Positions 1 through 64,000 of a DNA stretch of 64,000 bases are shown here, piece by piece; position 1 is the first letter of the stretch, and each line of letters starts with the position of its first letter. Source of the DNA: Pseudomonadota bacterium (GTDB lineage Bacteria; Pseudomonadota; Gammaproteobacteria; Burkholderiales; Burkholderiaceae_C). The translations under genes were made by a program, and so were the position numbers. Under the pieces are notes generated by a model. The model saw only the letters and a program-made list of their open reading frames with translations. It was not told the DNA's origin and did not search any database. The stretch spans positions 1-64,000 of the forward strand of contig JAJZVU010000007.1 of the NCBI GenBank assembly GCA_021845505.1. The letters run 5' to 3'.

Positions 1-1
1 C

Positions 2-1195
2 ATGAACACGTCCACGAAACCGGGGCCGAAGGCGCGCAGGCGCACCTACCTGCTGGCCGGAGCGGCCGTCGTCATCGTCGCGGCGGGCACCTTCCTGGCC
101 TGGCGCGCCTTGCTGCGGCCGTTGACGCTCGAGGCCGCGCCGCTGCGCAACGAGGTGCGCGAGCAGGTCTTCGGCCTGGGGGTGACCGCGGCGCGGGTGC
201 AGTCCGCGGTGGGTTTCAAGGTGGCGGGGGTGCTGGCCGAGCTCGACGCCGACGAGGGCCATCGCATCCGTGCCGGGCAGGTGCTCGCGCGGCTGCAATC
301 GCGCGATGTGCAGGCCCAGGTCGCCGTGGCTCAGGCCGCGGTGCTGCAGGCGCGCGAGAACATCGTCAAGGCGCAGGCCGACGTGCTCAGCACCTCGGCC
401 AGCCTGGCCAACGTGCGGCGCATCGCGCGGCGCGACGCCGGCCTGCTCGACACCGGCGTGGTGTCGAAGGAGCAGGCGCAGACCGACGAGGCCGCGGTGC
501 GCGTCGCGTCCGCCAACCGAGCGGTCGCGCAAAGCGAGGTGGCCGTGGCGCGGGCGGCGCTGCGCTCGGCCGAGGCCCAGCAGACCTTCGAGGAGGCCAC
601 GCTGGCGCAGTACACCCTGCGCGCACCCTACGACGGGTGGGTGGTCGCACGCAACCTGGAACTGGGCAGCATGCCCAATCCCGGCCAGCCGGTGTTCACG
701 CTGGTGCAAGCGGGCTCGGTCTGGGCCGTGGGCTACGTGGACGAACGCCTGGCCGGCAGGTTGCGGGTGGGTCAGCCGGCGCGGATCGTCCTGCGCTCCG
801 ACCCGGGCCGGCCGCTTGCCGGGCACGTGGCCCGCATCGAGATCCAGAGCGACTCGGTCAACGAGGAGCGCATCGTCGACGTGGCCTTCGACCACGTGCC
901 GCCGGACATCCACCTCGCCGAACAGGCGCAGGTGGAGATCACCACCGGGACGCTGCGACGGGCGGTGCTGGTGCCGCAGACCGCGATCTCCGGGCTGCAG
1001 GCCGGGCGCGGCACGGTGTGGACCGTCGAACACGGGCGGCTCGCCCGCCGCACCCTGGACTTCGGCCCGCAGCTCCTGGACGGTGCGATGCCGGTCGTCG
1101 GCGGTCTGCCCGCCGGTGCGGCCGTGGTGGCGCAGCCGGTGGCCGGCCTGCGCGCGGGGCGCGCCGCGCGCATCGCGGGACGGGCACGGTCATGA
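2..1195 (+). CDS. HlyD-family periplasmic adaptor (membrane fusion) protein
   Basis: Periplasmic adaptor subunit of an ABC-type export system, expected to bridge the inner-membrane transporter and the outer membrane. The 397-residue protein has a basic N-terminus and one membrane anchor (about residues 15-38). A biotinyl-lipoyl-like segment follows, then a long alpha-helical hairpin rich in Ala/Gln/Val (about 95-195), a second lipoyl half with the family-typical motif LRAPYDGWV (about 206-214), and a beta-barrel region. The ATG lies at the second base of the window, so its promoter and ribosome site cannot be seen. Its TGA overlaps the ATG of the permease gene (ATGA), so the two are co-translated. 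The substrate is unknown. The position directly upstream of arsenic genes may be coincidental. Confidence 0.85.
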   Translation: MNTSTKPGPKARRRTYLLAGAAVVIVAAGTFLAWRALLRPLTLEAAPLRNEVREQVFGLGVTAARVQSAVGFKVAGVLAELDADEGHRIRAGQVLARLQSRDVQAQVAVAQAAVLQARENIVKAQADVLSTSASLANVRRIARRDAGLLDTGVVSKEQAQTDEAAVRVASANRAVAQSEVAVARAALRSAEAQQTFEEATLAQYTLRAPYDGWVVARNLELGSMPNPGQPVFTLVQAGSVWAVGYVDERLAGRLRVGQPARIVLRSDPGRPLAGHVARIEIQSDSVNEERIVDVAFDHVPPDIHLAEQAQVEITTGTLRRAVLVPQTAISGLQAGRGTVWTVEHGRLARRTLDFGPQLLDGAMPVVGGLPAGAAVVAQPVAGLRAGRAARIAGRARS

Positions 1196-2331
1196 ACCTG
1201 GCGCTGCGCGACATCCGCCACAACTGGCTGCGCTTCGTGCTGACCGGCCTGGGGCTGGGCGGACTGCTGGGCATCGTGGTGACGATGATGGGCATCTACG
1301 AAGGTGCGCTGGCCGATGCCGTCCGTCTGCCGCGGGCCTCCCACCCGGCGCTGTGGGTGGTCGAACCCTTGACCAAGGGACCGTTCGCCGAGCCGTCGCG
1401 TCTGCCGCGTGATACCCGCGAGCTGGTGCGCCGGTTGCCGGGAGTGGCAGAGGCCGGCGCCGTGACCTTCGAGACGGTGCAGGCCACCGCGAACGGCCGG
1501 CCGGTGCGTCTTTACGTCCAAGGCTACGAGCCCGGCCGTCCGGGCGGTCCCGGCAACCTCGTCGCGGGCCACGGCATCACCGAGAGCCACTACCAGATCG
1601 TGGTCGATGCTTCGTCGGGACTGCGGCTGGGCGAGCGGGTACTCATCGGCCCGTACCACGATCCCTACACGGTGGTAGGCATCACGCGCGGCATGGTCAA
1701 TTCGGGGGGCGATCCCGCTGCCTGGGTCACCCTGCTCGACGCCCAGGCGATCCAGTTCGCGGTGGCGCCGCCGCTGCAACGGCGCGAGAAGGCGCTGGGG
1801 CGCAGCCCCCAGCAGACGAACGACGTGAACGCCGTCATGGTGCAGCTCGAGCCCGGTGCGTCCACCTCGGCGGTGGCCGCCGAGATCGACCGTTGGAAAC
1901 ACCTGTCCGCGGTGACCGAGAAGCAGCAGGAGGACTATCTCACTGTGTTCGTGATTTCGAGGATGCAGAAGCAGTTGGGCATGTTCATGGGAATCCTGAT
2001 CGTGGTCGCGGCCGTGATCATCGCCCTCATCATCTACACGTTGACCATGGACAAGATGCGATCCATCGCGACCCTCAAGCTCGTAGGGGCACCGGATCGG
2101 ACCATCGTCGGCCTGGTGGTGCAGGAAGCGCTGGTGCTGGGCATCGGCGGATATGCGCTGGGCATCGTCCTCGTCGCCGCGTTCAGGAATCGCTTCCCGC
2201 GCCGCGTGGAGATGCTGCCTCGCGACCTGGCGGTCCTGCTGCTCATCGTCGTCGTCGTGTGCCTGCTCGGCTCGGCCTTGAGCGTGCGCACGGCGGTGAA
2301 GGTCGACCCGGCCAAGGCACTGTCCGGATAG
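1192..2331 (+). CDS. FtsX/MacB-type ABC transporter permease
   Basis: Inner-membrane permease of 379 residues. An N-terminal transmembrane helix (about residues 15-36) is followed by a large periplasmic MacB-like domain and a C-terminal FtsX domain with three hydrophobic segments (about 265-290, 310-335, 345-365). This is the usual four-helix layout of MacB/LolE/DevC relatives, which use ATP for mechanotransmission rather than forming a classic translocation pore. The start overlaps the stop of the HlyD gene, and the ATPase gene begins 5 bases after its stop, so the three genes form one operon. The exported substrate cannot be deduced. Confidence 0.87.
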   Translation: MNLALRDIRHNWLRFVLTGLGLGGLLGIVVTMMGIYEGALADAVRLPRASHPALWVVEPLTKGPFAEPSRLPRDTRELVRRLPGVAEAGAVTFETVQATANGRPVRLYVQGYEPGRPGGPGNLVAGHGITESHYQIVVDASSGLRLGERVLIGPYHDPYTVVGITRGMVNSGGDPAAWVTLLDAQAIQFAVAPPLQRREKALGRSPQQTNDVNAVMVQLEPGASTSAVAAEIDRWKHLSAVTEKQQEDYLTVFVISRMQKQLGMFMGILIVVAAVIIALIIYTLTMDKMRSIATLKLVGAPDRTIVGLVVQEALVLGIGGYALGIVLVAAFRNRFPRRVEMLPRDLAVLLLIVVVVCLLGSALSVRTAVKVDPAKALSG

Positions 2332-2335
2332 CGCC

Positions 2336-3070
2336 ATGGCGGACCTGCCGCAAGCGCTGGTGGAACTGCACCATGTCTCCAAGCACTTCGGGGACGGTGA
2401 GACACGCGTCAACGCGCTGGTCGACGTCTCGATGTCGGTGGCCGAGGGAGAAGTGGCCGGGCTCGTTGGCCCCAGCGGCTCGGGCAAGACGACCCTGCTC
2501 AATGTCGTCGGCTGCATCACCGAGCCGGACGAGGGCCGGATCCGGCTCAACGGCGATGCGGTGTTCGACGGCCGCTGGCAGAGTCGCGACCTGCGCCGGC
2601 TGCGCCTGGAGAAGATCGGCTTCATCTTCCAGACCCACAACCTGCTGCCCTTCCTGACCGCAACCGAGAACGTGATGGAAGTGATCGAGTTGGCCGGCGG
2701 CACCAGGAAAGCCGCGCGCGAGCGCACGCTCGAGCTGCTGCATTACCTGCAGGTCGATCACCGCGCCGCGGCGATGCCGTCGCAGCTCTCCGGCGGCGAG
2801 GCACAGCGCGTAGCCATCGCCCGTGCGCTGGCCAACAACCCGAAGATCATCCTGGCTGACGAACCGACCGCGCCGCTGGACTCCGAGCGCGCCGGAATCG
2901 TCATGGACCTGCTGCGCCGCATCGCGCTGGACCACCGCGCCGCCATCGTCGTGGTCACCCACGACGAGAGCATTTTCAACCGCTTCGACCGGATCTTCCG
3001 CTTGCGCGACGGCCGGCTCGTCTCGGTGGACACGACCCGGCCCGCGATGCCCGAGGCCGGCCCGGCCTGA
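2336..3070 (+). CDS. ABC transporter ATP-binding protein (MacB/LolD-like)
   Basis: Nucleotide-binding subunit of 244 residues that energises the permease encoded just upstream. It shows Walker A GPSGSGKT (about residues 44-51), a Q-loop in the segment FIFQTHNLLPF, the signature LSGGEAQRVAIARAL (about 145-159), Walker B IILADEPTAPLD and the H-switch VVTHD. The LolD/MacB subfamily usually has an ADEPTGNLD segment; here it reads ADEPTAPLD. It is the last gene of the HlyD-permease-ATPase operon. A 223-base gap without a recognisable gene separates it from arsR. Confidence 0.9.
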   Translation: MADLPQALVELHHVSKHFGDGETRVNALVDVSMSVAEGEVAGLVGPSGSGKTTLLNVVGCITEPDEGRIRLNGDAVFDGRWQSRDLRRLRLEKIGFIFQTHNLLPFLTATENVMEVIELAGGTRKAARERTLELLHYLQVDHRAAAMPSQLSGGEAQRVAIARALANNPKIILADEPTAPLDSERAGIVMDLLRRIALDHRAAIVVVTHDESIFNRFDRIFRLRDGRLVSVDTTRPAMPEAGPA

Positions 3071-3259
3071 CGCCGGGCGACCGGGTCGTTGCCGTGGAGG
3101 ATGGCGCCATGCGGTCCGCTCCCCTCGTGGGCGTCGCTGCGGTGCGGCGGTGGCGCCTGGCTTCCAGGCCGGCGATGGGGTACTGCTCGCTGCGTCGACC
3201 GTGCAGGCCCTGGCGAAGCGCAAGGAGTCGGCCGGAACGGCGACAGCCGAGCCGCCGCG

Positions 3260-3300
3260 TTGGAAATTTCCAGATTTCTTGTATTATAGAAACATGGAAA
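3260..3300 (+). promoter_or_regulatory. arsR promoter with overlapping operator dyads; possibly leaderless start
   Basis: A perfect 12-bp palindrome TGGAAATTTCCA lies at 3261-3272. A second dyad, TTTCT-N8-AGAAA, occupies 3275-3292, and a third TGGAAA half-site at 3295-3300 overlaps the arsR start codon. A -35-like TTGGAA (3260-3265) and a -10-like TATTAT (3282-3287) are 16 bp apart, which puts the predicted transcript start at about 3294, the A of the ATG. No Shine-Dalgarno sequence precedes that ATG. The layout suggests ArsR autorepression by promoter occlusion. It is a prediction from sequence only. Confidence 0.6.
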
Positions 3301-3668
3301 CGTTGACCGCAGCCGAACTTCTGGCCGCCCTCGGACACGAATCGCGCCTGTCGATCTACCGCGCGCTGGTCGAGGCGGGGCCGCGAGGACTGCACGCGGG
3401 GGCGATCGGCGAGCGCCTGGGTCTGCCGGCTCCCACCCTTTCCTTCCACCTCGCGCACCTGAGCCGAGTGGGGCTGGCGCGCAGGCGCCAGGAAGGCCGC
3501 TTCGTGATCTACGCGGCGGATTTCCCGGTAATGAGCGATCTGCTCGGATTCCTGACGGCCAACTGCTGTGGCGGCAACCCTTGCATGCCCGGTGCGGGGA
3601 CGCCGACGATCGGCGAGGCACGAATCCCCCGGGCCTGCGCTGTCCCGGCTGAAGGCGAAGACGCATGA
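3294..3668 (+). CDS. arsR: ArsR-family arsenite-responsive repressor
   Basis: Winged-helix repressor of 124 residues that would release the ars promoter when it binds As(III). The helix-turn-helix covers about residues 37-62 (AGAIGERLGLPAPTLSFHLA). It lacks the classic CVC motif in the DNA-binding helix. Instead it carries C-terminal cysteines C91, C92 and C97, the arrangement described for the Acidithiobacillus ferrooxidans-type ArsR (C95/C96/C102). The ATG at 3294 is chosen because the conserved domain begins there. Its 3' end overlaps the arsC start by 4 bases, so it heads the ars operon. Confidence 0.9.
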   Translation: METLTAAELLAALGHESRLSIYRALVEAGPRGLHAGAIGERLGLPAPTLSFHLAHLSRVGLARRRQEGRFVIYAADFPVMSDLLGFLTANCCGGNPCMPGAGTPTIGEARIPRACAVPAEGEDA

Positions 3669-4198
3669 ACGGCACTCCTTACAACGTGTTGTTTCTCTGC
3701 ACTGGCAACTCCGCACGCAGCGTCCTGGCGGAATCGATCCTGAACCATCTCGGAAAGGGGCGTTTCCGGGCGTTCAGTGCCGGGAGCCACCCCGCCGGCC
3801 GGGTCCATCCGTTGGCGCTCGAATGGCTGGCACGGCAGAACTTCCCGGTCGACGGATTGCGCAGCAAGAGCTGGGATGAATTCGGCGCGCCGGGTTCGCC
3901 GCCGATGGATTTCGTGTTCACCGTCTGCGACAAGGCCGCGGGCGAGCTCTGTCCGGTGTGGCCGGGGCAGCCGATGACCGCGCACTGGGGAATCCCCGAT
4001 CCCGCCGCGGCACAGGGCGGTGAACGCGAAGCCCGACAGGCGATGGGCGATGCGCTTCGCCAGCTCAGCCGTCGCATCTCCCTGTTCGTCAGCCTTCCCC
4101 TCGACAAGCTCGACGCCATGACCCTCAAGCGGGAGATCCGCGCCATCGGAGCGCTGGACGACGGTGGCGCCGCATCGACCGCTGCGCCTCTTTCCTGA
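3665..4198 (+). CDS. arsC: Arsenate reductase, thioredoxin-type (LMW phosphatase fold)
   Basis: Cytoplasmic arsenate reductase of 177 residues. The P-loop C-x5-R signature is C12-T-G-N-S-A-R18. Two further cysteines, C88 and C96, lie in the segment VCDKAAGELCPVW; together with C12 they match the three-cysteine relay of thioredoxin-coupled ArsC enzymes. The general-acid aspartate lies in GIPDP. The product, As(III), would be exported by the ACR3 protein encoded two genes downstream. The protein is somewhat longer than the 130-140 residues of typical members because of a C-terminal helical extension. It overlaps arsR, and a second arsC-like gene follows. Confidence 0.9.
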   Translation: MNGTPYNVLFLCTGNSARSVLAESILNHLGKGRFRAFSAGSHPAGRVHPLALEWLARQNFPVDGLRSKSWDEFGAPGSPPMDFVFTVCDKAAGELCPVWPGQPMTAHWGIPDPAAAQGGEREARQAMGDALRQLSRRISLFVSLPLDKLDAMTLKREIRAIGALDDGGAASTAAPLS

Positions 4199-4211
4199 CC
4201 CCACGACTGTC

Positions 4212-4649
4212 ATGACCCCTGTGAAATCCGTGCTGGTGCTGTGCACCGGCAACTCCTGCCGCTCGCAGATGGCCGAGGCCCTGCTCAACCACGACCTGGC
4301 CGGGCTGGTGCGCGCGAGCTCGGCCGGAATCAGCCCGCAGCCCAGGGTCGCCGACGGCGCCATCGAGGCGCTGCGCCTGGCAGGCCTGCCCACCACGCGG
4401 CTGTACCCGAAGGATCTGGACACCGTGATCGACCAGCCCTTCGACCTGGTGGTCACCGTGTGCGACAACGCGCGCGAGGCCTGCCCGGTGTTCCCGCGCC
4501 CGGTGGCGAGCCTGCACCTGCCGTTCCACGACCCGCACGGCGAGCCGCTGGAGAGTTTCCTGCGGGTGCGGGACGACATCCGCGCCCGCCTGGTGCCGGC
4601 GGTGCGCGAGGCCCTGGGCTTGTCGCTTGCGCGGGTGGAGCACCCATGA
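4212..4649 (+). CDS. arsC: Second ArsC-like low-molecular-weight phosphatase/arsenate reductase
   Basis: A 145-residue paralogue of the preceding arsenate reductase. The P-loop is C11-T-G-N-S-C-R17, with a second thiol at C16 inside it. The segment VCDNAREACPVF supplies the two distal cysteines, and PFHDP carries the acid aspartate. It could be a second arsenate reductase with a different reductant, or a phosphatase; the sequence alone does not decide. An in-frame ATG at 4164 would overlap the previous gene, but 4212 matches the family N-terminus. The TGA overlaps the acr3 ATG. Confidence 0.85.
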   Translation: MTPVKSVLVLCTGNSCRSQMAEALLNHDLAGLVRASSAGISPQPRVADGAIEALRLAGLPTTRLYPKDLDTVIDQPFDLVVTVCDNAREACPVFPRPVASLHLPFHDPHGEPLESFLRVRDDIRARLVPAVREALGLSLARVEHP

Positions 4650-5725
4650 GCGCGCAATGCGAAGTGGTGGCGCGCGCGGCCGGCGGCGCGCCGATGAGCG
4701 CCTTCGAGCGCTGGCTCACGCTGTGGGTGCTGCTGTGCATCGTCGCCGGAATCGTGCTGGGGCAACTGCTGCCCGGCCCGTTCCAGTGGCTGGGCCGGCT
4801 CGAGCTGGCGCAGGTCAACCTGCCGGTGGGGCTGCTGATCTGGGTGATGATCATCCCCATGCTGATGAAGGTGGACTTCGGCGCGCTGCACGAGGTGCGC
4901 CGGCATGTGCGAGGAATCGGCGTCACGCTGTTCGTCAACTGGCTGGTCAAGCCCTTCTCGATGGCGCTGCTGGGCTGGGTGTTCATCCGCCACCTGTTCG
5001 CGCCGTGGCTGCCCGCCGCGCAGCTCGACAGCTACATCGCCGGGCTGATCCTGCTGGCCGCGGCTCCGTGCACCGCGATGGTGTTCGTGTGGAGCCGGCT
5101 GTCCGGGGGCGACCCGCTGTTCACGCTGTCGCAGGTGGCGCTGAACGACACCATCATGGTGTTCGCCTTCGCGCCCATCGTCGCGCTGCTGCTGGGCATC
5201 TCGGCGATCCACGTGCCGTGGGCCACGTTGCTGTTCTCGGTGCTGATGTACATCGTGCTCCCGCTGGCGCTGGCGCAGGGCTGGCGCGTGCTGCTGCTGC
5301 GGCGCGGGCAGGCGAGCTTCGACGCGGCGCTGGCGCGCATCGGCCCGTGGTCGATGGCGGCGCTGCTGGCCACGCTGGTGCTGCTGTTCGCCTTCCAGGG
5401 GCCGGCCATCGAGGCGCAGCCGCTGGTCATCGCGCTGCTGGCGGTGCCGATCCTGATCCAGGTGCTGTTCAATTCGGGGCTGGCCTACCTGCTCAACCGC
5501 ACCCTGGGCGAGCAGCATGCGATCGCCTGCCCTTCGGCGCTGATCGGCGCCAGCAATTTCTTCGAGCTGGCGGTGGCCGCCGCGATCAGCCTGTTCGGCT
5601 TCCAGTCGGGAGCGGCGCTGGCCACCGTGGTCGGCGTGCTGATCGAGGTTCCGGTGATGCTGCTGGTGGTCCGCCTGGTGGGGGCCACCCGCGGCTGGTA
5701 CGAACGAGGAGTACACCCAGCATGA
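4646..5725 (+). CDS. acr3: ACR3-family arsenite efflux permease
   Basis: Inner-membrane As(III) exporter with about ten hydrophobic segments over 359 residues. Family hallmarks are present: the cysteine in AAAPCTAMVFVWSRLSGGDP, in the fourth transmembrane region, and the glutamate in SNFFELAVAAAI near the ninth. The first ATG (4646) overlaps the stop of the upstream arsC gene. A second ATG at 4694, before SAFERWLTLW, matches the usual ACR3 N-terminus and is the alternative start; the 16 extra residues are not family-like. The permease is driven by proton motive force rather than an ArsA ATPase, and no arsA is seen here. Confidence 0.93.
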   Translation: MSAQCEVVARAAGGAPMSAFERWLTLWVLLCIVAGIVLGQLLPGPFQWLGRLELAQVNLPVGLLIWVMIIPMLMKVDFGALHEVRRHVRGIGVTLFVNWLVKPFSMALLGWVFIRHLFAPWLPAAQLDSYIAGLILLAAAPCTAMVFVWSRLSGGDPLFTLSQVALNDTIMVFAFAPIVALLLGISAIHVPWATLLFSVLMYIVLPLALAQGWRVLLLRRGQASFDAALARIGPWSMAALLATLVLLFAFQGPAIEAQPLVIALLAVPILIQVLFNSGLAYLLNRTLGEQHAIACPSALIGASNFFELAVAAAISLFGFQSGAALATVVGVLIEVPVMLLVVRLVGATRGWYERGVHPA

Positions 5726-6204
5726 AGCGCTTTCACGTGCACGCGCACGTCGACGACCTGGCGGCGAGCATCGCCTTCTACACCCGGCTGTTCGGTGCCG
5801 AGCCGACGCGCGTCGAGTCCGACTACGCGAAGTGGATGATCGAGGATCCGCGGCTGAATTTCGCGATCTCCACGCGCGGCGCCAGCGCCGGCATCGATCA
5901 CCTCGGCATCCAGGCCGACACCGAGCAGGAGCTGGCCGAGCTCAAGCAGCGCGCCGCCACCGCCGATTCCACGATGCTGGACGAGGGCGCGACCACCTGC
6001 TGCTACGCGCGCAGCGACAAGCACTGGGTCACCGACCCGCAGGGCATCGCGTGGGAGCACTACCGCACGCTGGGCAGCATCCCGGTGTTCCGCGAGGGCG
6101 AGCCCGGCGCCGCCGACGCTGCCTGCTGCACCCCGGCCGCGGCTGCGCAGGCCGGCGTGTGTTGCACCCCGGCGCAAGCCGAGAAACCGGGGCGCTGCTG
6201 CTGA
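5722..6204 (+). CDS. arsI: ArsI/CadI-family VOC metalloenzyme with Cys-pair tail
   Basis: Glyoxalase/VOC-fold protein of 160 residues. ArsI members cleave the C-As bond of trivalent organoarsenicals such as methylarsenite; CadI members are cadmium-induced relatives. The segment TTCCYARSDKHWVTDP includes the vicinal pair C93-C94, typical of trivalent arsenic binding, and WEHYRTL holds the C-terminal metal-ligand glutamate. Unusually, the C-terminal tail carries three more vicinal pairs (C135-136, C147-148, C159-160) in an Ala/Pro-rich linker, perhaps a metalloid trap. A GAGGA ribosome site lies about 10 bases upstream, and the start overlaps the acr3 stop. The ArsI assignment rests on the operon context. 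Confidence 0.82.
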   Translation: MKRFHVHAHVDDLAASIAFYTRLFGAEPTRVESDYAKWMIEDPRLNFAISTRGASAGIDHLGIQADTEQELAELKQRAATADSTMLDEGATTCCYARSDKHWVTDPQGIAWEHYRTLGSIPVFREGEPGAADAACCTPAAAAQAGVCCTPAQAEKPGRCC

Positions 6205-6209
6205 AGGCC

Positions 6210-6767
6210 ATGTCCGATTCCGGCGCTACGGGCTTCGACTGCGTGCTGCGCGCCTGGCAGGCGCATGAAGCCGAGCTGCTGGGGTACCTGGCGCATCACG
6301 CTGCGGACAGCGACTCCGCGCAGGACCTGCTGCAGGAAGTGTTCGTCAAGGCCTTGCGCCAGGGCCGGGGCTTCTGCACCCTGGACAACCCGCGCGCCTG
6401 GCTGTACCAGGTCGCGCGCAACGCGCTGGTGGACGCCGGGCGGCTGCGGCGGCCCAGCGCGGAACTCTCCGACGATCTGACCGCGCCGCAGGCCGAGGAG
6501 CGTGCGCCGGTGGAAGACCTCGACGCCTGCATCTCCCGCAACCTGCCGTTTCTCGGCGAGCAGGACCGCGACATCCTGCAGCGCTGCGACCTCGACGGGC
6601 TGACGGTGCGCGGCTACGCCGAGGCCGCCGGATTGAGCCTGCCGGCGGCCAAGGCGCGGCTGCTGCGCGCGCGCAAGCGCCTGCGCGATGCGCTGGTCGA
6701 GCGCTGCGGCGTGCGCTTCGAGTCCGACGGCAGCGTGTGCTGCCACGCGGGGCCGGCCGAGCGCTGA
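6210..6767 (+). CDS. ECF-type RNA polymerase sigma factor (SigZ-like)
   Basis: Group IV sigma factor of 185 residues. Region 2 covers about residues 20-85 (AQDLLQEVFVKAL and NPRAWLYQVARNALVDAGRLRR). Region 4 covers about 115-165, ending in a helix-turn-helix (LTVRGYAEAAGLSLPAAKARLLRARKRL, given here as a region). The C-terminus carries C170 and the pair C179-C180, possibly redox or metalloid sensitive. It begins 5 bases after the ArsI-like gene, so it belongs to the ars transcript. No anti-sigma gene is adjacent. Its target promoters are unknown; the flavoprotein gene that follows after 315 bases is one candidate. Confidence 0.83.
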   Translation: MSDSGATGFDCVLRAWQAHEAELLGYLAHHAADSDSAQDLLQEVFVKALRQGRGFCTLDNPRAWLYQVARNALVDAGRLRRPSAELSDDLTAPQAEERAPVEDLDACISRNLPFLGEQDRDILQRCDLDGLTVRGYAEAAGLSLPAAKARLLRARKRLRDALVERCGVRFESDGSVCCHAGPAER

Positions 6768-7082
6768 CGTCGGCCGCGCGGCCCGCCCGTACCGGCGCCC
6801 GAACAGCTGCGGCGCCCCGTGCGCATCGCGCTGCATGGCGAGCGTCGGGATGGCCCGCCCGGGATGCCGCGAATCGCCTACCTCGTCGTCGTCGATCCCG
6901 ACGAGAGCGAGCAGCGGCTCGCCTTGCTGCATCGCAATGTGCAGCAGTCCGGAACGGTTTACAACAACCTTGCAGCCGCGACCGCGATCGAAGGTCGGAT
7001 CGGGCGCGGCACACTGCCCAAGCGCGCCGGACTGGATCGCCGACCCGGTCGGAATCCGTGCGACAACCAGAGAGGGGCCATC
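6768..7082. other. Intergenic region upstream of the flavoprotein gene
   Basis: This 315-base gap has no recognisable gene. Open frames exist on both strands, but none resembles a known family and none has a convincing ribosome site. The final bases hold a purine-rich site (GAGAGGGG) just before the flavoprotein ATG at 7083. No clear -35/-10 pair was found. It is a plausible place for a promoter used by the ECF sigma factor encoded immediately upstream, but no motif shows this. Confidence 0.4.
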
Positions 7083-8486
7083 ATGAACCTGCCCGATGAA
7101 GTGGATGTGCTGGTGATCGGTGGAGGCCCCGGCGGCACGCCCGCGGCCCTGGCGCTGGCCCAGGCCGGCCGCAGGGTGGCGCTGGTCGAAGCCGGCCAGG
7201 GGCTCGGGGGAACCTGTCTGTTCGAGGGCTGCATCCCGTCGAAGATCTATCGGGAGGTCGCTGCAAGACGCGGGGAGATCTCCGATGCGGCGCAATTCGG
7301 CCTGCGCGCGGCGGCGTCGGGCTCGCCGGCGGCCGTGGACTGGAACGCGGTACAGGCCCGGCGCCAGCGCATCCTCGCGCAACGCGCGCAGGGCGCTCTG
7401 GCCAAGGCGCACGCGCTGCCGGGCCTGCGGGTCGTGTTCGGACGCGCCCGTCTGACGGGCCCGCGCAGCGCGACCGTCGACGCCGGCGGGCAGTCCCATG
7501 CCGTGCGCTTCGGCCGCGCGATCCTGGCCACGGGATCGGTGCCGGTGCGCCCGCCGATCCCCGGCGTCGATCTTCCCGGTGTGCTGGATTCCCAGGGGCT
7601 GATCGAGATCCCCGCGATTCCCGGGTCGCTGACCCTCATCGGCGCCGGACCGGTCGGCGTGGAAATGGCGCAGATCTTCGCGCGGCTGGGAAGCCGGGTC
7701 ACGCTGCTGCAGGGTGCGGCGCGCATTCTCGAGCCCGTCGATCCGGTGCTGGCCGGCCTGCTGGAACGGCGCATCGAAGGCGACGGCATCACCGTGCGCA
7801 CGGGCGTACGCGTGGAGTCGATCGACGCGCAGGCACAAGGCGGCGAGCTTCGGGTGCGCTACACCCGGGACGGGCGCGCCGAGCAGGCGCAGTCGGAGAT
7901 CGTGGCCGTGGTCGCCGGCCGCCAGCCCAACGTCGAAGGGCTGGGACTGCAAGGCACCTCCGTGCGCGTCGGCCGCCACGGCGTGCAGGTCGATGCCACA
8001 CTGCAGACCGGCGAGCCGGGCATCTACGCCACCGGCGACCTCGTCGGACAGCCGATGTTCGCGCACTGGGCCACGGCCCAGGCGCTGGCGGTGGCGCGGC
8101 ACCTGCTAGGCCACGATGCGCCGTATCCGCGGCCGGAGCACAACTCGGCCGTGATCTTCTCGTTTCCGGAAATCGGCATGGCCGGCCTCACCGAAGAGGC
8201 CGCGCGCGGCGCGGGGCTGGATGTGGCGGTGGCCGAATACGACTACCAGGTCGACGCCCGCGCGCAGATCGGGGCCGACGCGTTCGGGCGATTGCGGGTG
8301 GTCTACGAGCGGACGAACCGGCGCATCGTCGGCATTCACGCGCTGGTCGACGGTGCGGCCGATCTGATGGGTGAGGCGGCACTGGCCGTGCGCCATGGGC
8401 TTCGCGTCGACGATCTGGCCGCGGCCATCCATCCCCACCCGACGCTGACCGAAGCCTTCGGACTGGCTGCGCTGGCGGCCCCGTGA
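7083..8486 (+). CDS. Dihydrolipoamide-dehydrogenase-like FAD/NAD(P) disulfide oxidoreductase
   Basis: Flavoprotein disulfide reductase of 467 residues. It has an N-terminal FAD dinucleotide fold (VIGGGPGGTPAALALAQAG, residues 11-29), the redox-active pair C45-x4-C50 in GGTCLFEGCIPSK, and a second NAD(P) Rossmann motif (GAGPVGVEMAQIFARLG). A second FAD motif (YATGDL) and a C-terminal dimerisation domain with the catalytic HPHPTLTE motif complete it. It is closest in pattern to lipoamide dehydrogenase but stands alone, without lipoyl or E2 genes; mercuric-reductase-type N-terminal and C-terminal cysteines are absent. Its position between the ars genes and the aio sensor suggests a role in thiol redox balance under arsenic stress. 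Confidence 0.85.
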   Translation: MNLPDEVDVLVIGGGPGGTPAALALAQAGRRVALVEAGQGLGGTCLFEGCIPSKIYREVAARRGEISDAAQFGLRAAASGSPAAVDWNAVQARRQRILAQRAQGALAKAHALPGLRVVFGRARLTGPRSATVDAGGQSHAVRFGRAILATGSVPVRPPIPGVDLPGVLDSQGLIEIPAIPGSLTLIGAGPVGVEMAQIFARLGSRVTLLQGAARILEPVDPVLAGLLERRIEGDGITVRTGVRVESIDAQAQGGELRVRYTRDGRAEQAQSEIVAVVAGRQPNVEGLGLQGTSVRVGRHGVQVDATLQTGEPGIYATGDLVGQPMFAHWATAQALAVARHLLGHDAPYPRPEHNSAVIFSFPEIGMAGLTEEAARGAGLDVAVAEYDYQVDARAQIGADAFGRLRVVYERTNRRIVGIHALVDGAADLMGEAALAVRHGLRVDDLAAAIHPHPTLTEAFGLAALAAP

Positions 8487-8619
8487 CGCGCCAGCAACCC
8501 TCGCCTGCTGATGCGCGCGAAGGACGCGCCGCGACCGGACTCGACGCGACGCGCACCCCTGGAACCCTGCGCCGCGACGGCGTGCGCCGCGGCGCGGTGA
8601 CGCTGTGCATAGGGGGCGC

Positions 8620-8642
8620 CCAGGGCCTTGCGCTGGCCCTGG
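8620..8642. terminator. GC-rich hairpin between convergent genes
   Basis: CCAGGGCC at 8620-8627 pairs perfectly with GGCCCTGG at 8635-8642 around a 7-base loop. It sits between the convergent flavoprotein and aioR stops. There is no T-run on either side, so intrinsic termination is uncertain. Confidence 0.4.
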
Positions 8643-8657
8643 AGACTCTCGGACGCC

Positions 8658-9998
8658 TCAGCGCCGCTGCGGCTCGCCACGGTAGCGGCGGAGCTTCTCC
8701 CACAAGGTCTTGCGGCTGATGCCCAGCGCCGTGGCCGTCTTCGTGATCCCGCCGTCGTTGTCCGACACGCACTTCTCGAGATAGTCGTGTTCGACTCGTG
8801 CCAGGTAGCGGTCGAGGGGTTCCGGACCCGTGGCAACGGGCTCGGCGCAGCAGCGCGAAGAATCCGTGCCCGGCAGGCTCGAGCGCTCCCGGCGCACCCA
8901 GCAATCGGCGGAGAGGTGGTAGGCCCGGTCGACCGTGGCGTACAGCTCGCGCACATTGCCGTTCCATGGCTGGAGCCTGGCCCACGCTGCGAACCGCGGA
9001 TCCAGGCGCCGGCACGAGCCGGTGCGCGCGTTGAGTTCGTCGACGCGGCGATGAGCCAGCCAGACCGTGTCGTCCGGGCGATCGCGCAATGGCGGAAGGT
9101 GGATCGGCAAGCCGCTGATGCGGTAGTACAGGTCTTCGCGAAACGCCCCCGATTCCACCAGTCGGTCCAGAGGCTTGTGGGTGGCGCAGATCAATCGCAC
9201 ATGGACCTGCAGCGCCTTCTCGCCGCCGACCCGCCGCACCTGGCCATCCTGCAGAACGCGCAGCAACTTGGCCTGCGCGCCCAACGGCATGTCGCCGATC
9301 TCGTCGAGCAGCAGCACGCCCCCGTGCGCCTGCTCGAAGACTCCGGCGTGCCGCCGGCTGGCGCCGGTGAAGGCACCGGCTTCGTGACCGAACAACTCGG
9401 ATTCCAGCAAGGTCTCGCTGAGTGCGGCGCAATTGATGGCCACGTAGGGAATCCGCTCGCGCGCCTTGCGCATGTCGGCGTGGATGCGCCGGGCCACCAT
9501 CTCCTTTCCGGTTCCCGATTCGCCCTGGATCAGGACGGGAAGCTCGAGCTGCGCCACGCGCGTGATGAGTTGTTCCAGAGCCTGCGCCGCTTCCGAGATC
9601 CCGAACCAGGCATCGCACCGCTGCGTACCCGGCGCAATCCACTCGCGGATGCGCTGCATCAAGGTATCCAGGTCGAAGGGCTTCTGGATGTAGTCCCACG
9701 CTCCTGCGCGCACCAGCCTCACGGCCTGGTCGACCGAGCCGAAGCCTGTCATGAACACCACCGGCGGACAACATCCGCCGTAGCGCTCGGTCATCGTCGT
9801 GAGCAGTTGCTCGCCATCGCCGTCGGGAAGCCGGATGTCGCTGAGCACCAGCGGATACAGCCGCTGCTGCAGCGAAGTGCGGGCAGCGCCGAGGTTGCGC
9901 ACCCATTCGACGCCATATTGCTCAAGTTGCAGTCGATGGCTCATGGACTCGCCCATGATGGGGTCATCCTCGACCAGCAGGATCGGCAGCTCGTTCAA
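8658..9998 (-). CDS. aioR: AioR: sigma-54-dependent NtrC-family response regulator
   Basis: Response regulator of 446 residues that would activate the arsenite oxidase promoter. The receiver domain has D11-D12, phospho-acceptor D54 and the switch lysine in IQKPF. The AAA+ domain contains Walker A GESGTGKE and the sigma-54 contact loop GAFTGA. A Fis-type helix-turn-helix closes the C-terminus (GGITKTATALGISRKTLWEK). The start is a TTG at 9998, preceded at 8 bases by GAGGAG; the receiver homology begins at once, so no ATG is needed. It lies downstream of aioX and aioS. The sigma-54 promoter upstream of aioB supports the assignment. Confidence 0.9.
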   Translation of the reverse strand: MNELPILLVEDDPIMGESMSHRLQLEQYGVEWVRNLGAARTSLQQRLYPLVLSDIRLPDGDGEQLLTTMTERYGGCCPPVVFMTGFGSVDQAVRLVRAGAWDYIQKPFDLDTLMQRIREWIAPGTQRCDAWFGISEAAQALEQLITRVAQLELPVLIQGESGTGKEMVARRIHADMRKARERIPYVAINCAALSETLLESELFGHEAGAFTGASRRHAGVFEQAHGGVLLLDEIGDMPLGAQAKLLRVLQDGQVRRVGGEKALQVHVRLICATHKPLDRLVESGAFREDLYYRISGLPIHLPPLRDRPDDTVWLAHRRVDELNARTGSCRRLDPRFAAWARLQPWNGNVRELYATVDRAYHLSADCWVRRERSSLPGTDSSRCCAEPVATGPEPLDRYLARVEHDYLEKCVSDNDGGITKTATALGISRKTLWEKLRRYRGEPQRR

Positions 9999-10057
9999 GG
10001 CTCGTCTCCTCGGGAATCTCCGGGCGTCTGCTCTGGTGGCCGACTGCCTTCAACGTA

Positions 10058-11485
10058 TCACGATTTCTGCAGGGAGCGCAGCGGGATTTCGATCAGCGCG
10101 GTCGTCCAGCCACGCTCGTGCGTCAGGGTGAGCGTGCCTCCGATATCCGACAGCAGGCGCCGGCTTTCCCACAGACCGAATCCCGGCTGATCGGGCGCAC
10201 CGAGATGCCCGGGTGGATCCATCACGCTGGCCGGTGGGGCGCTGCCCTGGTTGCGCACCGTGATGCGCAGCACCGCGGCCCGGGTGATCTCCGCCGAGAA
10301 CTGCAGCGTGGAATCGCGCTCCGCCGCATGACAGGCATTGAGCAGGATGTTGAGCGTGGCCTGCCGTACGGGGCCGGCCGCGAGCGGGATGGCATCGGGC
10401 AGCGCCAGATGTTCGTCCATCAAGACACCCCGTTCCTGCCGGCGCGGTGTGATCAGAGCCGCCAGATCGCGAAGATCCTGCAGGTTCAGGTTGCGCTCAC
10501 TCGGGCGGGTCTGCGCAAGCAGCGCCTGCGCGATCACCCTCAGTTGCTCCAGCCCGCGCGCCAGCAGATCCAGGGTGCGGCCAGTCGTTTCGTCATAACG
10601 CCCAAAGCGCCGTGCCGTCTGCACTGCATTGATCATTCCACCCAGAGGATTGTTGATCTCATGGGCGGTGGCCGCCGCCAGGGTGCCGACGGCTGCGAAT
10701 TTCTCGGTCTGGCGCGAGTGCTCCAGACCGGCCAGCAGGCGAAGGAAGGCGCGCGACAGGGCGCCAACCTCGTCGCGCCGGGTTGCGAGCACCTCGCCCA
10801 CGCGTCGCGCCTGCGCGCTGTCCGTCGCCATGGAGCCTCCGAGTCGCGCCAGCGGATCGAGCATGCGTCGGCTCATCCTCCAGACCACGGGGACGAACAG
10901 GAGTGCGGCGATCGTCGTGATGCCTGCGATCCACAGAACCATGGAACGCAGGCGCGCCTGGTACAACTGGTCACCCACGGCATACACGAGCGTTCCCACC
11001 GTGGCACCCGAATCGTCCCGCAAGGCAGCGATGTAGATGCGCCAGTGTCCGCTGCTGATCGGTGGTGGCCGTCCCGGCCTGGCCACGCCGCTGTGCGCCG
11101 GTTGGGCCAGCGTGAGCATGCCGGGCTTCCACAAGCGCGACCATTGCGGGGGCCTGGCCGTGGGAAAGCGCCGTGGATCCGAACTGGCAAAGACATGGCT
11201 GCCGCGATCCAGCACGACCGCAATGCTCCTGTCATTCGCCGGCCCCGCCGCGGTGACAGCCTTGAGAGCCTCGAACACTCCCCACACGTTGTCCTGCTGG
11301 ATCATCGGCGGGAGACTCTTGCCCCAAGCTGCCACAGCCTGCGACGCGCCGGCGTCGACATCCTCGATCAGGTACCTCCGGGTGAGCGCCCCCAGTCCCG
11401 CGGCCACCAGCAACGCGGTCAGGATCACCAGACTGGTTGCCAGCAGCGGAACCCGGATCAGCAAGGAATCCTTCATCCGCTGCAT
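10058..11485 (-). CDS. aioS: AioS: sensor histidine kinase of the arsenite-response system
   Basis: Membrane histidine kinase of about 475 residues. A first transmembrane helix lies at about residues 10-32, followed by a periplasmic sensor domain of roughly 150 residues, a second helix (LWIAGITTIAALLFVPVVW) and a HAMP linker. The dimerisation domain has the phospho-acceptor histidine in AHEINNPLGGM, and the ATPase domain has N-box NACHAAE. Its ATG shares one base with the aioX stop (TGATG), indicating translational coupling and fixing the start. The periplasmic domain presumably reads the As(III)-loaded state of AioX and the kinase phosphorylates AioR. Confidence 0.88.
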   Translation of the reverse strand: MQRMKDSLLIRVPLLATSLVILTALLVAAGLGALTRRYLIEDVDAGASQAVAAWGKSLPPMIQQDNVWGVFEALKAVTAAGPANDRSIAVVLDRGSHVFASSDPRRFPTARPPQWSRLWKPGMLTLAQPAHSGVARPGRPPPISSGHWRIYIAALRDDSGATVGTLVYAVGDQLYQARLRSMVLWIAGITTIAALLFVPVVWRMSRRMLDPLARLGGSMATDSAQARRVGEVLATRRDEVGALSRAFLRLLAGLEHSRQTEKFAAVGTLAAATAHEINNPLGGMINAVQTARRFGRYDETTGRTLDLLARGLEQLRVIAQALLAQTRPSERNLNLQDLRDLAALITPRRQERGVLMDEHLALPDAIPLAAGPVRQATLNILLNACHAAERDSTLQFSAEITRAAVLRITVRNQGSAPPASVMDPPGHLGAPDQPGFGLWESRRLLSDIGGTLTLTHERGWTTALIEIPLRSLQKS

Positions 11486-12372
11486 CACCCTGGCTCGTAG
11501 ATCTGCGAGACGGGGATGGGCGCGCGCGTGCCGTCGAGGACTTCGACCAGCGCTCGGATCCCGTCGAACCACTCCTTGCGCGGCCGCAGAAAGCTGTGCA
11601 GGTCGAGCTTGTTCAGCAGTTGTCGGCCTTGGTCGTTCGAATGGGCGTCGACCAGGATGTCCTGCAGGCGCGCGTGCAATTGGAGGTCGAGGCTGTGCCG
11701 TGTCACGATGGGCGGAAAACCGAAGTGCCTCGACTTGACCACCACCCGGGTCTTGCGTGCCGCGGGATCGGACTGGCGGTGCAGGACCTCCCAGATGTAC
11801 CCGTCGACCGTGCCTGAATCGGCGAGGCCGGCACCGACCGCCTCGACAACCTTGTCGAGTGCGTAGGTGTAGAAGCTTCCGCGAAAGAAGCTCTGCGGCG
11901 TCTGCCCCATCGCGCGCAGCGCGACGACCGGGACCAGGTAGCCCGAGTTCGACAGCGGATCATCGAAGGCGAACACATCCCCGCGAAGCGCGGCCAGGTC
12001 GTGCACCTCGGTTCGATCCGCGGAAGTGATCAGGTAACTGCGGTACCAGGGCTGTCCGTGCCAGCCGGGCTGCGCGCAAAGCCGCACGAAATGACGTGCG
12101 ACCACGTACGGATAACCGCAGATCCAGGCAGCCTCCATTTCGTCGGAACGCAGCGCCTCCAGGGCTTCCTGGTAGCTCGCCTTTTGGACGATGCGCACGG
12201 GAATTCCAAGCCGCGCTTCGATGTAGCTGCGCAGCAGCGGGATCGCATCGTGGATGAACACATCGGTGACGCCGAAGCGGAACACCGTTCGGGGCCGCGC
12301 CGCGCGCACCCCTGCCCACGCGGGCATCGAGCACGCGCCTGCGAGCAGCGCCAGGGACTGTCGTCGTTTCAT
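11485..12372 (-). CDS. aioX: AioX: periplasmic arsenite-sensing binding protein (PhnD-like)
   Basis: Periplasmic solute-binding protein of 295 residues in the PhnD/phosphonate-binding superfamily. In known aio systems AioX binds As(III) through a cysteine and signals to AioS. A signal sequence with an Arg-Arg n-region and a hydrophobic core ends near residue 20. The mature part keeps two cysteines, C85 and C99, either of which could be the As(III) ligand. Assignment depends mainly on context: it precedes a kinase and a sigma-54 regulator and is divergent from aioBA. A phosphonate or phosphite role is unlikely because no transporter genes are present. Its promoter region overlaps the predicted AioR sites. 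Confidence 0.85.
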   Translation of the reverse strand: MKRRQSLALLAGACSMPAWAGVRAARPRTVFRFGVTDVFIHDAIPLLRSYIEARLGIPVRIVQKASYQEALEALRSDEMEAAWICGYPYVVARHFVRLCAQPGWHGQPWYRSYLITSADRTEVHDLAALRGDVFAFDDPLSNSGYLVPVVALRAMGQTPQSFFRGSFYTYALDKVVEAVGAGLADSGTVDGYIWEVLHRQSDPAARKTRVVVKSRHFGFPPIVTRHSLDLQLHARLQDILVDAHSNDQGRQLLNKLDLHSFLRPRKEWFDGIRALVEVLDGTRAPIPVSQIYEPG

Positions 12373-12385
12373 GGTCGGACGTTGT

Positions 12386-12426
12386 CGTTACCGATTCGAA
12401 ACGCGGGGCGTTTCGCAACCGTAACG
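12386..12426. promoter_or_regulatory. Tandem 16-bp dyads, putative AioR upstream activating sites
   Basis: Two copies of GTTnC-N6-GnAAC occur at 12387-12402 and 12410-12425, with centres 23 bp apart. Together they form a nested 41-bp palindrome centred on 12406: CGTTAC at 12386-12391 mirrors GTAACG at 12421-12426, and CGAAACGC at 12397-12404 mirrors GCGTTTCG at 12408-12415. They lie about 87 bp upstream of the aioB -24 element, a usual distance for a bacterial enhancer. They are also only 15 bp from the aioX start, so autoregulation of aioXSR is likely. The motif resembles published AioR-site consensus patterns as I remember them. Confidence 0.65.
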
Positions 12427-12510
12427 CGCAGGGCTCCCTGATCCTTCGCGGCGGTCGACGAAGACCCCGAACACGTTGATTTGCAGGGGTCCTTCGAGGC
12501 CCGGATGCGC

Positions 12511-12526
12511 TGGCCCAGGGCTTGCT
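12511..12526 (+). promoter_or_regulatory. Sigma-54 (-24/-12) promoter of aioBA
   Basis: TGGCCC-N5-TTGCT matches the sigma-54 consensus TGGCAC-N5-TTGCW. The invariant GG (12512-12513) and GC (12524-12525) are separated by exactly 10 bases. The expected transcript start is near 12537, giving a leader of about 55 bases before the aioB ATG at 12592. It agrees with AioR being a GAFTGA-containing activator. Confidence 0.85.
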
Positions 12527-12591
12527 AACTCTAGCCCGATTGCGCGACACGCGCATCGGTCGCAGCACCAACAAGACATGGAGGAGAGATC

Positions 12592-13128
12592 ATGGCAGAG
12601 AACGTTTCGCGGCGCATTTTCCTGAAGGTGGCCGGATCGAGTGTCGCCGGCGCCGGAGCCGCACTGGCGCCGGCGGCGTCGGCCTTCGGCGGCGACAAGG
12701 GCACGCACCCGCCGCAAGGCATCGGAGCGGCGGTCCTTCCGTATCCGCGCCACGTGGTCGGCAAGGCGGCCGGCATGCGGGTCGACTCGCCGGTGTCGTT
12801 TCACTATCCCGACGCCGATTCGCCGTGCATGGCGATCAAGACCGGAGCCCGGGTGGCCGGAGGCGTCGGCCCGGACGGCGACATCGTCGCGTACAGCAGC
12901 CTGTGCACGCACATGGGGTGCCCGCTGAGCTATGAGCCTGCGAGCAAGCGGCTGAAGTGCCCATGCCACTTCAGCATGTTCGATCCCGAGAAGTCCGGCC
13001 AGATGATCTGCGGACAGGCAACCGAGGATCTGCCGCAGATCCAGCTCGAGTACGACCCCGCAAGCGACACCGTGCGAGCTGTCGCGGTCACCGGGCTGAT
13101 CTACGGGCGCCAGGCCAACGTGCTGTAA
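12592..13128 (+). CDS. aioB: AioB: Rieske subunit of arsenite oxidase
   Basis: Small [2Fe-2S] subunit of 178 residues that passes electrons from the Mo/3Fe-4S subunit to cytochrome c. A twin-arginine signal is clear (SRRIFLK, residues 6-12) and would export the folded AioAB complex to the periplasm. The Rieske ligands are C105 and H107 (CTHMGC) and C123 and H126 (CPCH). C110 and C125 are also present and could form the stabilising disulfide that some AioB proteins lack. A strong ribosome site, GGAGGAGAG, lies just before the ATG. The gene is directly downstream of the sigma-54 promoter and followed by aioA after 29 bases. Confidence 0.95.
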
Positions 13129-13157
13129 CTGCAACGGACCATCGAGGAGACACCGCC

Positions 13158-15683
13158 ATGTCGAAGTTCAACGACCGCGTCGCACTGCCGCCCGCCGACG
13201 CGAGCCAGACCAATCTGACCTGCCACTACTGCATCGTCGGCTGCGGCTACCACGTCTACAAATGGGACGCCGACCGCGAGGGTGGCCGGGCACCGCACCA
13301 GAACGCGCTGGGTCTGGATTTTCGAAAGCAGCTGCCGCCGTTCGCCACCATCATGACCCCGGCGATGACCAACGTGCTGACCGATCGCGAGGGCAAGCGG
13401 CATAGCGTGATGATCGTCCCGGACAAGACCTGCGTCGTCAACCAGGGGCTGAGCTCCACGCGGGGAGGCAAGATGGCTTCCTACTTCTACAACGCCGACG
13501 GCATCACCCGCGAGCGCCTGCTGCACCCGCGCGTCTACCAGGGCGGGCAATGGCTGGACACCTCCTGGGATTACGCCGCGCGGCTTTACGCGGGCGTGAT
13601 GAAAAGGATCCTCGACCACGACGGACCCGACGACATCGCGGTCACGATGTTCGACCACGGCGGAGCGGGCGGGGGCTTCGAGAATACCTGGGGCACCGGC
13701 AAGCTCTACTTCACCGCGGTGCAGACGCCCACCTGCCGCATCCACAACCGTCCGGCCTACAACTCCGAATGCTTCGGCAATCGCGACATGGGAATTTTCG
13801 AGCTGAACAACAGCTATGAAGACGCCGAGCTCGCGGACGTGATCTGGTCGATCGGCAACAACCCCTACGAGAACCAGACCAACTACTTTCTCGCGCATTG
13901 GCTTCCGAATCTCCAAGGCGCGACCGTGGACAAGAAGAAACAGATGTTCCCCGGCGAAGCGGTCGGCGCGGGCAGGTTCATCTTCGTCGACCCCCGCCGC
14001 ACGCCCTCGGTTTCCATCTGCGAAGGCGTGGCCAAGGAGCAGGTCCTGCACCTGGCCATCCAACCGGGGGCGGACGGAGCCTTGTGGAACGGCCTGCTGA
14101 CCTACATCGTCTCCCAGGGCTGGATCGACAAGGACTTCATCGCCAAGCATACCGAGGGCTTCGACGAGGCGGTCAAGGCCAATGCCATGTCGCTGGACGA
14201 GTGCAGCCGGATCACCGGACTCCCGGTCGCGCAGATTCGTCAAGCGGCCGAGTGGTCGTACAAGCCGAAAGCTCCGGGAAAGCTGCCCCGCACCATGCAC
14301 GCATTCGAGAAGGGGATCATCTGGGGCAACAACAACTACGTCACCGAACAGGCGATCGGCGCGGTGGTTGCCGCGACGCACAACGTGGGAAGCCGGCGCG
14401 GGACCGGGTTCGTGCGCATGGGCGGGCACCAGGAAGGCTACGCCAGGCCGCCCTATCCCTCGCCGAAGAGCCGTTATCCGGCGTCGGACGTCCCGATCCC
14501 GACGCACGACAAGCTGATCGAGGTCGACGACTACCTGATCGCCGGAAAGGGCCGGATGGTCACGTACTGGGCCTGCGACACCTTCCAGACCACGAACAAT
14601 GCGCAGGCCTTGCGCGATGCGGTGATCCGGCGCAGCCAGATCGTGCGCGAGGCCATGGCGAAGGCCCACGGCGCGAGCGCGGAGCAGATGGCCGACGTGG
14701 TCTACGAGGCCACGGGCAGGGGCGGACTCTTCGTCGCGGCGATGAACATCTACCCGACCATGCTCGCCGAGGCGGCGCACGTGCTGTTCCCGGGAGCGCT
14801 GCCGGGCGAGATGAACCTGACCTCGATGAACGGCGAGCGCCGCATGCGCCTGTCGGAAAAGTTCATCGATCCTCCGGGCGAGGCTCTTCCCGATTGCCTG
14901 ATCGCGGCACGCATCGCGAACACGGTCCGCGGCCTGTACGAGAAGGAGGGCAACTCGAAGATGGCCGAACGCTTCTCGGGCTTCGACTGGAAGACCGAGG
15001 AGGACGCCTTCAACGACGGATGGCGTCGTGTCGGCCAGCCTGGCGCACCCAAGATCGATGCCGAGGGCTATCCGACCGACCACCTGGCCAACTACGAACT
15101 GTTGAGAAAGGCCGGAAACAACGGGGTCCAACTGCCCATCGTCAGGCTCGAAGGGGACCGGCTGATCGGCTCTGCCTCGCTGTACCCGGACGACAAGTTC
15201 GACACGCCCAACGGGAAGATCAAGGTCTTCGCAGCCAAGTGGCAGGGCATGCTCAAGCCGGCCGCCGACCTGAAGGCCAAGTACAAGTTCCTGATCAACA
15301 ACGGGCGCCTCAACGAAGTCTGGCAGACCTGGTACAACAACCAGTTCGACCCGTTCATCACCGAGCGCTATCCGATCGCCATCATCCAGATGAACCCCGG
15401 CGACATGAAGGAAATGGGCATCGAGCCCACGGACATCGTCGAGGTCTACAACGACTATGGCAGCGCCACCGCGATGGCCTATCCCGAGCCGTCGCTGAAG
15501 CCCCACGCCACGTTCATGGTGTTCGGAGCTCCCAAGGGCGTGCAGGGCTCGGTCACGAGCACGGCCACGGACCTGCACTTCCTGCCCTACTACAAGGGCT
15601 CCTGGGGCAACATCCGGCGCATCGGTTCGATGCCGGACTGGCAGCGCACGGTGTCCACCAAGAGCCGCCTGTACGCGGGTTGA
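13158..15683 (+). CDS. aioA: AioA: molybdopterin catalytic subunit of arsenite oxidase
   Basis: Large subunit of 841 residues of the DMSO-reductase superfamily. It oxidises arsenite to arsenate in the periplasm at a bis-molybdopterin guanine dinucleotide centre. The N-terminal motif C22-x2-C25-x3-C29 (CHYCIVGC), with serine rather than cysteine in the fourth position (QGLSSTRGG), is the arsenite-oxidase [3Fe-4S] signature. Segments [14 protein letters not shown] and FVDPRRT match conserved cofactor-binding regions. It has no signal peptide, so it would travel with AioB through Tat. Molybdenum-cofactor genes are not in the window. GAGGAGAC precedes the ATG by about 8 bases. Confidence 0.96.
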
Positions 15684-15700
15684 TCCAGCGTTTTCGGTCT

Positions 15701-15790
15701 CCCCATGGCCGAGCGGCCGTGGGGGAGGGTCGCCAACTCCTCGGCGGCCTCCATTTCGGCTCCCCCGGGAGCCGGCTTTTTGAAGCCGGC
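15701..15790 (+). terminator. Two hairpins between aioA and the cytochrome c gene
   Basis: The 142-base aioA-cytochrome gap contains two stem-loops. The first pairs 15701-15711 with 15714-15724 (GGCCG core, one G-T pair, CCCC/GGGG base). The second pairs GCCGGCTT (15771-15778) with AAGCCGGC (15783-15790) around TTTG. Neither is followed by a T-run. They may attenuate read-through or protect the upstream aioBA message rather than end the operon. Confidence 0.5.
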
Positions 15791-15825
15791 GACCGCAACG
15801 GGCCCAACGTTCAAGGAATCCCATC

Positions 15826-16137
15826 ATGAGAAAGGCGCTCGTGCTGACTCTCGCAGCGTCCTGGGCCATGCAGGCCTGGGCCTCTCCCGACATGCTGGAC
15901 CTGGCCAAGGCCAAGAACTGCCTGGCCTGCCATTCCGTGGACTCCAGGGTCGTCGGTCCCGCCTACAAGTCGGTCGCGCGCAAATATGCCGGGAAGCCCG
16001 GCGCAGAGCACATGCTGGTCAACGCCGTTCTCCACGGCCATGTCGGAACCTGGGGCAAGATCCCGATGCCTCCCAATACCGACGTCACGCCGGCACAAGC
16101 CAAGGAACTGGTCGCGTGGATCCTCAGCCTGAAGTAG
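15826..16137 (+). CDS. Small periplasmic c-type cytochrome (c551/c552-like)
   Basis: Monohaem cytochrome c of 103 residues, the likely electron acceptor of arsenite oxidase that delivers electrons to a terminal oxidase. A signal peptide (residues 1-19, ending AWA) precedes the haem motif C32-L-A-C35-H36. M81 in IPMPPN is the expected distal ligand. Length and spacing match class I c551/c552 cytochromes found beside aioBA in other arsenite oxidisers. It is separated from aioA by 142 bases with two hairpins, so its level may differ from that of the oxidase. Confidence 0.92.
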   Translation: MRKALVLTLAASWAMQAWASPDMLDLAKAKNCLACHSVDSRVVGPAYKSVARKYAGKPGAEHMLVNAVLHGHVGTWGKIPMPPNTDVTPAQAKELVAWILSLK

Positions 16138-16196
16138 GCGCCCGGGATGGCTTGTCACAACGACCCGACGACTCGGCTGCCCATCGTGCACTCGCC

Positions 16197-16796
16197 ATGA
16201 GGAACTCGGGGAGCCCGGGGACGGCCGCCGCGCATGCGTGCCTGGACCTCATGCGCTCGCGGCGCCAGACTTCGCCCAAACGCCTGATCGATCCCGGACC
16301 CTCCGCGGAGCAGATCCACGCCCTGTTCGAAGCAGCGGCGCAGGCGCCGGACCATGGAAGGATTCGCCCCTGGCGCTTTGTCCATGTCAGCGAGGTCGCG
16401 CGCCCGGCCCTCGGGGAGGCCTTTGCATCCGCGCTGCGCGAACGCGACCCCTTGGCCACACCCGCGCATTGGCAGGATGCGCGCGACAAGGCGCTGCGAT
16501 CGCCGTTTCTCGCGTTGGCGATCGCTCGCCTGGACGACGCCCATTCGGGAATTCCGGCTGCGGAGCGCTACGTTTCTCTGGGATGCGCTCTGCAAAACAT
16601 GCTCCTCGTGGCGCACGCGCTCGGATATGGCGCGGGCCTGGTGAGCGGTCGGGCCGTGCATTCCGGGGCTCTGCGCGACCTGTTCGGCATCGAGGCGGGT
16701 GAGCTGGCCGTGTGTTTCATCGCGGTCGGGACCGTGCGTCAGGACAAGCCGGCGCGCGCAAGGCCGGCGCCTCGCGAGTTCGTCTCGATACTCTAG
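16197..16796 (+). CDS. Nitroreductase-family flavoprotein at the end of the aio operon
   Basis: FMN-dependent nitroreductase-family protein of 199 residues. The N-terminal RRQTSPKRLIDPGP corresponds to the FMN-phosphate region, followed by AAAQAPDHGRIRPWRF, which is typical of the family, and the C-terminal ALGYGAGLVSG segment. Nitroreductase-like genes accompany arsenite oxidase genes in some betaproteobacteria, as I recall, but their role there is not established. An in-frame ATG before RSRRQTSP is a possible shorter start. It reads in the aio direction, 59 bases after the cytochrome gene, and converges on a YecA-like gene. Confidence 0.82.
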   Translation: MRNSGSPGTAAAHACLDLMRSRRQTSPKRLIDPGPSAEQIHALFEAAAQAPDHGRIRPWRFVHVSEVARPALGEAFASALRERDPLATPAHWQDARDKALRSPFLALAIARLDDAHSGIPAAERYVSLGCALQNMLLVAHALGYGAGLVSGRAVHSGALRDLFGIEAGELAVCFIAVGTVRQDKPARARPAPREFVSIL

Positions 16797-16864
16797 TGTC
16801 CTGTCCCGCTAATCACTGTCATTTCGCTGGGCCGTATCGGGGCGCAGGCAAGGCGCTCGCCACG

Positions 16865-17587
16865 TCACTGCACTTGCGCGGCAGCCCCGCAACACCTGTT
16901 GAACTTCCTTCCACTGCCGCAGCGGCAGAGGTCGTTGCGCCCGACCTTGCCGCCGGTCGACCCGGCCACGTGGCGCTCGTCGACGGCTCGCCGGTGCGCA
17001 AGCCAGTACTGATGGATCGCCAGCACGGCGTCCGGGATCTGCAGGGAAAGCCTCTCGCGGTCCGCCGGCGTCCTGGTCGGCGCGTGCTGCCCGGGCTCGA
17101 AGTCCTCCTCGCCAAGGAGCTGGATGGGTCGCAGCCACGCGCGCCCTTGCCCGGTCGCCAGCAAGGGCGCCCAGTCCTCCTCGCACAGGTTCATTCCGGC
17201 GATGAAACCGCAGGCCCAGATCCGGGCATCGTCGCGCTCGCTGTCGCCGTCGCTGAACGTGGACCACAACGGCACGATCATCGAACCGTCCGGGTCCTCG
17301 AGACGGGCGACGATGCTGTTGGACAGGCGGGTGATGAGGCTGACGATGCGGCGCAGTGCGTCCGCGTCCTTCACCGGCGGCATCGTGTCGGTGAAGTCCT
17401 CGCCCCAGACGCGGGGCATCCAGCGCGTCGGAGGGACCGCGGTCGGGCCGATGGCCAGCGCGTGGAGGTAGCCGTCGAGCATGTCCAGGGTCATGCAGTC
17501 GTCGATTTCGGGTTCATACAGCAGGAACCGGTCGAGCTCGTCGATCTCGGCGTCGCTGAGCGGGGCGTTGAGGAGGGCGGGGTCCAT
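16865..17587 (-). CDS. UPF0149/YecA-family protein with C-terminal SEC-C zinc motif
   Basis: Cytoplasmic protein of 240 residues. The N-terminal two-thirds match the UPF0149 (YgfB/YecA) helical family. The C-terminus is a SEC-C domain, seen as GRNDLCRCGSGRKFNRCCG, with the CxC-x8-CC zinc ligands found in SecA and YecA. SEC-C proteins often interact with ribosomes or SecA-related partners; the specific function is unknown. The ATG at 17587 is chosen because MDPALLNAPLSDAEIDELD begins the family domain. It converges on the nitroreductase gene and has no obvious link to arsenic. Confidence 0.83.
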   Translation of the reverse strand: MDPALLNAPLSDAEIDELDRFLLYEPEIDDCMTLDMLDGYLHALAIGPTAVPPTRWMPRVWGEDFTDTMPPVKDADALRRIVSLITRLSNSIVARLEDPDGSMIVPLWSTFSDGDSERDDARIWACGFIAGMNLCEEDWAPLLATGQGRAWLRPIQLLGEEDFEPGQHAPTRTPADRERLSLQIPDAVLAIHQYWLAHRRAVDERHVAGSTGGKVGRNDLCRCGSGRKFNRCCGAAAQVQ

Positions 17588-17717
17588 GCCGGGGACTGTA
17601 GTGCATCGCCGGCGAAGGCTGCGATGGCCTCGTCGGAACCCGGCCGTCGTGCCGCGGCGAGGTCCGGCAGACCACCCTTCCCGGGAGTCTTCCCGAGTCG
17701 GCGCGCCGCCGCTGCGG

Positions 17718-18806
17718 CTAGCTCGGCGCGGCTTGCCGCAGTTCGCGGTCGAGTCGAGCCACCAGATCGGCCGCGGCGAGCGAGCGCGCCAGCGGCGCGC
17801 CCTGGCCGGCCCACTGCGCGCCGAAGCCGTGCTCCCCCTGCGCCTTGGCCGCCGCATGCAGCGCCTTCGCGGCGTCGTAGGCCACCGGATAGTCCGGCAG
17901 CGCGGGCCGGTCGCCGGCCTGTCCGAGTCGGGTCATGCGGTTGGCCAGGCTGCGCGCCGGCCGACCCGAGATCGCGGTCGTGAGCACGGTGTGCCGCGCC
18001 GCGTCGCCGAGCAGCGCCGCGCGGTAGCCGCTGTCGGCGGCCGACTCCGGGCAGGCGACGAAGGCCGTTCCCAACTGGGCGGCCTGGGCCCCCAGCGCGA
18101 GCGCGGCGGCGATCCCGGCGCCGTCCATGATGCCGCCGGCGGCGACCACCGGCAGGCTCGAGCGGCGCACCAGCATGCGCGTCAGCGCCAACACCCCCAG
18201 GCCCTCGTCCGGCGCATCGGGATCGAAGACCCCGCGATGGCCTCCGGCCTCGATGCCCTGCGCCACCAGCACGTCGATGCCGGCCTGCTCGGCCAGCGCG
18301 GCCTCGCGCAGATCGGTCACCGTGGCCATCAGCCGGATCCCCGCACCCCGGAGTGCGTCGATCACAGCGCGCGGCGGCAGGCCGAAGTGGAAACTGACCA
18401 CCGCCGGACGCTCGTCGAGCAGGAGCTCCTGCATCGCGCCATCGGCGACGAAGCTGGTGTAGATCTCCCGCAGGCCTTGCGGGGGATCCGCGCCGAACCG
18501 CGCGAACCACGGCGCCAGCCACTGCAGCCAGCGCCGCTCGGCCGCCTCGTCCCTGCGCGCGGGCGCGTGGCAGAACACGTTGACCTGGAACGGCGCGCGC
18601 GTGAGCTCGCGGGTCGCGCGGATCGCATCGCGGGCCTGCTGCGCGGTCATCGCGCCGACCCCGAGCGACCCCAGCGCGCCCGCGTTGCTCACCGCGGCGG
18701 CCATCTGGGGAGTGCTGACCCCTGCCATCGGTGCCTGCACGATGGGCTTGCGAATGCCCAGCAGGTTCAACAGCGATGCGTGGGCAGATGGGCTGGGCAT
18801 GACCAT
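17718..18806 (-). CDS. Nitronate monooxygenase / FMN-dependent 2-nitropropane dioxygenase family
   Basis: TIM-barrel flavoprotein of 362 residues. It shows the family start [28 protein letters not shown], the segment [12 protein letters not shown] with the FMN-contacting and catalytic-type histidine, and the phosphate-binding [30 protein letters not shown] (given as a region, about residues 215-245). Members oxidise alkyl nitronates such as propionate-3-nitronate using O2; some are enoyl reductases. It stands alone, divergent from a phosphoesterase gene. An ATG two codons downstream (18800) is equally possible as the start. Confidence 0.85.
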
Positions 18807-18952
18807 TCCTTCGATGGGTCGGTGGGCGATGCTGCCAGGAGCGCCTGCGGCAGCCCCGGTCGAAACACCGGCCTGCCGATGGACGCGGGTGCCCGAATCA
18901 TGGTAACAAGGGACCGGCGAATGCCTCATCGGGCGTACAGGTGCAGCGCAGC

Positions 18953-19786
18953 ATGGCGACCATCGTGTATTTCAGCGACGTCCACGTCGAGATCCGCGAA
19001 AAGGACGGCGCGGCGGGGTGGACGGAGCGGCATCCCCTGGCACTCGGCCCGGACTTGCGCGCGCACGCCGGCCGCGCCGATCTCCTCGTGCTCGCCGGCG
19101 ACATCGGCAGAATGCGCTCGCGGCGCAACGTCTCCACTCTGGCCTACGCTGCCCAGGCAGCCGAGTTCGTCGGCTGCCCTGCGCTGGTCGTTCCGGGGAA
19201 CCACGAGTACTACCGCAGCTCGTTCGACGAGGAGCGCGAGGCGCTGCTCGCCGCGCGCCTGGAGGGCGTGACGGTGCTCGACCGGGGGGAGGCCCGCTTC
19301 GCGATCGACGGACGCGAATTGCGGGTGCTCGGGGCGACGCTGTGGACCGATTACGCGGCGAACGGCGACCGCTCCGAGGCCATGCGCCGCGCGCACGACG
19401 GTATCGAGGACCATCGTCTGATCGGACGCCGCGGCGCGTCGTTCCTGCCGGAGGACGCGCTGGACGAGCATCGGCTGTCGCGCGCGTGGCTCGCCGAGCA
19501 CCTGACCCAGGCGCACTCCGGGCCGACGCTGGTCGTCACCCACCATGTTCCCCATTCGGCCGCGCGCAACCCGAGATTCGGCGTCACGCCTCTTTCGCCG
19601 GCGTTCCACAGCGACTGCGACGAGCTGATCGACGCCGCGGCGCGCGCCGGCGTCGCGGGCTGGATCTTCGGCCATCATCACTGGTGCCTCGAACTCGACC
19701 TGCGGGGGGTCCGCCTGCTGTCGGCGCAGCCAGGGTACCCCGGCGAGGCGACCAATTGGCGCGGTCCGGGACGGCTGGAGATCTGA
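18953..19786 (+). CDS. Calcineurin-like metallophosphoesterase
   Basis: Cytoplasmic dinuclear-metal phosphoesterase of about 277 residues. Metal-binding motifs occur in the canonical order: FSDVHVEI (residues 6-13), LAGDIG, PGNHEYY, THHVPHS and the C-terminal GHHHW. No signal peptide is seen. The substrate (nucleotide, phosphodiester or protein) cannot be told. An ATG four codons upstream (18941) is an alternative start. It is divergent from the nitronate monooxygenase gene and convergent with the acyl-CoA ligase gene. Confidence 0.87.
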
Positions 19787-19821
19787 TCCCCCCGCCGTTG
19801 CCGGCGCCGCGACCGGGGATC
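19785..19821. terminator. Inverted repeat between convergent genes
   Basis: GATCCCC (19785-19791) pairs with GGGGATC (19815-19821), and a smaller GC-rich hairpin lies inside the loop. It overlaps the phosphoesterase stop and faces the ligase stop. There is no T-run. Confidence 0.35.
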
Positions 19822-19849
19822 GGCCGACACACGCGGCAGCCGGCGACCC

Positions 19850-21469
19850 TCAGCGTGCCGTGATCTGGCGCACGAGTTCCGACCTCCGCACCTTGCCGGT
19901 CGGGGTCATCGGCAGTGCGTCGAGCCGGACCATCCGCTCCGGCAACTTGTAGTCGGCCACCCGACCCTTGAGGAACGCCACGACCTCCTCCAGCTCGAGT
20001 TGCCGGCCCGGCTTGAGCACGACGCAAAGGCAGTTGCTCTCGCCGAGTCGCGGGTCGGGCACGCCGACCACGGCCGCCTGCATGACCTTCGGATGCTCGT
20101 AGAGCAACTCCTCGATCTCGCGCGGGAAGTACTTCTTTCCCGCGCGGTTGATGATCTCCTTCTTGCGCCCGGCGATGCGCAGGTTGCCTTCGGCGTCGAC
20201 GAACTGCCCAAGGTCACCTGTGCGGAACCAGCCGTCGGCGGTGAAGCTGTCGGCGTTGGCCTGCGGGTTGTCCAGGTAGCCCAGATGCACCGACGGTCCG
20301 CTGGCCGCGATCTCCCCGATCTCGCCGAATGGCACGTCGCGGCCCGCGTCGTCGACGAGGCGCAGCCCCATCGAGGGAAGACAACGGCCGACCGTGCCGA
20401 TGACCTTCAGCGGGTCGTCGGTGAGCCGGGTGATGGCGTGAAAGCCGGTCTCCAGCATGCCGTACAGCTCGATCAGCCGCGCGTGCGGAACCGCTGCCTG
20501 GAACGCCTTGACGGTCTCGACCGCAGCCGAAGTCCCGCCGGTGATCATGACCCGCAGCGAGGACAGGTCGTGATGCGCAAGCTCCGGTGCGTTGAGCAGC
20601 GACACGATCGCGGCGGGCGGCGTCGGGATGTAGGTGATACGCTCGCGCTCGATCACGTGCAGCACCTCGGCCGCGGAAAAGCGCTCGAGCATCACGATGC
20701 GCGCGCCGGCCATCACGGTCTGCACCAGGTTGAGGTAGCCCCAGTTGAGCCCGACCGGCAGGAAGCCCAACAGCACGTCGTCCTCGGTTACACGCAGCTC
20801 CCGGTTGAACAGTTCGGCGGTCCACAACGTCGTGTCGAAGCTGTGGAGAACTCCCTTCGGGTTACCGGTCGTTCCGGAGGTGAAGCACATCCGCATCACA
20901 TCCTGCGAACTCATGCGCAGGCGATCGGATTCTGCCATTTCGGGCGTGTGCGCAACCACCCTGGCAAAGCTGGTGACGCCCGGGTGCTCGACGTCGTCGA
21001 TGCAGATCGCCAGCGCGAGCTCAGGCAGCCCGCCGCGCATGCCGTCGAGCATCCCGAGGTAGTCGAACCCCTTGGACTCCTTCGCGCAGACGTAGGCCTT
21101 GCTCTTCGAGAACCTGAGGATGTACTCGACCTCCACCGCGCGGAAGTCCGCGCTGATCTTGTTCGCGACCGCGCCGACCAGTTCGAGGGCGAAGAACACC
21201 ACCGGAAACTCGATCCGACTGGGCAACTGCAGGGTCACGACGTCGCCGCGGTCGATGCCTTGCCGACGCAGGAACTCGGCGAAGCGCCGAACCTCGGCCC
21301 ATAGCTGACCATAGGTGACGCGGCGGCGTTCGTCGGCCATGGCCTCGCGGTCCGGAGTCTGCCGGGCGCGTGCCTGCATGATGTCGGCGAAGGTTGCCTT
21401 GCCCCAATAGCCCTGCGCGGTGTAGCGGGCGATGGCCTGGGCCGACGGCGGGCGTGGAATGTCGATCAT
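19850..21469 (-). CDS. Acyl-CoA ligase (class I adenylate-forming enzyme)
   Basis: ATP-dependent CoA ligase of 539 residues. It carries the P-loop FTSGTTGNPKG (about residues 205-215), the acyl-adenylate motif YGMLETG, the segment DGWFRTGD, the hinge region IAGRKKEIINRAGKKYFP and the catalytic lysine motif PTGKVRR near the C-terminus. The pattern is that of medium-chain, cyclohexanecarboxylate or carnitine-type ligases; the true acid is unknown. It is the last gene of a three-gene operon with an SDR and an amidohydrolase under TetR control, so it probably activates a catabolic carboxylate. AAGGA precedes the ATG. Confidence 0.88.
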   Translation of the reverse strand: MIDIPRPPSAQAIARYTAQGYWGKATFADIMQARARQTPDREAMADERRRVTYGQLWAEVRRFAEFLRRQGIDRGDVVTLQLPSRIEFPVVFFALELVGAVANKISADFRAVEVEYILRFSKSKAYVCAKESKGFDYLGMLDGMRGGLPELALAICIDDVEHPGVTSFARVVAHTPEMAESDRLRMSSQDVMRMCFTSGTTGNPKGVLHSFDTTLWTAELFNRELRVTEDDVLLGFLPVGLNWGYLNLVQTVMAGARIVMLERFSAAEVLHVIERERITYIPTPPAAIVSLLNAPELAHHDLSSLRVMITGGTSAAVETVKAFQAAVPHARLIELYGMLETGFHAITRLTDDPLKVIGTVGRCLPSMGLRLVDDAGRDVPFGEIGEIAASGPSVHLGYLDNPQANADSFTADGWFRTGDLGQFVDAEGNLRIAGRKKEIINRAGKKYFPREIEELLYEHPKVMQAAVVGVPDPRLGESNCLCVVLKPGRQLELEEVVAFLKGRVADYKLPERMVRLDALPMTPTGKVRRSELVRQITAR

Positions 21470-21481
21470 CGTGGATGTCCT

Positions 21482-22261
21482 TCAGCGCGTCGCGCGCAGC
21501 AGCCCGCCGTCGACCTGGATCGCGGTTCCGGTGATGTAGGAGCCCTTGGGCGACACCAGCAGCGCGACCAGGTTCGCGACGTCGTCGACGCTGCCGATGC
21601 GGTTCATCGGAATCTCGGCGCGCAGCCGCTGCTGCACCGCCTCGGCGCCTTCGTCGCTCGCCGCGAACACCTTGCGCAGTCGCGAGGTATCGATGTAGCC
21701 GGGGCAGATGGTGTTCACGTTGATGCCGTCGCGGCCGATCTCGAGCGAAAGCGTCTTGGCGTATCCGATCACCCCGGCCCAGGTGCTGGCCGAGAGCGCG
21801 AAGCCGGCGATCGGCTGGATCGCCGACACCGCGGTGATGTTGAGGATCGAGCCGCCACCGCGCGCACGCATGTGGGGCACGACCTCGCGCACCATGCGAG
21901 TCACATACAAGAGGTTCTGCTCGACCGCCCTCTCCCACGCGGTGTCATCGAAGGAGAGAGCTTCGCCAAGAGGAGGCGCACCGTCGTTGTTGACCAGGAT
22001 GTCGATGCCGCCGCAACGCGCGGCCACCTCGGCGACCACGCGCCTGCAGTCATCGGCCCGCCGGCAGTCGGCCGTGATCGGCACGATCGTGCCGCCGGTC
22101 CTCTGGCGCAAGTCGGCAGCCGCCGCTTCGAGCTCGGCCTGGCGGCGCGCGCTGATCGCCACCGTCGCGCCCTCGCCGGCGAGAACCCGTGCAATGCCGA
22201 ATCCGATTCCCTTGCTGCCACCGCCGACGATGGCGACCTTGCCTTGGAGCTCGAGGTTCAT
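21482..22261 (-). CDS. SDR-fold protein lacking the canonical catalytic residues
   Basis: Short-chain dehydrogenase/reductase-fold protein of 259 residues. The cofactor motif is GGGSKGIG (residues 13-20), with D65 and NND at 91-93 in place of the usual NNAG. Alignment to typical SDRs puts S157-A-S-T-W161 where the catalytic YxxxK should be, and T143-A144 at the catalytic serine. It ends with the family-typical SPKGSYITGTAIQVDGG. A described SDR subgroup (beta-ketoacyl reductase-like) also departs from the tetrad, so the protein may have another chemistry or a non-enzymatic role. Its start overlaps the amidohydrolase stop by 4 bases. Confidence 0.85.
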   Translation of the reverse strand: MNLELQGKVAIVGGGSKGIGFGIARVLAGEGATVAISARRQAELEAAAADLRQRTGGTIVPITADCRRADDCRRVVAEVAARCGGIDILVNNDGAPPLGEALSFDDTAWERAVEQNLLYVTRMVREVVPHMRARGGGSILNITAVSAIQPIAGFALSASTWAGVIGYAKTLSLEIGRDGINVNTICPGYIDTSRLRKVFAASDEGAEAVQQRLRAEIPMNRIGSVDDVANLVALLVSPKGSYITGTAIQVDGGLLRATR

Positions 22262-23118
22262 GGGCGCCTCACGCCGGCGAGAAAGCGCTCGGCATTGCCA
22301 TGGAACAGGCCCTGCAGCACCTCCTCTGAGTAGCCGCACTCACGCCACTCTCGCACCAGCCGTTCGTAGCTGAACATGGGATAGTCGGCACCGAACATCA
22401 CGCGCTCGCGAAGCCGCCGCGCGATGTCGTGGCGCAGCTCCGGCTGGTGGTACTTGGGCGCCCATCCATGCAACTCGTACCAGACATTGCGCTTGTGCAT
22501 GAGCACCGCGATGGTCTCCGCCTGCCATGGCCAGCCGGGACGGGCCGCGACGATCGTCAGTTGCGGATACTTCGCGGCCACCGCGTCGAGATGACGGGGG
22601 TGGCAGTCGTCGAGCACGACGCCGCCACCGCCCGGCAGGCCGGCGCCCAGGCCGGTTGTGCCAACGAAGAGCAGCACCGGGACCGCGGCGTCGATGCACA
22701 GCTCGTAGAACGGCTCCCACGCCGGGTGGGTCGCCGGCCCGCTGCCCGATCCGGAGACGCTGAATCCGATGAAGCCGGGGGCCTGGTCGATGCAGCGACG
22801 CAGTTCGCGCACGCCATCCAGGCCGGTGTGCGGGTCGATGTGGATCCAGTGGCCGAGGATCTGCTGCGGGTACGCGCGCTGGGTCGCGAAGCCGTAGTCA
22901 TGCACCTCCCTGGCCTCGGCAAGCGGGATGAACTTGGTATAGCCGAAGTCGAGAATGGCCTGCACGCCGCTGAGCCGGAAGTACGCGACCATCTCCTGCT
23001 CGGTGTGGTAGGTCGGCTCGGAATTCCAGGTGGCCTTCTGCTGAGCCAGCTCGGCCTGGCTGCGCAGCGCATAGCCGCGCCGCGTGCCCCAGTGCGAATG
23101 CATGTCGATGAGCTTCAT
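22258..23118 (-). CDS. Amidohydrolase-2 family protein (TIM-barrel hydrolase/decarboxylase)
   Basis: Metal-dependent TIM-barrel protein of 286 residues. The N-terminal HSH motif (MKLIDMHSHWG) supplies the first metal ligands; H-containing GHWIHID and the late FGADYPMF segment with the catalytic aspartate follow. This family contains aromatic-acid decarboxylases (ACMSD-like), lactonases and ring-opening hydrolases. It is the first gene of the operon with the SDR and CoA ligase, so it may open or decarboxylate a ring-derived substrate before CoA activation. The ATG at 23118 is followed at once by the conserved domain. Confidence 0.83.
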   Translation of the reverse strand: MKLIDMHSHWGTRRGYALRSQAELAQQKATWNSEPTYHTEQEMVAYFRLSGVQAILDFGYTKFIPLAEAREVHDYGFATQRAYPQQILGHWIHIDPHTGLDGVRELRRCIDQAPGFIGFSVSGSGSGPATHPAWEPFYELCIDAAVPVLLFVGTTGLGAGLPGGGGVVLDDCHPRHLDAVAAKYPQLTIVAARPGWPWQAETIAVLMHKRNVWYELHGWAPKYHQPELRHDIARRLRERVMFGADYPMFSYERLVREWRECGYSEEVLQGLFHGNAERFLAGVRRP

Positions 23119-23209
23119 GGGACGCCGATCGCGGTCATGGGGTTGTCGCCAGGCGGTGCATCCGGAAGGCCGAGCGCGGCGGCTGCGCGCGTCGCGATGA
23201 CGACCTGAC

Positions 23210-23247
23210 TGAGCGCTCATAATGTGCAACGCCGGCGGATCTGTCAA
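23210..23247 (-). promoter_or_regulatory. Promoter of the amidohydrolase-SDR-ligase operon with TetR operator
   Basis: On the minus strand TTGACA (23242-23247) and CATTAT (23219-23224) are 17 bp apart, a strong sigma-70 promoter. A perfect palindrome TGAGCGCTCA at 23210-23219 begins at the -10 and covers the predicted transcript start. The adjacent tetR gene has a related site, so repression by that regulator is the simplest reading. Confidence 0.75.
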
Positions 23248-23329
23248 TCCGTCGCAGCGCGTGGAAACCCCAGTCCATCCCGGGTCCGGCCCCTCTCCAC
23301 CTGCATTCGACGCTGCCCGGGCCCGTCCC

Positions 23330-23349
23330 TATACTGAGCGCACGCTCAT
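23330..23349 (+). promoter_or_regulatory. tetR promoter -10 and second operator
   Basis: TATACT (23330-23335) is a -10 element. It overlaps the dyad TGAGCG-CA-CGCTCA at 23335-23348, which shares both ACTGAGCG and CGCTCAT arms with the operator at 23210-23219. The site lies 13 bases before the tetR ATG and suggests autoregulation. No convincing -35 was found. Confidence 0.65.
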
Positions 23350-23361
23350 GGAGGGTCAGCG

Positions 23362-24099
23362 ATGCAGCCTGCGTTGGCAAGGCCCGCGGCGGTGCGGGCG
23401 CGCCGCATCAAGACGGCAACGAAAAACGAACGCCTGGTGCGCGAGCGCCGGGAGGCGCTGATCGAGGCGGCGATCCGGGTGTTCATCGACAAGGGATTTC
23501 ACAACGCGACCGTGCGCGACATCGGTCGCGCGGCGGGGATGACCCAGGGCACGATCTACAACTACGTGCGCTCGAAGGATGACATCCTCTACATGGTCTG
23601 CGATCGCATCGTCACCGAGTACCAGGCGCAGGCGCGCAAGGCCCTCGATGTCTCGCACGGCCCGCTCGATCGCGTGCGCTCGGCGGTTCGCGCCATCTCC
23701 GAGGTGATGTACCGCCATCGGCGCGAGATCCTTCTGATCTATCAGGACAGCCATCTGCTCGAACCGCGCTCGCTTCGCGTGATCCTGGCCCGGGTGGAGG
23801 AGTTCATCGGCATGTTCGAGCAGCTCGTGAGCCAGGCCGCACGGGAGCTGGACATCGACCTTCCCTTCCCCCATCTTTCGGCCAACATCATCACCTTCCT
23901 GCCGGTCATGATCGTGCTGCGCGGATGGTCGCTGCGCGAGCGGCTCAGCGAGCGGCAGGTCGTCGAGCAGATCGGCGAGTTCCTGGTTCGGGGGCTCGGC
24001 CTCACCGCGGCGCACGGACACGCGCGCTCGCGGCGTACGCGCGAGGCGCCGGCCACCGGACGCGGCGATGGCTCCGCCTCGAGATCGCGCGGTGTCTGA
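23362..24099 (+). CDS. TetR-family transcriptional regulator
   Basis: Repressor of 245 residues. The helix-turn-helix lies at about residues 45-75 (NATVRDIGRAAGMTQGTIYNYVRSKDD, given as a region). The ligand domain resembles the TetR_C class of acyl-CoA-responsive regulators. A long basic N-terminal arm (residues 1-30) and a disordered Arg/Ser-rich tail are present. It is divergent from the amidohydrolase-SDR-CoA ligase operon, and both promoters carry TGAGCG/CGCTCA operators, so it most likely controls them and itself. An acyl-CoA made by the ligase is a plausible inducer. Confidence 0.87.
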   Translation: MQPALARPAAVRARRIKTATKNERLVRERREALIEAAIRVFIDKGFHNATVRDIGRAAGMTQGTIYNYVRSKDDILYMVCDRIVTEYQAQARKALDVSHGPLDRVRSAVRAISEVMYRHRREILLIYQDSHLLEPRSLRVILARVEEFIGMFEQLVSQAARELDIDLPFPHLSANIITFLPVMIVLRGWSLRERLSERQVVEQIGEFLVRGLGLTAAHGHARSRRTREAPATGRGDGSASRSRGV

Positions 24100-24424
24100 C
24101 GGGCCCGCGCACCCACCCGCGCCCGCGAAGACTCGCTCCTGGTCGCGGGAAGTGGCCCGCGCCAGCTTCGCGCTCGACCTGCAGGCCGGCGTGTTCACCT
24201 GGGACGATCCGAGCGCGATCGCCCGTTCGCTGCGCGACTCCGCCGAGTCGAGCACAAGGCGCAAGGGCACGCCGTTCGGGTCGGCGATGTCGATGCTCAA
24301 CTACTACATCAATCGCTGCGGCCGCAAGCTGCCGCCGGCGCGGCGCGCCACGCTGGAGGCTGCGAAGCGGGAGTTGCGCGCGCTGTACGGGCGGCCCCGC
24401 GGGACGCCGCGTGCCGGCCCATGA
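24068..24424 (+). CDS. DUF3175-family small protein
   Basis: Small basic protein of 118 residues of unknown function. The segment WSREVARASFALDLQAGVF, then TWDDPSAIARSLRDSAESS and SAMSMLNYYINRCG, matches the DUF3175 family, which is common in soil Proteobacteria. The first 20 or so residues are poorly conserved, so the true start could be downstream. It overlaps the end of the TetR gene by 32 bases in another frame. No partner or role can be suggested from the neighbours. Confidence 0.7.
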   Translation: MAPPRDRAVSDGPAHPPAPAKTRSWSREVARASFALDLQAGVFTWDDPSAIARSLRDSAESSTRRKGTPFGSAMSMLNYYINRCGRKLPPARRATLEAAKRELRALYGRPRGTPRAGP

Positions 24425-24493
24425 GCCGCCGCGCGCCGCCCCGTGCAAGCGCGATGCGGCAAGCCCCGCGGCCCGCCGGGGGCGTCGCCCGAT

Positions 24494-24523
24494 CCCGGGT
24501 CGGGCTGCGAGCCCAGGCCCGGG
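24494..24523. terminator. Strong hairpin between convergent genes
   Basis: CCCGGG (24494-24499) and CCCGGG (24518-24523) form the outer stem; GGGCT (24502-24506) and AGCCC (24510-24514) form the inner stem around a 3-base loop. It lies between the DUF3175 gene and the secreted-protein gene, which converge. No T-run follows. Confidence 0.45.
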
Positions 24524-24527
24524 CGGA

Positions 24528-25535
24528 CTAGCTTGGGAGCTGTGACGGCGGCCCGCCGCCGTTGGCTCCGGACGGGGAGCCCGACGCTCCGGGGGAAGTG
24601 CCCCCCGGCGATGTGCCGCCGCCTGGCGGCAATCCGACGACACGCGGGATGAAGATCGGGGGCTTGCCCTGGGCGGTGGCGTCGGTGGTGTTGAAGTTGA
24701 AGTGGCCGTAGCCGGCGCGCTCCCATGCCGCGTCCTGCTCGGCCTGGTAATCGGCCATATCGCTCTGGGAGACCAGGAACGGAACCTGAAACGACTCGGC
24801 ATGGCCGCTCAGCGCTTCTGCCACGCCGGGAATTGCAAGTGGCAGCGCGGCGACGATGGGTGGATACAAGGGCGGCGTCTGGCCGAGCAGCTGACGATCG
24901 TCGGGGTGCAGGTGGAAATACGTCATGTAGTTCGCGAGGATGAATGCGAACGATGGGTACTGCGGGTTGTAGGGATTGGGAACCAGGCGCGGCCCCGGAG
25001 GCAACCTGTACTTCCCGGGCCAGACCGCATTGGCCAGCACCACGATGCTGGCGGCCGACGATGGAATCCCCGGGTTGAGGCACGAAAAGGACATCGTCCA
25101 GCTGCCCTGCTCGACGCCGGCGGCCGCAAGCTGCTTGCAGGCCGCCACGGCCATGCCGCCCACTTGGTCCACCCAGGCCGAAGCCGCGGCCTGGTTGATC
25201 TCGTCGATGGCCTGTGACTTGGCATCCAGCTCGTCGTAGGTCTGGAGTTCCCTGTCGAATTCTTCGAGGGCCGCGACATAGATCGTGCCGCTGTATCCAT
25301 CGATCGGCTTCGCGTCATACCCATACAGTTGCTGCTCCATGCCACTGAGCGCCGAGTTGACGTCCAGCTCATCCGGCACCCCCTGGGCGTCGGTCTTCAC
25401 GCCCACCACCTTGTCGTAGACACTGTAGAAATAGGACATCGTGGCGGCAGACGGGGACGCGAGCGCGGCAGGGCCGGCGATGAACCCGCCGGCGATCCAC
25501 GACGCCGCCAGCCAGATGCGAAGCCGGTTTCTCAT
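24528..25535 (-). CDS. Secreted protein of unknown function with Gly/Pro/Ser tail
   Basis: A 335-residue protein with a clear signal peptide (about residues 1-26, ending ALA). I do not recognise its family. The mature part is rich in Tyr, Ala and acidic residues, has two cysteines near the middle (AACKQLAAAG and SFSCLNPG) that could form a disulfide, and ends in a low-complexity tail of GGTSPG-type repeats. Its ATG overlaps the stop of the Sel1-repeat gene, and an outer-membrane-protein gene lies just upstream, so it belongs to an envelope operon. A role at the cell surface is inference. Confidence 0.7.
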   Translation of the reverse strand: MRNRLRIWLAASWIAGGFIAGPAALASPSAATMSYFYSVYDKVVGVKTDAQGVPDELDVNSALSGMEQQLYGYDAKPIDGYSGTIYVAALEEFDRELQTYDELDAKSQAIDEINQAAASAWVDQVGGMAVAACKQLAAAGVEQGSWTMSFSCLNPGIPSSAASIVVLANAVWPGKYRLPPGPRLVPNPYNPQYPSFAFILANYMTYFHLHPDDRQLLGQTPPLYPPIVAALPLAIPGVAEALSGHAESFQVPFLVSQSDMADYQAEQDAAWERAGYGHFNFNTTDATAQGKPPIFIPRVVGLPPGGGTSPGGTSPGASGSPSGANGGGPPSQLPS

Positions 25536-26326
25536 GGCGAAGCTCCTGGGCGATGGGAGTGCGAAGGCAGGCTGCTCGCGACCCGCTGGGCGGGCATCGC
25601 GGCCTCGCAGATGCGCTGCGCGCGCTGCGCCCTGTGCAACCAATAGCTGGCGCGCCCGGCGTCGGCCGCAACGACTCCGGGCTCACCGGCGAGTCGGATC
25701 GCATGCAGCCTGAGCATCGCCATCTGGCTGCCCTGGCCGGCCGCGCGCCGCCACCAGGCCAGGGCCTCGCGCGGCCTCTTCGGGGCCCCGAGGGATCCGC
25801 TCTGGTAGAGCGCAGCGAGGTCGTTCTCGGCCCGCACGTTGTCGTGGCGGGCCAGGAATTCCAGGCGGGTGAGCGCGAAGCCGGCCCGCCGCGGGTCGAT
25901 CGGATGCCCCTGTCCTGTCGCGTAGGCCAGCAGCGCGGCGAGGGTGGCTCGCGCGCCACCCTCGGCCTCGCCAAGGCGGTACCAGGCCAAGGCACGCCGC
26001 TGCGCGGCGAGGGAGGAGCCCGTACCTGCGTGCATGGCTTCGATGTGGCCGACCAGATACGCCGCCTGCGCATCGCCTGCGCGCGCCAGTTGTTCCAGCC
26101 GCGCCAGGCTGGCGGCGCTGGTCCTGGCCTGCGGCGCGAGCCGCTCGGTGTCGAGACAGACGGTCCGCCGCTGCAGGGTGTACAGGCCTGCTGCATCCTT
26201 CGTCCAGGCATAGCCGGCGGGCGGCGGGTTGAACGCATCGATCTGCCGCAGATCCGGGACCGCCGAGCAGGCCGCCAGGCCGGCGAGGGTCGCCGCAGCC
26301 AACACCAGCAGGGCCTTGGGGTTCAT
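25532..26326 (-). CDS. Sel1-repeat (TPR-like) lipoprotein
   Basis: Lipoprotein of 264 residues. The signal ends in the lipobox LAAC (C20). The mature protein has three to four Sel1-like repeats of about 36 residues, visible as AxxxLGxxYxxG-type helices around residues 85-220 (AQAAYLVGHIEAMHAG, AENDLAALYQSGSLG, SQMAMLRLHAIRLAG). Sel1 repeats mediate protein-protein contacts, often in envelope or signalling complexes. It overlaps the secreted-protein gene by 4 bases and follows the outer-membrane-protein gene by 8, so the three are probably co-transcribed. Confidence 0.78.
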   Translation of the reverse strand: MNPKALLVLAAATLAGLAACSAVPDLRQIDAFNPPPAGYAWTKDAAGLYTLQRRTVCLDTERLAPQARTSAASLARLEQLARAGDAQAAYLVGHIEAMHAGTGSSLAAQRRALAWYRLGEAEGGARATLAALLAYATGQGHPIDPRRAGFALTRLEFLARHDNVRAENDLAALYQSGSLGAPKRPREALAWWRRAAGQGSQMAMLRLHAIRLAGEPGVVAADAGRASYWLHRAQRAQRICEAAMPAQRVASSLPSHSHRPGASP

Positions 26327-26334
26327 CGCGCCTC

Positions 26335-27186
26335 CTACCTGAACAACGCGGTCAGCTCCACGCCGCCGCCGAAGTCCGGACTGCTGCTGGTCAAGCCCTT
26401 GAGCAGGAAGGGCTGCAGGCTGAACGCCCTCGAGCCGATCCAGGGGAACTGATGCTCCCACGCCAGCTCGACCACCTGCACTCCCGATTCTCCCGGGACC
26501 TCCGAAGTGTTGCCGGAGTAGCCGAGCGAAAGGAAATTGCTGCCGTAGCGACGGCTCTGGAACACGGCGGCAGCCACGCCGATGTTCCAGACCCATGCGT
26601 CGCGCAGCCGGTACACCGCGTTGCTCTGCACGAAGGCGTACCCGGCTTGCGCGTACGGAAAGACCCAGCCGAGGTTCTCGCGCAGCTCCACGCCCGCGGT
26701 GTAGCTGGCCAGCCCGGTCCCCAATCCCTTCGAGGTCGACGCCGTCGGGATATCGACCTGCAGATACGGCGACACCGTCGGCCGCAAGCCACGCCCGGCG
26801 GACACCCTCGCGCGCAGCGAGAGTTGCAGGTCGCCCAGGCCGGACACATCGCTCGTGCCCGACGCGGGCGCGCCGTTCAGTACGGCGCCGCGGTTGTAGG
26901 TGGCGCCGTTGGGCAGGTCGTGGATCTCGACGTAGGGAAGCGTCAGGCCGACGGTCCAGCGATGCTTGCGCAGGGTGATCGTCGTGGCATCGTCAAAGAT
27001 GGACAATCGGCGCCCGCTGTGGAAGTCGCCCGAGTAGTACGCGGGGGTGTTCGACACCGAATAGCGCGCCACGTTCGCGGCTTCGCATCGCGGCAGCAGC
27101 AGCGCGCACACGGCGCACACGGCACACCAGGGAGCCGGGACGCGTCGCGGGCGGCCGCGACACGCGATGAACCGAAAGCTCTCCAT
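26335..27186 (-). CDS. Outer-membrane beta-barrel protein (MetA-pathway/transporter-like)
   Basis: A 283-residue exported protein. After a basic N-terminus and hydrophobic signal, the sequence alternates short amphipathic strands and ends in a strand with terminal aromatic residue (VELTALFR). The segment TSDVSGLGDLQLSLRARV is typical of the Phenol_MetA_deg/transporter barrel family, whose members are thought to pass hydrophobic compounds. It is the first gene of a three-gene operon with the Sel1 lipoprotein and the secreted protein. Substrate and function are unknown. The ATG at 27186 may be late or early by a few codons because the n-region is unusually long. Confidence 0.7.
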   Translation of the reverse strand: MESFRFIACRGRPRRVPAPWCAVCAVCALLLPRCEAANVARYSVSNTPAYYSGDFHSGRRLSIFDDATTITLRKHRWTVGLTLPYVEIHDLPNGATYNRGAVLNGAPASGTSDVSGLGDLQLSLRARVSAGRGLRPTVSPYLQVDIPTASTSKGLGTGLASYTAGVELRENLGWVFPYAQAGYAFVQSNAVYRLRDAWVWNIGVAAAVFQSRRYGSNFLSLGYSGNTSEVPGESGVQVVELAWEHQFPWIGSRAFSLQPFLLKGLTSSSPDFGGGVELTALFR

Positions 27187-27339
27187 GCTCGGACCCCCGT
27201 CGCTCGGCGATGGCCACGATCCCCGGTCGGTCGACAGCGAACGGCCGCCGACCGGATTCGTCGCGTCCAGGTCATTGTCGGCAGCGGTGCCGAGAGCGGT
27301 AAATCCTTCCAAAGAGGGGGGTCGCCGCAACGCGCGGCC

Positions 27340-29136
27340 TCAACCCGGCGGCGGCCCGAGCAGGCTTTCGATCCGCTCCCTCAGCCTGAAGGTGGAAGCC
27401 GGCTTGCGCAACAGCGGCACGCCGTGCGCGCGGGCTCGCTCCTGGGCCGGGCCCGGCGCGTCGCCGCAAACCAGCAGCACGGGAAACTCGCCGTGGCCGG
27501 CACGCAGCCGCAGCGCCAGCTCGAGGCCGTCGACCCCTGCGCCCAGCCGCAGGTCGCTGATCAGCAACTGGGGCGGGCCCGATCGGCTGAACAGCGCCTC
27601 GATGCCTTCGGCGTCGCTGGCGCAGGACACCTCGTAGCCCCAGAGCTGCAGCAGCTGCGCCAGACTCGAGGTCACCGCCGGATCGTCGTCGACGGCGTAG
27701 ATCCGCGCATGGCCGCGGCGGCGCGGCAGCGCGGCGTCGACGCCGCGCGCGACGTCCGCGTCGCCGACGGCCTGCGCATTGGGCCATCTCACGCCAAAGC
27801 ACGAACCCCGGCCCGGAGTCGAGCGGACCTGGAGTTCGGCCTGCAGGGCGTCGCAAAGCCGCTTGACGATGGCCAGGCCCAGGCCGGCCCCCGCGGCCTG
27901 CGCGCCGTCGCCCGAATCGACGCGGTAGAACTCCTCGAAGATGCGCGCCTGCTGTTGCGGATCGATTCCCGCGCCGGTGTCCTCGACCGACATCAGCGCG
28001 TGCCCAGATTGCTGTTCCAGCGTCACGGTGATGCTGCCCTGCCGGGTGTACTTGAGCGCGTTGTCGAGCAGGTTGCGCAGCACCCGCGACACCGCGGCGG
28101 GATCGCCGTGCAGCAGCATGGGTCCGTCGATGCGGCAATGCAACTTCAGTCCCTTGGTGGCGGCGCTCTGCGCGAAGGCCTCGCAACTGCGTTGCACCAG
28201 GCCGTCCAGACGGAAGGCCTGCAGCCGCAGCGGATAGCTGCCGGTCGACAGCCGAGCCAGGTCGACCAGGTTATCGAGCAGGTCTCCGACGCTTTGCACG
28301 ATGTACTCGATGTTGCGCCCGACCTCGTCCAGCGCCTGCGGGCCGGGTCGCGCCGCCAGCACCGCGCTGTACAGCGAAAGCGCCTGCAGCGGCTGTCGCA
28401 GGTCGTGGCTGGTGGCGGCCAGCATGCGGCTGCGCTCGGCCATCAGCAAGCGCAGTTGACCGTTCAGACGTTCCAGCTCCTCGTTCTTCGTCTGCAGGTC
28501 GGCATAGGCGGCGTCGCGTTCGCGGCGGATCGCGATCGACCGCACCAGCAACTGTTCGGCATCGCGCGCAACGCCCAGCAGGAACAACCAGTACACGAAG
28601 GTCAGCGCGGTCACCACCGCAGCTTGCGAAGGGTGCAGTCGATCCCAGCTCCATCCGGCGCACAGCAGCACGGTGCTGGAGTAGGCGGCCACGATATAGC
28701 GCGACGACAGCGCCACGGAGGCTCCCGCGGCGGCGACCGCGAACAGCACGGTCTCGAGCAGCATCTGCTCGAGCAGCGGCGCGTGCCGCAGGAACAGCAC
28801 CGCGACCAGGCCGATCGAAAGCCCCGCGCATGCGTCGAGCGCGACAAACGCGGCATGCATGCTCCGCAGCGTCGCAGCCGACTGGCGGGGAAGGCGCGAC
28901 AGCGCAAGCCGCGCTGCCCCCGCGCGAACGAGTTCGGCGCACAGCGCGAAGGCCGCCCAGGCCGCGAAGTCGCCGCGGTCGACGTGCGCAAGCAGCACCC
29001 ACGCGAATCCGCCGATCAGCAGCAACTGGAACAAGGGCATGCGCAACAGGATGCGGGCATGCAGCCGCAACAACTCGCGGGTCAATTCCTGCGGCGCCGC
29101 TGGCTGCGCTGCGGCTGCGCCTGCCGGGCTGTTCAT
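27340..29136 (-). CDS. Hybrid sensor histidine kinase with C-terminal receiver
   Basis: Membrane-bound hybrid kinase of 598 residues. Six hydrophobic helices (about residues 30-210) form the sensor, without a periplasmic domain. A short coiled coil precedes the dimerisation domain with phospho-acceptor in ATSHDLRQPLQAL. The ATPase domain shows NLLDNALKYT, DTGAGI and GAGLGLAI. The C-terminal receiver carries the acceptor aspartate in LLISDLRLG. The pattern resembles orphan hybrid kinases that work with LuxR-type regulators; one is encoded 54 bases upstream in the same direction. The signal is unknown. Confidence 0.87.
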   Translation of the reverse strand: MNSPAGAAAAQPAAPQELTRELLRLHARILLRMPLFQLLLIGGFAWVLLAHVDRGDFAAWAAFALCAELVRAGAARLALSRLPRQSAATLRSMHAAFVALDACAGLSIGLVAVLFLRHAPLLEQMLLETVLFAVAAAGASVALSSRYIVAAYSSTVLLCAGWSWDRLHPSQAAVVTALTFVYWLFLLGVARDAEQLLVRSIAIRRERDAAYADLQTKNEELERLNGQLRLLMAERSRMLAATSHDLRQPLQALSLYSAVLAARPGPQALDEVGRNIEYIVQSVGDLLDNLVDLARLSTGSYPLRLQAFRLDGLVQRSCEAFAQSAATKGLKLHCRIDGPMLLHGDPAAVSRVLRNLLDNALKYTRQGSITVTLEQQSGHALMSVEDTGAGIDPQQQARIFEEFYRVDSGDGAQAAGAGLGLAIVKRLCDALQAELQVRSTPGRGSCFGVRWPNAQAVGDADVARGVDAALPRRRGHARIYAVDDDPAVTSSLAQLLQLWGYEVSCASDAEGIEALFSRSGPPQLLISDLRLGAGVDGLELALRLRAGHGEFPVLLVCGDAPGPAQERARAHGVPLLRKPASTFRLRERIESLLGPPPG

Positions 29137-29190
29137 CGGTGGCTACCGGTGGGCATCGAGCGGCCTCGGCGTGGTGCGGCCCGCCCGCGC

Positions 29191-29817
29191 TCAGGGAGCC
29201 GAGCCGTCGAGCAGGGTCAGGTGCCGGGCTTCGATCACGGCCTGCGTGCGGTTTTGCACCCCGAGGATCCGCAGGATGTCGGCGATATGGTCCTTCACCG
29301 TGTACTCGGTGATGCCCAGTTCGCGCGCGATCAGCTTGTTCGGCAACCCGCGGTTCAGGCGGATCAGGACCTCGCGCTGCCGGCGGGTCAACGCCGGCGC
29401 GGTGCGCGCCGGCCCCGCGGCCACTGCGGCGAATTCGTCGGGCAGGAACACCTCGCCTGCGAGCACACGGTCCAGCGCCTGCGACAGCACCTCGGGCGAC
29501 GCGCTCTTGGGGATGTAGCCCATCGCGCCGGCCTGGATGCAGGCCAGCACCGCGGTGGGGTTCTCGGTGGCGGAGACGATCACCATGGCCATCGCAGGAG
29601 CGAGTTCGCGCGCGCGATGCAGCACCTCCAGGCCCGACCCCGCCTTCAGGTCGAGGTCGAGCAGGCACAGGTCGGCGCACCTGGGCCGGCTCAGCCGGTC
29701 GAGCGCCTGCGCCACGTCGGCGGCCTCGTGGATTTCCAGCCCCGGGTGCTTGGTCCGGAGCAGCAGCACCAACCCGGCGCGGAACAAGGCATGGTCATCG
29801 ACGAGCAAGACCTTCAT
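29191..29817 (-). CDS. LuxR/NarL-type response regulator
   Basis: Response regulator of 208 residues. The receiver has D8-D9, phospho-acceptor D54 (LCLLDLDLKAG) and the switch lysine in IPKSAS. The C-terminal NarL-type helix-turn-helix (TRRQREVLIRLNRGLPNKLIA and ITEYTVKDHIADIL) follows. It lies upstream of the hybrid kinase gene in the same operon and is the likely phosphorylation partner. Its targets are not evident; the envelope operon downstream or the MFS gene divergently placed are the nearest candidates. Confidence 0.88.
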   Translation of the reverse strand: MKVLLVDDHALFRAGLVLLLRTKHPGLEIHEAADVAQALDRLSRPRCADLCLLDLDLKAGSGLEVLHRARELAPAMAMVIVSATENPTAVLACIQAGAMGYIPKSASPEVLSQALDRVLAGEVFLPDEFAAVAAGPARTAPALTRRQREVLIRLNRGLPNKLIARELGITEYTVKDHIADILRILGVQNRTQAVIEARHLTLLDGSAP

Positions 29818-30250
29818 CGGGAGCCATCCATCGGCGGTACCGCACCCACGCGACCCGGCGAGTACGACGCGCCGGCCCTCGGGTTCCGGTTCATCGTAAG
29901 ACCTTGCCGGTCGCGGATCACCCCCCTGCGTGAGTGGGGTACCAGTATCCCGCGCGACGCCCGCTCGCGATCCGCGCGACGGGCCGCCCGGCGCCCGGGG
30001 CACGACGGGGTCTCGCTGCGCGTGCAGCGCGCCGTCGCGCGCACCGCATGGTGGCCGCGCCCCGGAAGGTTGCTTGCTGTTACGCTACTTGTACGGACAT
30101 GCGGTATGCCCGCAGCCTGCGTTGTGCTCGCTCCCGCCACGATGAAGCCGATCGACATCGAATCGACAGCCCCCGTTCCGCCTGCGCCCGCGCAGGGCTC
30201 GCGCAGCGCGCTGCGGCACGCCGAGCGCTGCCATCACGACTGATCGCCTC
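29818..30250. other. 433-base divergent intergenic region
   Basis: The region separates the response-regulator gene and the MFS gene and holds no gene I can support. An inverted repeat with arms ACCCC (29920-29924) and GGGGT (29936-29940), continuing into the palindrome GGTACC, is the clearest dyad and could be a binding site for the response regulator. The remainder is GC-rich with no convincing -35/-10 pair. Confidence 0.35.
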
Positions 30251-31540
30251 ATGCGTGCCCGCGCCATCCCCGGCCGCCTGCGCGTCCACTACGCCTGGGT
30301 GGTGCTCGCGGTGACCTTCCTGGTGATGCTGATCACGGCCGGCACGCGCGCCGCCCCCAGCGTGATGCTGGTGCCGCTGCAGCAGGCGTTCGGCTGGCAC
30401 CTGGCCAGCATTTCCGGTGCCCTATCGCTCAACCTGGCGCTGTTCGGGCTGATGGGGCCCTTCGCCGCCGCGGCGATGCAGCATTTCGGGCTGCGCAGGA
30501 CCGTGCTGGGCGCGCTGATCGCACTGGCCGCCGCGGTGGCGTGGTCCGGGGTGATGCGACACAGCTGGCAGATGTGGCTGGTCTGGGGGCTGGTGGTCGG
30601 CAGCACCACCGGGGTCACCGCGATGACCCTGGGCGCGGTGGTGGTCAACCGCTGGTTCGTCGCGCGGCGCGGCCTGGCGATGGGCCTGCTCACCGCGAGT
30701 TCCGCGACCGGGCAACTGGTCTTCCTGCCGCTGCTGGCGTATGTGGTCGAGCATCTCGGCTGGCGCCCGGTCATCTGGACCGTGGCCGCCGGCGCCGCGC
30801 TGGTGATCCCGCTGGTGTACTGGCTCATGCCCGAGCATCCGGCGGCGTTGGGCATGCGACGCTTCGGCGAAGCCGCCGACGCACCCGCGCAGGCCGAGGT
30901 GGCGAGGAGCAACCCGGTGGCCATGGCGTTCGGGGCGCTCGGCCGGGCCGCGAAGGTGCGCGACTTCTGGCTGCTGTTCTTCAGTTTTTTCATCTGCGGA
31001 GCGACGACCAACGGGTTCATCGGGACCTTCTTCATCTCCATGTGCGGCGACCACGGGCTGTCGCCGGTGCAGGGCGCCGGCCTGCTCGCCAGCATGGGCG
31101 CGCTCGACCTGGTGGGCACGACGCTGTCGGGCTGGCTGTCCGACCGCGTCAACAGCCGCGTGCTGCTGTTCTGCTATTACGCGCTGCGCGGCCTGGCGCT
31201 CGTCTACCTGCCCTATTCCTTCGGGCTGGGCCAGCTCGGCCTGTCGGTGTTCGCACTGTTCTACGGGCTGGATTGGGTGGCCACCGTGCCGCCGACCGTT
31301 CGCCTCACCCACGATGTGTTCGGCAGCCGGGAGGCACCCATCGTGTTCGGCTGGATCGTCGCCGGCCACCAGATCGGCGCGGCCTTCGCCGCGCTGACCG
31401 GCGGGATCCTGCGCAGCACCTTCGGCACCTACACCGTGTCCACCATGGCCTTCGGCGTGCTGGGACTGGTGGCCGCCGTGCTGGTGCTGCGCATCCGCGG
31501 CGGCGCCGGGCGGCTGGCCGCGGCCGCCGGCAGCGCGTAG
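30251..31540 (+). CDS. MFS transporter
   Basis: Inner-membrane permease of 429 residues with twelve hydrophobic segments in two six-helix halves. The loop-2/3 segment HFGLRRTVLGALIALAAAVAWSG and its counterpart SGWLSDRVNSRVLLF fit the MFS pattern. The short hydrophilic central loop (about residues 205-225) is typical. The closest pattern is the monocarboxylate/oxalate-formate (YbfB-like) group, but the substrate cannot be told. It stands alone, converging on a binding-protein gene. Confidence 0.83.
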   Translation: MRARAIPGRLRVHYAWVVLAVTFLVMLITAGTRAAPSVMLVPLQQAFGWHLASISGALSLNLALFGLMGPFAAAAMQHFGLRRTVLGALIALAAAVAWSGVMRHSWQMWLVWGLVVGSTTGVTAMTLGAVVVNRWFVARRGLAMGLLTASSATGQLVFLPLLAYVVEHLGWRPVIWTVAAGAALVIPLVYWLMPEHPAALGMRRFGEAADAPAQAEVARSNPVAMAFGALGRAAKVRDFWLLFFSFFICGATTNGFIGTFFISMCGDHGLSPVQGAGLLASMGALDLVGTTLSGWLSDRVNSRVLLFCYYALRGLALVYLPYSFGLGQLGLSVFALFYGLDWVATVPPTVRLTHDVFGSREAPIVFGWIVAGHQIGAAFAALTGGILRSTFGTYTVSTMAFGVLGLVAAVLVLRIRGGAGRLAAAAGSA

Positions 31541-31595
31541 ATCGACCCGCGCGTCGTCCCGCACGCACAGCCGACGCGCCGGTCCCGCCGAGGAC

Positions 31596-32744
31596 CTACT
31601 TCACCAGCTTCCAGTTTTCGTCCTCGATTCGCACCATGACCACGGCCCGATCGTCGAGGCCGTTATGGTTGGTGCTGCTCATGTCGTACACCCCGTCGGC
31701 GGCGTGGATATCGTGCAGGCCCTCGATGGCATCGCGCAGCGCGGCGCGGAAGGCCACGAGATTCGCAGGCTTCGCATGCTGCAGCGCAGCCGCGAGCGCG
31801 TGGTCGAACAGTACGCCGGCATCCCAGGCAGCGACCGTGAACTCCGACACCGATCCCTTGCCGTACTTGGCCTCGTAGGCCCTCGTGCACCGGAGCCCTT
31901 CAGCGCGCGCGGGGTTGTCGGTGCTCAACTGCCGGGCGACGAGTCCGGGGGCTACAGGAAGAAGCGTGCCGTCGCAGGTCTTTCCGCACAGATGCAGGAA
32001 CGCCGGGTTGGCCACGCCGTGGGTCTGATAGAACTGGCCTTTGAATCCGACCTGGCGAAGGGTCTTCTCGGGCAGAACCCCGGTGGTGCCGGCCGCCGCG
32101 ATCAGCACGGCCTGCGGTTTCGCGGCCACGATGTGCAGGGCCTGCCCGAGCACCGAGGTGCTCGCCGGGCTGTAGCGTTCCTGACCGACGACATGGATCC
32201 CGGCCGCCTTGGCGTCCCGCGAGAACGCTTTCCACCATTCGTCGCCATAGGCCTGGTTCAAGCCGATGAAGGCCACGCTGTGGATCTTGCGCGAAGCCAT
32301 GTCATCGACCACGCGCCTGGCCATCAGCGCGGTCGATTGGGCGACGCTGAACACCCACTCCCGCGGCCCCTGCACCGGGCTGGCGATGTTGGCTCCGGCA
32401 GCCAGCGAAATATTCGGTACCGACTTGGAACCGACCACGTCGATGATCGCCAGCCCGTCCGGAGTCAGCGAAGGGCCGATGACCGCCACCACCTTGTCGG
32501 AGTCGATCAGGCGCTTGGCATCGGTCACCGTCTTGGTCGGATCGGCTCCCGTATCCATGAAGATGTAGTGGATCTTCTGTCCTGCGACTGTCGTGGGTAG
32601 CAGCTCCATCGCTCGTTGCTCGGCGATTCCGATCGATGCGGCCGGTCCGGTCAGGCACAGCAGAACCCCCACGTCGACCGCGGCATGGGCTGCCTGGGTT
32701 GCCAGCGCGCACAGCGCCGCGCACGCGAACATCTTGAATTTCAT
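31596..32744 (-). CDS. Periplasmic branched-chain amino-acid-type binding protein
   Basis: Periplasmic binding protein of 382 residues (Peripla_BP_6/LivJ-like fold). The signal peptide ends near residue 21 (AHA). The mature part begins VDVGVLLCLTGPAASIG, the usual ligand-binding start, followed by VVAVIGPSLTPDGLAIIDV and VAFIGLNQAYGDEW. GAGGAG precedes the ATG. No permease or ATPase genes are adjacent, so it must borrow a transporter encoded elsewhere or act as a sensor. It is the distal gene of the leftward CoA-catabolic operon, so the ligand may be the acid that operon degrades. Confidence 0.85.
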   Translation of the reverse strand: MKFKMFACAALCALATQAAHAAVDVGVLLCLTGPAASIGIAEQRAMELLPTTVAGQKIHYIFMDTGADPTKTVTDAKRLIDSDKVVAVIGPSLTPDGLAIIDVVGSKSVPNISLAAGANIASPVQGPREWVFSVAQSTALMARRVVDDMASRKIHSVAFIGLNQAYGDEWWKAFSRDAKAAGIHVVGQERYSPASTSVLGQALHIVAAKPQAVLIAAAGTTGVLPEKTLRQVGFKGQFYQTHGVANPAFLHLCGKTCDGTLLPVAPGLVARQLSTDNPARAEGLRCTRAYEAKYGKGSVSEFTVAAWDAGVLFDHALAAALQHAKPANLVAFRAALRDAIEGLHDIHAADGVYDMSSTNHNGLDDRAVVMVRIEDENWKLVK

Positions 32745-32823
32745 GTCTGTCTCCTCGTCGGGTGATGAATCCGTGTTCCTTCCTGGTGTTGCCACAAACA
32801 GCGGTCTGTTGCGTCCTGTCGGT

Positions 32824-34005
32824 CTATCGCGTGTCTTCCTCCTGTCGTAGGGAATCGGCGGCTCGATCCTTCGCGGATCGAGCCTGCCCGGCCTGCGCCC
32901 AGCGCCTGCGCACGCTCGCCGCATCCTCGGCCTGCGCGCCCGCCGCGACGGGGTCGGCGCACGGCGTTCGCGAGAAGCGCGGCGCCGGTGCCGGCTGCGG
33001 GCTTCCTGCCACGTCGACGAAGCTGCCGCGCGCCGTGTGATGAGGATGGGCAGCGACCTCGCCGAGCGACAGCACGGGGGCGACGCAGGCATCGGTGGAC
33101 TCCAGCAGTTCCTGCCATTCGGCGCGCGAGCGCTGCGCCACTGCCGCCTGGATCGCCTCGCGCAGTTCCGGCCAGCGCCGCCGGTCGGCCTGGGCCTCGT
33201 GCAGGTGGCCGGGCAAGCCGATGCGTCGGCACAATTCACGGAAGAACTTGGGCTCCAGCGCCCCGATCGCGACGTAGCCGCCATCGGATGTGCGGTAGGT
33301 CGCGTAATGGGGTGCTCCGCCGTCCAGCAGGTTGCCGGCTCGACCCTGCTGCCACTGGCCCCGCGCGGCCCAGGAGAAGAAGGGGGCCATCAGCAGCAGC
33401 GTGGCGTCGCTGATGGCCACGTCGAGCACCTGGCCCTTGCCCGAGCGCTGGCGCTCGAACAGCGCGGCCAGCACGCCGCTGACCAGGAACATGGCCCCCG
33501 CTCCGTAGTCGCCCACCAGGTTCAGTGGCACCACCGGAGCCGCGTCGGCGGGGCCGATGGCGTCGAGCGCGCCGCTGAGCGCGATGTAGTTGATGTCGTG
33601 CCCGGCAGCTTGCGCCAGCGGCCCGTGCTGCCCCCAACCGGTCATCCGCGCGAAGATCAACCCGGGGTTGATCGCCTGCAGGTCCTGCGGACCGAGCCCG
33701 AGCCGCTCCATGACACCGGGGCGGAATCCCTCGACCAGCACATCGGCGCAGGCGGCCAGATCGCGAGCCGCGTCGCGGTCGACATCGCGCTTGAGGTCCA
33801 GCCGCGCGGTCGTGCGGCCGCGGCTGGTGGCCGTGCGCGGATCCGCCGCTTCGGCATCCGGCCTTTCGATCCTGACCACGTCGGCTCCCATGTCGGAAAG
33901 GACCATGCAGGCAAAGGGAGCCGGCCCGATCCCGGCGAATTCCAGCACCCGCAGGCCGCGCAGCGGGCCCGCGCCGACTCCGTCCGATTGCGCCATCGCA
34001 GTCAT
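32824..34005 (-). CDS. Alpha-methylacyl-CoA racemase-family CaiB/BaiF protein
   Basis: Class III CoA-transferase fold, 393 residues. The three residues known to be catalytic in mycobacterial alpha-methylacyl-CoA racemase (H126, D156, E241) are found with constant offset as H136 in AGHDINYIALSG, D166 in NLVGDYGAG and E251 in GALEPKFF. This argues for racemisation at an alpha-methyl carbon rather than CoA transfer. Such enzymes prepare branched acyl-CoAs for beta-oxidation. GGAGGA lies upstream of the ATG at 34005, and the gene overlaps the Zn-ribbon gene end by 4 bases. A second CaiB protein in the operon looks like a true transferase. Confidence 0.85.
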   Translation of the reverse strand: MTAMAQSDGVGAGPLRGLRVLEFAGIGPAPFACMVLSDMGADVVRIERPDAEAADPRTATSRGRTTARLDLKRDVDRDAARDLAACADVLVEGFRPGVMERLGLGPQDLQAINPGLIFARMTGWGQHGPLAQAAGHDINYIALSGALDAIGPADAAPVVPLNLVGDYGAGAMFLVSGVLAALFERQRSGKGQVLDVAISDATLLLMAPFFSWAARGQWQQGRAGNLLDGGAPHYATYRTSDGGYVAIGALEPKFFRELCRRIGLPGHLHEAQADRRRWPELREAIQAAVAQRSRAEWQELLESTDACVAPVLSLGEVAAHPHHTARGSFVDVAGSPQPAPAPRFSRTPCADPVAAGAQAEDAASVRRRWAQAGQARSAKDRAADSLRQEEDTR

Positions 34006-34460
34006 TCCGATTCCTCCATCGCGCGCCACTGCAACAGTCCGTACGCGCGGTCGCCCCGCAGGTGCTGCTCGAAGACGCCTTGCACGGCCATTCCGATGCG
34101 CACCGGTTGCCGCGCGTCGCCGAGCAGGTTGCCGACCAGCCGTACCGGCTTGGCGTCGGCCAGCTCGACCAGCACGACCAGGTACGGAACCCGCTCGCGC
34201 AGCAGCGGGTGCGAGGCCTGCCACACTCGCTCCCAGCTGTGGACCCGGCCCTGCGCAACGACCTCGGTCCACACCGGATCGAAGGCGTGGCACGCGTGGC
34301 AGATCCACTCGGCTCCTGCCTGCCAGGTCGCGCAGATCGGGCATCGCTGGACCAGCAGGCGTCGTTGCGCGAGGCCTGCCCAGAACGGCGCGGCACAGTC
34401 GGTCGCGCCCAGGCCCGGCGCAGGCAGCCCCTCGGGAAGATAGGTTTCGGCGGCTGGCAT
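34002..34460 (-). CDS. DUF35 Zn-ribbon/OB-fold protein, thiolase partner
   Basis: Small protein of 152 residues. The N-terminal rubredoxin-like zinc ribbon has CPIC (about residues 41-44) and CHAC; the rest is an OB fold that binds the CoA moiety. DUF35 proteins are encoded beside thiolase-fold enzymes and form complexes with them, as in benzylsuccinate degradation (BbsA/BbsB) and steroid side-chain aldolases (ChsH2/Ltp2). Here it begins 2 bases after the thiolase-fold gene, so the same heteromeric complex is likely. Confidence 0.87.
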   Translation of the reverse strand: MPAAETYLPEGLPAPGLGATDCAAPFWAGLAQRRLLVQRCPICATWQAGAEWICHACHAFDPVWTEVVAQGRVHSWERVWQASHPLLRERVPYLVVLVELADAKPVRLVGNLLGDARQPVRIGMAVQGVFEQHLRGDRAYGLLQWRAMEESE

Positions 34461-34462
34461 GC

Positions 34463-35662
34463 TCACAGCGTCCTCCTCGATCCCAGCATCAGATTGCTGC
34501 TCGGAACCACGGCCGGGGCGCCGATGACCAGCGCGACGTCGCTGCGCGCGGCCTGGTTGCAGGACTGCCCCCGCACTTGCCGCACCGCCTCGACGACGAG
34601 CTCGAGGCCTTGCAGGTAGCACTGCGCCAGATGCCCTCCTGCCGTGTTCAGCGGCAGATCGCCGTCGGGCGCGCTGAGTCGCTCCAACGTGAGGAATTCG
34701 TTGAGCTGCGCAGGCTCGAAGAAGCCGTGGTCGAGCAGCGACATGGCGACGGCCGGCGTGAAGTTGGCGTAGCTCTGCACCACCCCGACATCGCGGCTTC
34801 CCAGCCCGGCCATCGCGTACAGATCCCGAGCCAGTTCCCGCTGGCCGGCACGGCCGTATCCGGGATCGTTGTGGGCCGTCGCCGCGGCCCGGCAGGAGGC
34901 GCCGCAGGCAGCCCCCAGCACATAGGCGGGCGGCGGTGCGAACTCCTCCACGCGCTCGGCGGCGACCAGCACCACCGCGGCGGCGCCGTCGGTCTCGACG
35001 CAGCAATCGAACAGTCGCAAAGGCTCGGTGATCCAGCGCGCCGTGTCGTAGGCGTGCGCATCCAGCGGGCGCCCGTGCATGAGGGCGCGCGGATTCGACT
35101 GGGCATGCCGGTAGCTGGCCAGCGCGATGGCCCGCAGCGCGGCCGGCTGGACCCGATGGTCGTGCACGAAGCGCTGGAACTGCATCGCGAAGCGCTGCGG
35201 CGGCGCGGTCACGCCATAGGGGTCCAGGTAGGCGCGTTCGCCATCGGCCGTCGCGGCCTGCGGCCCCTGGCCGAAGCGCCCCGATTGGCCCTGCGCCAGC
35301 GCCCTGTACACCACCACGCAACGGGCCATGCCGCTGGCGATCGCGGCGGCCGCGTTGGCCACCGCGGCGCAACATCCGCCGCCGCCGCCGCCCCATTGCA
35401 AAGGCGTGGCGCGCAGCCGACGCACCCCCAGCGCGCTGGCCAGCCGGGCCGGTTCGTTGCGCTCGCTGCCGAAGGAAGCGAAGCCATCGATGTCCCGCGG
35501 ATCCAGCCCGGCGTCGGCGCACGCGGCGAGCACCGCGCGCAGCAGCAACTTGAACTCGGCTGCTTCGGCGCGCCCGTGGCGCGTGAAGTCGCTCTCGCCG
35601 ATGCCGACGATGGCCGTGCGGCCTCGCAGCGTCGCCGCGGGCGCCGCAGCGTGCCGGCTCAC
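34463..35662 (-). CDS. Thiolase-fold protein, probably retro-aldolase-like (Ltp2/SCP2 type)
   Basis: Protein of 399 residues of the lipid-transfer/SCP2-thiolase group. Where thiolases have the nucleophilic cysteine motif it reads GGGGGGCCAAVANAAAAI, and the usual GHP near the C-terminus is replaced by NTAGGHLAQCYLQG with Y349. Y298 lies in QSYANFTPAV. Loss of the thiolase motifs with retained tyrosines is the pattern of the steroid side-chain aldolase Ltp2, which works with a DUF35 partner. The start is GTG at 35662, overlapping the CaiB gene stop as GTGA. A degradative thiolase is less likely. Confidence 0.82.
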   Translation of the reverse strand: MSRHAAAPAATLRGRTAIVGIGESDFTRHGRAEAAEFKLLLRAVLAACADAGLDPRDIDGFASFGSERNEPARLASALGVRRLRATPLQWGGGGGGCCAAVANAAAAIASGMARCVVVYRALAQGQSGRFGQGPQAATADGERAYLDPYGVTAPPQRFAMQFQRFVHDHRVQPAALRAIALASYRHAQSNPRALMHGRPLDAHAYDTARWITEPLRLFDCCVETDGAAAVVLVAAERVEEFAPPPAYVLGAACGASCRAAATAHNDPGYGRAGQRELARDLYAMAGLGSRDVGVVQSYANFTPAVAMSLLDHGFFEPAQLNEFLTLERLSAPDGDLPLNTAGGHLAQCYLQGLELVVEAVRQVRGQSCNQAARSDVALVIGAPAVVPSSNLMLGSRRTL

Positions 35663-36939
35663 CGCGCCGCCTCGGCCGGCGCCGCGGCACCGAAGGCTCC
35701 CGCGGCCTGCAGCTCGGCGAGGGCCGCTTCGTCGAGGCCTAGCACCTCGCCCAGTACCTGCCGGGTGTGCTCGCCCACGCTCGGCGCGGCACGCTGCCTC
35801 GCCAGCGGCGTGCGTTCGTAGCGGATGGGCGACGCAACCTGGGGAACCCACTCGCCTCGGGAGTCCCTGACCCGGCTGACCAGACCGCGGGCTCGCGCCT
35901 CGGGTGAACGGATGGCCTCGGCGACCGTGCGCACCAATCCGCACGGCACTCCGGCGCTGCGCATCCGCTGCTGCCAATAGGGCCAGGGTCGGCGTGCGAA
36001 GGCGTCGCCGAACAGCGCGAACAGTTCGTCGCGATGGGCGACCCGGTCCCTCGGCGTGGCATAGCGGGGATCCTGCGCGACGTCGGGACGCTCGATCACC
36101 TCGGAGGCCAGGCGCTGGAAGATCTTGCTGTTGCCGCAGTTCAGGTAGAAGCTGCAGTCGGAGGCCCGGAACACCCCGGACGGAGCGGTGTCGGGGCTGG
36201 TATTCGCGTGGCGCCCGATGTCCCGCCCCGAGAACAGGTGCTGCAGCGGCGCCCATCCGGTCATCATCACCGCGGTGTCGAACAGGGCCACCTCGATCGA
36301 TTGACCGAAGCCGTGCCGAACGCGGGCGACCAGCGCGCCCAGGATCGCGTTGGCCGTCATCAGCGCGGTGCTGATGTCCATGACCGGCGACGCCGCGCGC
36401 ACGCCCTCTCGATCGGCGTAGCCGTTCATGGACACGAATCCGCTCTCGGCCTGCGCCACGGGGTCGAAACCCAGGCGGTCCGCGAATTCGCCGTCGCGCC
36501 CGTAGGCCGACACCGAGCAGTAGATCAGGCGCGCATTGCGCTGGCGACAGGCCTCGTAGCCCAGGCCCAGGCGCTGCATCACGCCGGTGGAGAAGTTCTC
36601 CACCACCACATCGGCCTGCTCGACCAGCCGCATCGCCAGGTCGCGGCCCGCCTGGCTTTTCAAGTCGAGCGCGACACTGGACTTGCTGCGATTGGCCCAG
36701 GCGAACGGCGCGCCGAGCCCGACGCCGGGGTCGAAGGGCGGGTACTGCCGCAGATCGTCGCCGCGCCCGGGAGCCTCGATCTTGATCACTTGCGCGCCCA
36801 TGTCGGCCAGGATCATGGTCGCCAGGGGCCCGGCCAGGAAGTGCGAGAAGTCGACGATGCGCACGCCCTGGAGGGCCAGCGGCAGCGCCGGGTCCCTCGC
36901 GGGTTGCTCGGGGAATTCGGTGCACAGGGAGTCGATCAC
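35659..36939 (-). CDS. CaiB/BaiF family CoA-transferase
   Basis: Class III CoA-transferase of 426 residues. It has the N-terminal LQGVRIVDFSHFLAGPLATMILADMGAQVIKIE segment (given as a region), the catalytic-aspartate motif SPVMDISTALMTANAIL and the C-terminal GEHTRQVLGEVLGLD. It would load CoA on a carboxylate from a donor acyl-CoA, starting the pathway. The start is a GTG at 36939 with AGGAG 9 bases upstream; no ATG fits the conserved N-terminus. It overlaps the thiolase-fold gene and lies downstream of the reductase gene. Confidence 0.86.
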   Translation of the reverse strand: MIDSLCTEFPEQPARDPALPLALQGVRIVDFSHFLAGPLATMILADMGAQVIKIEAPGRGDDLRQYPPFDPGVGLGAPFAWANRSKSSVALDLKSQAGRDLAMRLVEQADVVVENFSTGVMQRLGLGYEACRQRNARLIYCSVSAYGRDGEFADRLGFDPVAQAESGFVSMNGYADREGVRAASPVMDISTALMTANAILGALVARVRHGFGQSIEVALFDTAVMMTGWAPLQHLFSGRDIGRHANTSPDTAPSGVFRASDCSFYLNCGNSKIFQRLASEVIERPDVAQDPRYATPRDRVAHRDELFALFGDAFARRPWPYWQQRMRSAGVPCGLVRTVAEAIRSPEARARGLVSRVRDSRGEWVPQVASPIRYERTPLARQRAAPSVGEHTRQVLGEVLGLDEAALAELQAAGAFGAAAPAEAAR

Positions 36940-36992
36940 GGGCAGTCTCCTGGGGGATCGGGATGGCCTGGGTTCACAAGGTCGGGAAACGC

Positions 36993-37958
36993 TCAGAGGT
37001 CGAGCACCAGGCTGTCCGAACGCGCGCCCGAACAGCAGGCGATCACCACGTCGTTCGCGTCTCGTTCGTCTTGCGTCAGGCAACTGTCGCGGTGCTCCGG
37101 AATCCCCGCCAGCACGCCGATCCGGCAAGTCCCGCAGACACCCTGGGTGCACGAGAAGTTCAACCCCACCCCGGCGTCGAGCAGGGCATCGAGCAGGCTC
37201 GAGCCGGGCGCCACCTGGATGCGGCGGCCGCTTCGCGCCAGTTCCACCTCGAAGCCACCGGCGGCGGCGCTGTGCTCCGCCTGGAAGCGCTCGACGTGCA
37301 CGGTATCGGCCGCACGGCCCGCCGCGGCGGCGACGAAGCCGTCGATCAGGCCGGCGGGGCCGCAACAGTAGGCATGCGCCTGCGGCGCAAGGTCCTTCAG
37401 CAGGGCCCCGACGTCCAGGCGGGAATGGCGCTCCCGGCTGGCATGCAGGGCCAGCCGGCCGAGCGCGCCGCTGCACGCCTGCAACTCGCGCAGGCGGCCG
37501 ACGAACGCCGCCTGCCGCCGGGTTGGATAGCTGTAGTGCAACTCCCACGAGCGTCCCAGCCTGGTGCGGGCCGCAAGCATCGAGAGCATGGGCGTGATGC
37601 CGATTCCGCCGGCGACGAACAGCGCATGCCCGGACGAGTCGGCGAGCTCGAAGCCGTTGCGCGGGAGTCCGGCGCGCAAGGTCGCGCCGACGCGTGCCGC
37701 GTCGTGGAACCAGGCGCTGGCTCCTCGGCTCGGCGCCTCGCGCTTGACCGCGATCGAATAGACGCCGCAACGCTGCCCGCGGGAGTCATCCAGCAGCGAA
37801 TAGCTCCTGCGCAGACCGTTCGGCAGATCGATGTCCAGGTGCGCCCCCGGCTCGTAGCCAGGCAGCTCGCGTCCCAGGCCGTCGCACAGTTCGAAGCTCA
37901 GCACCTCGGGAGCCTCGCGGCGAATCCGCGTCACACGCAGGAGCAGGGAGTCGGTCAT
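36993..37958 (-). CDS. VanB-type oxygenase reductase (flavin + [2Fe-2S])
   Basis: Electron-transfer reductase of 321 residues. The N-terminal flavin domain shows RRSYSLL, the NAD(P)H domain GGIGITPMLSM and CCGPAGL, and the C-terminal plant-type ferredoxin carries CTQGVCGTC plus a distal cysteine in DSCLT. This order is that of class IA ring-oxygenase reductases (VanB, phthalate dioxygenase reductase). It is divergent from the Rieske oxygenase gene and is surely its partner. An ATG six codons upstream (37976) is an alternative start; neither has a clear ribosome site. Confidence 0.9.
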   Translation of the reverse strand: MTDSLLLRVTRIRREAPEVLSFELCDGLGRELPGYEPGAHLDIDLPNGLRRSYSLLDDSRGQRCGVYSIAVKREAPSRGASAWFHDAARVGATLRAGLPRNGFELADSSGHALFVAGGIGITPMLSMLAARTRLGRSWELHYSYPTRRQAAFVGRLRELQACSGALGRLALHASRERHSRLDVGALLKDLAPQAHAYCCGPAGLIDGFVAAAAGRAADTVHVERFQAEHSAAAGGFEVELARSGRRIQVAPGSSLLDALLDAGVGLNFSCTQGVCGTCRIGVLAGIPEHRDSCLTQDERDANDVVIACCSGARSDSLVLDL

Positions 37959-37985
37959 GGGTGCGTGTCCGGACATCGAGGCGCC

Positions 37986-38056
37986 ATGCAACCATCGTTT
38001 GGTTGAACCATTGATGCTTGACATCCTAACATGAGAATCCGAGAATGCATCATTGG
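37986..38056. promoter_or_regulatory. Divergent control region with FadR-type GntR site and Rieske-gene promoter
   Basis: TGGTTGAACCA at 38000-38010 fits the FadR-subfamily GntR consensus TnGTnnnACnA. It overlaps a second dyad, CAACCA (37989-37994)/TGGTTG (38000-38005). The plus-strand promoter is TTGACA (38018-38023), 17 bp, GAGAAT (38041-38046). Ten-base inverted arms with one mismatch (38008-38017 and 38047-38056) flank it. The decamer ATGCAACCAT (37986-37995) recurs in reverse at the start of the nearby gntR gene. Confidence 0.65.
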
Positions 38057-38087
38057 TAGGACCTTTGAACAATCGGCAGGAATCGCC

Positions 38088-39410
38088 ATGCTGACACGAG
38101 AGGACAACGAAAGGCTGGTTCGCGTGGGGCCGGGCACGCCGATGGGCGAGTTCATGCGTCGCCACTGGATCCCTTTCCTGCCGGGACGGGACCTGGCCCC
38201 CGACGGCCCACCCTACCGGGTGCGGCTGCTGGGCGAGGACCTGGTGGCGTTTCGCACCGGGCAGGGCAGCATCGGCCTGGTCGACCATGCGTGCCCGCAT
38301 CGAGGCGCCCCGCTGATGTTCGGACGCAACGAGGACGACGGACTGCGCTGCGTCTACCACGGCTGGAAGTTCCATGCCGACGGAAGCTGCCTGGACATGC
38401 CCGCCGAGCCGGCAGGCACGCCGATGCTGCGCCATGTCCGCATCAAGGCGTATCCGGTGCGCGAGCGCAACGGTGTGCTGTGGACCTACATGGGGCCCGC
38501 GGCCGACATGCCGGAACTGCCGGAACTGGAGTGGAACCTGGTCCCGCAGCCACAGTTGGCGCTGTCGCTGCGCGTGCAGGAGTGCAACTGGCTGCAGGCC
38601 CTGGAAGGTGAGATCGACTCCGCGCACGCGGCGATCCTGCACGGCAGGACCGACTCCTCGGGCACGATCAACCAGTGGCGCCAGGCCGCCGATCTGGCGC
38701 CGCGCTTCGAGTGCCACGTGCATGACGCGGGAGTCAGCATCGCCGCGCTGCGGCGCGCCGACGATGCGAACGATTACGTGCGGGTGAACCAGTTCCTCGC
38801 GCCGTTCTGGACGCTGGTGCCCCCGCAATCGCAGTACCCGGAACTCAGCGGCCATGCCTGGGTGCCGATCGACGACGAGAACACGCTGTGCCTGATGTTC
38901 TCCTACCACCCGTCGCAGCCCATGTACGACAAGTCGCTCCAGGTCTTCCGCCAGGGGCACGCGGGCCGCCAGTCCGGCCACCCGTCCGACGACTCCTTCG
39001 AAGCGCGCGCCGTCTGCGAGCCCTTCCACAACTACTGGAGCCGCTTCCAGCGGGCCAACGCCTACGGCTTCGATTACGCCGCGCAGAGCCGGTCGGGACG
39101 CTACAACTCCGGCTTGCCGGGGCTGTGGATCCAGGACGCGGCCGCGCAGTCGGGCGTGGCCCCGATCTACGATCGCAGCCGCGAACACCTGGGAACCAGC
39201 GACACCGGAATCGCGCACACCCGGCGCTTCCTGCTGCAAGCCCTGAACGCGATGGCCAGGGGCCAGACGCCACCGTCGCTGCCCCCGCAGCCGGCGAACT
39301 ACATGCTGCGCGCAGTCTCGATCACCAAACCGAGCGCCGAACCCTGGCGTTCGGCGGCCGAACCCTTCGTGCGCGCGCGCCTGGGGGAAGGCTTCGGCTA
39401 TACGCCTTGA
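38088..39410 (+). CDS. Rieske non-haem iron oxygenase (phthalate-dioxygenase family)
   Basis: Catalytic oxygenase of 440 residues. The Rieske cluster ligands are C69, H71, C88 and H91 (ACPHRGAP and CVYHGWKF). The mononuclear iron site lies in EGEIDSAHAAILHG, with the bridging aspartate and two histidines. It belongs to the single-component-oxygenase group (phthalate, phenoxybenzoate, 3-chlorobenzoate oxygenases), which demethylate, hydroxylate or dihydroxylate aromatic acids. The divergent VanB-type reductase would supply electrons. GCAGGAA precedes the ATG. The substrate is unknown. Confidence 0.9.
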   Translation: MLTREDNERLVRVGPGTPMGEFMRRHWIPFLPGRDLAPDGPPYRVRLLGEDLVAFRTGQGSIGLVDHACPHRGAPLMFGRNEDDGLRCVYHGWKFHADGSCLDMPAEPAGTPMLRHVRIKAYPVRERNGVLWTYMGPAADMPELPELEWNLVPQPQLALSLRVQECNWLQALEGEIDSAHAAILHGRTDSSGTINQWRQAADLAPRFECHVHDAGVSIAALRRADDANDYVRVNQFLAPFWTLVPPQSQYPELSGHAWVPIDDENTLCLMFSYHPSQPMYDKSLQVFRQGHAGRQSGHPSDDSFEARAVCEPFHNYWSRFQRANAYGFDYAAQSRSGRYNSGLPGLWIQDAAAQSGVAPIYDRSREHLGTSDTGIAHTRRFLLQALNAMARGQTPPSLPPQPANYMLRAVSITKPSAEPWRSAAEPFVRARLGEGFGYTP

Positions 39411-39448
39411 GCCCGGCCGCGCGCGGCCCGGCCGGACCGGCCGGGCTC
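39409..39448. terminator. Perfect 10-bp inverted repeat, bidirectional terminator candidate
   Basis: GAGCCCGGCC (39409-39418) pairs with GGCCGGGCTC (39439-39448); the 20-base loop contains further GC-rich pairing. It overlaps both convergent stops, of the Rieske gene and gntR. No T-run is present. Confidence 0.5.
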
Positions 39449-40244
39449 AGAGCCTTCCGCGACCCCCCGGAGCCGAGCGCGCCTGCGCCGCGTCGGGCAG
39501 CACGCCTTCGCCGCCAGGCTGCGCCCCCTGGCGCTTCCACTGGCTCAGGTAGATCTTGTGCAGGCGCTCGAGGAAGGCCGTCATCTCGCGCGACGCCGCA
39601 TCGAAATCCCGCCGCCGCAGGTGGGCGATGAAACGCCGACGCGAGGGCAGCGTGAAACTGTTCTCGCGATAGCCGATGCGCCGTATGAATTCCCCCATCA
39701 CCGCCATGATCGCCTCCATCATGCTCGACACGATGGGATTGCGCGTGGAGCGCGCGAGAATCAGGTGGAATTGGCGATTCAGCAACTGGCGGGTCTCGAA
39801 CTGCTCCTCCGAATTCGCGCGGGCCATCGCCTCGATATTCGCCTCGAGCGCCGCGAAATCCTCCTCGGTGGCGCGTTCGCATGCCACGCGCACGACGACC
39901 TCGCTGATCCACACGCGCGCGTCCGTCAGTTCCAGCGGGGTGATCGCGCCCAGAAAATAGAGATCGCGAAAACCATTGACCACCGCATCCGAACTGCCGG
40001 GCAGGATGAAAGCACCGCCGGTCGCACCCTTCTTGAGCACGAGAATCCCGACGTGCTCGAGTGCGCGCAGGGCTTCGCGCAGGGTATTTCGACTGACCTG
40101 CAGGCGCACCGCGAGTTCGCGCTCCGGCGGCAGCCGGTCGCCCGGCCGCAGTCGGCCCTGGGCGATCAATTGGCGAATCTGGGAAGCGACCTCGTCGATC
40201 GCCCGGGACGGCGCGATGGGCTGGAATTCCGATGGTGGTTTCAT
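39447..40244 (-). CDS. FadR-subfamily GntR transcriptional regulator
   Basis: Regulator of 265 residues. The winged helix-turn-helix (about residues 15-80) includes GDRLPPERELAVRLQVSRNTLREALRALE (given as a region). The all-helical FCD ligand domain (about 95-230) carries the metal-binding aspartate/histidine pattern around NRQFHLILARSTRN. FCD proteins respond to carboxylates. It converges on the Rieske gene and probably controls both the oxygenase and the divergent catabolic operon, since a TnGTnnnACnA site lies in their shared promoter. Its own leader carries a related dyad. Confidence 0.88.
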   Translation of the reverse strand: MKPPSEFQPIAPSRAIDEVASQIRQLIAQGRLRPGDRLPPERELAVRLQVSRNTLREALRALEHVGILVLKKGATGGAFILPGSSDAVVNGFRDLYFLGAITPLELTDARVWISEVVVRVACERATEEDFAALEANIEAMARANSEEQFETRQLLNRQFHLILARSTRNPIVSSMMEAIMAVMGEFIRRIGYRENSFTLPSRRRFIAHLRRRDFDAASREMTAFLERLHKIYLSQWKRQGAQPGGEGVLPDAAQARSAPGGRGRL

Positions 40245-40296
40245 GGTTGCATCAACCGCGGCATCGCGACGCTGGCCCGGGTTGCAGGGAATTCTA
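40243..40296 (-). promoter_or_regulatory. gntR leader dyad and -10 candidate
   Basis: GGTTG-CAT-CAACC at 40245-40257 is a perfect dyad touching the gntR start codon. It includes ATGGTTGCAT (40243-40252), the same decamer found in the divergent Rieske/VanB control region. TAGAAT on the minus strand (40291-40296) could be the -10. Autoregulation is the simplest reading. Confidence 0.5.
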
Positions 40297-40679
40297 CCCG
40301 AAGGGATGGCGGTGGAAAGGATTCGCCACCTGTCGCGAGCGATGCGGCGCGATCGATCCGGCGCGATCCCCGTGCACCCTGGTTTCTGCGCGGCAGTTTA
40401 TGCCCGGCGATCGCGGATCGCAGACGGAACGACGGTTGCTTCCAGCATTTCCGCGATAAAGTCGGGCACGGGTCGGCGCGCTTCCTTGGATCGGCGCATG
40501 CCGACTCGCCATCGCCGGGAAATACCCCGAACGGCGCGTGGACTCGGTTTTTTCCGATCCGCCGCTCGATTATCTTCGCCGCACTGCCGGCGGCTTTCCG
40601 GGGCCGGCCGGCGACCCCTCCCCGCGGCCCGGACCGGAAATCACCGGAGGATTACCGGAAGGGGATCGTCTCCGGTATT
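40258..40679. other. Intergenic region between glpK and gntR
   Basis: About 420 bases without a gene I can support. Besides the putative gntR -10 it holds a hairpin directly after the glpK stop, TACCGGA (40653-40659) with TCCGGTA (40671-40677), which may end the glp transcript, and a T6 run near 40548. The rest shows no family similarity in any frame. Confidence 0.4.
40653..40677 (-). terminator. Hairpin downstream of glpK
   Basis: TACCGGA (40653-40659) pairs with TCCGGTA (40671-40677) around 11 bases, starting 2 bases after the glpK stop on the minus strand. There is no T-run, so termination strength is uncertain. Confidence 0.4.
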
Positions 40680-42188
40680 TCAACAGGCCTGGCCATCGTC
40701 CGCCCACGCGGTCGCGGCCCTGAGCGCGCGCCTCCAGCCGCGCAGCGAGCCGGCGACCTGCCCGGCGTCCATCGCCGCGCTGAAGCGCCGGTCGACCTGC
40801 CACTGGCCCCGCAATGCATCGATTCGCGGCCAGTAGCCCACGGCGAGCCCGGCCAGATAGGCTGCACCGAGCGCGGTGGTTTCGCTGATGCGCGGGCGCA
40901 CGACGTCGACGCCGAGCAGGTCGCACTGGAATTGCATCAACAGGTCGTTCGCGCAGGCGCCGCCGTCGACGCGGAGTTCGTCGATGCGGATCCCCGAGTC
41001 GGCCTGCATGGCCTGCAGCACGTCGACCGACTGGAAGGCGATGGACTCCAGCGCGGCGCGCGCCACGTGCGCCGCCGTCGTGCCTCGCGTGACCCCGAAC
41101 AGCGTGCCGCGGGCGCGCGCGTTCCAGTGCGGGGCCCCGAGGCCGGCGAAGGCCGGCACCAGGTAGACGCCATCGGAATGCGGCACGCTGCGCGCCAGCG
41201 CCTCGATCTCGGAGGCGCTGCGGATGATGCCCAGGCCGTCGCGCAGCCACTGCACCACCGCCCCGGCGATGAAAATGCTGCCCTCCAGCGCATACTGCAC
41301 CCGGCCGTCGACCTGCCAGGCGATGGTGGTCAACAGGTTGTGGCTGGAGTCGATCGCCTGCTCGCCGGTGTTCATCACCAGGAAGCAGCCGGTGCCGTAG
41401 GTGTTCTTCACCATGCCCGGGCGGGTGCACATCTGCCCGAACAGCGCGGCGTGCTGGTCGCCTGCGATGCCGCCGATCGGGATGGCCTTGGCGAGCAGAT
41501 GCGGCTCGGTCGCGCCGACCGGCGACGACGAGGCCACGACCGTCGGCAGCATGCTGCGCGGAACGTCGAAGATCTCGAGCAGCTCGTCGTCCCACCGCAG
41601 CTTGTGGATGTCGAACAGCAGGGTGCGCGACGCGTTGGTCACGTCGGTGACGTGCAGCCTGCGCCCCGACAGGTTCCACAGCAGCCAGCTGTCGACGGTT
41701 CCGAAGGCCAGCCGCCCCTGCCGCGCCATCGCGCGCGCGCCGTCGACGTGATCGAGGATCCAGCGGATCTTGGTCGCGGAGAAGTACGAGTCGATCGGCA
41801 GCCCGGTCTTGCGCCGTACCAGCTGCGCGAGGCCGCGGGACGCGAGCTGCTCGCACCAGTCGGCGGTGCGGCGATCCTGCCAGACGATGGCGTTGTGGAT
41901 CGGCTGCCCCGTCCCGCGATCCCAGACGATGGTCGTCTCGCGCTGGTTGGCGATGCCGATCGCGGCCACCTGCGCGGCACCGATGCGCGCCCGCGTCAGC
42001 GCCTCGGCGGCCACTCCGACCTGGCTCGACCAGATCTCCCAGGGATCGTGCTCGACCCAGCCGGGCCGGGGATAGACCTGGCCGAACTCGTGCTGGGCGG
42101 AGGAGACGACGCTGCCGCTGCGGTCGAACAGCAGCGCGCGTGAACTGGTGGTTCCCTGGTCGAGCGCAAGGATGTACGGGTCGGGCAT
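40680..42188 (-). CDS. glpK: Glycerol kinase
   Basis: FGGY-family sugar kinase of 502 residues that converts glycerol to sn-glycerol 3-phosphate in the cytoplasm. It shows [15 protein letters not shown] (ATP phosphate loop, residues 8-22), [30 protein letters not shown] and the C-terminal phosphate motif [13 protein letters not shown]. Length agrees with the family. It starts 2 bases after the glpD stop, so the two are co-transcribed. No glycerol facilitator gene (glpF) is seen in the window. Confidence 0.95.
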
Positions 42189-42190
42189 GG

Positions 42191-43753
42191 CTAAGCCTCG
42201 CTCATCACGGTGCCCGGCCGGACGGGCGGGGGTGTTCCTTCGGCCTGCAGCCACGCGTCGATGTCGCGGGCCACGCGGTCGCGCTCGCCGGGCGCGACAT
42301 GCAAGCCCAGCTTGGAGCGGCGCCACAGCACGTCCTGGGCCGACCGGGCCCACTCGGCCTGGCGAAGGTAGCGCAATTCGGCCTCGTAGAGGTCGGCGGT
42401 GAAAGGGCGCCCGAGGTCGTCCAGCGAGCGCGCCGCCGCGACGATGCGCTCGGCGCGCGTGCCGTAGGCATGGGCGTAGCGCCGCGCCAGGCGCTCCGGC
42501 AGCCAGCGATGCCCGCGGGCGAAGCCCCGCGCGAAGGCTTCGAAGTCGCCTTGCGGGAAGTCGCCTCCCGGCAGCACCGCGCCGCTGGTCCAGGCCGGCG
42601 CGCCGCGTCCCAGCGCCTGGCCCAGCAGGTCGACGGCCTCCTCGGAGAGCTTGCGGTAGGTGGTGATCTTGCCGCCGAATACCGAAAGCAGCGGCGCCTG
42701 GCCTTGCGGCGCGTCGAACTCGAGACGGTAGTCGCGGGTCACCGCGGAGGGATTCGCGGTGCCCTCCTCGTCGAGCAGCGGGCGCACGCCCGAGTAGCTC
42801 CAGCAGGCGTCGGCGGGTGCGATCTTGCTGCGGAAGTAGCGGTTGATCGAATCGCACAGGTAGCGCGTCTCGTCGCCGTCGATCGCGACGGCGGCCGGAT
42901 CGCCGTCGTATTGCACGTCGGTGGTCCCGATCAGCGTGAAGTCGCCTTCGTAGGGAATCGCGAAAATGATGCGCTTGTCGGGATTCTGGAAGATGTAGGC
43001 ATGGTCGTGGTCGAACAGCCTGCGGGTCACGATATGGCTGCCCTTGACCAGTCGCACGCCGTGATGCGGCGGCCTGCCGCTGTCGATCGGGCCCTGCAGC
43101 ATGCGGCCTACCCACGGGCCGGTGGCGTTGACCAGGCAGCGCGCGCCGACCGTCTCGATCGCGCCGCCCGGCTGCCGCACCCGGGCCTGCCATTCGCCGC
43201 CGGCGCGTGTCGCGCCGACCAGCTCGGTGCGCGTGCGGATGGTGGCGCCCCGCTCGGCCGCGTCCATCGCATTGAGTACCACCAGGCGGGCGTCGTCGAC
43301 CCACCCGTCGGAGTACACGAAGCCGCGCCGCATGCCCCCGACCAGCGCCGCGCCCGCGGGGTGGCTGCGCAGGTCGATGCCCCGCGAGCCGCGAAGGAAC
43401 TCGCGGCTGGCCAGATGGTCGTAGAGGAAAAGTCCGGCGCGGATCAGCCACGCGGGGCGCAGCGACGGCACGTGGGGCATGACGAAGCGCAGCGGCGACA
43501 TGATGTGCGGAGCAGCGCGCAGCAGGGTCTCGCGCTCCTGCAACGCCTTGCGCACCAGGCCGAATTCCCGGTATTCGAGGTAGCGCAGACCGCCATGGAT
43601 GAGCTTGGTGCTCGACGACGAGGTATGCGCCGCGAGGTCGTGCTGCTCGACCAGCAGCACCGCGAGGCCGCGCCCGGCGGCATCGCGCGCGATGCCGGTG
43701 CCGTTGATGCCCCCGCCGACGACGAGGAGGTCGTATTCGCTGTTGTGCGGCAT
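42191..43753 (-). CDS. glpD: Aerobic glycerol-3-phosphate dehydrogenase
   Basis: FAD-dependent, membrane-associated dehydrogenase of 520 residues. It oxidises glycerol 3-phosphate to dihydroxyacetone phosphate and feeds quinones. The FAD fold begins [36 protein letters not shown] and [10 protein letters not shown] are conserved family segments, and the C-terminal helical domain carries SKLGLHVAP. An ATG ten codons upstream (43783) is possible, but 43753 matches the family N-terminus. The upstream region carries GlpR-type operators shared with the divergent glpR gene. Confidence 0.94.
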
Positions 43754-43781
43754 GCACCCGCCAGGCAGTTGGAATGTTCCC

Positions 43782-43822
43782 ATTCGAATATCAACGAACA
43801 TACAATGTTCGTATACGAAAAT
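43782..43822. promoter_or_regulatory. GlpR operator cluster between glpD and glpR
   Basis: Three overlapping dyads are packed here: ATTCGAAT (43782-43789), ACGAACAT-ACA-ATGTTCGT (43794-43812) and the perfect palindrome TTCGTATACGAA (43808-43819). The 22 bases at 43801-43822 match 48781-48802, upstream of the sulfatase operon, at 18 positions, including the decamer ATACGAAAAT. TACAAT (43801-43806) may be the glpR -10. The TTCG-rich pattern fits DeoR-family operators. Confidence 0.7.
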
Positions 43823-43960
43823 ATAGCATCGTCGGCGCGCGAGTTGAAGCGGGCAGATGTCGACGCTGTCGCGCAACGCGAAGTCTCGTCGTTTCGCTGC
43901 GTTCGTGGCGCTAGACTCCGGTCATCGCGACGGCTGCTGGTGATTCCTGTCAACGAGACG

Positions 43961-44740
43961 ATGAATTCCTATCCGCATGCGGGGCTCAACGCCCGCCAGC
44001 AGCAACTGCTGGAACGAGTTCGAAGGGATGGATTCGTCGCCGTCGATGAACTCGCAAGGCACTTCGGCGTGACTCCGCAGACGATACGCCGCGACGTCAA
44101 TCGCCTCGCCGAAATCAACCTGCTGCATCGCCACCACGGCGGAGCCAGCCTGCCCACGACCTCCGAGAACATCGCCTACAGCTCGCGCAAGCGCATGTGC
44201 TACGAGGAGAAGCGGCGCATCGCCGACCTGGTGGCCAGCCACATCCCCGACCAGGCTTCGCTGTTCATCAACCTGGGAACCACCACCGAGGAGGTGGCGC
44301 GCGCGCTGAGCCGGCGCCGTGGGCTGCGGGTGATCACCAACAATCTCAATGTCGCGAGCCTGATGAGCGACTTCCCGGAGTGCGAGGTGCTGGTCACCGG
44401 GGGCATCGTGCGGCCCTGGGACAAGGGCATCGTCGGCGAGATGACCATCCAGTTCATCCGGCAGTTCCGGGTGGATTTCGCCATCATCGGCACCTCGGGC
44501 ATCGAGCCCGACGGAACCCTGCTCGATTTCGACATCCGCGAGGTGTCGGTGGCGGAGGCCATCATCGAGCATGCCCGCACCGTGTTCCTGGCCGCCGATC
44601 ACACCAAGTTCGGGCGGCCGGCGCTGGTGCGCCAGGGGCACCTGAGGCAGATCGACAAGCTGTTCACCGATGCTCCGCTGCCCGCCGAGATGGCCGACGC
44701 CGTGAAGTCCGCCGGGGTGCAGGTGTACGTGGCCGGTTGA
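43961..44740 (+). CDS. glpR: DeoR-family glycerol-3-phosphate regulon repressor
   Basis: Repressor of 259 residues. The N-terminal DeoR helix-turn-helix is VAVDELARHFGVTPQTIRRDVNRL (about residues 26-49; given as a region), followed by the conserved LHRHHGGA. The ligand domain has the sugar-phosphate sensor motif NLGTTTEEVA and ADHTKFGR. Divergence from glpD-glpK and the operators between them support the GlpR assignment; glycerol 3-phosphate would be the inducer. It converges on the FGE gene. The leader from the presumed -10 to the ATG is about 150 bases. Confidence 0.9.
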   Translation: MNSYPHAGLNARQQQLLERVRRDGFVAVDELARHFGVTPQTIRRDVNRLAEINLLHRHHGGASLPTTSENIAYSSRKRMCYEEKRRIADLVASHIPDQASLFINLGTTTEEVARALSRRRGLRVITNNLNVASLMSDFPECEVLVTGGIVRPWDKGIVGEMTIQFIRQFRVDFAIIGTSGIEPDGTLLDFDIREVSVAEAIIEHARTVFLAADHTKFGRPALVRQGHLRQIDKLFTDAPLPAEMADAVKSAGVQVYVAG

Positions 44741-44765
44741 CGGGCCGCCGGTTCCCGGCGCAGCC

Positions 44766-45743
44766 TCAGCCGCGGCCACCGGCCGCCACGCGCATGCCGA
44801 TGTTGCTCGCCGAGGTCGTCGGCGTGTTCGAGCTGCGCGCGGCGACGCGGTACCGATTGCAGTAGGAGTCGTGGCACAGGAAGGACCCGCCGCGCAGCGA
44901 GCGCCTGCCGGTGTCTTCGTCGCACAGCGGATCGACGCCGGATGTGCTCAGGTGATAGGAAGGGGAAAAGGCGTCGGCACACCACTCCCAGACGTTGCCG
45001 CACATGTCGTAAAGGCCGTAGCCGTTGGGCGCGAAGGATTTCGCGGGGATCGCGCCAGGCTTCCAGCCCCCGCGCGTGGAGCGCGGAAAGTCCCCCTGCC
45101 AGATGTGGCAGCGGGGCTTGCCCTCGGGTTCGAGTTCGTCTCCCCAGGGGTAGCGCCTGGCCTCCAGCCCTGCGCGCGCCGCGTACTCCCATTGCGCCTC
45201 GGTGGGCAGGTGGCAGCCGGCCCACGCGCAGAAGGCCTGGGCGTCCAGCCACGAGACGTGGACCACCGGATGCTGCGGACGATCGTGGACCTGCGAGCCG
45301 GGGCCTTCGGGCCGCTGCCAGCAGGCGCCTTCGACGTCGAGCCACCAGGGCAACCCGGGCGCGGTGCGCCGCATGCGCGCGCGGCGCTCCTCGGGAACCT
45401 GCAGGTAGAACACGAAGGAGCTGCCCAACTCCTCCGCGGTGGTCACGTAGCCGGTCGCGCGGACGAACTCCGCGAAGGCGCGATTGGTGACGGTGGCCTC
45501 GCCGATCGCGAAGTCGCCGACCACCACCCGCCGGCTGGGGCCCTCGCCGTCGACCGCGAAACCCTCGTCCACGTCATTGCCCATGGTGAAGGCGCCGCCG
45601 CGGATCGGCACCAGCCGGCCCAGCCCGGCACGCGGATCCGGCGCGCGCTGCGCGAGGCCGCCCGCCGCATCGGCGCCTTCCAGGCCTGGGCGCGCGGGGG
45701 TGCAGCAGGCGTGCGGCGCGGGCGCGCCCGGGGCCTCGGTCAC
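44766..45743 (-). CDS. Formylglycine-generating enzyme (sulfatase activator)
   Basis: SUMF1/FGE-fold protein of 325 residues that converts the active-site cysteine of sulfatases to formylglycine. The paired catalytic cysteines are C290 and C295 in FLCHDSYCNRYR, followed by AARSSNTPTTSASNIGMR, the diagnostic FGE segment. This separates it from SUMF-like proteins in other pathways. No signal peptide is seen, so it acts in the cytoplasm. The start is GTG at 45743, overlapping the sulfatase stop (GTGA), with GGAGGAGGG upstream. It should serve all three Cys-type sulfatases in the window. Confidence 0.92.
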   Translation of the reverse strand: MTEAPGAPAPHACCTPARPGLEGADAAGGLAQRAPDPRAGLGRLVPIRGGAFTMGNDVDEGFAVDGEGPSRRVVVGDFAIGEATVTNRAFAEFVRATGYVTTAEELGSSFVFYLQVPEERRARMRRTAPGLPWWLDVEGACWQRPEGPGSQVHDRPQHPVVHVSWLDAQAFCAWAGCHLPTEAQWEYAARAGLEARRYPWGDELEPEGKPRCHIWQGDFPRSTRGGWKPGAIPAKSFAPNGYGLYDMCGNVWEWCADAFSPSYHLSTSGVDPLCDEDTGRRSLRGGSFLCHDSYCNRYRVAARSSNTPTTSASNIGMRVAAGGRG

Positions 45744-47368
45744 TTGCCCTCCTCCTTCTCCCAGAAGGCCGGCTCCTGCTGCTCGGCCATCAGCGCCAGG
45801 ATCTTGTCGCGCGGGATCACCCCGCAGCGCAGGGCCCATTCGTCGTACTGCCGCGCCATGTCCTGCACGCGCTGCGGGTGCAGGCTCGCCAGGTCGTTCA
45901 GCTCCGTGCGGTCCTGCTCCATGTCGTAGAGCTCCCAGGCATGGGGATAGCGCCTGACCAGCTTCCACTTGCCGGCACGCACCGCGGCGTTGCCTTCGTG
46001 CTCCCAGAACATGGTCGGGCGCTGCCCGGCGGTGTCGTGCTCGAAGGTCTCGCGCAGCGAATGCCCTTCCAGCGGAGCCACGCGGCGGCCCTCGTAACGG
46101 GTCGGATAGGCGGTCTGGGTCACGTCGAGGATGGTCGCCATCACGTCGGGAAGGTAGCCGGGGCTGTGACGGATCTCGCCCCGGACGCGGATTCCGGCGG
46201 GCCAGTGCAGGATCAGCGGCGTCGAGATGCCCCCTTCGTGGATCCAGTGCTTGTAAAGCCGGAACGGGGCATTGGACAGGTTCGCCCAGGCCGTGCCGTA
46301 GCTCTGGTAGGTGTCCTCGGGCCCCGGCATGCGGCTCGGGTCGTTGCCGAAGTGCACCTGCGCGCCGTCGCGGGTGTGCGACTTGGCGATCTTCAGGTTG
46401 TGCACCAGTTCGTCCACCGTGACGCCCTCGGGAATGTCCTCGGCGCAGGCGCCGTTGTCCGACAGGAAGATGATCAGCGTGTCGTCGAGTTGGCCGGTCT
46501 GCTCCAGCGCGGCGAGGATGCGCCCGATGCCCTGGTCCATCCGATCGATCTGCGCGGCATACACCTCCATGCAGCGCAGTCGCCAGGCCTTGTGGTCGGC
46601 TGCGGTCCATTCGGGTTGCGTCGGGTCGCGCTCGCTCAGGCGCCAGATGTCGCGCAGCATGCCGCTGTCGACCAGGCGCTGCAGGCGCGCCTCGCGCAGG
46701 TCGTCCCAGCCCGCGTCGAAGCGCCCCTTGTACTTGGCGATGTCCTCCTCGGGGGCATGCAGCGGCCAGTGGGGCGCGGTGTAGGCCACGTACTGGAAGA
46801 ACGGCGCATCGGGATGCTCGGCGCGGTGCCGGTGGATGAACGCCACCGCCTCGTCGCTGATCGCGTCGGTGTAGTAGAAGTCCGCGTCCTGCGACGCCTC
46901 GTGCTCGATGTTCGTGTTGCCGCGGGTCAGGGTGTTCGGATCGTAGAAGCTCCCGGCTCCGATGATGGTGCCGAAGAACGCGTCGAAGCCGCGCTGCATC
47001 GGCCAGGCGTCGGTGGGTTCCTCCAGACTGCTCGCCACGTGCCATTTGCCGCTCATGTAGGCGCGGTAGCCGCTGGCCTTGAGCGCCTCGGGAATGGTCA
47101 CGCACCGCTGGTTCAGGTTGCCGGCATAGCCCTCGGGCCCGTAGTCGTAGGTCAGCACGCCGATGCCCGTCTGGTGGGGGTGCAGCCCGGTGAGCAGCGA
47201 TGCGCGCGACGGACTGCAGCGCGCGGTGTTGTAGAACTGCGAGTAGCGCAGCCCATGGGCGGCCAGGCGATCCAGGTTCGGCGTGTCGATCTCGCCGCCG
47301 TAGCAGCCGATATCCGAAAAGCCCATGTCGTCGTTCAGGATCAGGAGGATGTTCGGCTTGGCTGGCAT
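45740..47368 (-). CDS. Arylsulfatase-type sulfatase, cytoplasmic
   Basis: Type I sulfatase of 542 residues. The formylglycine signature is C51-S-P-S-R-A-S-L-L-T-G, calcium ligands lie in NDDMGFSDIG and FLSDNGACAED, and GKWHVA is the second conserved segment. It hydrolyses a sulfate ester; the alkyl or aryl part is unknown. There is no signal peptide, unlike most arylsulfatases, so the ester must be imported, presumably by the MFS protein encoded upstream in the operon. The FGE gene follows with a 4-base overlap, a direct substrate-activator pair. The operon promoter carries a GlpR-like element. Confidence 0.92.
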   Translation of the reverse strand: MPAKPNILLILNDDMGFSDIGCYGGEIDTPNLDRLAAHGLRYSQFYNTARCSPSRASLLTGLHPHQTGIGVLTYDYGPEGYAGNLNQRCVTIPEALKASGYRAYMSGKWHVASSLEEPTDAWPMQRGFDAFFGTIIGAGSFYDPNTLTRGNTNIEHEASQDADFYYTDAISDEAVAFIHRHRAEHPDAPFFQYVAYTAPHWPLHAPEEDIAKYKGRFDAGWDDLREARLQRLVDSGMLRDIWRLSERDPTQPEWTAADHKAWRLRCMEVYAAQIDRMDQGIGRILAALEQTGQLDDTLIIFLSDNGACAEDIPEGVTVDELVHNLKIAKSHTRDGAQVHFGNDPSRMPGPEDTYQSYGTAWANLSNAPFRLYKHWIHEGGISTPLILHWPAGIRVRGEIRHSPGYLPDVMATILDVTQTAYPTRYEGRRVAPLEGHSLRETFEHDTAGQRPTMFWEHEGNAAVRAGKWKLVRRYPHAWELYDMEQDRTELNDLASLHPQRVQDMARQYDEWALRCGVIPRDKILALMAEQQEPAFWEKEEGK

Positions 47369-47440
47369 CGGGACCTCGCTGGGCGGTACGGTGCAGGAAC
47401 GGGGCGCAGCGACGCGCGCGCCCCGCGCGGAAGTGGAGGA

Positions 47441-48715
47441 TCAGGCCCGGGAACCCAGGCTGGCGGCGCCGACGAGACCGGCTTCGCGTTGCGGCTCGCG
47501 GGCCAGCAGCACGACCACGGCGGCCGCGATCAGCGAGATCGGAAGCGCCAGGATGGCGCTCTGCAATCCGAACTGCTGCGCCAGGATGCCCCCGGTCAAC
47601 GGCCCCAGCACCGCGCCGACCTCGCCGCCGAACAGCGCCACGCCGAAGGCCGTTCCCGCCTGGCGCGGATCGGACGAATCCATGACCAGCGCGATCGCGC
47701 TGGAGATATACGCGCCGAACACGCCCCCGAGCACCATCAGGGTGAACAGCAGCGCCGGGCTCTGCGCCCGCGTGAAGGCCCACAGGCACAGCGCGGCGAT
47801 CGGGGTCAGCAGCGCGATCGCCCGCTTGCGACCGATGCGGTCGGCCAGGAAGCCGCTCAGGCCCAGCCCGACCGAGACGCCGCCGAACAAGGTGGCCGAC
47901 ATCAACCCGCCGCTCATGAACGACATGTGGTGGACCTTGATCGCGTAGGCAGGCACCCAGGTCGCGGCCATCCAGAAGGTGAAGTTGTACAGGCCATGCA
48001 TCACGAACACGACCCATACGTTGCGGATGCGCAGCACGTCGCGTATGCGCACGCTGCCCTTCTGGATGCGCAGGTGCAGCGCCTCGTCGTGCCCCGGCGT
48101 CTGGTCGCGCGGGCGCTCCTTCAGCCGGCGCGCGAAGGCCACGCCGACCAGCAGGGTGAGCACGCCACTGATCGGCCACACGGCACGCCACCCCAGATGG
48201 GCGGCGACCACCGTGGCCAACGCGATGCCCGCCAGCGTGCCCAGGCTGTAGCCCGTCTCCCAGAACGCCAGCGCGCGACCGCGCTGCCGGTAGGAAAAGG
48301 TCTCGCTGACCCACGCGGCGCCGGCCGGGTACTGCAGCCCCTCGAAGGCGCCGGTCAGCACGCGCACCACGGCGAAGGACTTCACCCCGGCGACCAGGCC
48401 GGTCAGGCAGGTCACCACGCCGAAGCCGAAGACCGACACCACGGTGATGGGCTTGCGCCCGAAGCGGTCGGCCAGCAGTCCACCGAAGAAGGTCGACAGG
48501 TAGCCGACGAAGAACAGCGAGACCAGGCCGCCGGCGGTCGCGTAGGAAATGTGGAATTCGACAATGATCAGCGGCAGCAAGGGCCCGATCAGTCCGCGGT
48601 CGACGAAATTGAGCAGCCAGGTCAGCCAGTTCCAGAGCAGCACGCGCCGCGCGTACCCCGGCCAGTCCGGCCCCTGCGTGTAGACGACCCCCTCGAGGCG
48701 CGCGTGCTGATCCAT
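47441..48715 (-). CDS. MFS permease of the sulfatase-FGE operon
   Basis: Inner-membrane transporter of 424 residues with twelve hydrophobic segments. The loop-2/3 motif GGLLADRFGRKP and its second-half counterpart GFLADRIGRKRA are canonical MFS signatures. An unusual amphipathic N-terminus precedes the first helix. It is the first gene of a leftward operon with the sulfatase and FGE, so uptake of the intact sulfate ester is the most economical role. Sugar-phosphate or aromatic-acid symporters are the nearest pattern. The operator-like element at 48781-48802 lies 66-87 bases upstream of the ATG. Confidence 0.85.
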   Translation of the reverse strand: MDQHARLEGVVYTQGPDWPGYARRVLLWNWLTWLLNFVDRGLIGPLLPLIIVEFHISYATAGGLVSLFFVGYLSTFFGGLLADRFGRKPITVVSVFGFGVVTCLTGLVAGVKSFAVVRVLTGAFEGLQYPAGAAWVSETFSYRQRGRALAFWETGYSLGTLAGIALATVVAAHLGWRAVWPISGVLTLLVGVAFARRLKERPRDQTPGHDEALHLRIQKGSVRIRDVLRIRNVWVVFVMHGLYNFTFWMAATWVPAYAIKVHHMSFMSGGLMSATLFGGVSVGLGLSGFLADRIGRKRAIALLTPIAALCLWAFTRAQSPALLFTLMVLGGVFGAYISSAIALVMDSSDPRQAGTAFGVALFGGEVGAVLGPLTGGILAQQFGLQSAILALPISLIAAAVVVLLAREPQREAGLVGAASLGSRA

Positions 48716-48780
48716 CAGTTGTCTCCTGGTTCCTTCTACGGGACGACGGCGACCGGTCGATCGACGTTCTCATGCGAAAC

Positions 48781-48802
48781 TATAATGACCGAATACGAAA
48801 AT
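48781..48802. promoter_or_regulatory. GlpR-like element upstream of the MFS-sulfatase-FGE operon
   Basis: These 22 bases match 43801-43822 of the glpD-glpR control region at 18 positions, in the same strand and at a similar distance from the leftward gene (about 66 bases here and 48 bases there, measured to the ATG). The shared core is ATACGAAAAT. A plus-strand TATAAT (48781-48786) opens it and could also serve the rightward transporter gene. Confidence 0.6.
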
Positions 48803-48994
48803 TAAAAGATTGATTTCGAAGATCGTGCCGAGGGTAAACCACGACCCGCAAGCGCGCCGATGCGCGCGGCCAGACCGCTTCGGAGCGCAGCGCCGGCTGG
48901 GTACACTCCGGCATCGAACCCGTCCGCCCGCCTCGGCCGGGTCCTGGCGGTCGGCGCCGCCGGGTCCTGTGGAGGCAGGCCGCCGCGCCGGGTC

Positions 48995-50347
48995 ATGCAG
49001 TCCCTTCCCCCGGTGCCCCGGCCGTTGCCGCGCGGCGCTGTCGGGGGTGTCCACGGCCTGGTCCAACCGCGAGCCCTCTGCAGCGTGAGCCCACCGCCCG
49101 CCACCCCGCTCACCTCCCGCCCTGCCCGGTCCCGGGTCCTGCCATGGTTTGCCGCCTGGGGGCCGGGGCTGCTGGTCATGCTGGCCGACACCGATGCCGG
49201 CAACGTGGTCGCGGCCGCGCAAGCCGGCGCCCGCTGGAGCTACCGCCTGCTGCCCCTGCTGGTGTTGCTGATCCCGCTGCTCTACATGGTCCAGGAACTG
49301 GCCGTGCGGCTGGGCATCCACACCGGCCGCGGCCACGGCGAGCTGATCCGGGAGCGGCTCGGTGCCCGCTGGGCCTGGCTGGCGGCGGCGATGCTGGCGA
49401 TCGCCGCCATCGGATCGATGGTGACCGAATTCACCGCGGTGGCCGGAATCGGCGAAATGCACGGACTGTCGCGCAGCCTGTCGCTGCCGCTCGCCGCGAC
49501 GCTGCTGCTCGCGGTGGTGCTCACCGGGTCGTACCGTCGGATCGAACGCGCGGCGCTGGCGATCGGGCTGTTCGAATTGGCCTTCCTGGTCGTCGCCTGG
49601 CGCGCGCATCCCGATCTGGCCCGCGTGGCGAGCCAGGCCGCGCATCCGCCGCTGGACCAGCCGGGTTTCCTGTACTTGGGAGCAGGGTTGATCGGCGCGA
49701 CCTTCAATCCCTGGATGATCTTCTACCAGCAGTCGGCGGTGGCCGACAAGGGGCTGCTGCCCGACGATCACCGCGCTGCGCGTTGGGATACCGCGACCGG
49801 TGCCGTGCTGACCCAGCTGTTGACCGCCGCGGTGCTGGTGGCCGCCGCATCGACGCTGGGCGACCGCGGCGTCCCCGAGCGACTGCAAAGCGTCGGCGAA
49901 ATCGCCAGCGCGCTGTCGCCCGCGCTGGGCGAGCGAGCCGGCCGGCTGATTTTCAGCGTGGGCGTGCTCGGGGCCGCGCTGGTCGCGGCGATCGTCGCGT
50001 CGCTGGCGCTGACCTGGGGACTCGGCGAGGTGGCCGGCTTGCGGCGTTCGCTGGAGCACCGTGCGCTGCGGGCGCCGTGGTTCTCCGGCCTGTATGCGCT
50101 GTGCGTGACCGGCAGCGCGGCGCTGGTCTGGGCCGTGCCCGACCTGATCCGGCTGAACCTCGACATGCAGGTCCTCAACGCCTTCATGCTGCCGTTGGCG
50201 TTGGGCATCCTGGTCGTGCTGGCGCTCAAGGCCCTGCCGGAAGGCCAGCGACTGCGCGGCGGCTATCTGTGGCTGTGGCTCGCCGTCGCCGGCGCCACCT
50301 GCGCGTTCGCCTGGCTCGGCGCAGGCTCGGCCGGGCTTGCGCCGTAG
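48995..50347 (+). CDS. NRAMP-family metal transporter with variant ion-site motifs
   Basis: Inner-membrane transporter of about 450 residues with eleven hydrophobic segments. The first-helix motif reads LADTDAGNVVAAAQAGA in place of the manganese/iron NRAMP signature DPGN. The sixth-helix metal-binding MPH motif is replaced by TFNPWMIFYQQSA. The variant motifs point to a different ion, perhaps magnesium as in NRAMP-related Mg transporters, or to a non-metal substrate. The start is uncertain: ATG 48995 is used, but GTG 49085 is possible because the first 30-40 residues are low-complexity Pro/Arg. A -10-like TACACT lies at 48902-48907. Confidence 0.78.
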   Translation: MQSLPPVPRPLPRGAVGGVHGLVQPRALCSVSPPPATPLTSRPARSRVLPWFAAWGPGLLVMLADTDAGNVVAAAQAGARWSYRLLPLLVLLIPLLYMVQELAVRLGIHTGRGHGELIRERLGARWAWLAAAMLAIAAIGSMVTEFTAVAGIGEMHGLSRSLSLPLAATLLLAVVLTGSYRRIERAALAIGLFELAFLVVAWRAHPDLARVASQAAHPPLDQPGFLYLGAGLIGATFNPWMIFYQQSAVADKGLLPDDHRAARWDTATGAVLTQLLTAAVLVAAASTLGDRGVPERLQSVGEIASALSPALGERAGRLIFSVGVLGAALVAAIVASLALTWGLGEVAGLRRSLEHRALRAPWFSGLYALCVTGSAALVWAVPDLIRLNLDMQVLNAFMLPLALGILVVLALKALPEGQRLRGGYLWLWLAVAGATCAFAWLGAGSAGLAP

Positions 50348-50468
50348 CCGCCGCGCAGCCCGCTCGCGCGCTCGCGACGCGCCGCCACGCGGGAGGGCTG
50401 GAACTTTCGACGCCGGGAGCGGTCAAACCCTGGGTCAGCGCCATGTCCCCTCGCCACCGGCGGACCCG

Positions 50469-51257
50469 ATGCCCGAACCCCGAAGCCCCGACCGCAAGCC
50501 GGCCGCCGCGCAGGCCGCCGCGCAGGCCGCCGCGCAGGCCACCGCGCAGGCCACCGCGCAGGCCACCGCGCAGGCCACCGCGCAGGCCACCGCGCAGGCC
50601 ACCGCGCCACGCTCGGAATACGCCAGCTACATGCGCACCGACGAGCTGCTGGCGCTGCAGCGCAGCGACACGCAACTGCTGCACCGCGACGAGCGCCTGT
50701 TCCAGTGCGTCCACCAGGCCACCGAGCTGTGGCTCAAGCAGGCGAACTTCGAGATCGGGCATGCGACCTCGCTGATCGAGGCCTCTCAACTGGTCGGCGC
50801 CGCGCGGATCCTCGCCCGCGCCAGCGACTGCATCGACTTCATCACCCGGCAGCTCGACATCCTGACGCGCATGGGCCCGGTCGGCTACCGGGCGCTGCGC
50901 CCGGCGCTCGGCCAGGGTTCGGGGGTCCAGTCCCCCGGCTGGCAGGGCCTGCGCGCCGCGGCGCCGCGGCTTCACGCCGCATTCACCGCGCGCCGCCAGG
51001 CCGAGCGCATGAGCCTCGCCGAGGTCTTCGGCTGCGCCGGCGACGCGCCGCTGCAGCTGCTTGCCGAAGCGCTGCTCGACCTCGATGGCAAGGTGTCGCT
51101 GTGGCGGACGAGGCACCTGCAGGTGGTGGTTCGCACCCTCGGCGGCCAGGGCGTCGGCACCCGGGGAATGCCTGTGCACGCGCTGGCCCAGCTGCTCGAG
51201 CAGCGTCTGTTCGGCGAGCTCTGGGAGGCACGCGCCGCCGCGCCCGGCTCCGCTTGA
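50469..51257 (+). CDS. Tryptophan 2,3-dioxygenase-family protein with Ala/Gln repeat arm
   Basis: Haem-dependent dioxygenase-fold protein of 262 residues. The core starts YASYMRTDELLALQ and continues LFQCVHQATELWLKQANFEI, matching the tryptophan dioxygenase segment with the distal histidine. RASDCIDFITRQLDILTRM, then GQGSGVQSPGW, corresponds to the substrate-binding region, and WRTRHLQVVVRTLG holds the expected haem-ligand histidine. The GTGG(T/S) loop is changed to GTRGM, so tryptophan specificity is not certain. Residues 14-46 are AAAQ/ATAQ repeats encoded by a 12-bp tandem repeat. No kynureninase or formamidase is nearby. Confidence 0.8.
   Translation: MPEPRSPDRKPAAAQAAAQAAAQATAQATAQATAQATAQATAQATAPRSEYASYMRTDELLALQRSDTQLLHRDERLFQCVHQATELWLKQANFEIGHATSLIEASQLVGAARILARASDCIDFITRQLDILTRMGPVGYRALRPALGQGSGVQSPGWQGLRAAAPRLHAAFTARRQAERMSLAEVFGCAGDAPLQLLAEALLDLDGKVSLWRTRHLQVVVRTLGGQGVGTRGMPVHALAQLLEQRLFGELWEARAAAPGSA
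50505..50600. repeat. 12-bp tandem repeat, 8 units, in frame
   Basis: Three copies of GCCGCGCAGGCC (50505-50540) are followed by five of ACCGCGCAGGCC (50541-50600). The unit is a multiple of three and encodes AAQA/ATAQ-type repeats, so copy-number change would lengthen the N-terminal arm of the dioxygenase-family protein without a frameshift. Confidence 0.95.
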
Positions 51258-51285
51258 AGCTGCGGCCCGGCGCCGGGCTTCAGCT
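51258..51285. terminator. Hairpin between convergent genes
   Basis: AGCTG (51258-51262) pairs with CAGCT (51281-51285), and GCCCGG (51265-51270) with CCGGGC (51273-51278). It spans the gap between the dioxygenase-family stop and the diguanylate cyclase stop and could end both transcripts. A T-run is missing. Confidence 0.45.
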
Positions 51286-52431
51286 CGGATCGACCATCGC
51301 GACGCGGTTGCGCCCGGCGGACTTGGCCTGGTACATCGCGCGGTCGGCGCGCGACAGCAGCGCCTGGAAGGCTTCGCTGCCCGACCACGCAGCCAGGCCG
51401 ATCGACGCGGTCACGGTGCAGGCCTGCGGCATGCCGAATGGGGTCGAAGCCAGGGTCTCGCGCAGCCGGGTCGCGCAGGCCAGCGCGTCGCCGAGCGTCG
51501 TGTCGGGCAGCACGATGAGGAACTCCTCGCCACCCCAGCGGCCGACTTGCGCTCCGGCGCGCACCGCCGAGCCGATCACGGCTGCCACCTGGCGCAGCAC
51601 CTCGTCCCCCGCGGCATGCCCGAAGAGATCGTTGACCCGCTTGAAATGGTCGACGTCGGCGAGCAGGACCGCCAGCGGGGCGCCCGAGCGCAGTGCGCGC
51701 TGGATCTCGCCCGCCAGCAGCAGCTCGATCTGGCGGCGGTTCCACAGTCCGGTCAGGCTGTCGCGGGTCGCCAGCTGCTCGAGCCGCAGCGCGGTTTCCT
51801 TCAGCCGCGAGCGCAAGCGACTGATGTAGCTGGCGGCGCTGCCGAACCACAGCGTCGAGACCACCACCAGCAAGGCCGTGACGGCCTCGGTGCGCGGCGA
51901 GATCGACCCGGCATACCAGTGCAGGCGCAGCAGCACCGCGCCGGCATAGCTGGCCAGGATGTAGGCGCCGACCCGGGCCAGTTCGCCGCGATCGAGGCGA
52001 AGCATCGCGAACACGAACAGCACGCTGTAGAACGGCACCGCCACCAGGTCCAGGCGCGCGCCCGACACCAGGATCAGCGGCACCATGGTGCTCGCGGCCA
52101 CCACCTGCGGCAGGGTCAGCGAAGGGTCCTCGAAGCGCAGGTTGGCGCGGCTGAGGAACAGGCCCAGGAACACCAGGTTGATGAGCAGGAAACCGCCGGC
52201 GATCAGCAGCAGGCGCAGCCACTCGAGCATGCCGAGCGCCGCGCACAGCGCCAGGATCAGCAGACCGATGCCATAGGTTGCGCCGGCCGCGGCGAAGCGC
52301 AGCAGGCGCAGCCTTTGCTGTTGCGCAGCCGTGCGCGAGCGCATCCACGACCCGGCCACCGGCGTGTCGGCGTGCTCGCTCGCAGGCGCGAAACTGGAAC
52401 TGGCAGGCTCGGGACTCGGATGCATCGGCAT
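51280..52431 (-). CDS. Membrane-bound diguanylate cyclase
   Basis: GGDEF protein of 383 residues. Five or six transmembrane helices (about residues 40-190) form an N-terminal sensor, then a short coiled coil leads to the GGDEF domain. LLADVDHFKRVND holds the metal-binding aspartate and GRWGGEEF the active-site loop, so it should make cyclic di-GMP. The inhibitory RxxD site is not conserved (RAGA at that position), which suggests no product feedback. It stands alone; a LuxR-type dyad lies upstream. An ATG two codons later (52425) is possible. Confidence 0.9.
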   Translation of the reverse strand: MPMHPSPEPASSSFAPASEHADTPVAGSWMRSRTAAQQQRLRLLRFAAAGATYGIGLLILALCAALGMLEWLRLLLIAGGFLLINLVFLGLFLSRANLRFEDPSLTLPQVVAASTMVPLILVSGARLDLVAVPFYSVLFVFAMLRLDRGELARVGAYILASYAGAVLLRLHWYAGSISPRTEAVTALLVVVSTLWFGSAASYISRLRSRLKETALRLEQLATRDSLTGLWNRRQIELLLAGEIQRALRSGAPLAVLLADVDHFKRVNDLFGHAAGDEVLRQVAAVIGSAVRAGAQVGRWGGEEFLIVLPDTTLGDALACATRLRETLASTPFGMPQACTVTASIGLAAWSGSEAFQALLSRADRAMYQAKSAGRNRVAMVDPS

Positions 52432-52504
52432 GAGGCCACAACGAGGAGTCGATCGCTCCGGCTGGCGTCGGGTACAGATGGTAACGTTGCACGCACGCCG
52501 AGTC

Positions 52505-52525
52505 TGTAGGGAATTTTCCCCTACA
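52505..52525. promoter_or_regulatory. TGTAGGG-N7-CCCTACA dyad upstream of the diguanylate cyclase
   Basis: TGTAGGG (52505-52511) and CCCTACA (52519-52525) form a perfect dyad 74-94 bases upstream of the cyclase start. It resembles the TGTAAG-N6-CTTACA box of GacA/UvrY-type LuxR-family response regulators. The response regulator at 29191-29817 or another in the genome could bind it. Confidence 0.5.
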
Positions 52526-52609
52526 CGTGCTTTATATCACCGATGAAATGACGGTCCTTACTGCATTTTCCGACAGCCTGTCCGGAATCGGCTTGCGCGC
52601 CACGCTCCG

Positions 52610-53194
52610 TCAGCGGGGTTCGTCGCCGAGGACCCGTGCCATGCGACGATCGGGGATCAGCCAGATCAGCGCGACCGCCAGGTAGACGATCTGCGCCCCC
52701 CACTCGACCGCGAACGACAGCGCGATCCCCAGCACGTACATCGCGATCGACAACTTGCCCTTGACGTCGCGCCCGAGCCCGCGCGCCAGGCGCGAATGCG
52801 GCCCGGCGGCTGCCGCCAGGGTGCGCGCGAGGATCGCATACGCCACCGCGGCGCACAGCAGCACCCCGCCGTACAGTGCGGTCGGCACCGGCGCGAAGTG
52901 ATTCTCTCCCATCCACCCGGTCGCGAAGGGCAGCAGCGACAGCCAGAACAGCAGGTGCAGATTGGCCCACAGCGAGGCGCCGTCGACCACCGACGCGGCG
53001 TGCAGCATGTGGTGATGGTTGTTCCAGTAGATGCCGACGTACAGGAAGCTCAGCACGTAGCTGAGGAACAGCGCCAGCAGCGGGCGCAGCGCGCCCAGGC
53101 TGGGCTGTGCCGGCACTTTCATCTCCAGCAGCATGACCGTGATGACGATGGCCAGCACGCCATCGCTGAATGCCTCGAGCCGGCTCTTTTGCAT
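52610..53194 (-). CDS. TMEM175-family potassium channel subunit
   Basis: Small inner-membrane protein of 194 residues (DUF1211). The first helix carries the family signature FSDGVLAIVIT, where the FSD motif defines TMEM175 channels. Six hydrophobic segments follow, as in bacterial TMEM175 proteins that assemble as tetramers and conduct K+ without a selectivity-filter loop. The segment YWNNHHHMLH after the second helix is also typical. It stands alone with no link to neighbours. Confidence 0.87.
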   Translation of the reverse strand: MQKSRLEAFSDGVLAIVITVMLLEMKVPAQPSLGALRPLLALFLSYVLSFLYVGIYWNNHHHMLHAASVVDGASLWANLHLLFWLSLLPFATGWMGENHFAPVPTALYGGVLLCAAVAYAILARTLAAAAGPHSRLARGLGRDVKGKLSIAMYVLGIALSFAVEWGAQIVYLAVALIWLIPDRRMARVLGDEPR

Positions 53195-53336
53195 GTCGTT
53201 CAGCCTGGAGCAGCCAGCGTAGCAGGCCGCTGCCGGTTCCGCGGTCGCGACCGGGCGAGCCGCAGCCCGGCAGTCCGGTGCGGGCGCCGCGGGTCGCCGA
53301 CCCGGGTGGGCGCGACCCCGAGACGCCGTGCCGGGA

Positions 53337-53789
53337 TCAGGTCTTCGGCGGCTGGCGGCGGCCGCGCAGCATGCCGAAGATCAGGTAGCCCGACACCAGC
53401 ACGAACAGCGCGGCCAGCGCGGCCTGGCCATAGCCCGCGAGCCCGGCCGGATTCTTCCACTGATGCCGCAGCACCCGGTTGGCAAGCGCCTGCACCTGGG
53501 CGGAGGGCGCGAAACCCAGCGTGGGGTCCAGGCGGCGCGCGCGCTCGAGTTCGTCCTCGGCCAGCGGCCATTTGCCCTCCGCGGCGAGCAGCCGCGCGTC
53601 CACGTAATGAGCCCGCGCCGAGCCGGGATCGGCGGCCAGCACCTGGGCCATCGCATGGTCGGCCTGCACCAGGTGCCCGGCGCGCATCAGCGCGGACGCC
53701 TGCTCCAGCGTGGCCGCGCGCGCGGCGCACGGCGCCAGCCCGAGGGACAGGATCAGCGACAGCAGCAGCCTGGGTGGGACCTTCGACAT
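53337..53789 (-). CDS. Small exported protein with TPR-like helices and C-terminal anchor
   Basis: A 150-residue protein of unknown function. A signal or membrane helix (residues 8-26) precedes two TPR-like helix pairs (about 28-100; AATLEQASALMRAGHLVQADHAMAQVLAADP given as a region). A C-terminal transmembrane helix follows (about 120-142) with a short basic tail. The ATG at 53789 is preferred over the GTG at 53801. The arrangement suggests a periplasmic protein-binding domain held to the inner membrane. No partner is evident. Confidence 0.65.
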   Translation of the reverse strand: MSKVPPRLLLSLILSLGLAPCAARAATLEQASALMRAGHLVQADHAMAQVLAADPGSARAHYVDARLLAAEGKWPLAEDELERARRLDPTLGFAPSAQVQALANRVLRHQWKNPAGLAGYGQAALAALFVLVSGYLIFGMLRGRRQPPKT

Positions 53790-53856
53790 GGATCGGAACA
53801 CGGCCTGGGAGGAACGATGGCGCCCACCTTACTACACAAAGCGCGCGTCCCGGTCT

Positions 53857-54738
53857 TCAGGACAACGCGGCGTCCCGGGCCGCCAGCCCGCCGATGGCCG
53901 ACCAGTCGAGCTGCTCGCCGCCCTGGGCCAGCAGCGCGAGGAAGCGGTCGCGCAGCAGGCTGGCCAGCGGCATCGGAACCCGCAGGTCCTCGGCAGCGTC
54001 CAGCGCCAGCCCGATATCCTTCAGCCCCAGCGCGGCCGCGAAGCCCGCCGGCTCGAATCGGCGATCGACGATCAGCCCGCCGTAGTTGCGATAGACCGGC
54101 GCGTCGAACAGGGTCGAGGTCAACAGCTGCAGGTAGGCGGCGCGGTCGACCCCGGCCTTGCCCACCAGCGCCATCGCCTCGCCCAGCGACTCGAGCACCG
54201 AGGCGATGAGGAAATTGCCGCCGAGCTTGACCACGTTCGCCGCATCGGGTCGGTCGCCGAAGCGGAAGGTGCGCTGGCCGACGGCCTCGAACAGCGGCGC
54301 GCATTCGTCCAGCGCATCGGCCGCTCCGGCCGCGACCACGAACAGCCTGGCCGCGGCTGCGGCGTCGGGTCGCCCGAACACCGGCGCCGACACGTAGCGC
54401 TGGCCGGCCTCGGCGTGGGATCGCGCGAGTCGCCGCGACAGATCCACGCTGATGGTGCTCATCGAGACATGGATCGCGCCGCCGCCCAGGCTGGCGAGCA
54501 CGCCGCCGTCGCCGCAGGCCACGGCCTGCAGCGCGTTGTCGTCGGCCAGCATGGTGATCACCACCTGGGCACCGCTGCAGGCCTGCGCGACGCTGGCGGC
54601 GACCCGGGCTCCCCGGGCCAGCAGCGGCTGCGCCTTGTCGGCGCTGCGGTTGTACACGGTGAGTTCGTGGCCCGCGGCCAGCAGGTTGGCCGCCATGCCG
54701 ATGCCCATGCGGCCCAATCCGATGAATCCGACTTTCAT
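53857..54738 (-). CDS. Beta-hydroxyacid dehydrogenase-family oxidoreductase
   Basis: NAD(P)-dependent dehydrogenase of 293 residues of the 3-hydroxyisobutyrate/6-phosphogluconate-like family. The Rossmann motif is GFIGLGRMGIGMA (residues 4-16), the substrate loop reads SAPVFGRP in place of DAPVSGG, and the catalytic lysine lies in NVVKLGGNF. The changed substrate loop is common in the glyoxylate-reductase/imine-reductase-like subgroup. It is the last gene of the leftward sulfatase/ComA-like run and would oxidise or reduce a hydroxy acid or aldehyde produced there. Confidence 0.85.
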   Translation of the reverse strand: MKVGFIGLGRMGIGMAANLLAAGHELTVYNRSADKAQPLLARGARVAASVAQACSGAQVVITMLADDNALQAVACGDGGVLASLGGGAIHVSMSTISVDLSRRLARSHAEAGQRYVSAPVFGRPDAAAAARLFVVAAGAADALDECAPLFEAVGQRTFRFGDRPDAANVVKLGGNFLIASVLESLGEAMALVGKAGVDRAAYLQLLTSTLFDAPVYRNYGGLIVDRRFEPAGFAAALGLKDIGLALDAAEDLRVPMPLASLLRDRFLALLAQGGEQLDWSAIGGLAARDAALS

Positions 54739-54826
54739 GCTGAACGTCCTGTGGGTTGTCGATTGTCGAGTGGGGTGGTCCCGCGGTCGGCCGGGGGGCC
54801 GGTCGTGGTCCCGGCCTGGCGGCGTC

Positions 54827-55861
54827 TCACGCAGGCAGGCCGGGCCCGGCGCCCGCGCCGGTGGAGTCGATCGCGGCGGCGATCGCGGTCATGTCCTCGG
54901 AGTCGAGCTCCAGGCTGGCGGCATCGATCCAGCCGTCGACCTGGCGCGCGCTGCGTGCGCCGACGATGGCCCCGCTGACCCCCGGCCAGGCCAGCGTCCA
55001 GGCGACCGCGACCGCCGCGACGCTGGTGCGATGGCGTTGCGCCACCGGCTGCAGCGCCGCGGCCAGCCGCAGGTTGCGCGCCAGCCGCTCGCCGGTGAAC
55101 TCGGCGTCGCGCGAGCGCCAGTCGTCCTTCGCGAGCGCCTGGGCGCGCTCACCGGAGAAGCTGCCGCTGAGCAGGCCCGCCTGCATCGGGCTGTAGACGA
55201 TGACCCCGGTCGAGTGCGCCGCGCACCATGGCAGCTCGCGCGCCGCGACCTCGCGCCGGATGGCCGAGAACGGCGGCTGCAAGGTGTCGACATGGCCCAG
55301 CCTCTCGGCCGCCTGCAGTTGATCCGCGTCGTGGTTGGAAAGCCCCACCGCGCGCACCTTGCCCTCGCGCTGGAGGTCGAGCAGGGTCTGCCAATACGCC
55401 TCCAGCGGGGTGCCGTCGGTCGCCGGCCAGTGCATCTGGTACAGGTCGATGCGCTCGACGCCCAGGCGCTGGAGCGAAGCCTCGACCTCGCGGCGCAGGC
55501 TCGCCGGCGCGCCGACGCGGCGGGGCATGGCCTTGCGCTCCCGCGCATCCCAGACCAGGCCGCACTTGGTGAACACGTAGGGCCTGCGCTCGGCGGGAAT
55601 TCCGGCCAGCGCGCGGCGCACGATGTCCTCCGAGTGCCCGAGGCCGTAGACCGCCGCGGTGTCGATCCAGTTCACTCCGCGCTCGACGGCATGCCGGATC
55701 GCGGCGATCGATTCGGCGTCGTCCTGGGCGCCCCAGCCCACCGCCCAATCGCCTCCGCCGACCGCCCAGGAGCCGAAGCCGACGCGGGTGATCCGCATGT
55801 CGGTGGTGCCCAGCCGGCGCAGCGGCAGGGGCGAGGACGGGGAAGTCGCGGTTGCGGACAT
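54827..55861 (-). CDS. Aldo/keto reductase
   Basis: NADPH-dependent TIM-barrel oxidoreductase of 344 residues. The catalytic tetrad is visible: aspartate and tyrosine in DTAAVYGLG, lysine in FTKCGL and histidine in YQMHWP. The N-terminal LRRLGTTDMRITRVGFGSWAVGG is typical of the YajO/Tas-like subgroup. It lies between the dehydrogenase gene and a 185-bp palindromic element; a second aldo/keto reductase gene lies beyond it. Both belong to the same leftward run as the sulfatases, so an aldehyde or ketose from the desulfated substrate is a likely target. Confidence 0.87.
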   Translation of the reverse strand: MSATATSPSSPLPLRRLGTTDMRITRVGFGSWAVGGGDWAVGWGAQDDAESIAAIRHAVERGVNWIDTAAVYGLGHSEDIVRRALAGIPAERRPYVFTKCGLVWDARERKAMPRRVGAPASLRREVEASLQRLGVERIDLYQMHWPATDGTPLEAYWQTLLDLQREGKVRAVGLSNHDADQLQAAERLGHVDTLQPPFSAIRREVAARELPWCAAHSTGVIVYSPMQAGLLSGSFSGERAQALAKDDWRSRDAEFTGERLARNLRLAAALQPVAQRHRTSVAAVAVAWTLAWPGVSGAIVGARSARQVDGWIDAASLELDSEDMTAIAAAIDSTGAGAGPGLPA

Positions 55862-55866
55862 GGCCT

Positions 55867-56051
55867 AGGGATGCTGTTCAGAACGCACGCGGCGCGCGTT
55901 CGAGGTCCAAACGGGATGCATGGCCTGCCTGCGCGGCGCAGCCTGTGCCGGTGGCACAGGCAAGCCGACAGGTGGGGCAGGCGCCCGTTTGGCCCCGAAC
56001 CCTTCGGGGCAGTGGCTGGCGCGCACCACGTGAGTTCTGAACAGCATCCCT
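55867..56051. mobile_element. 185-bp palindromic, MITE-like or REPIN-like element
   Basis: The ends are perfect inverted repeats GGGATGCTGTTCAGAAC (55868-55884) and its complement (56034-56050). The similarity continues inward, 14 of 17 in the next bases and then a related CCAAACGGG segment. In the middle, GCCTGTGCC (55941-55949) and GGCACAGGC (55953-55961) form a perfect 9-bp hairpin with a 3-base loop. No coding region is present and no target duplication is obvious. Single-stranded, it would fold along nearly its whole length, as small non-autonomous elements do. Confidence 0.65.
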
Positions 56052-56147
56052 GGCTCCCTGAAAGGGCCATTCTGGCGCAAACGCGCCGATTCCGCCAACG
56101 CATCGCAGCGCTGCGGCCGGGCGCGCCAGGCCCGGTCGCGGCAGGGT

Positions 56148-57218
<1,071 letters not shown>

Positions 57219-57253
57219 CTACAGCGGGCTCGTGGCAGCCGACCCGGCGACGA

Positions 57254-58105
57254 TCAGGCGTCGGTCGAGCGCGCGGCCGCGCAGGCCGCTTGCGCGCCGT
57301 CGGCGGCGAAGCCGGCCAGGCGATAGGCACCTTGCGGATGCGAGGTGTCCCCGGCGAAGCCGCGCCGCACCAGTTCGGTGAGGTAGATTTCGTCCCACTC
57401 GATGTTCGCCAGGTTCACGTCGGTGCCAAGCTCCTTGACCAGCCAGGCGGTGATCTTGTGCTTGTAGTCGCGGGTGACTCCTGGCAGCACGACCACCGGC
57501 AGTTCATAGATCAGCTTGTGCTGGGGAAAGCTGCGCGCGAGCTCGGCGATGAGGGCCGAGCGGACCCGGTTGCCGGAGAACAGTTCCGCGGCCTCGAGGA
57601 ACACCCAGTCGGCGCCGGCGTCCAGGCAGTTCGCCACGTCTCGCACAAGGGCGGCATCGTCCATGGCGCCCTCCTTGCGGCCGACCTCGCCGTAGACGGT
57701 GAGCCCGCGGCTGCTCGCATGCCGGATGGCCGCGGCCTTGTCGCGCGCACTGAGGTCGAGCAGGTTGTCCGACACCTCGATGCCGGAGAAGCCGGCGGCG
57801 ATCGCCTCGTCGACATAGCGCTCGTACCTGCCCAGCTTGAGCGCCAGTTCGGCGAACAGCCCGCCGGGTGACGTGGAGATGGAATGCGCCTCGTAATGCG
57901 CCAGCTTGTCCCGCAGGACCGGCTCGGGCAGCAGGCGGGCGATTCCCGCGGCGACCTTCGCGACGTCGATGTACGCCCCGGCGCTGTCGACGGTGTCCTG
58001 CTGGCGCGCCAGCCCCATGCCCCAGTCGATCATCATCGACAAGCCCCTGCTGCGGGGCTTGGACTGGCGCTCGGGAACAGGGAACTGCGGGAAGGCGGTT
58101 TGCAC
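57254..58105 (-). CDS. ComA-like (phosphosulfolactate synthase family) TIM-barrel protein, diverged active site
   Basis: Protein of 283 residues. Family membership is clear from SPGGLFAELALKLGRYERYV, IEVSDNLLDLS, YGEVGRKEG, LDAGADWVFLE and VNLANIEWDEIYLTELVRRGFAGDT (given as a region), which follow archaeal ComA in order. ComA adds sulfite to phosphoenolpyruvate. Several ComA residues differ: DKG becomes DWG (residues 27-29), FGWGTS becomes VAAGIA (51-56), SDG becomes SDN and EGRE becomes EAAE. It may act on another substrate. The start is GTG 58105 with GAGG upstream. No ComB, ComC or phosphatase gene is adjacent. Confidence 0.85.
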   Translation of the reverse strand: MQTAFPQFPVPERQSKPRSRGLSMMIDWGMGLARQQDTVDSAGAYIDVAKVAAGIARLLPEPVLRDKLAHYEAHSISTSPGGLFAELALKLGRYERYVDEAIAAGFSGIEVSDNLLDLSARDKAAAIRHASSRGLTVYGEVGRKEGAMDDAALVRDVANCLDAGADWVFLEAAELFSGNRVRSALIAELARSFPQHKLIYELPVVVLPGVTRDYKHKITAWLVKELGTDVNLANIEWDEIYLTELVRRGFAGDTSHPQGAYRLAGFAADGAQAACAAARSTDA

Positions 58106-58137
58106 GATCGGACCTCGGGGAAGAGACGGCGCAGCGC

Positions 58138-59460
58138 TCAGTCGGGCGCTCCCGGCGCTCGATGGGGGTACCGGGCACTGCTTTCGTTGAAATCGCGCAC
58201 CATGCGCAGCATCGGCCCCAGCACCCAGGTGTTGAAGACCAGCACGTCGGTTTCCTCCTTGGGGTCGCGGGTCACGTTGAACAGGTAGGGAGACTCCAGC
58301 TTGCCCTTGCCCTCGTTGACCTCGGGCTCCCAGTACAGGTGCAGCTTCCAGTCCCGCCACTTCACCGCGCGCAGCTCGGTCTTGATGTGGAACAGGAAGC
58401 CCTCGCGCGCGGACTGGTCGCGCCGCCCGAGGAGAAAGTCGGTCTGGTCGACGCCGTCGATCGGCCGGTCGCACGGGATCCGCGCGCCGGCCACGCGCGC
58501 CAGCGTGGTGAACAGGTCGGTGACATGCACCATTTCGTTGCTCACGCGCCCGCCGGCGATGCGGCCCGGCCAGCGGGCGATGAAGGGCACGCGCAGGCTG
58601 CCCTCCATCGCCGTGTGGTAGGTGCCGCGCCACGGCCCCGCGGTGCCGCGGTAGGGGGCGCGGAATTCGGGACCGTTGTCGCTGCAGAAGATCACCAGGG
58701 TGTCCTCGGCGATCCCCAGGCGATCGACTTCGTCGACCACCTGCCCGGTGCGATGGTCGAGTTCGACCATCGAATCGGCGAAATCGCCGTGGCCGGTACG
58801 GCCGGCGAAGTCCCTGTGCGGCAGTGTGGGGAAATGCAGGTGGACCAGCGGCAGGTAGAGGAAGAACGGCCTGCCGGCCGCGTGCTGGCGCCGCATGAAG
58901 GCGACCGCGCGCTCCACCAGCTCCTCGTCGATGCAGCGCCTGGCCGCCAGGTCGTACTCCTTCACGTTGCGCGAAGGCTGTCCGGCCTGGCCCTCCATGA
59001 TGTAGGGGATTTCGGCGACCGAGGGGTCGAATCCGACCGACGACGTGAACTGGGTTTCGTCGGTGGTGCGCGGTATGCCGTACCAGGAGTCGAAGCCGCG
59101 ATCGCTGGGGTAGCGTCCCGGGATGTCGCCGAGGTGCCATTTGCCGTAGTGCGCGCTGGCATAGCCCCGTTCCGCGAGCAGCTGCGCCAGCGTGGTTTCG
59201 TCGCGAGGCAGGCCTTGCGGCAACCCCGGGGGAACCGACTGCAGGCAACCGGTGCGGATCGGGTGGCGCCCGGACATCAGCGCGGAGCGCGTGGGCACGC
59301 AGTCGCTCTCGACATTGAAATTCTGCAGCAGCAGGCCTTCGCGAGCCAGCCGGTCGATGCGCGGCGTGGGCGCTCCGCGCAGCGCGCCGCCGCCGTAGCA
59401 ACCGGGTTCGCCCCAGCCCAGGTTGTCGGCGACGATGAGAACGATGTTCGGGGAGGTCAT
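58138..59460 (-). CDS. Sulfatase, cytoplasmic
   Basis: Type I sulfatase of 440 residues. The formylglycine signature is C54-V-P-T-R-S-A-L-M-S-G, with calcium-binding VADNLGWGE and FCSDNGPE and the second motif YGKWHLGDI. It is of the arylsulfatase A type rather than the choline-sulfatase type. No signal peptide is seen, so the enzyme works on an imported ester. It lies between the other sulfatase gene and the ComA-like gene with gaps of 56 and 32 bases. Modification by the FGE at 44766-45743 is expected. Confidence 0.92.
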   Translation of the reverse strand: MTSPNIVLIVADNLGWGEPGCYGGGALRGAPTPRIDRLAREGLLLQNFNVESDCVPTRSALMSGRHPIRTGCLQSVPPGLPQGLPRDETTLAQLLAERGYASAHYGKWHLGDIPGRYPSDRGFDSWYGIPRTTDETQFTSSVGFDPSVAEIPYIMEGQAGQPSRNVKEYDLAARRCIDEELVERAVAFMRRQHAAGRPFFLYLPLVHLHFPTLPHRDFAGRTGHGDFADSMVELDHRTGQVVDEVDRLGIAEDTLVIFCSDNGPEFRAPYRGTAGPWRGTYHTAMEGSLRVPFIARWPGRIAGGRVSNEMVHVTDLFTTLARVAGARIPCDRPIDGVDQTDFLLGRRDQSAREGFLFHIKTELRAVKWRDWKLHLYWEPEVNEGKGKLESPYLFNVTRDPKEETDVLVFNTWVLGPMLRMVRDFNESSARYPHRAPGAPD

Positions 59461-59516
59461 GGCGTCCGGTTGTGCGCCTGGCAGCGGCTCGTGATGCGTC
59501 GGTGCGCCGGAGGCGC

Positions 59517-60962
59517 TCAGGCGGAGCCCGGCGCCGGGGTCGCGCCGCTGGCGCCCATCCCTGCGGCGACCTCGACGCCCCCGAGTCGCTGGATCATCGC
59601 TCGCTGATCCTGCTTGGCCAGCGCGTCGATCGCCTCGGGGTCGCAGATCCGCCGCAACTCGAGCTCCATGTCCTGCAGCACCTGGCGATGGGCCGGGTCG
59701 GCCGCCAGGTCGACCTGTTCCTCGGGGTCGGCCTGCAGGTCGAACAGCTCGGGCGCGAAGCGCACGTAATGGTGCAGCTTCCAGCGCCCCTTGCGCACCA
59801 TGAAGCCCGCCGTGTTGCTCCCGGCCGCGTGGTATTCGCTGAACACCACGCGCTCGAGGTCGGTGGGCGACGCGGCCACCGAGAACAGCGACCTCCCGGG
59901 GCGTTGCGCCATGTGCGGCGCCGGGTCGATGCCCACGCCTTCGAGGATGGTGGGATACAGGTCGGTGAGTTCGACCGGGGTCTCGCACACGCCGGGAGTC
60001 AGCCCGGGCGCGGCGACGATCAAGGGCACGCGCACGCTTTCCTGGTAGAGCGTGGACTTGCCCCACAGTCCGCGGGCTCCCAGGTTGTCTCCGTGGTCCG
60101 AGGTGTAGATCACCGTGGTGTCTTGCTCCAGGCCACTGTCGCGCAAGGCGTCGAGCATGCGCCCGACGTTGTGGTCGACGAAGCTGCACAGTGCGTAATA
60201 GGCGCGAAAGGCGTCCAGGCGCTCCTCGGCGCTGCGGAACTTCTGCTCGTTGCGCTGGAAGTCGGCGTAGGCCTGCACCCAGGGATGCAGCACGTGCCCC
60301 TGCGCGGGGTGCAGCTTGGGCTCGGGCACCTGCCGGCCGGCGTACAGGCGATAGAACTCCTCGGGGGCGATCAGCGGAAAGTGCGGCGCGACCAAGCCGA
60401 CGTACAGCACGAAGGGCCGTCCGGGCTGGCTCGCCGCCTGCCGCAGCCACCGCACCGCGCGCTCGGTGATCTCGCGGTCGTATGCGGTGTAGGCCGACTC
60501 GCCGGCACCGATGCGCTCGCCCAGCATGCGCTTGCCCGCGTCGGAGCGCGCGAGATAGGGGTCGCGGATCGACGCCCAGACCATGCCGTGGCCGCCGACC
60601 ACATGCATGGGGATGTGCTCGGCGTCGAATCCCGCCGGGTCCTCGGCATCGCGGTAGTGCAGCTTGCCGATGCTCTCCACGCGGACCGCGTGGCTCTGCA
60701 GCACGTGCCCCCAGCCCTGCGGTCGCCCCGCGTAGGGCATGGCGTTGTCCCAGTGGCGCGTCTGGTGCACCCGCAACCCGGTGGCGAAGGCCGCGCGCGC
60801 CGGCACGCAGATGGGACTCGGGGTGTAGGCGCTGGCAAAGCGCCGGCCGCGGGCCGCCAGCTCGTCCAGCCGCGGCGTGCGCACGAAGGCATGGCCGGAG
60901 CAACCCATGTAGCGGGGGTCGTGCTCGTCGGACATGATCACCAGGAGATTGCGCGAAGCCAT
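59517..60962 (-). CDS. Sulfatase (choline-sulfatase/phosphonate-monoester-hydrolase-like), cytoplasmic
   Basis: Type I sulfatase of 481 residues. The formylglycine site is C52-V-P-A-R-A-A-F-A-T-G; metal ligands are in IMSDEHDPRYMG and YTSDHGDN. The N-terminal MSDEH pattern and the C-terminal extension match the choline-sulfatase/phosphonate monoester hydrolase branch, so it could also cleave phospho- or sulfonate monoesters. There is no signal peptide. It follows the permease gene after 38 bases and precedes a second, dissimilar sulfatase, suggesting two different ester bonds or substrates in one pathway. Confidence 0.9.
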   Translation of the reverse strand: MASRNLLVIMSDEHDPRYMGCSGHAFVRTPRLDELAARGRRFASAYTPSPICVPARAAFATGLRVHQTRHWDNAMPYAGRPQGWGHVLQSHAVRVESIGKLHYRDAEDPAGFDAEHIPMHVVGGHGMVWASIRDPYLARSDAGKRMLGERIGAGESAYTAYDREITERAVRWLRQAASQPGRPFVLYVGLVAPHFPLIAPEEFYRLYAGRQVPEPKLHPAQGHVLHPWVQAYADFQRNEQKFRSAEERLDAFRAYYALCSFVDHNVGRMLDALRDSGLEQDTTVIYTSDHGDNLGARGLWGKSTLYQESVRVPLIVAAPGLTPGVCETPVELTDLYPTILEGVGIDPAPHMAQRPGRSLFSVAASPTDLERVVFSEYHAAGSNTAGFMVRKGRWKLHHYVRFAPELFDLQADPEEQVDLAADPAHRQVLQDMELELRRICDPEAIDALAKQDQRAMIQRLGGVEVAAGMGASGATPAPGSA

Positions 60963-61000
60963 GCTGGAGGACCTGGAACGACGATGGGCCGAACGGGCGC

Positions 61001-62350
61001 TCAGCGCGTGGCGGCGATCGCCGGCGACTGCGCCGCGTTCGCGATGCGTCCGCTCAGCGGTTTGGCAAGCAGGCCGGACGCCAGTCCGAGCAGCGCGATC
61101 AGCGACAGGTACAGCCCCGGCGCAGCGCGGTCGCCGGTGGCATGGATCAACGCGGTGACCAGCAGCGGGGTGATCGCGGTGAACACCACGGTCGCCATGT
61201 TCAGCGACAGGGCCACGCCGCTGAAGCGCAGGCGCGTGGGAAACAGGTCGGCCAGCAGATAGCTGTAGGTCGCGCTGACCAGCACGTTGGTCATGCCCAG
61301 CATCAGATAGGCCTGCATCGGGCTGATGGCGTGCGAGACCAGTCCCTTGTACACCGGGTAGCCGCCGAGCAGCATCAGCAGCGATCCCAGCGCGTGCAGC
61401 CGACGCGGCGCGATGCGCTGGCCCAGCCAGCCGACCAGCAGGATGGCCGGCGCCATCGCCGCCAGCGCCGCGGCCTGCGCCAGGCCGACATCGTGGACCG
61501 GGTCGTGCAGGACCCTGGTCAGGTAGGCCGGCAGCAGCACGAACAGCATGCTGTTGCCCACGTTGAGGATACTGGAGACCCCGATCCCGGCCAGCACCGG
61601 CAGCGGCATTTCGGCCAGCACCTGGCGCAGCGGGCGGCGCGACACCTGGCCCTTCAGCGCGACGTATTCCTGCGATTCCTCCAGCGAGGTGCGCAGCCAG
61701 TACGACAGCAAGCCCGTGAGCCCGCCGAGCACGAAGGCGATGCGCCAGCCGTAGGCCAGTACCGCCTTGGCAGGCAGATAGGTGTGCACGGCCAGGCTGA
61801 CCAGGGTGGCGAGGACCACGCCGGAATGCAGGCAGAACACCACCATGCCGATCACCAGGCTGGCCTTGCCGGGGATTTCCTCGACGACGTAGGTGATCGA
61901 GCAGGCGAGTTCGCCGGCCAGGAAGAAGCCCTGGGTCAAGCGCAGCAGGACCAGCAGCAGCGGTGCCAGGATGCCGATGCTGGCGTAGGTGGGAAGCAGG
62001 CCGACCGCGATGGTGCAGCCCGACATGACCATCACCGACAGCAGGAACATCGGGCGCCGCCCCAGGCGATCGCCCAGGCTGCCCAGCACGCCTGCGCCGA
62101 GCGGGCGCGACACATACCCCAGCGCGAACACCGCGAAGGCGCTCAGCAGCGCGACAAAGGGATCGCTCTTGGGGAAGAACTGGGTACCGATCTGCAGCGC
62201 GAACACGCCGTAGATGATGAAGTCGTAGATCTCCAGCCCGCCACCCAGGCTGGCCAGCACGACCACCTTCCAGGCACTGCGTCGAGCCGGCACGGCGGCC
62301 GGCGCGATGCCGGTGGTGGCGGTGGCGGTGGCGGTGCTCGCATCGGGCAT
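61001..62350 (-). CDS. MFS permease, metabolite:H+ symporter type
   Basis: Inner-membrane symporter of 449 residues with twelve hydrophobic segments. GGGLEIYDFIIYGVFA in the first helix and SRPLGAGVLGSLGDRLGRRP in loop 2/3 are typical of the MHS family (alpha-ketoglutarate, proline/betaine, citrate and shikimate permeases). It is the first gene of the leftward sulfatase/ComA-like run, divergent from a LysR gene, and so is the likely importer of the substrate, probably a small charged organic acid or zwitterion. A short ACCGCC microsatellite at the start encodes Thr-Ala repeats. Confidence 0.87.
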   Translation of the reverse strand: MPDASTATATATTGIAPAAVPARRSAWKVVVLASLGGGLEIYDFIIYGVFALQIGTQFFPKSDPFVALLSAFAVFALGYVSRPLGAGVLGSLGDRLGRRPMFLLSVMVMSGCTIAVGLLPTYASIGILAPLLLVLLRLTQGFFLAGELACSITYVVEEIPGKASLVIGMVVFCLHSGVVLATLVSLAVHTYLPAKAVLAYGWRIAFVLGGLTGLLSYWLRTSLEESQEYVALKGQVSRRPLRQVLAEMPLPVLAGIGVSSILNVGNSMLFVLLPAYLTRVLHDPVHDVGLAQAAALAAMAPAILLVGWLGQRIAPRRLHALGSLLMLLGGYPVYKGLVSHAISPMQAYLMLGMTNVLVSATYSYLLADLFPTRLRFSGVALSLNMATVVFTAITPLLVTALIHATGDRAAPGLYLSLIALLGLASGLLAKPLSGRIANAAQSPAIAATR

Positions 62351-62446
62351 GTCGTGTCTCCTGCGGGGTGTCGCGAACCGTGGGGCGGTTGTCGCGTGGC
62401 CTTCCACCCCTCGGGCGGGGGCGTGCGGTGGCTTCATGTTGCTGAA

Positions 62447-62506
62447 GGCGCATATAAACGTCAAATGACGGTTTCTTTGTTCGACATCACATTTTTCTTA
62501 TGCGCC
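62447..62506. promoter_or_regulatory. Divergent LysR-type control region
   Basis: GGCGCATA (62447-62454) and TATGCGCC (62499-62506) form a perfect inverted pair 44 bases apart. Between them the dyad CGTCA-AA-TGACG (62459-62470) is the best candidate for the LysR recognition site. The region covers the starts of both the permease and lysR transcripts, the usual layout for LysR control. Confidence 0.55.
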
Positions 62507-62510
62507 TACC

Positions 62511-63497
62511 ATGGACACCGGCGACGTGCCTTCGATCGAGCCCACCATGGACCCCAACGACCGGTTCTTCCAGCGCGGACTCAAGCTCAACCACCTGCGC
62601 CTGCTGGTGCTGTTCGCCGGCCTGGGACAGATCCGGCTGGTCGCCCAGCACCTGCATGTGACCCAGCCCGCGGTGTCCAGGCAGCTTGCCGAACTCGAAG
62701 CCGGCGTGGGCGCGCAGGTGCTGCAGCGGGTGGGCAACCGGCTTCAGTTCACTCCCGTGGGCCAGGCCCTGCTGCGCCGGGCGCGCGAGGTGCTGCTGCA
62801 GCTCGAACAGGCTCGCCATGACATCCACGCGTTGAGCCGGGGCATTTCCGGGACCATCACGGTGGGCGGGGGCAACACCGTGCTGCCGGTGATCGGCGCG
62901 GAGTTCGCGATGGAGCTCAAGCGCCTGGCGCCCTCGGTGGAACTGCGCTTCCAGCAGGGCACCAGCGACGCGCTGTTCCCCCGGCTGGCCTCCGGTGAAC
63001 TGGACCTGGTGTTCAGCCGCGTCCCGCCACCGGCCACACCCACCTCGGAGCTGGTCGGGCAGGCGCTGTTCACCGATCCGGTGGTGGTGGTGTGCGGGCG
63101 CGACCACCCGCTGGCCGCGCGCCGCGCGCTGGAGCCGGCGGACCTGCGCGGCATGGCGTGGGTGCTGCCGCCGCCGGGCTCGCCGACCTTTCTCGCGCTG
63201 CGCGCCTGGATGGACGAACACGGCCTGGACTTTCCCGAGGGTTGCGTGCAGTCCACGGTGCTGGGCCTGAACCAGCAACTGCTGCTGCGCTACCCCTTCC
63301 TCGGGCTGCTGCCGCGCTCGCTGGCCGAACAGGCGAGCCAGTCCGGGCTCCTGCATGTCCTGCACCTGCCCGGCGCGAGCCTGCTTGCGCAAGTCTGGTG
63401 GTACCGCAACGCCAGCAGCGCGAACCCGGTCGTCGACCTGGCATTGGAATGCGCGCAGGCCTTGCAGGCGGCCGCCGTCGGCCGCGAGGCCGGCTGA
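62511..63497 (+). CDS. LysR-family transcriptional regulator
   Basis: Regulator of up to 328 residues. The helix-turn-helix is IRLVAQHLHVTQPAVSRQLAELE (about residues 41-63; given as a region), followed by the LysR ligand domain beginning GTITVGGGNTVLPVIGAEF. It belongs to the CbbR/GbpR-like group judging from the N-terminal LKLNHLRLLVLFAGLGQIR. The ATG at 62511 is used; an ATG at 62547 is possible. It is divergent from the permease-sulfatase-ComA-like run and most likely controls it, with a pathway intermediate as inducer. Confidence 0.88.
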   Translation: MDTGDVPSIEPTMDPNDRFFQRGLKLNHLRLLVLFAGLGQIRLVAQHLHVTQPAVSRQLAELEAGVGAQVLQRVGNRLQFTPVGQALLRRAREVLLQLEQARHDIHALSRGISGTITVGGGNTVLPVIGAEFAMELKRLAPSVELRFQQGTSDALFPRLASGELDLVFSRVPPPATPTSELVGQALFTDPVVVVCGRDHPLAARRALEPADLRGMAWVLPPPGSPTFLALRAWMDEHGLDFPEGCVQSTVLGLNQQLLLRYPFLGLLPRSLAEQASQSGLLHVLHLPGASLLAQVWWYRNASSANPVVDLALECAQALQAAAVGREAG

Positions 63498-63515
63498 GCC
63501 GCGCCGCGCTCAGCC
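63492..63515. terminator. Inverted repeat between convergent lysR and yaeQ
   Basis: GGCTGAGC (63492-63499) pairs perfectly with GCTCAGCC (63508-63515) around 8 bases. It overlaps both convergent stops. There is no T-run. Confidence 0.45.
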
Positions 63516-64000
63516 CTCGGGGCGCTGCAAGGTCTGCAGCGCCACCTCGACCGCCGCCGCCTCGCTGCTGACGGTGATCGCGCCGTCCTGCACCAGGCAC
63601 TGCAGCCGCATGCTGCGCCCGGCCAGCGCCGCCAGCGCCTGCGCGGTGCGCGCCGGCAGCCGCAGCACGCAGAGGTTGCGCAGGCGGGCGAGCCGGCCCT
63701 CGACGGACTTCCACCAGATGTCGCAGCTGGCGGAGTGGCAGACCGCGATCACCTGCTCGGCGCGGCCGCAGGCCTTGCGCAGCCGGGCCTCGTCGGGCTG
63801 GCCGATGTCGATCCACAGCTTGATCGCACCGGTCAGGTCCTTCACCCAGATCTCCGGCTCGTCGACGTCGAACAGGCCCCTGGCCAGCGCGATGCCCTGC
63901 TGCGCGTGCAGCGCATACATCAGCACCCGCACCATCATCCGCTCGTCGGTCTCCGACGGATGGCGGGCGATGGTCAGCGCGAGGTCCTCGTAGCGATGGC
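63510..64000 (-). CDS. yaeQ: YaeQ-family protein, 5' end outside the window
   Basis: Partial gene; about 163 codons are present and the N-terminus lies beyond base 64000. The reading frame continues open upstream of an internal ATG at 63938, through HRYEDLALTIARHPSETDER, which matches the YaeQ family and shows that ATG is not the start. Downstream are the family segments GLFDVDEPEIWVKDLTGAI, WIDIGQPDEARLRKACGRA and the C-terminal VQDGAITVSS. YaeQ is a PD-(D/E)xK-nuclease-like protein; a role in transcription antitermination was once proposed and is unproven. It converges on lysR. Confidence 0.88.
   Translation of the reverse strand, partial: HRYEDLALTIARHPSETDERMMVRVLMYALHAQQGIALARGLFDVDEPEIWVKDLTGAIKLWIDIGQPDEARLRKACGRAEQVIAVCHSASCDIWWKSVEGRLARLRNLCVLRLPARTAQALAALAGRSMRLQCLVQDGAITVSSEAAAVEVALQTLQRPEG

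Follow-up and report, generated by a model that had tools for sequence, protein, structure and literature searches.

The window (the whole 64,000-nucleotide stretch analysed) contains a LysR-type regulator gene and, divergent from it, a run of genes on the reverse strand. lysR (62511..63497, forward strand, 328 aa) matches PF03466 and PF00126. The run begins with mhs (61001..62350, 449 aa, PF07690/PF00083), encoding an MHS-type metabolite/H+ symporter, followed by two genes for formylglycine-type sulfatases, sulf2 (59517..60962, 481 aa, CVPAR motif, PF00884 with 147.5 bits) and sulf1 (58138..59460, 440 aa, CVPTR motif, arylsulfatase A group, PF00884 with 173 bits). Next comes comA (57254..58105), encoding a ComA-like TIM-barrel protein that matches PF02679 (186.6 bits over residues 1–243); its start is most likely the GTG at 58105, giving 283 aa, because the full Pfam length is then covered. 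Two aldo/keto reductase genes, akr1 (56148..57146) and akr2 (54827..55861), both matching PF00248, and hdh (53857..54738, PF03446/PF14833), for a beta-hydroxyacid-type dehydrogenase, lie further along the same strand. A formylglycine-generating enzyme (FGE) gene (44784..45614, reverse strand, PF03781 with 257.2 bits), one of two PF03781 matches in the genome, is found outside the operon but within the window. Every gene named in the earlier note was recovered by our gene calls at the same position, and the profile matches bore out the families (LysR, MFS/MHS, two PF00884 sulfatases, a ComA-family TIM barrel, two aldo/keto reductases and a beta-hydroxyacid-type dehydrogenase).

The divergent position of lysR is also seen in relatives: a 71% relative in Thiomonas sp. 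FB-6 is divergent from mhs-sulf2 and a 51% relative in Paraburkholderia is divergent from sulf2-mhs. Alignment of relatives revealed a weak promoter-like element (TTGACG-17-CAACAT, 62436..62464, reverse strand) in the lysR–mhs gap, and the stretch TCAYTTGMC..T.AT.TG is shared with Thiomonas FB-6 and Paraburkholderia. A consensus scan for promoters and terminators across 53700–63600 found none. In mhs, sulf2, sulf1 and comA, the third codon position is the one at which the window and Thiomonas FB-6 differ most often.

Sequence comparisons supported a unit smaller than the seven genes from mhs to hdh originally proposed, namely the divergent lysR and the run mhs-sulf2-sulf1-comA-akr1. The gaps in this run are of 38 bp (mhs–sulf2), 56 bp (sulf2–sulf1), 32 bp (sulf1–comA) and 107 bp (comA–akr1), those beyond it of 286 bp (akr1–akr2) and 88 bp (akr2–hdh). 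The last gene with linkage support is akr1, which adjoins comA in both copies of the locus in the nearest relative (G024); in Bordetella genomosp. 12, a 69% relative is encoded on the opposite strand, separated from comA by about 850 bp that include an SDR gene. We consider it quite improbable that akr2 and hdh belong to the pathway and oxidise the desulfated product. They do continue on the same strand after akr1, and in genome G598 (L127) sulf1 has beside it an aldo/keto reductase with 30% identity to akr2, but the 286-bp gap separates them from akr1, and in the second G024 copy (L030) the gene after akr1 is convergent and encodes a mechanosensitive-channel domain. Furthermore, tblastn searches of 24 relative loci, which include three overlapping pairs and hence represent about 21 places, placed neither akr2 nor hdh next to comA. 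None was present either in 12 clade A loci of the ComA tree, where the sole akr2 matches were akr1 itself. Some contigs (L029/L037, L031/L042) end too soon to judge. Oxidation as the final step was not supported: the redox gene with linkage support is one aldo/keto reductase, and elsewhere the pair has an aminotransferase, a 2-hydroxyacid dehydrogenase or an FAD-linked oxidase as neighbour. All NCBIfam matches of hdh were below cut-off, including sulfolactaldehyde reductase (NF012005, 134 of 348 bits), and a sulfolactaldehyde reading was therefore set low.

The new finding is the conservation of the pairing between a sulfatase and a ComA-like protein in relatives. A sulfatase gene lies at most 2.7 kb from the ComA-like gene in 12 of the 13 clade A close relatives, window included; a conserved neighbourhood is one of the tests that the earlier note had set for its own reading, which passed it. 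Sulfatase-linked rows of the 58-row ComA tree fall in clades A (12/13), A' (4/6) and B (8/17), while 34 rows have no sulfatase nearby, and the sulfatase label changes 5 times on the tree, versus 18.6–18.7 in shuffles. This tree leaves out repeat copies and fragments (L010, L022, L024–L026, L049, L052), as well as both copies (L067, L113) from G485, a clade B genome in which 27 bp separate sulf1 from the ComA-like gene. At some relative loci genes were called from GC content by codon position, and these calls served solely to cluster and orient the genes.

The association exceeds chance. Among 399 genomes of the order, in which genera were unevenly sampled and which are not independent, many coming from few genera, a ComA-like protein was found in 32, a sulf1-type protein in 34 and both in 23 (expected 2.3–2.7, p 5e-22). 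By genus (n = 159), the corresponding numbers were 14, 13 and 8 (p 4e-7). No ComA-like match was found in 11 of the 34 sulf1 genomes (6 of the 29 with a strong sulf1), and no sulf1 in 9 of the 32 ComA-like genomes; loci were assigned to 30 of 36 ComA-like and 30 of 35 sulf1 matches. Elsewhere, ComA-like genes stand with PrpD/PrpF, amidohydrolase or TrxAB/UGSC genes, and a Cupriavidus plasmid carries a 55% sulf1 relative among methylamine and aldehyde dehydrogenase genes, with no annotated ComA. TctC genes are abundant in the relative loci (54 in 23 loci), as they would be if the pairing marked general TctC-rich catabolic islands with no joint pathway. This is very unlikely, since the co-occurrence persists when the genes are unlinked (where the clade B ComA-like gene lacks an adjacent sulfatase, sulf1 is still present at another site in 8 of 9 genomes) and no TctC match is present in the window stretch, L037, L042, L045 or L046.

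Both sulfatases match PF00884 over its cut-off and retain CxPxR (C54VPTR in sulf1, C52VPAR in sulf2). Both start directly at the first core strand (MTSPNIVLIVADN, MASRNLLVIMSDE), as do their relatives, save about 15 extra residues in L035, and no signal peptide was evident by eye in either. These starts support the earlier proposal that the two enzymes are cytoplasmic. They are likely activated by the FGE encoded at 44784..45614; in Arthrobacter mangrovi (L045), the FGE gene comes right after sulf2 and an MFS gene, with comA upstream beyond a LysR gene.

The closest PDB relatives of sulf1, which is 67–84% identical to 8 relatives, are 7aj0 and arylsulfatase A. It has the GKWH and SDNGPE stretches in common with them, as well as the region of the sulfatase motif, but differs by the absence of a visible signal peptide and by Tyr281, which replaces a Lys and is a Tyr in 30/30 homologues. 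Because of this replacement, it is likely but not certain that sulf1 acts on sulfate esters. The predicted structure of sulf1 was poor (pLDDT 50) and unsuited to a fold search. The best solved relative of sulf2 is choline sulfatase (BetC, 6fny), also a formylglycine sulfatase. As read from the alignment, K302 and E376 of sulf2 correspond to K309 of choline sulfatase, the Lys of the C-terminal half that contacts the sulfate and in whose place sulf1 has Tyr, and to E386, whereas the choline clamp GW-x13-WYHN is absent, GKRM aligning with WYHN (residue roles taken from extracts of PMC9063841 and PMC5870055). sulf2 also falls below the choline sulfatase cut-off (TIGR03417, 276.5 of 433.45 bits) and keeps other gene company than BetC.

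MHS proteins include betaine carriers, and mhs has a below-cut-off match to ProP (194 bits); together with the nearness of sulf2 to choline sulfatase, this could suggest import and hydrolysis of choline-O-sulfate. With the low TIGR03417 score and the missing clamp, and with sulf1 and comA left unexplained, we regard this as most improbable. It is also unlikely, if less so, that the "sulfatases", and sulf1 in particular, act on a different ester such as a phosphonate monoester or a phosphodiester, in which case the module would not be about sulfate. The invariant Tyr281 and the additional match of sulf2 to phosphonate monoester hydrolases (2w8s, 4upk) go in that direction. Against it, sulf1-type sequences (n = 30) keep CxPxR in 29, D12, K107, H109 and H209 in 29 and D261 in 30, sulf2 retains the Lys aligned with K309, and the closest solved relatives are sulfatases.

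The ComA-like protein matches PF02679 over its full length, and its model (pLDDT 87) gave the ComA barrel 1qwg as best fold match. Like ComA from M. jannaschii (1qwg) and Bacillus (1u83), it keeps the conserved Lys and Glu positions, with the Lys after EVG (K144), which we take to be catalytic in ComA, an FVK-type Lys, ExP and NLANI. It differs from ComA by an identity of 25–30% in the fold match, the replacement of RES(G/A) by AAELF, a longer loop after ExP, the sulfatase neighbours and a score of 143.3 bits, below the arch_ComA equivalog cut-off of 280. Because of this score and the loss of RES, the role of ComA in handling C–S bonds, which the earlier note had invoked, is not transferable. 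RES is present in 11 rows of the motif table and in 0/24 sulfatase-linked rows; as it is also missing from 23 unlinked tree rows and three plasmid relatives, its absence is not special to the linked rows.

The fold and PF02679 are what would be expected of a true phosphosulfolactate synthase, using sulfite and PEP for sulfolactate or coenzyme M. Yet, besides the score and the missing motif, no ComB- or ComC-like gene is found among the Pfam matches of the operon, and a ComA-family protein with GRESG occurs in two other genomes of the same genus, making this function very unlikely indeed. Cut-offs and motifs likewise led us to set a coenzyme M reading low. Plasmid relatives numbered 37, all below 60% identity; 20 of the 20 listed are named phosphosulfolactate synthase. 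The 3 that were checked all lack RES, which casts doubt on this name for an entire group of proteins.

The best match of mhs, TIGR00883, was also below cut-off (271 versus 443 bits). Among the 13 clade A relatives, MHS is found in 5 and TctC receptors in 7, the two never occurring together (0/13) within the sequence stretches examined. This swap favours a small carboxylate as substrate and supports the import of a small acid, as first proposed.

The pairing points to an uncharacterised breakdown route for a small sulfated acid, and we give about an even chance to the operon being a modular one for the catabolism of a small sulfated carboxylate. The divergent layout suggests that LysR controls the operon. 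MHS would carry the intact anion across the inner membrane, TctC-receptor systems taking its place in relatives, and sulf2 and sulf1, activated by the nearby-encoded FGE, would hydrolyse the sulfate ester in the cytoplasm, as expected from their family and CxPxR. The ComA-like enzyme would then act on the freed carboxylate. The barrel and the retained Lys and Glu positions suggest that it forms a metal-stabilised enolate and makes or breaks a bond beta to the carboxylate, and the replaced RES stretch that its substrate is not phosphosulfolactate. Finally, akr1 may work on a carbonyl product. Gene content, recurrent linkage, co-occurrence, motif changes and the lack of evident signal peptides were observed directly; from the genes we infer each reaction and the reaction order.

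The enzymes encoded near the pair in other genomes speak for a substrate with a 2-hydroxy- or 2-oxoacid skeleton: an aminotransferase (L038, L041, L046), a D-2-hydroxyacid dehydrogenase (L041) or an FAD-linked oxidase (L045, L046). Aminotransferase, 2-hydroxyacid dehydrogenase and DHDPS-family neighbours led us to consider, as a guess, an aromatic C6–C3 sulfate such as tyrosine sulfate; a search of titles and abstract openings found nothing on bacterial catabolism of the latter among the matches listed. More tentatively still than the operon itself, ComA clades A, A' and B may form a new class of enolate-forming lyases in organosulfur catabolism, partnered by cytoplasmic sulfatases and acting on carboxylates that carry a sulfate ester and, beta to the carboxylate, another scissile bond.

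No paper on a sulfatase and ComA-like pair was found in the open-licence library searched, which is weak evidence of absence. According to an extract of PMC11500405, the acesulfame genes of Shinella resemble the present ones in that a formylglycine sulfatase, with 30% identity to choline sulfatase, lies upstream of a cluster encoding a LysR regulator and another enzyme; this other enzyme is, however, an amidase, and no ComA-like protein is mentioned in that extract. Linkage to sulfatases, together with the exchange of one carboxylate importer for another, restricts the probable substrate to small sulfated acids, so that a small set of candidate compounds would suffice to test the function.

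The genes named in the earlier note (53857-63497) were all present in the listed order, lysR on the forward strand and mhs, sulf2, sulf1, comA, akr1, akr2 and hdh on the reverse, and profile matches confirmed their families. Intergenic spacing was 32-56 bp among mhs (MHS-type symporter), sulf2, sulf1 (sulfatases) and comA (ComA-like protein), and 107 bp from comA to akr1 (aldo/keto reductase). The nearest relative (G024) showed 96.7-99.5% identity to the window over lysR, mhs, sulf2, sulf1, comA and akr1. It also carried a second comA-akr1 end (L030), where the gene after akr1 was convergent and encoded a mechanosensitive-channel domain. Neither akr2 (aldo/keto reductase) nor hdh (dehydrogenase) was met beside comA in the relatives' loci searched, some on contigs that end early. 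Because of this, the spacing and the G024 copies, the supported unit is five genes (mhs, sulf2, sulf1, comA, akr1) plus lysR, although an aldo/keto reductase with 30% identity to akr2 adjoins sulf1 in another genome (G598), which counts against the five-gene limit. Of the pathway proposed earlier (import, desulfation and oxidation of a sulfate ester or organosulfur compound by seven genes), the core idea held, while its boundaries and last steps did not. The module is real and recurrent.

Co-occurrence was determined in 399 genomes taken from the order in a single draw. ComA-like proteins (E <= 1e-5) were found in 32 genomes, sulf1-type proteins (E <= 1e-110) in 34, and both in 23, with 2.7 expected (p 5e-22, kinship ignored). 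With sulf1 cut at >= 770 bits, 23 of 29 genomes also had a ComA-like protein (2.3 expected, p 9e-25, kinship ignored), and counting by genus at this cut gave 14 and 10 of 159 genera, with 7 in common (p 8e-7, kinship ignored). Because kinship was uncorrected, these p values overstate the surprise. A sulfatase lay within about 1.5 kb in 14 of 30 ComA-like loci from this draw, window included; place alone would give about 1% by our own arithmetic (6 PF00884 genes in 3.70 Mb, the size of the window's draft source genome, in 84 contigs). None was found within this distance at 15 ComA-like loci, a few of them with short flanks, in 12 further genomes from the class. On the 58-row ComA tree, where several long branches leave the deep branching order unsure, the sulfatase label required 5 changes, 4 of them forced by starred branches, whereas shuffled labels needed 18.6-18.7. 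The pairing may have arisen by a single early gain, followed by several losses.

A close ComA-like protein was present in 3 of 28 genomes of the genus, window included (100, 98 and 76% identity), and a distant one (32-33%) in 2 more, indicating that the cluster is accessory. Scanning one genome each for 84,980 species with one ComA-like query, a search that picks up only close relatives, returned 16 loci. Clade A of the tree comprised 13 rows including the window; of the remaining loci of the scan, one (L049) was a fragment and three encoded distant proteins. Among clade A rows, 10 had sulf1, 8 had sulf2 and 12 had any sulfatase; the importer was MHS in 5 (counting an Arthrobacter protein merely 31% alike) and TctC, a receptor-type carboxylate importer component, in 7, never both in the stretches covered. 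The row without sulfatase was Pseudacidovorax NFM-22 (L040, 3916-10807), in which a TctC remnant lay beside comA, comA read NLAKVE in place of NLANLE, and a low-GC ORF of 1641 aa occupied the site of lysR and sulf1 in the sister RU35E. This locus possibly reflects decay following sulfatase loss. In Paraburkholderia (L046), lysR-sulf2-mhs was separate from comA/sulf1, which suggests that two submodules fused to give the operon of the window.

Neighbours of the comA-sulfatase pair elsewhere included an aminotransferase (3 loci), a D-2-hydroxyacid dehydrogenase, a DHDPS-family protein, an FAD-linked oxidase (2 loci) and an ABC importer. Near sulf1 or clade B loci we found an enolase-superfamily protein, class II aldolase, FAD_binding_2 protein, amidohydrolase, dienelactone hydrolase, acyl-CoA dehydrogenase and nitronate monooxygenase. 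Since these genes vary between loci, we interpret them as adapters attached to a core that stays constant. Three clade B comA-like genes (L034, L114, L118) lay in a conserved run, by eye glnE-ilvE-waaF-...-yheT-algC, a housekeeping setting, with sulf1 on a different contig.

The best match of the model of the ComA-like protein (pLDDT 87) was 1qwg, followed by 9cm1 and 1u83; other barrels came far behind. In a motif alignment of 61 ComA-family rows, the active-site motif RES was found in 11 (RESG in 10, RESA in L021). Clades A and A' had EAxEL at this place, plus a lengthened loop after ELP, and clade B had EQ(S/C)(D/E). RES was missing in all 24 sulfatase-linked rows, and also in 23 tree rows without such linkage and in 3 relatives from plasmids; the change thus marks a group wider than the sulfatase-linked one. 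The linked rows retained the FVK-type Lys, E-x-S, the Glu of ExP/EAD and the Lys after E(V/F/A)Gx, which has a catalytic role in ComA. In two other genomes of the genus (L032, L033), GRESG was present in a ComA-family protein whose gene cluster resembled, by eye, epoxide/coenzyme M genes.

No annotated sulfatase was found within about 8 kb of three more distant plasmid ComA relatives, for which gene tables are incomplete. On an Arthrobacter plasmid (L136, 7974-12118), a 34% ComA-like gene was followed by trxB, trxA and, one gene further, a UGSC family (seleno)protein. On a Bradyrhizobium plasmid (L137, 5358-8786), MmgE/PrpD and PrpF genes directly preceded the ComA-like gene, an unsaturated-carboxylate setting. 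On a Cupriavidus pinatubonensis plasmid (L139, 1434-10410), a 55% sulf1 relative, with no annotated ComA neighbour, was the last gene of a series encoding methylamine dehydrogenase, aldehyde dehydrogenase and CoA ester lyase. Two further plasmids with sulf1 relatives had unannotated sequence around the match. In the open-licence literature, we found no paper joining phosphosulfolactate synthase with a sulfatase, joining sulfolactate synthase with an arylsulfatase and an operon, or naming PF02679 and, judged by title, none pairing a sulfatase with a tripartite tricarboxylate transporter gene cluster.

Sulf1 belongs to the arylsulfatase A/7aj0 group and shares 67-84% identity with 8 relatives. 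Among 30 homologues, window included, Cys54 was conserved in 29 and Tyr281, which aligns with a Lys in both arylsulfatase A and 7aj0, in all 30. Sulf2 is nearest to choline sulfatase but lacks its clamp. In Arthrobacter, a formylglycine-generating enzyme (FGE, sulfatase maturation) comes after sulf2 and an MFS gene. In the window, FGE (44784-45614) adjoins a third sulfatase (CSPSR, by eye without signal peptide); the two span 44784-47368, about 6 kb from the cluster. An ORF at 50337-51257 carries a long AAQATAQATAQ-type tandem repeat close to its N-terminus.
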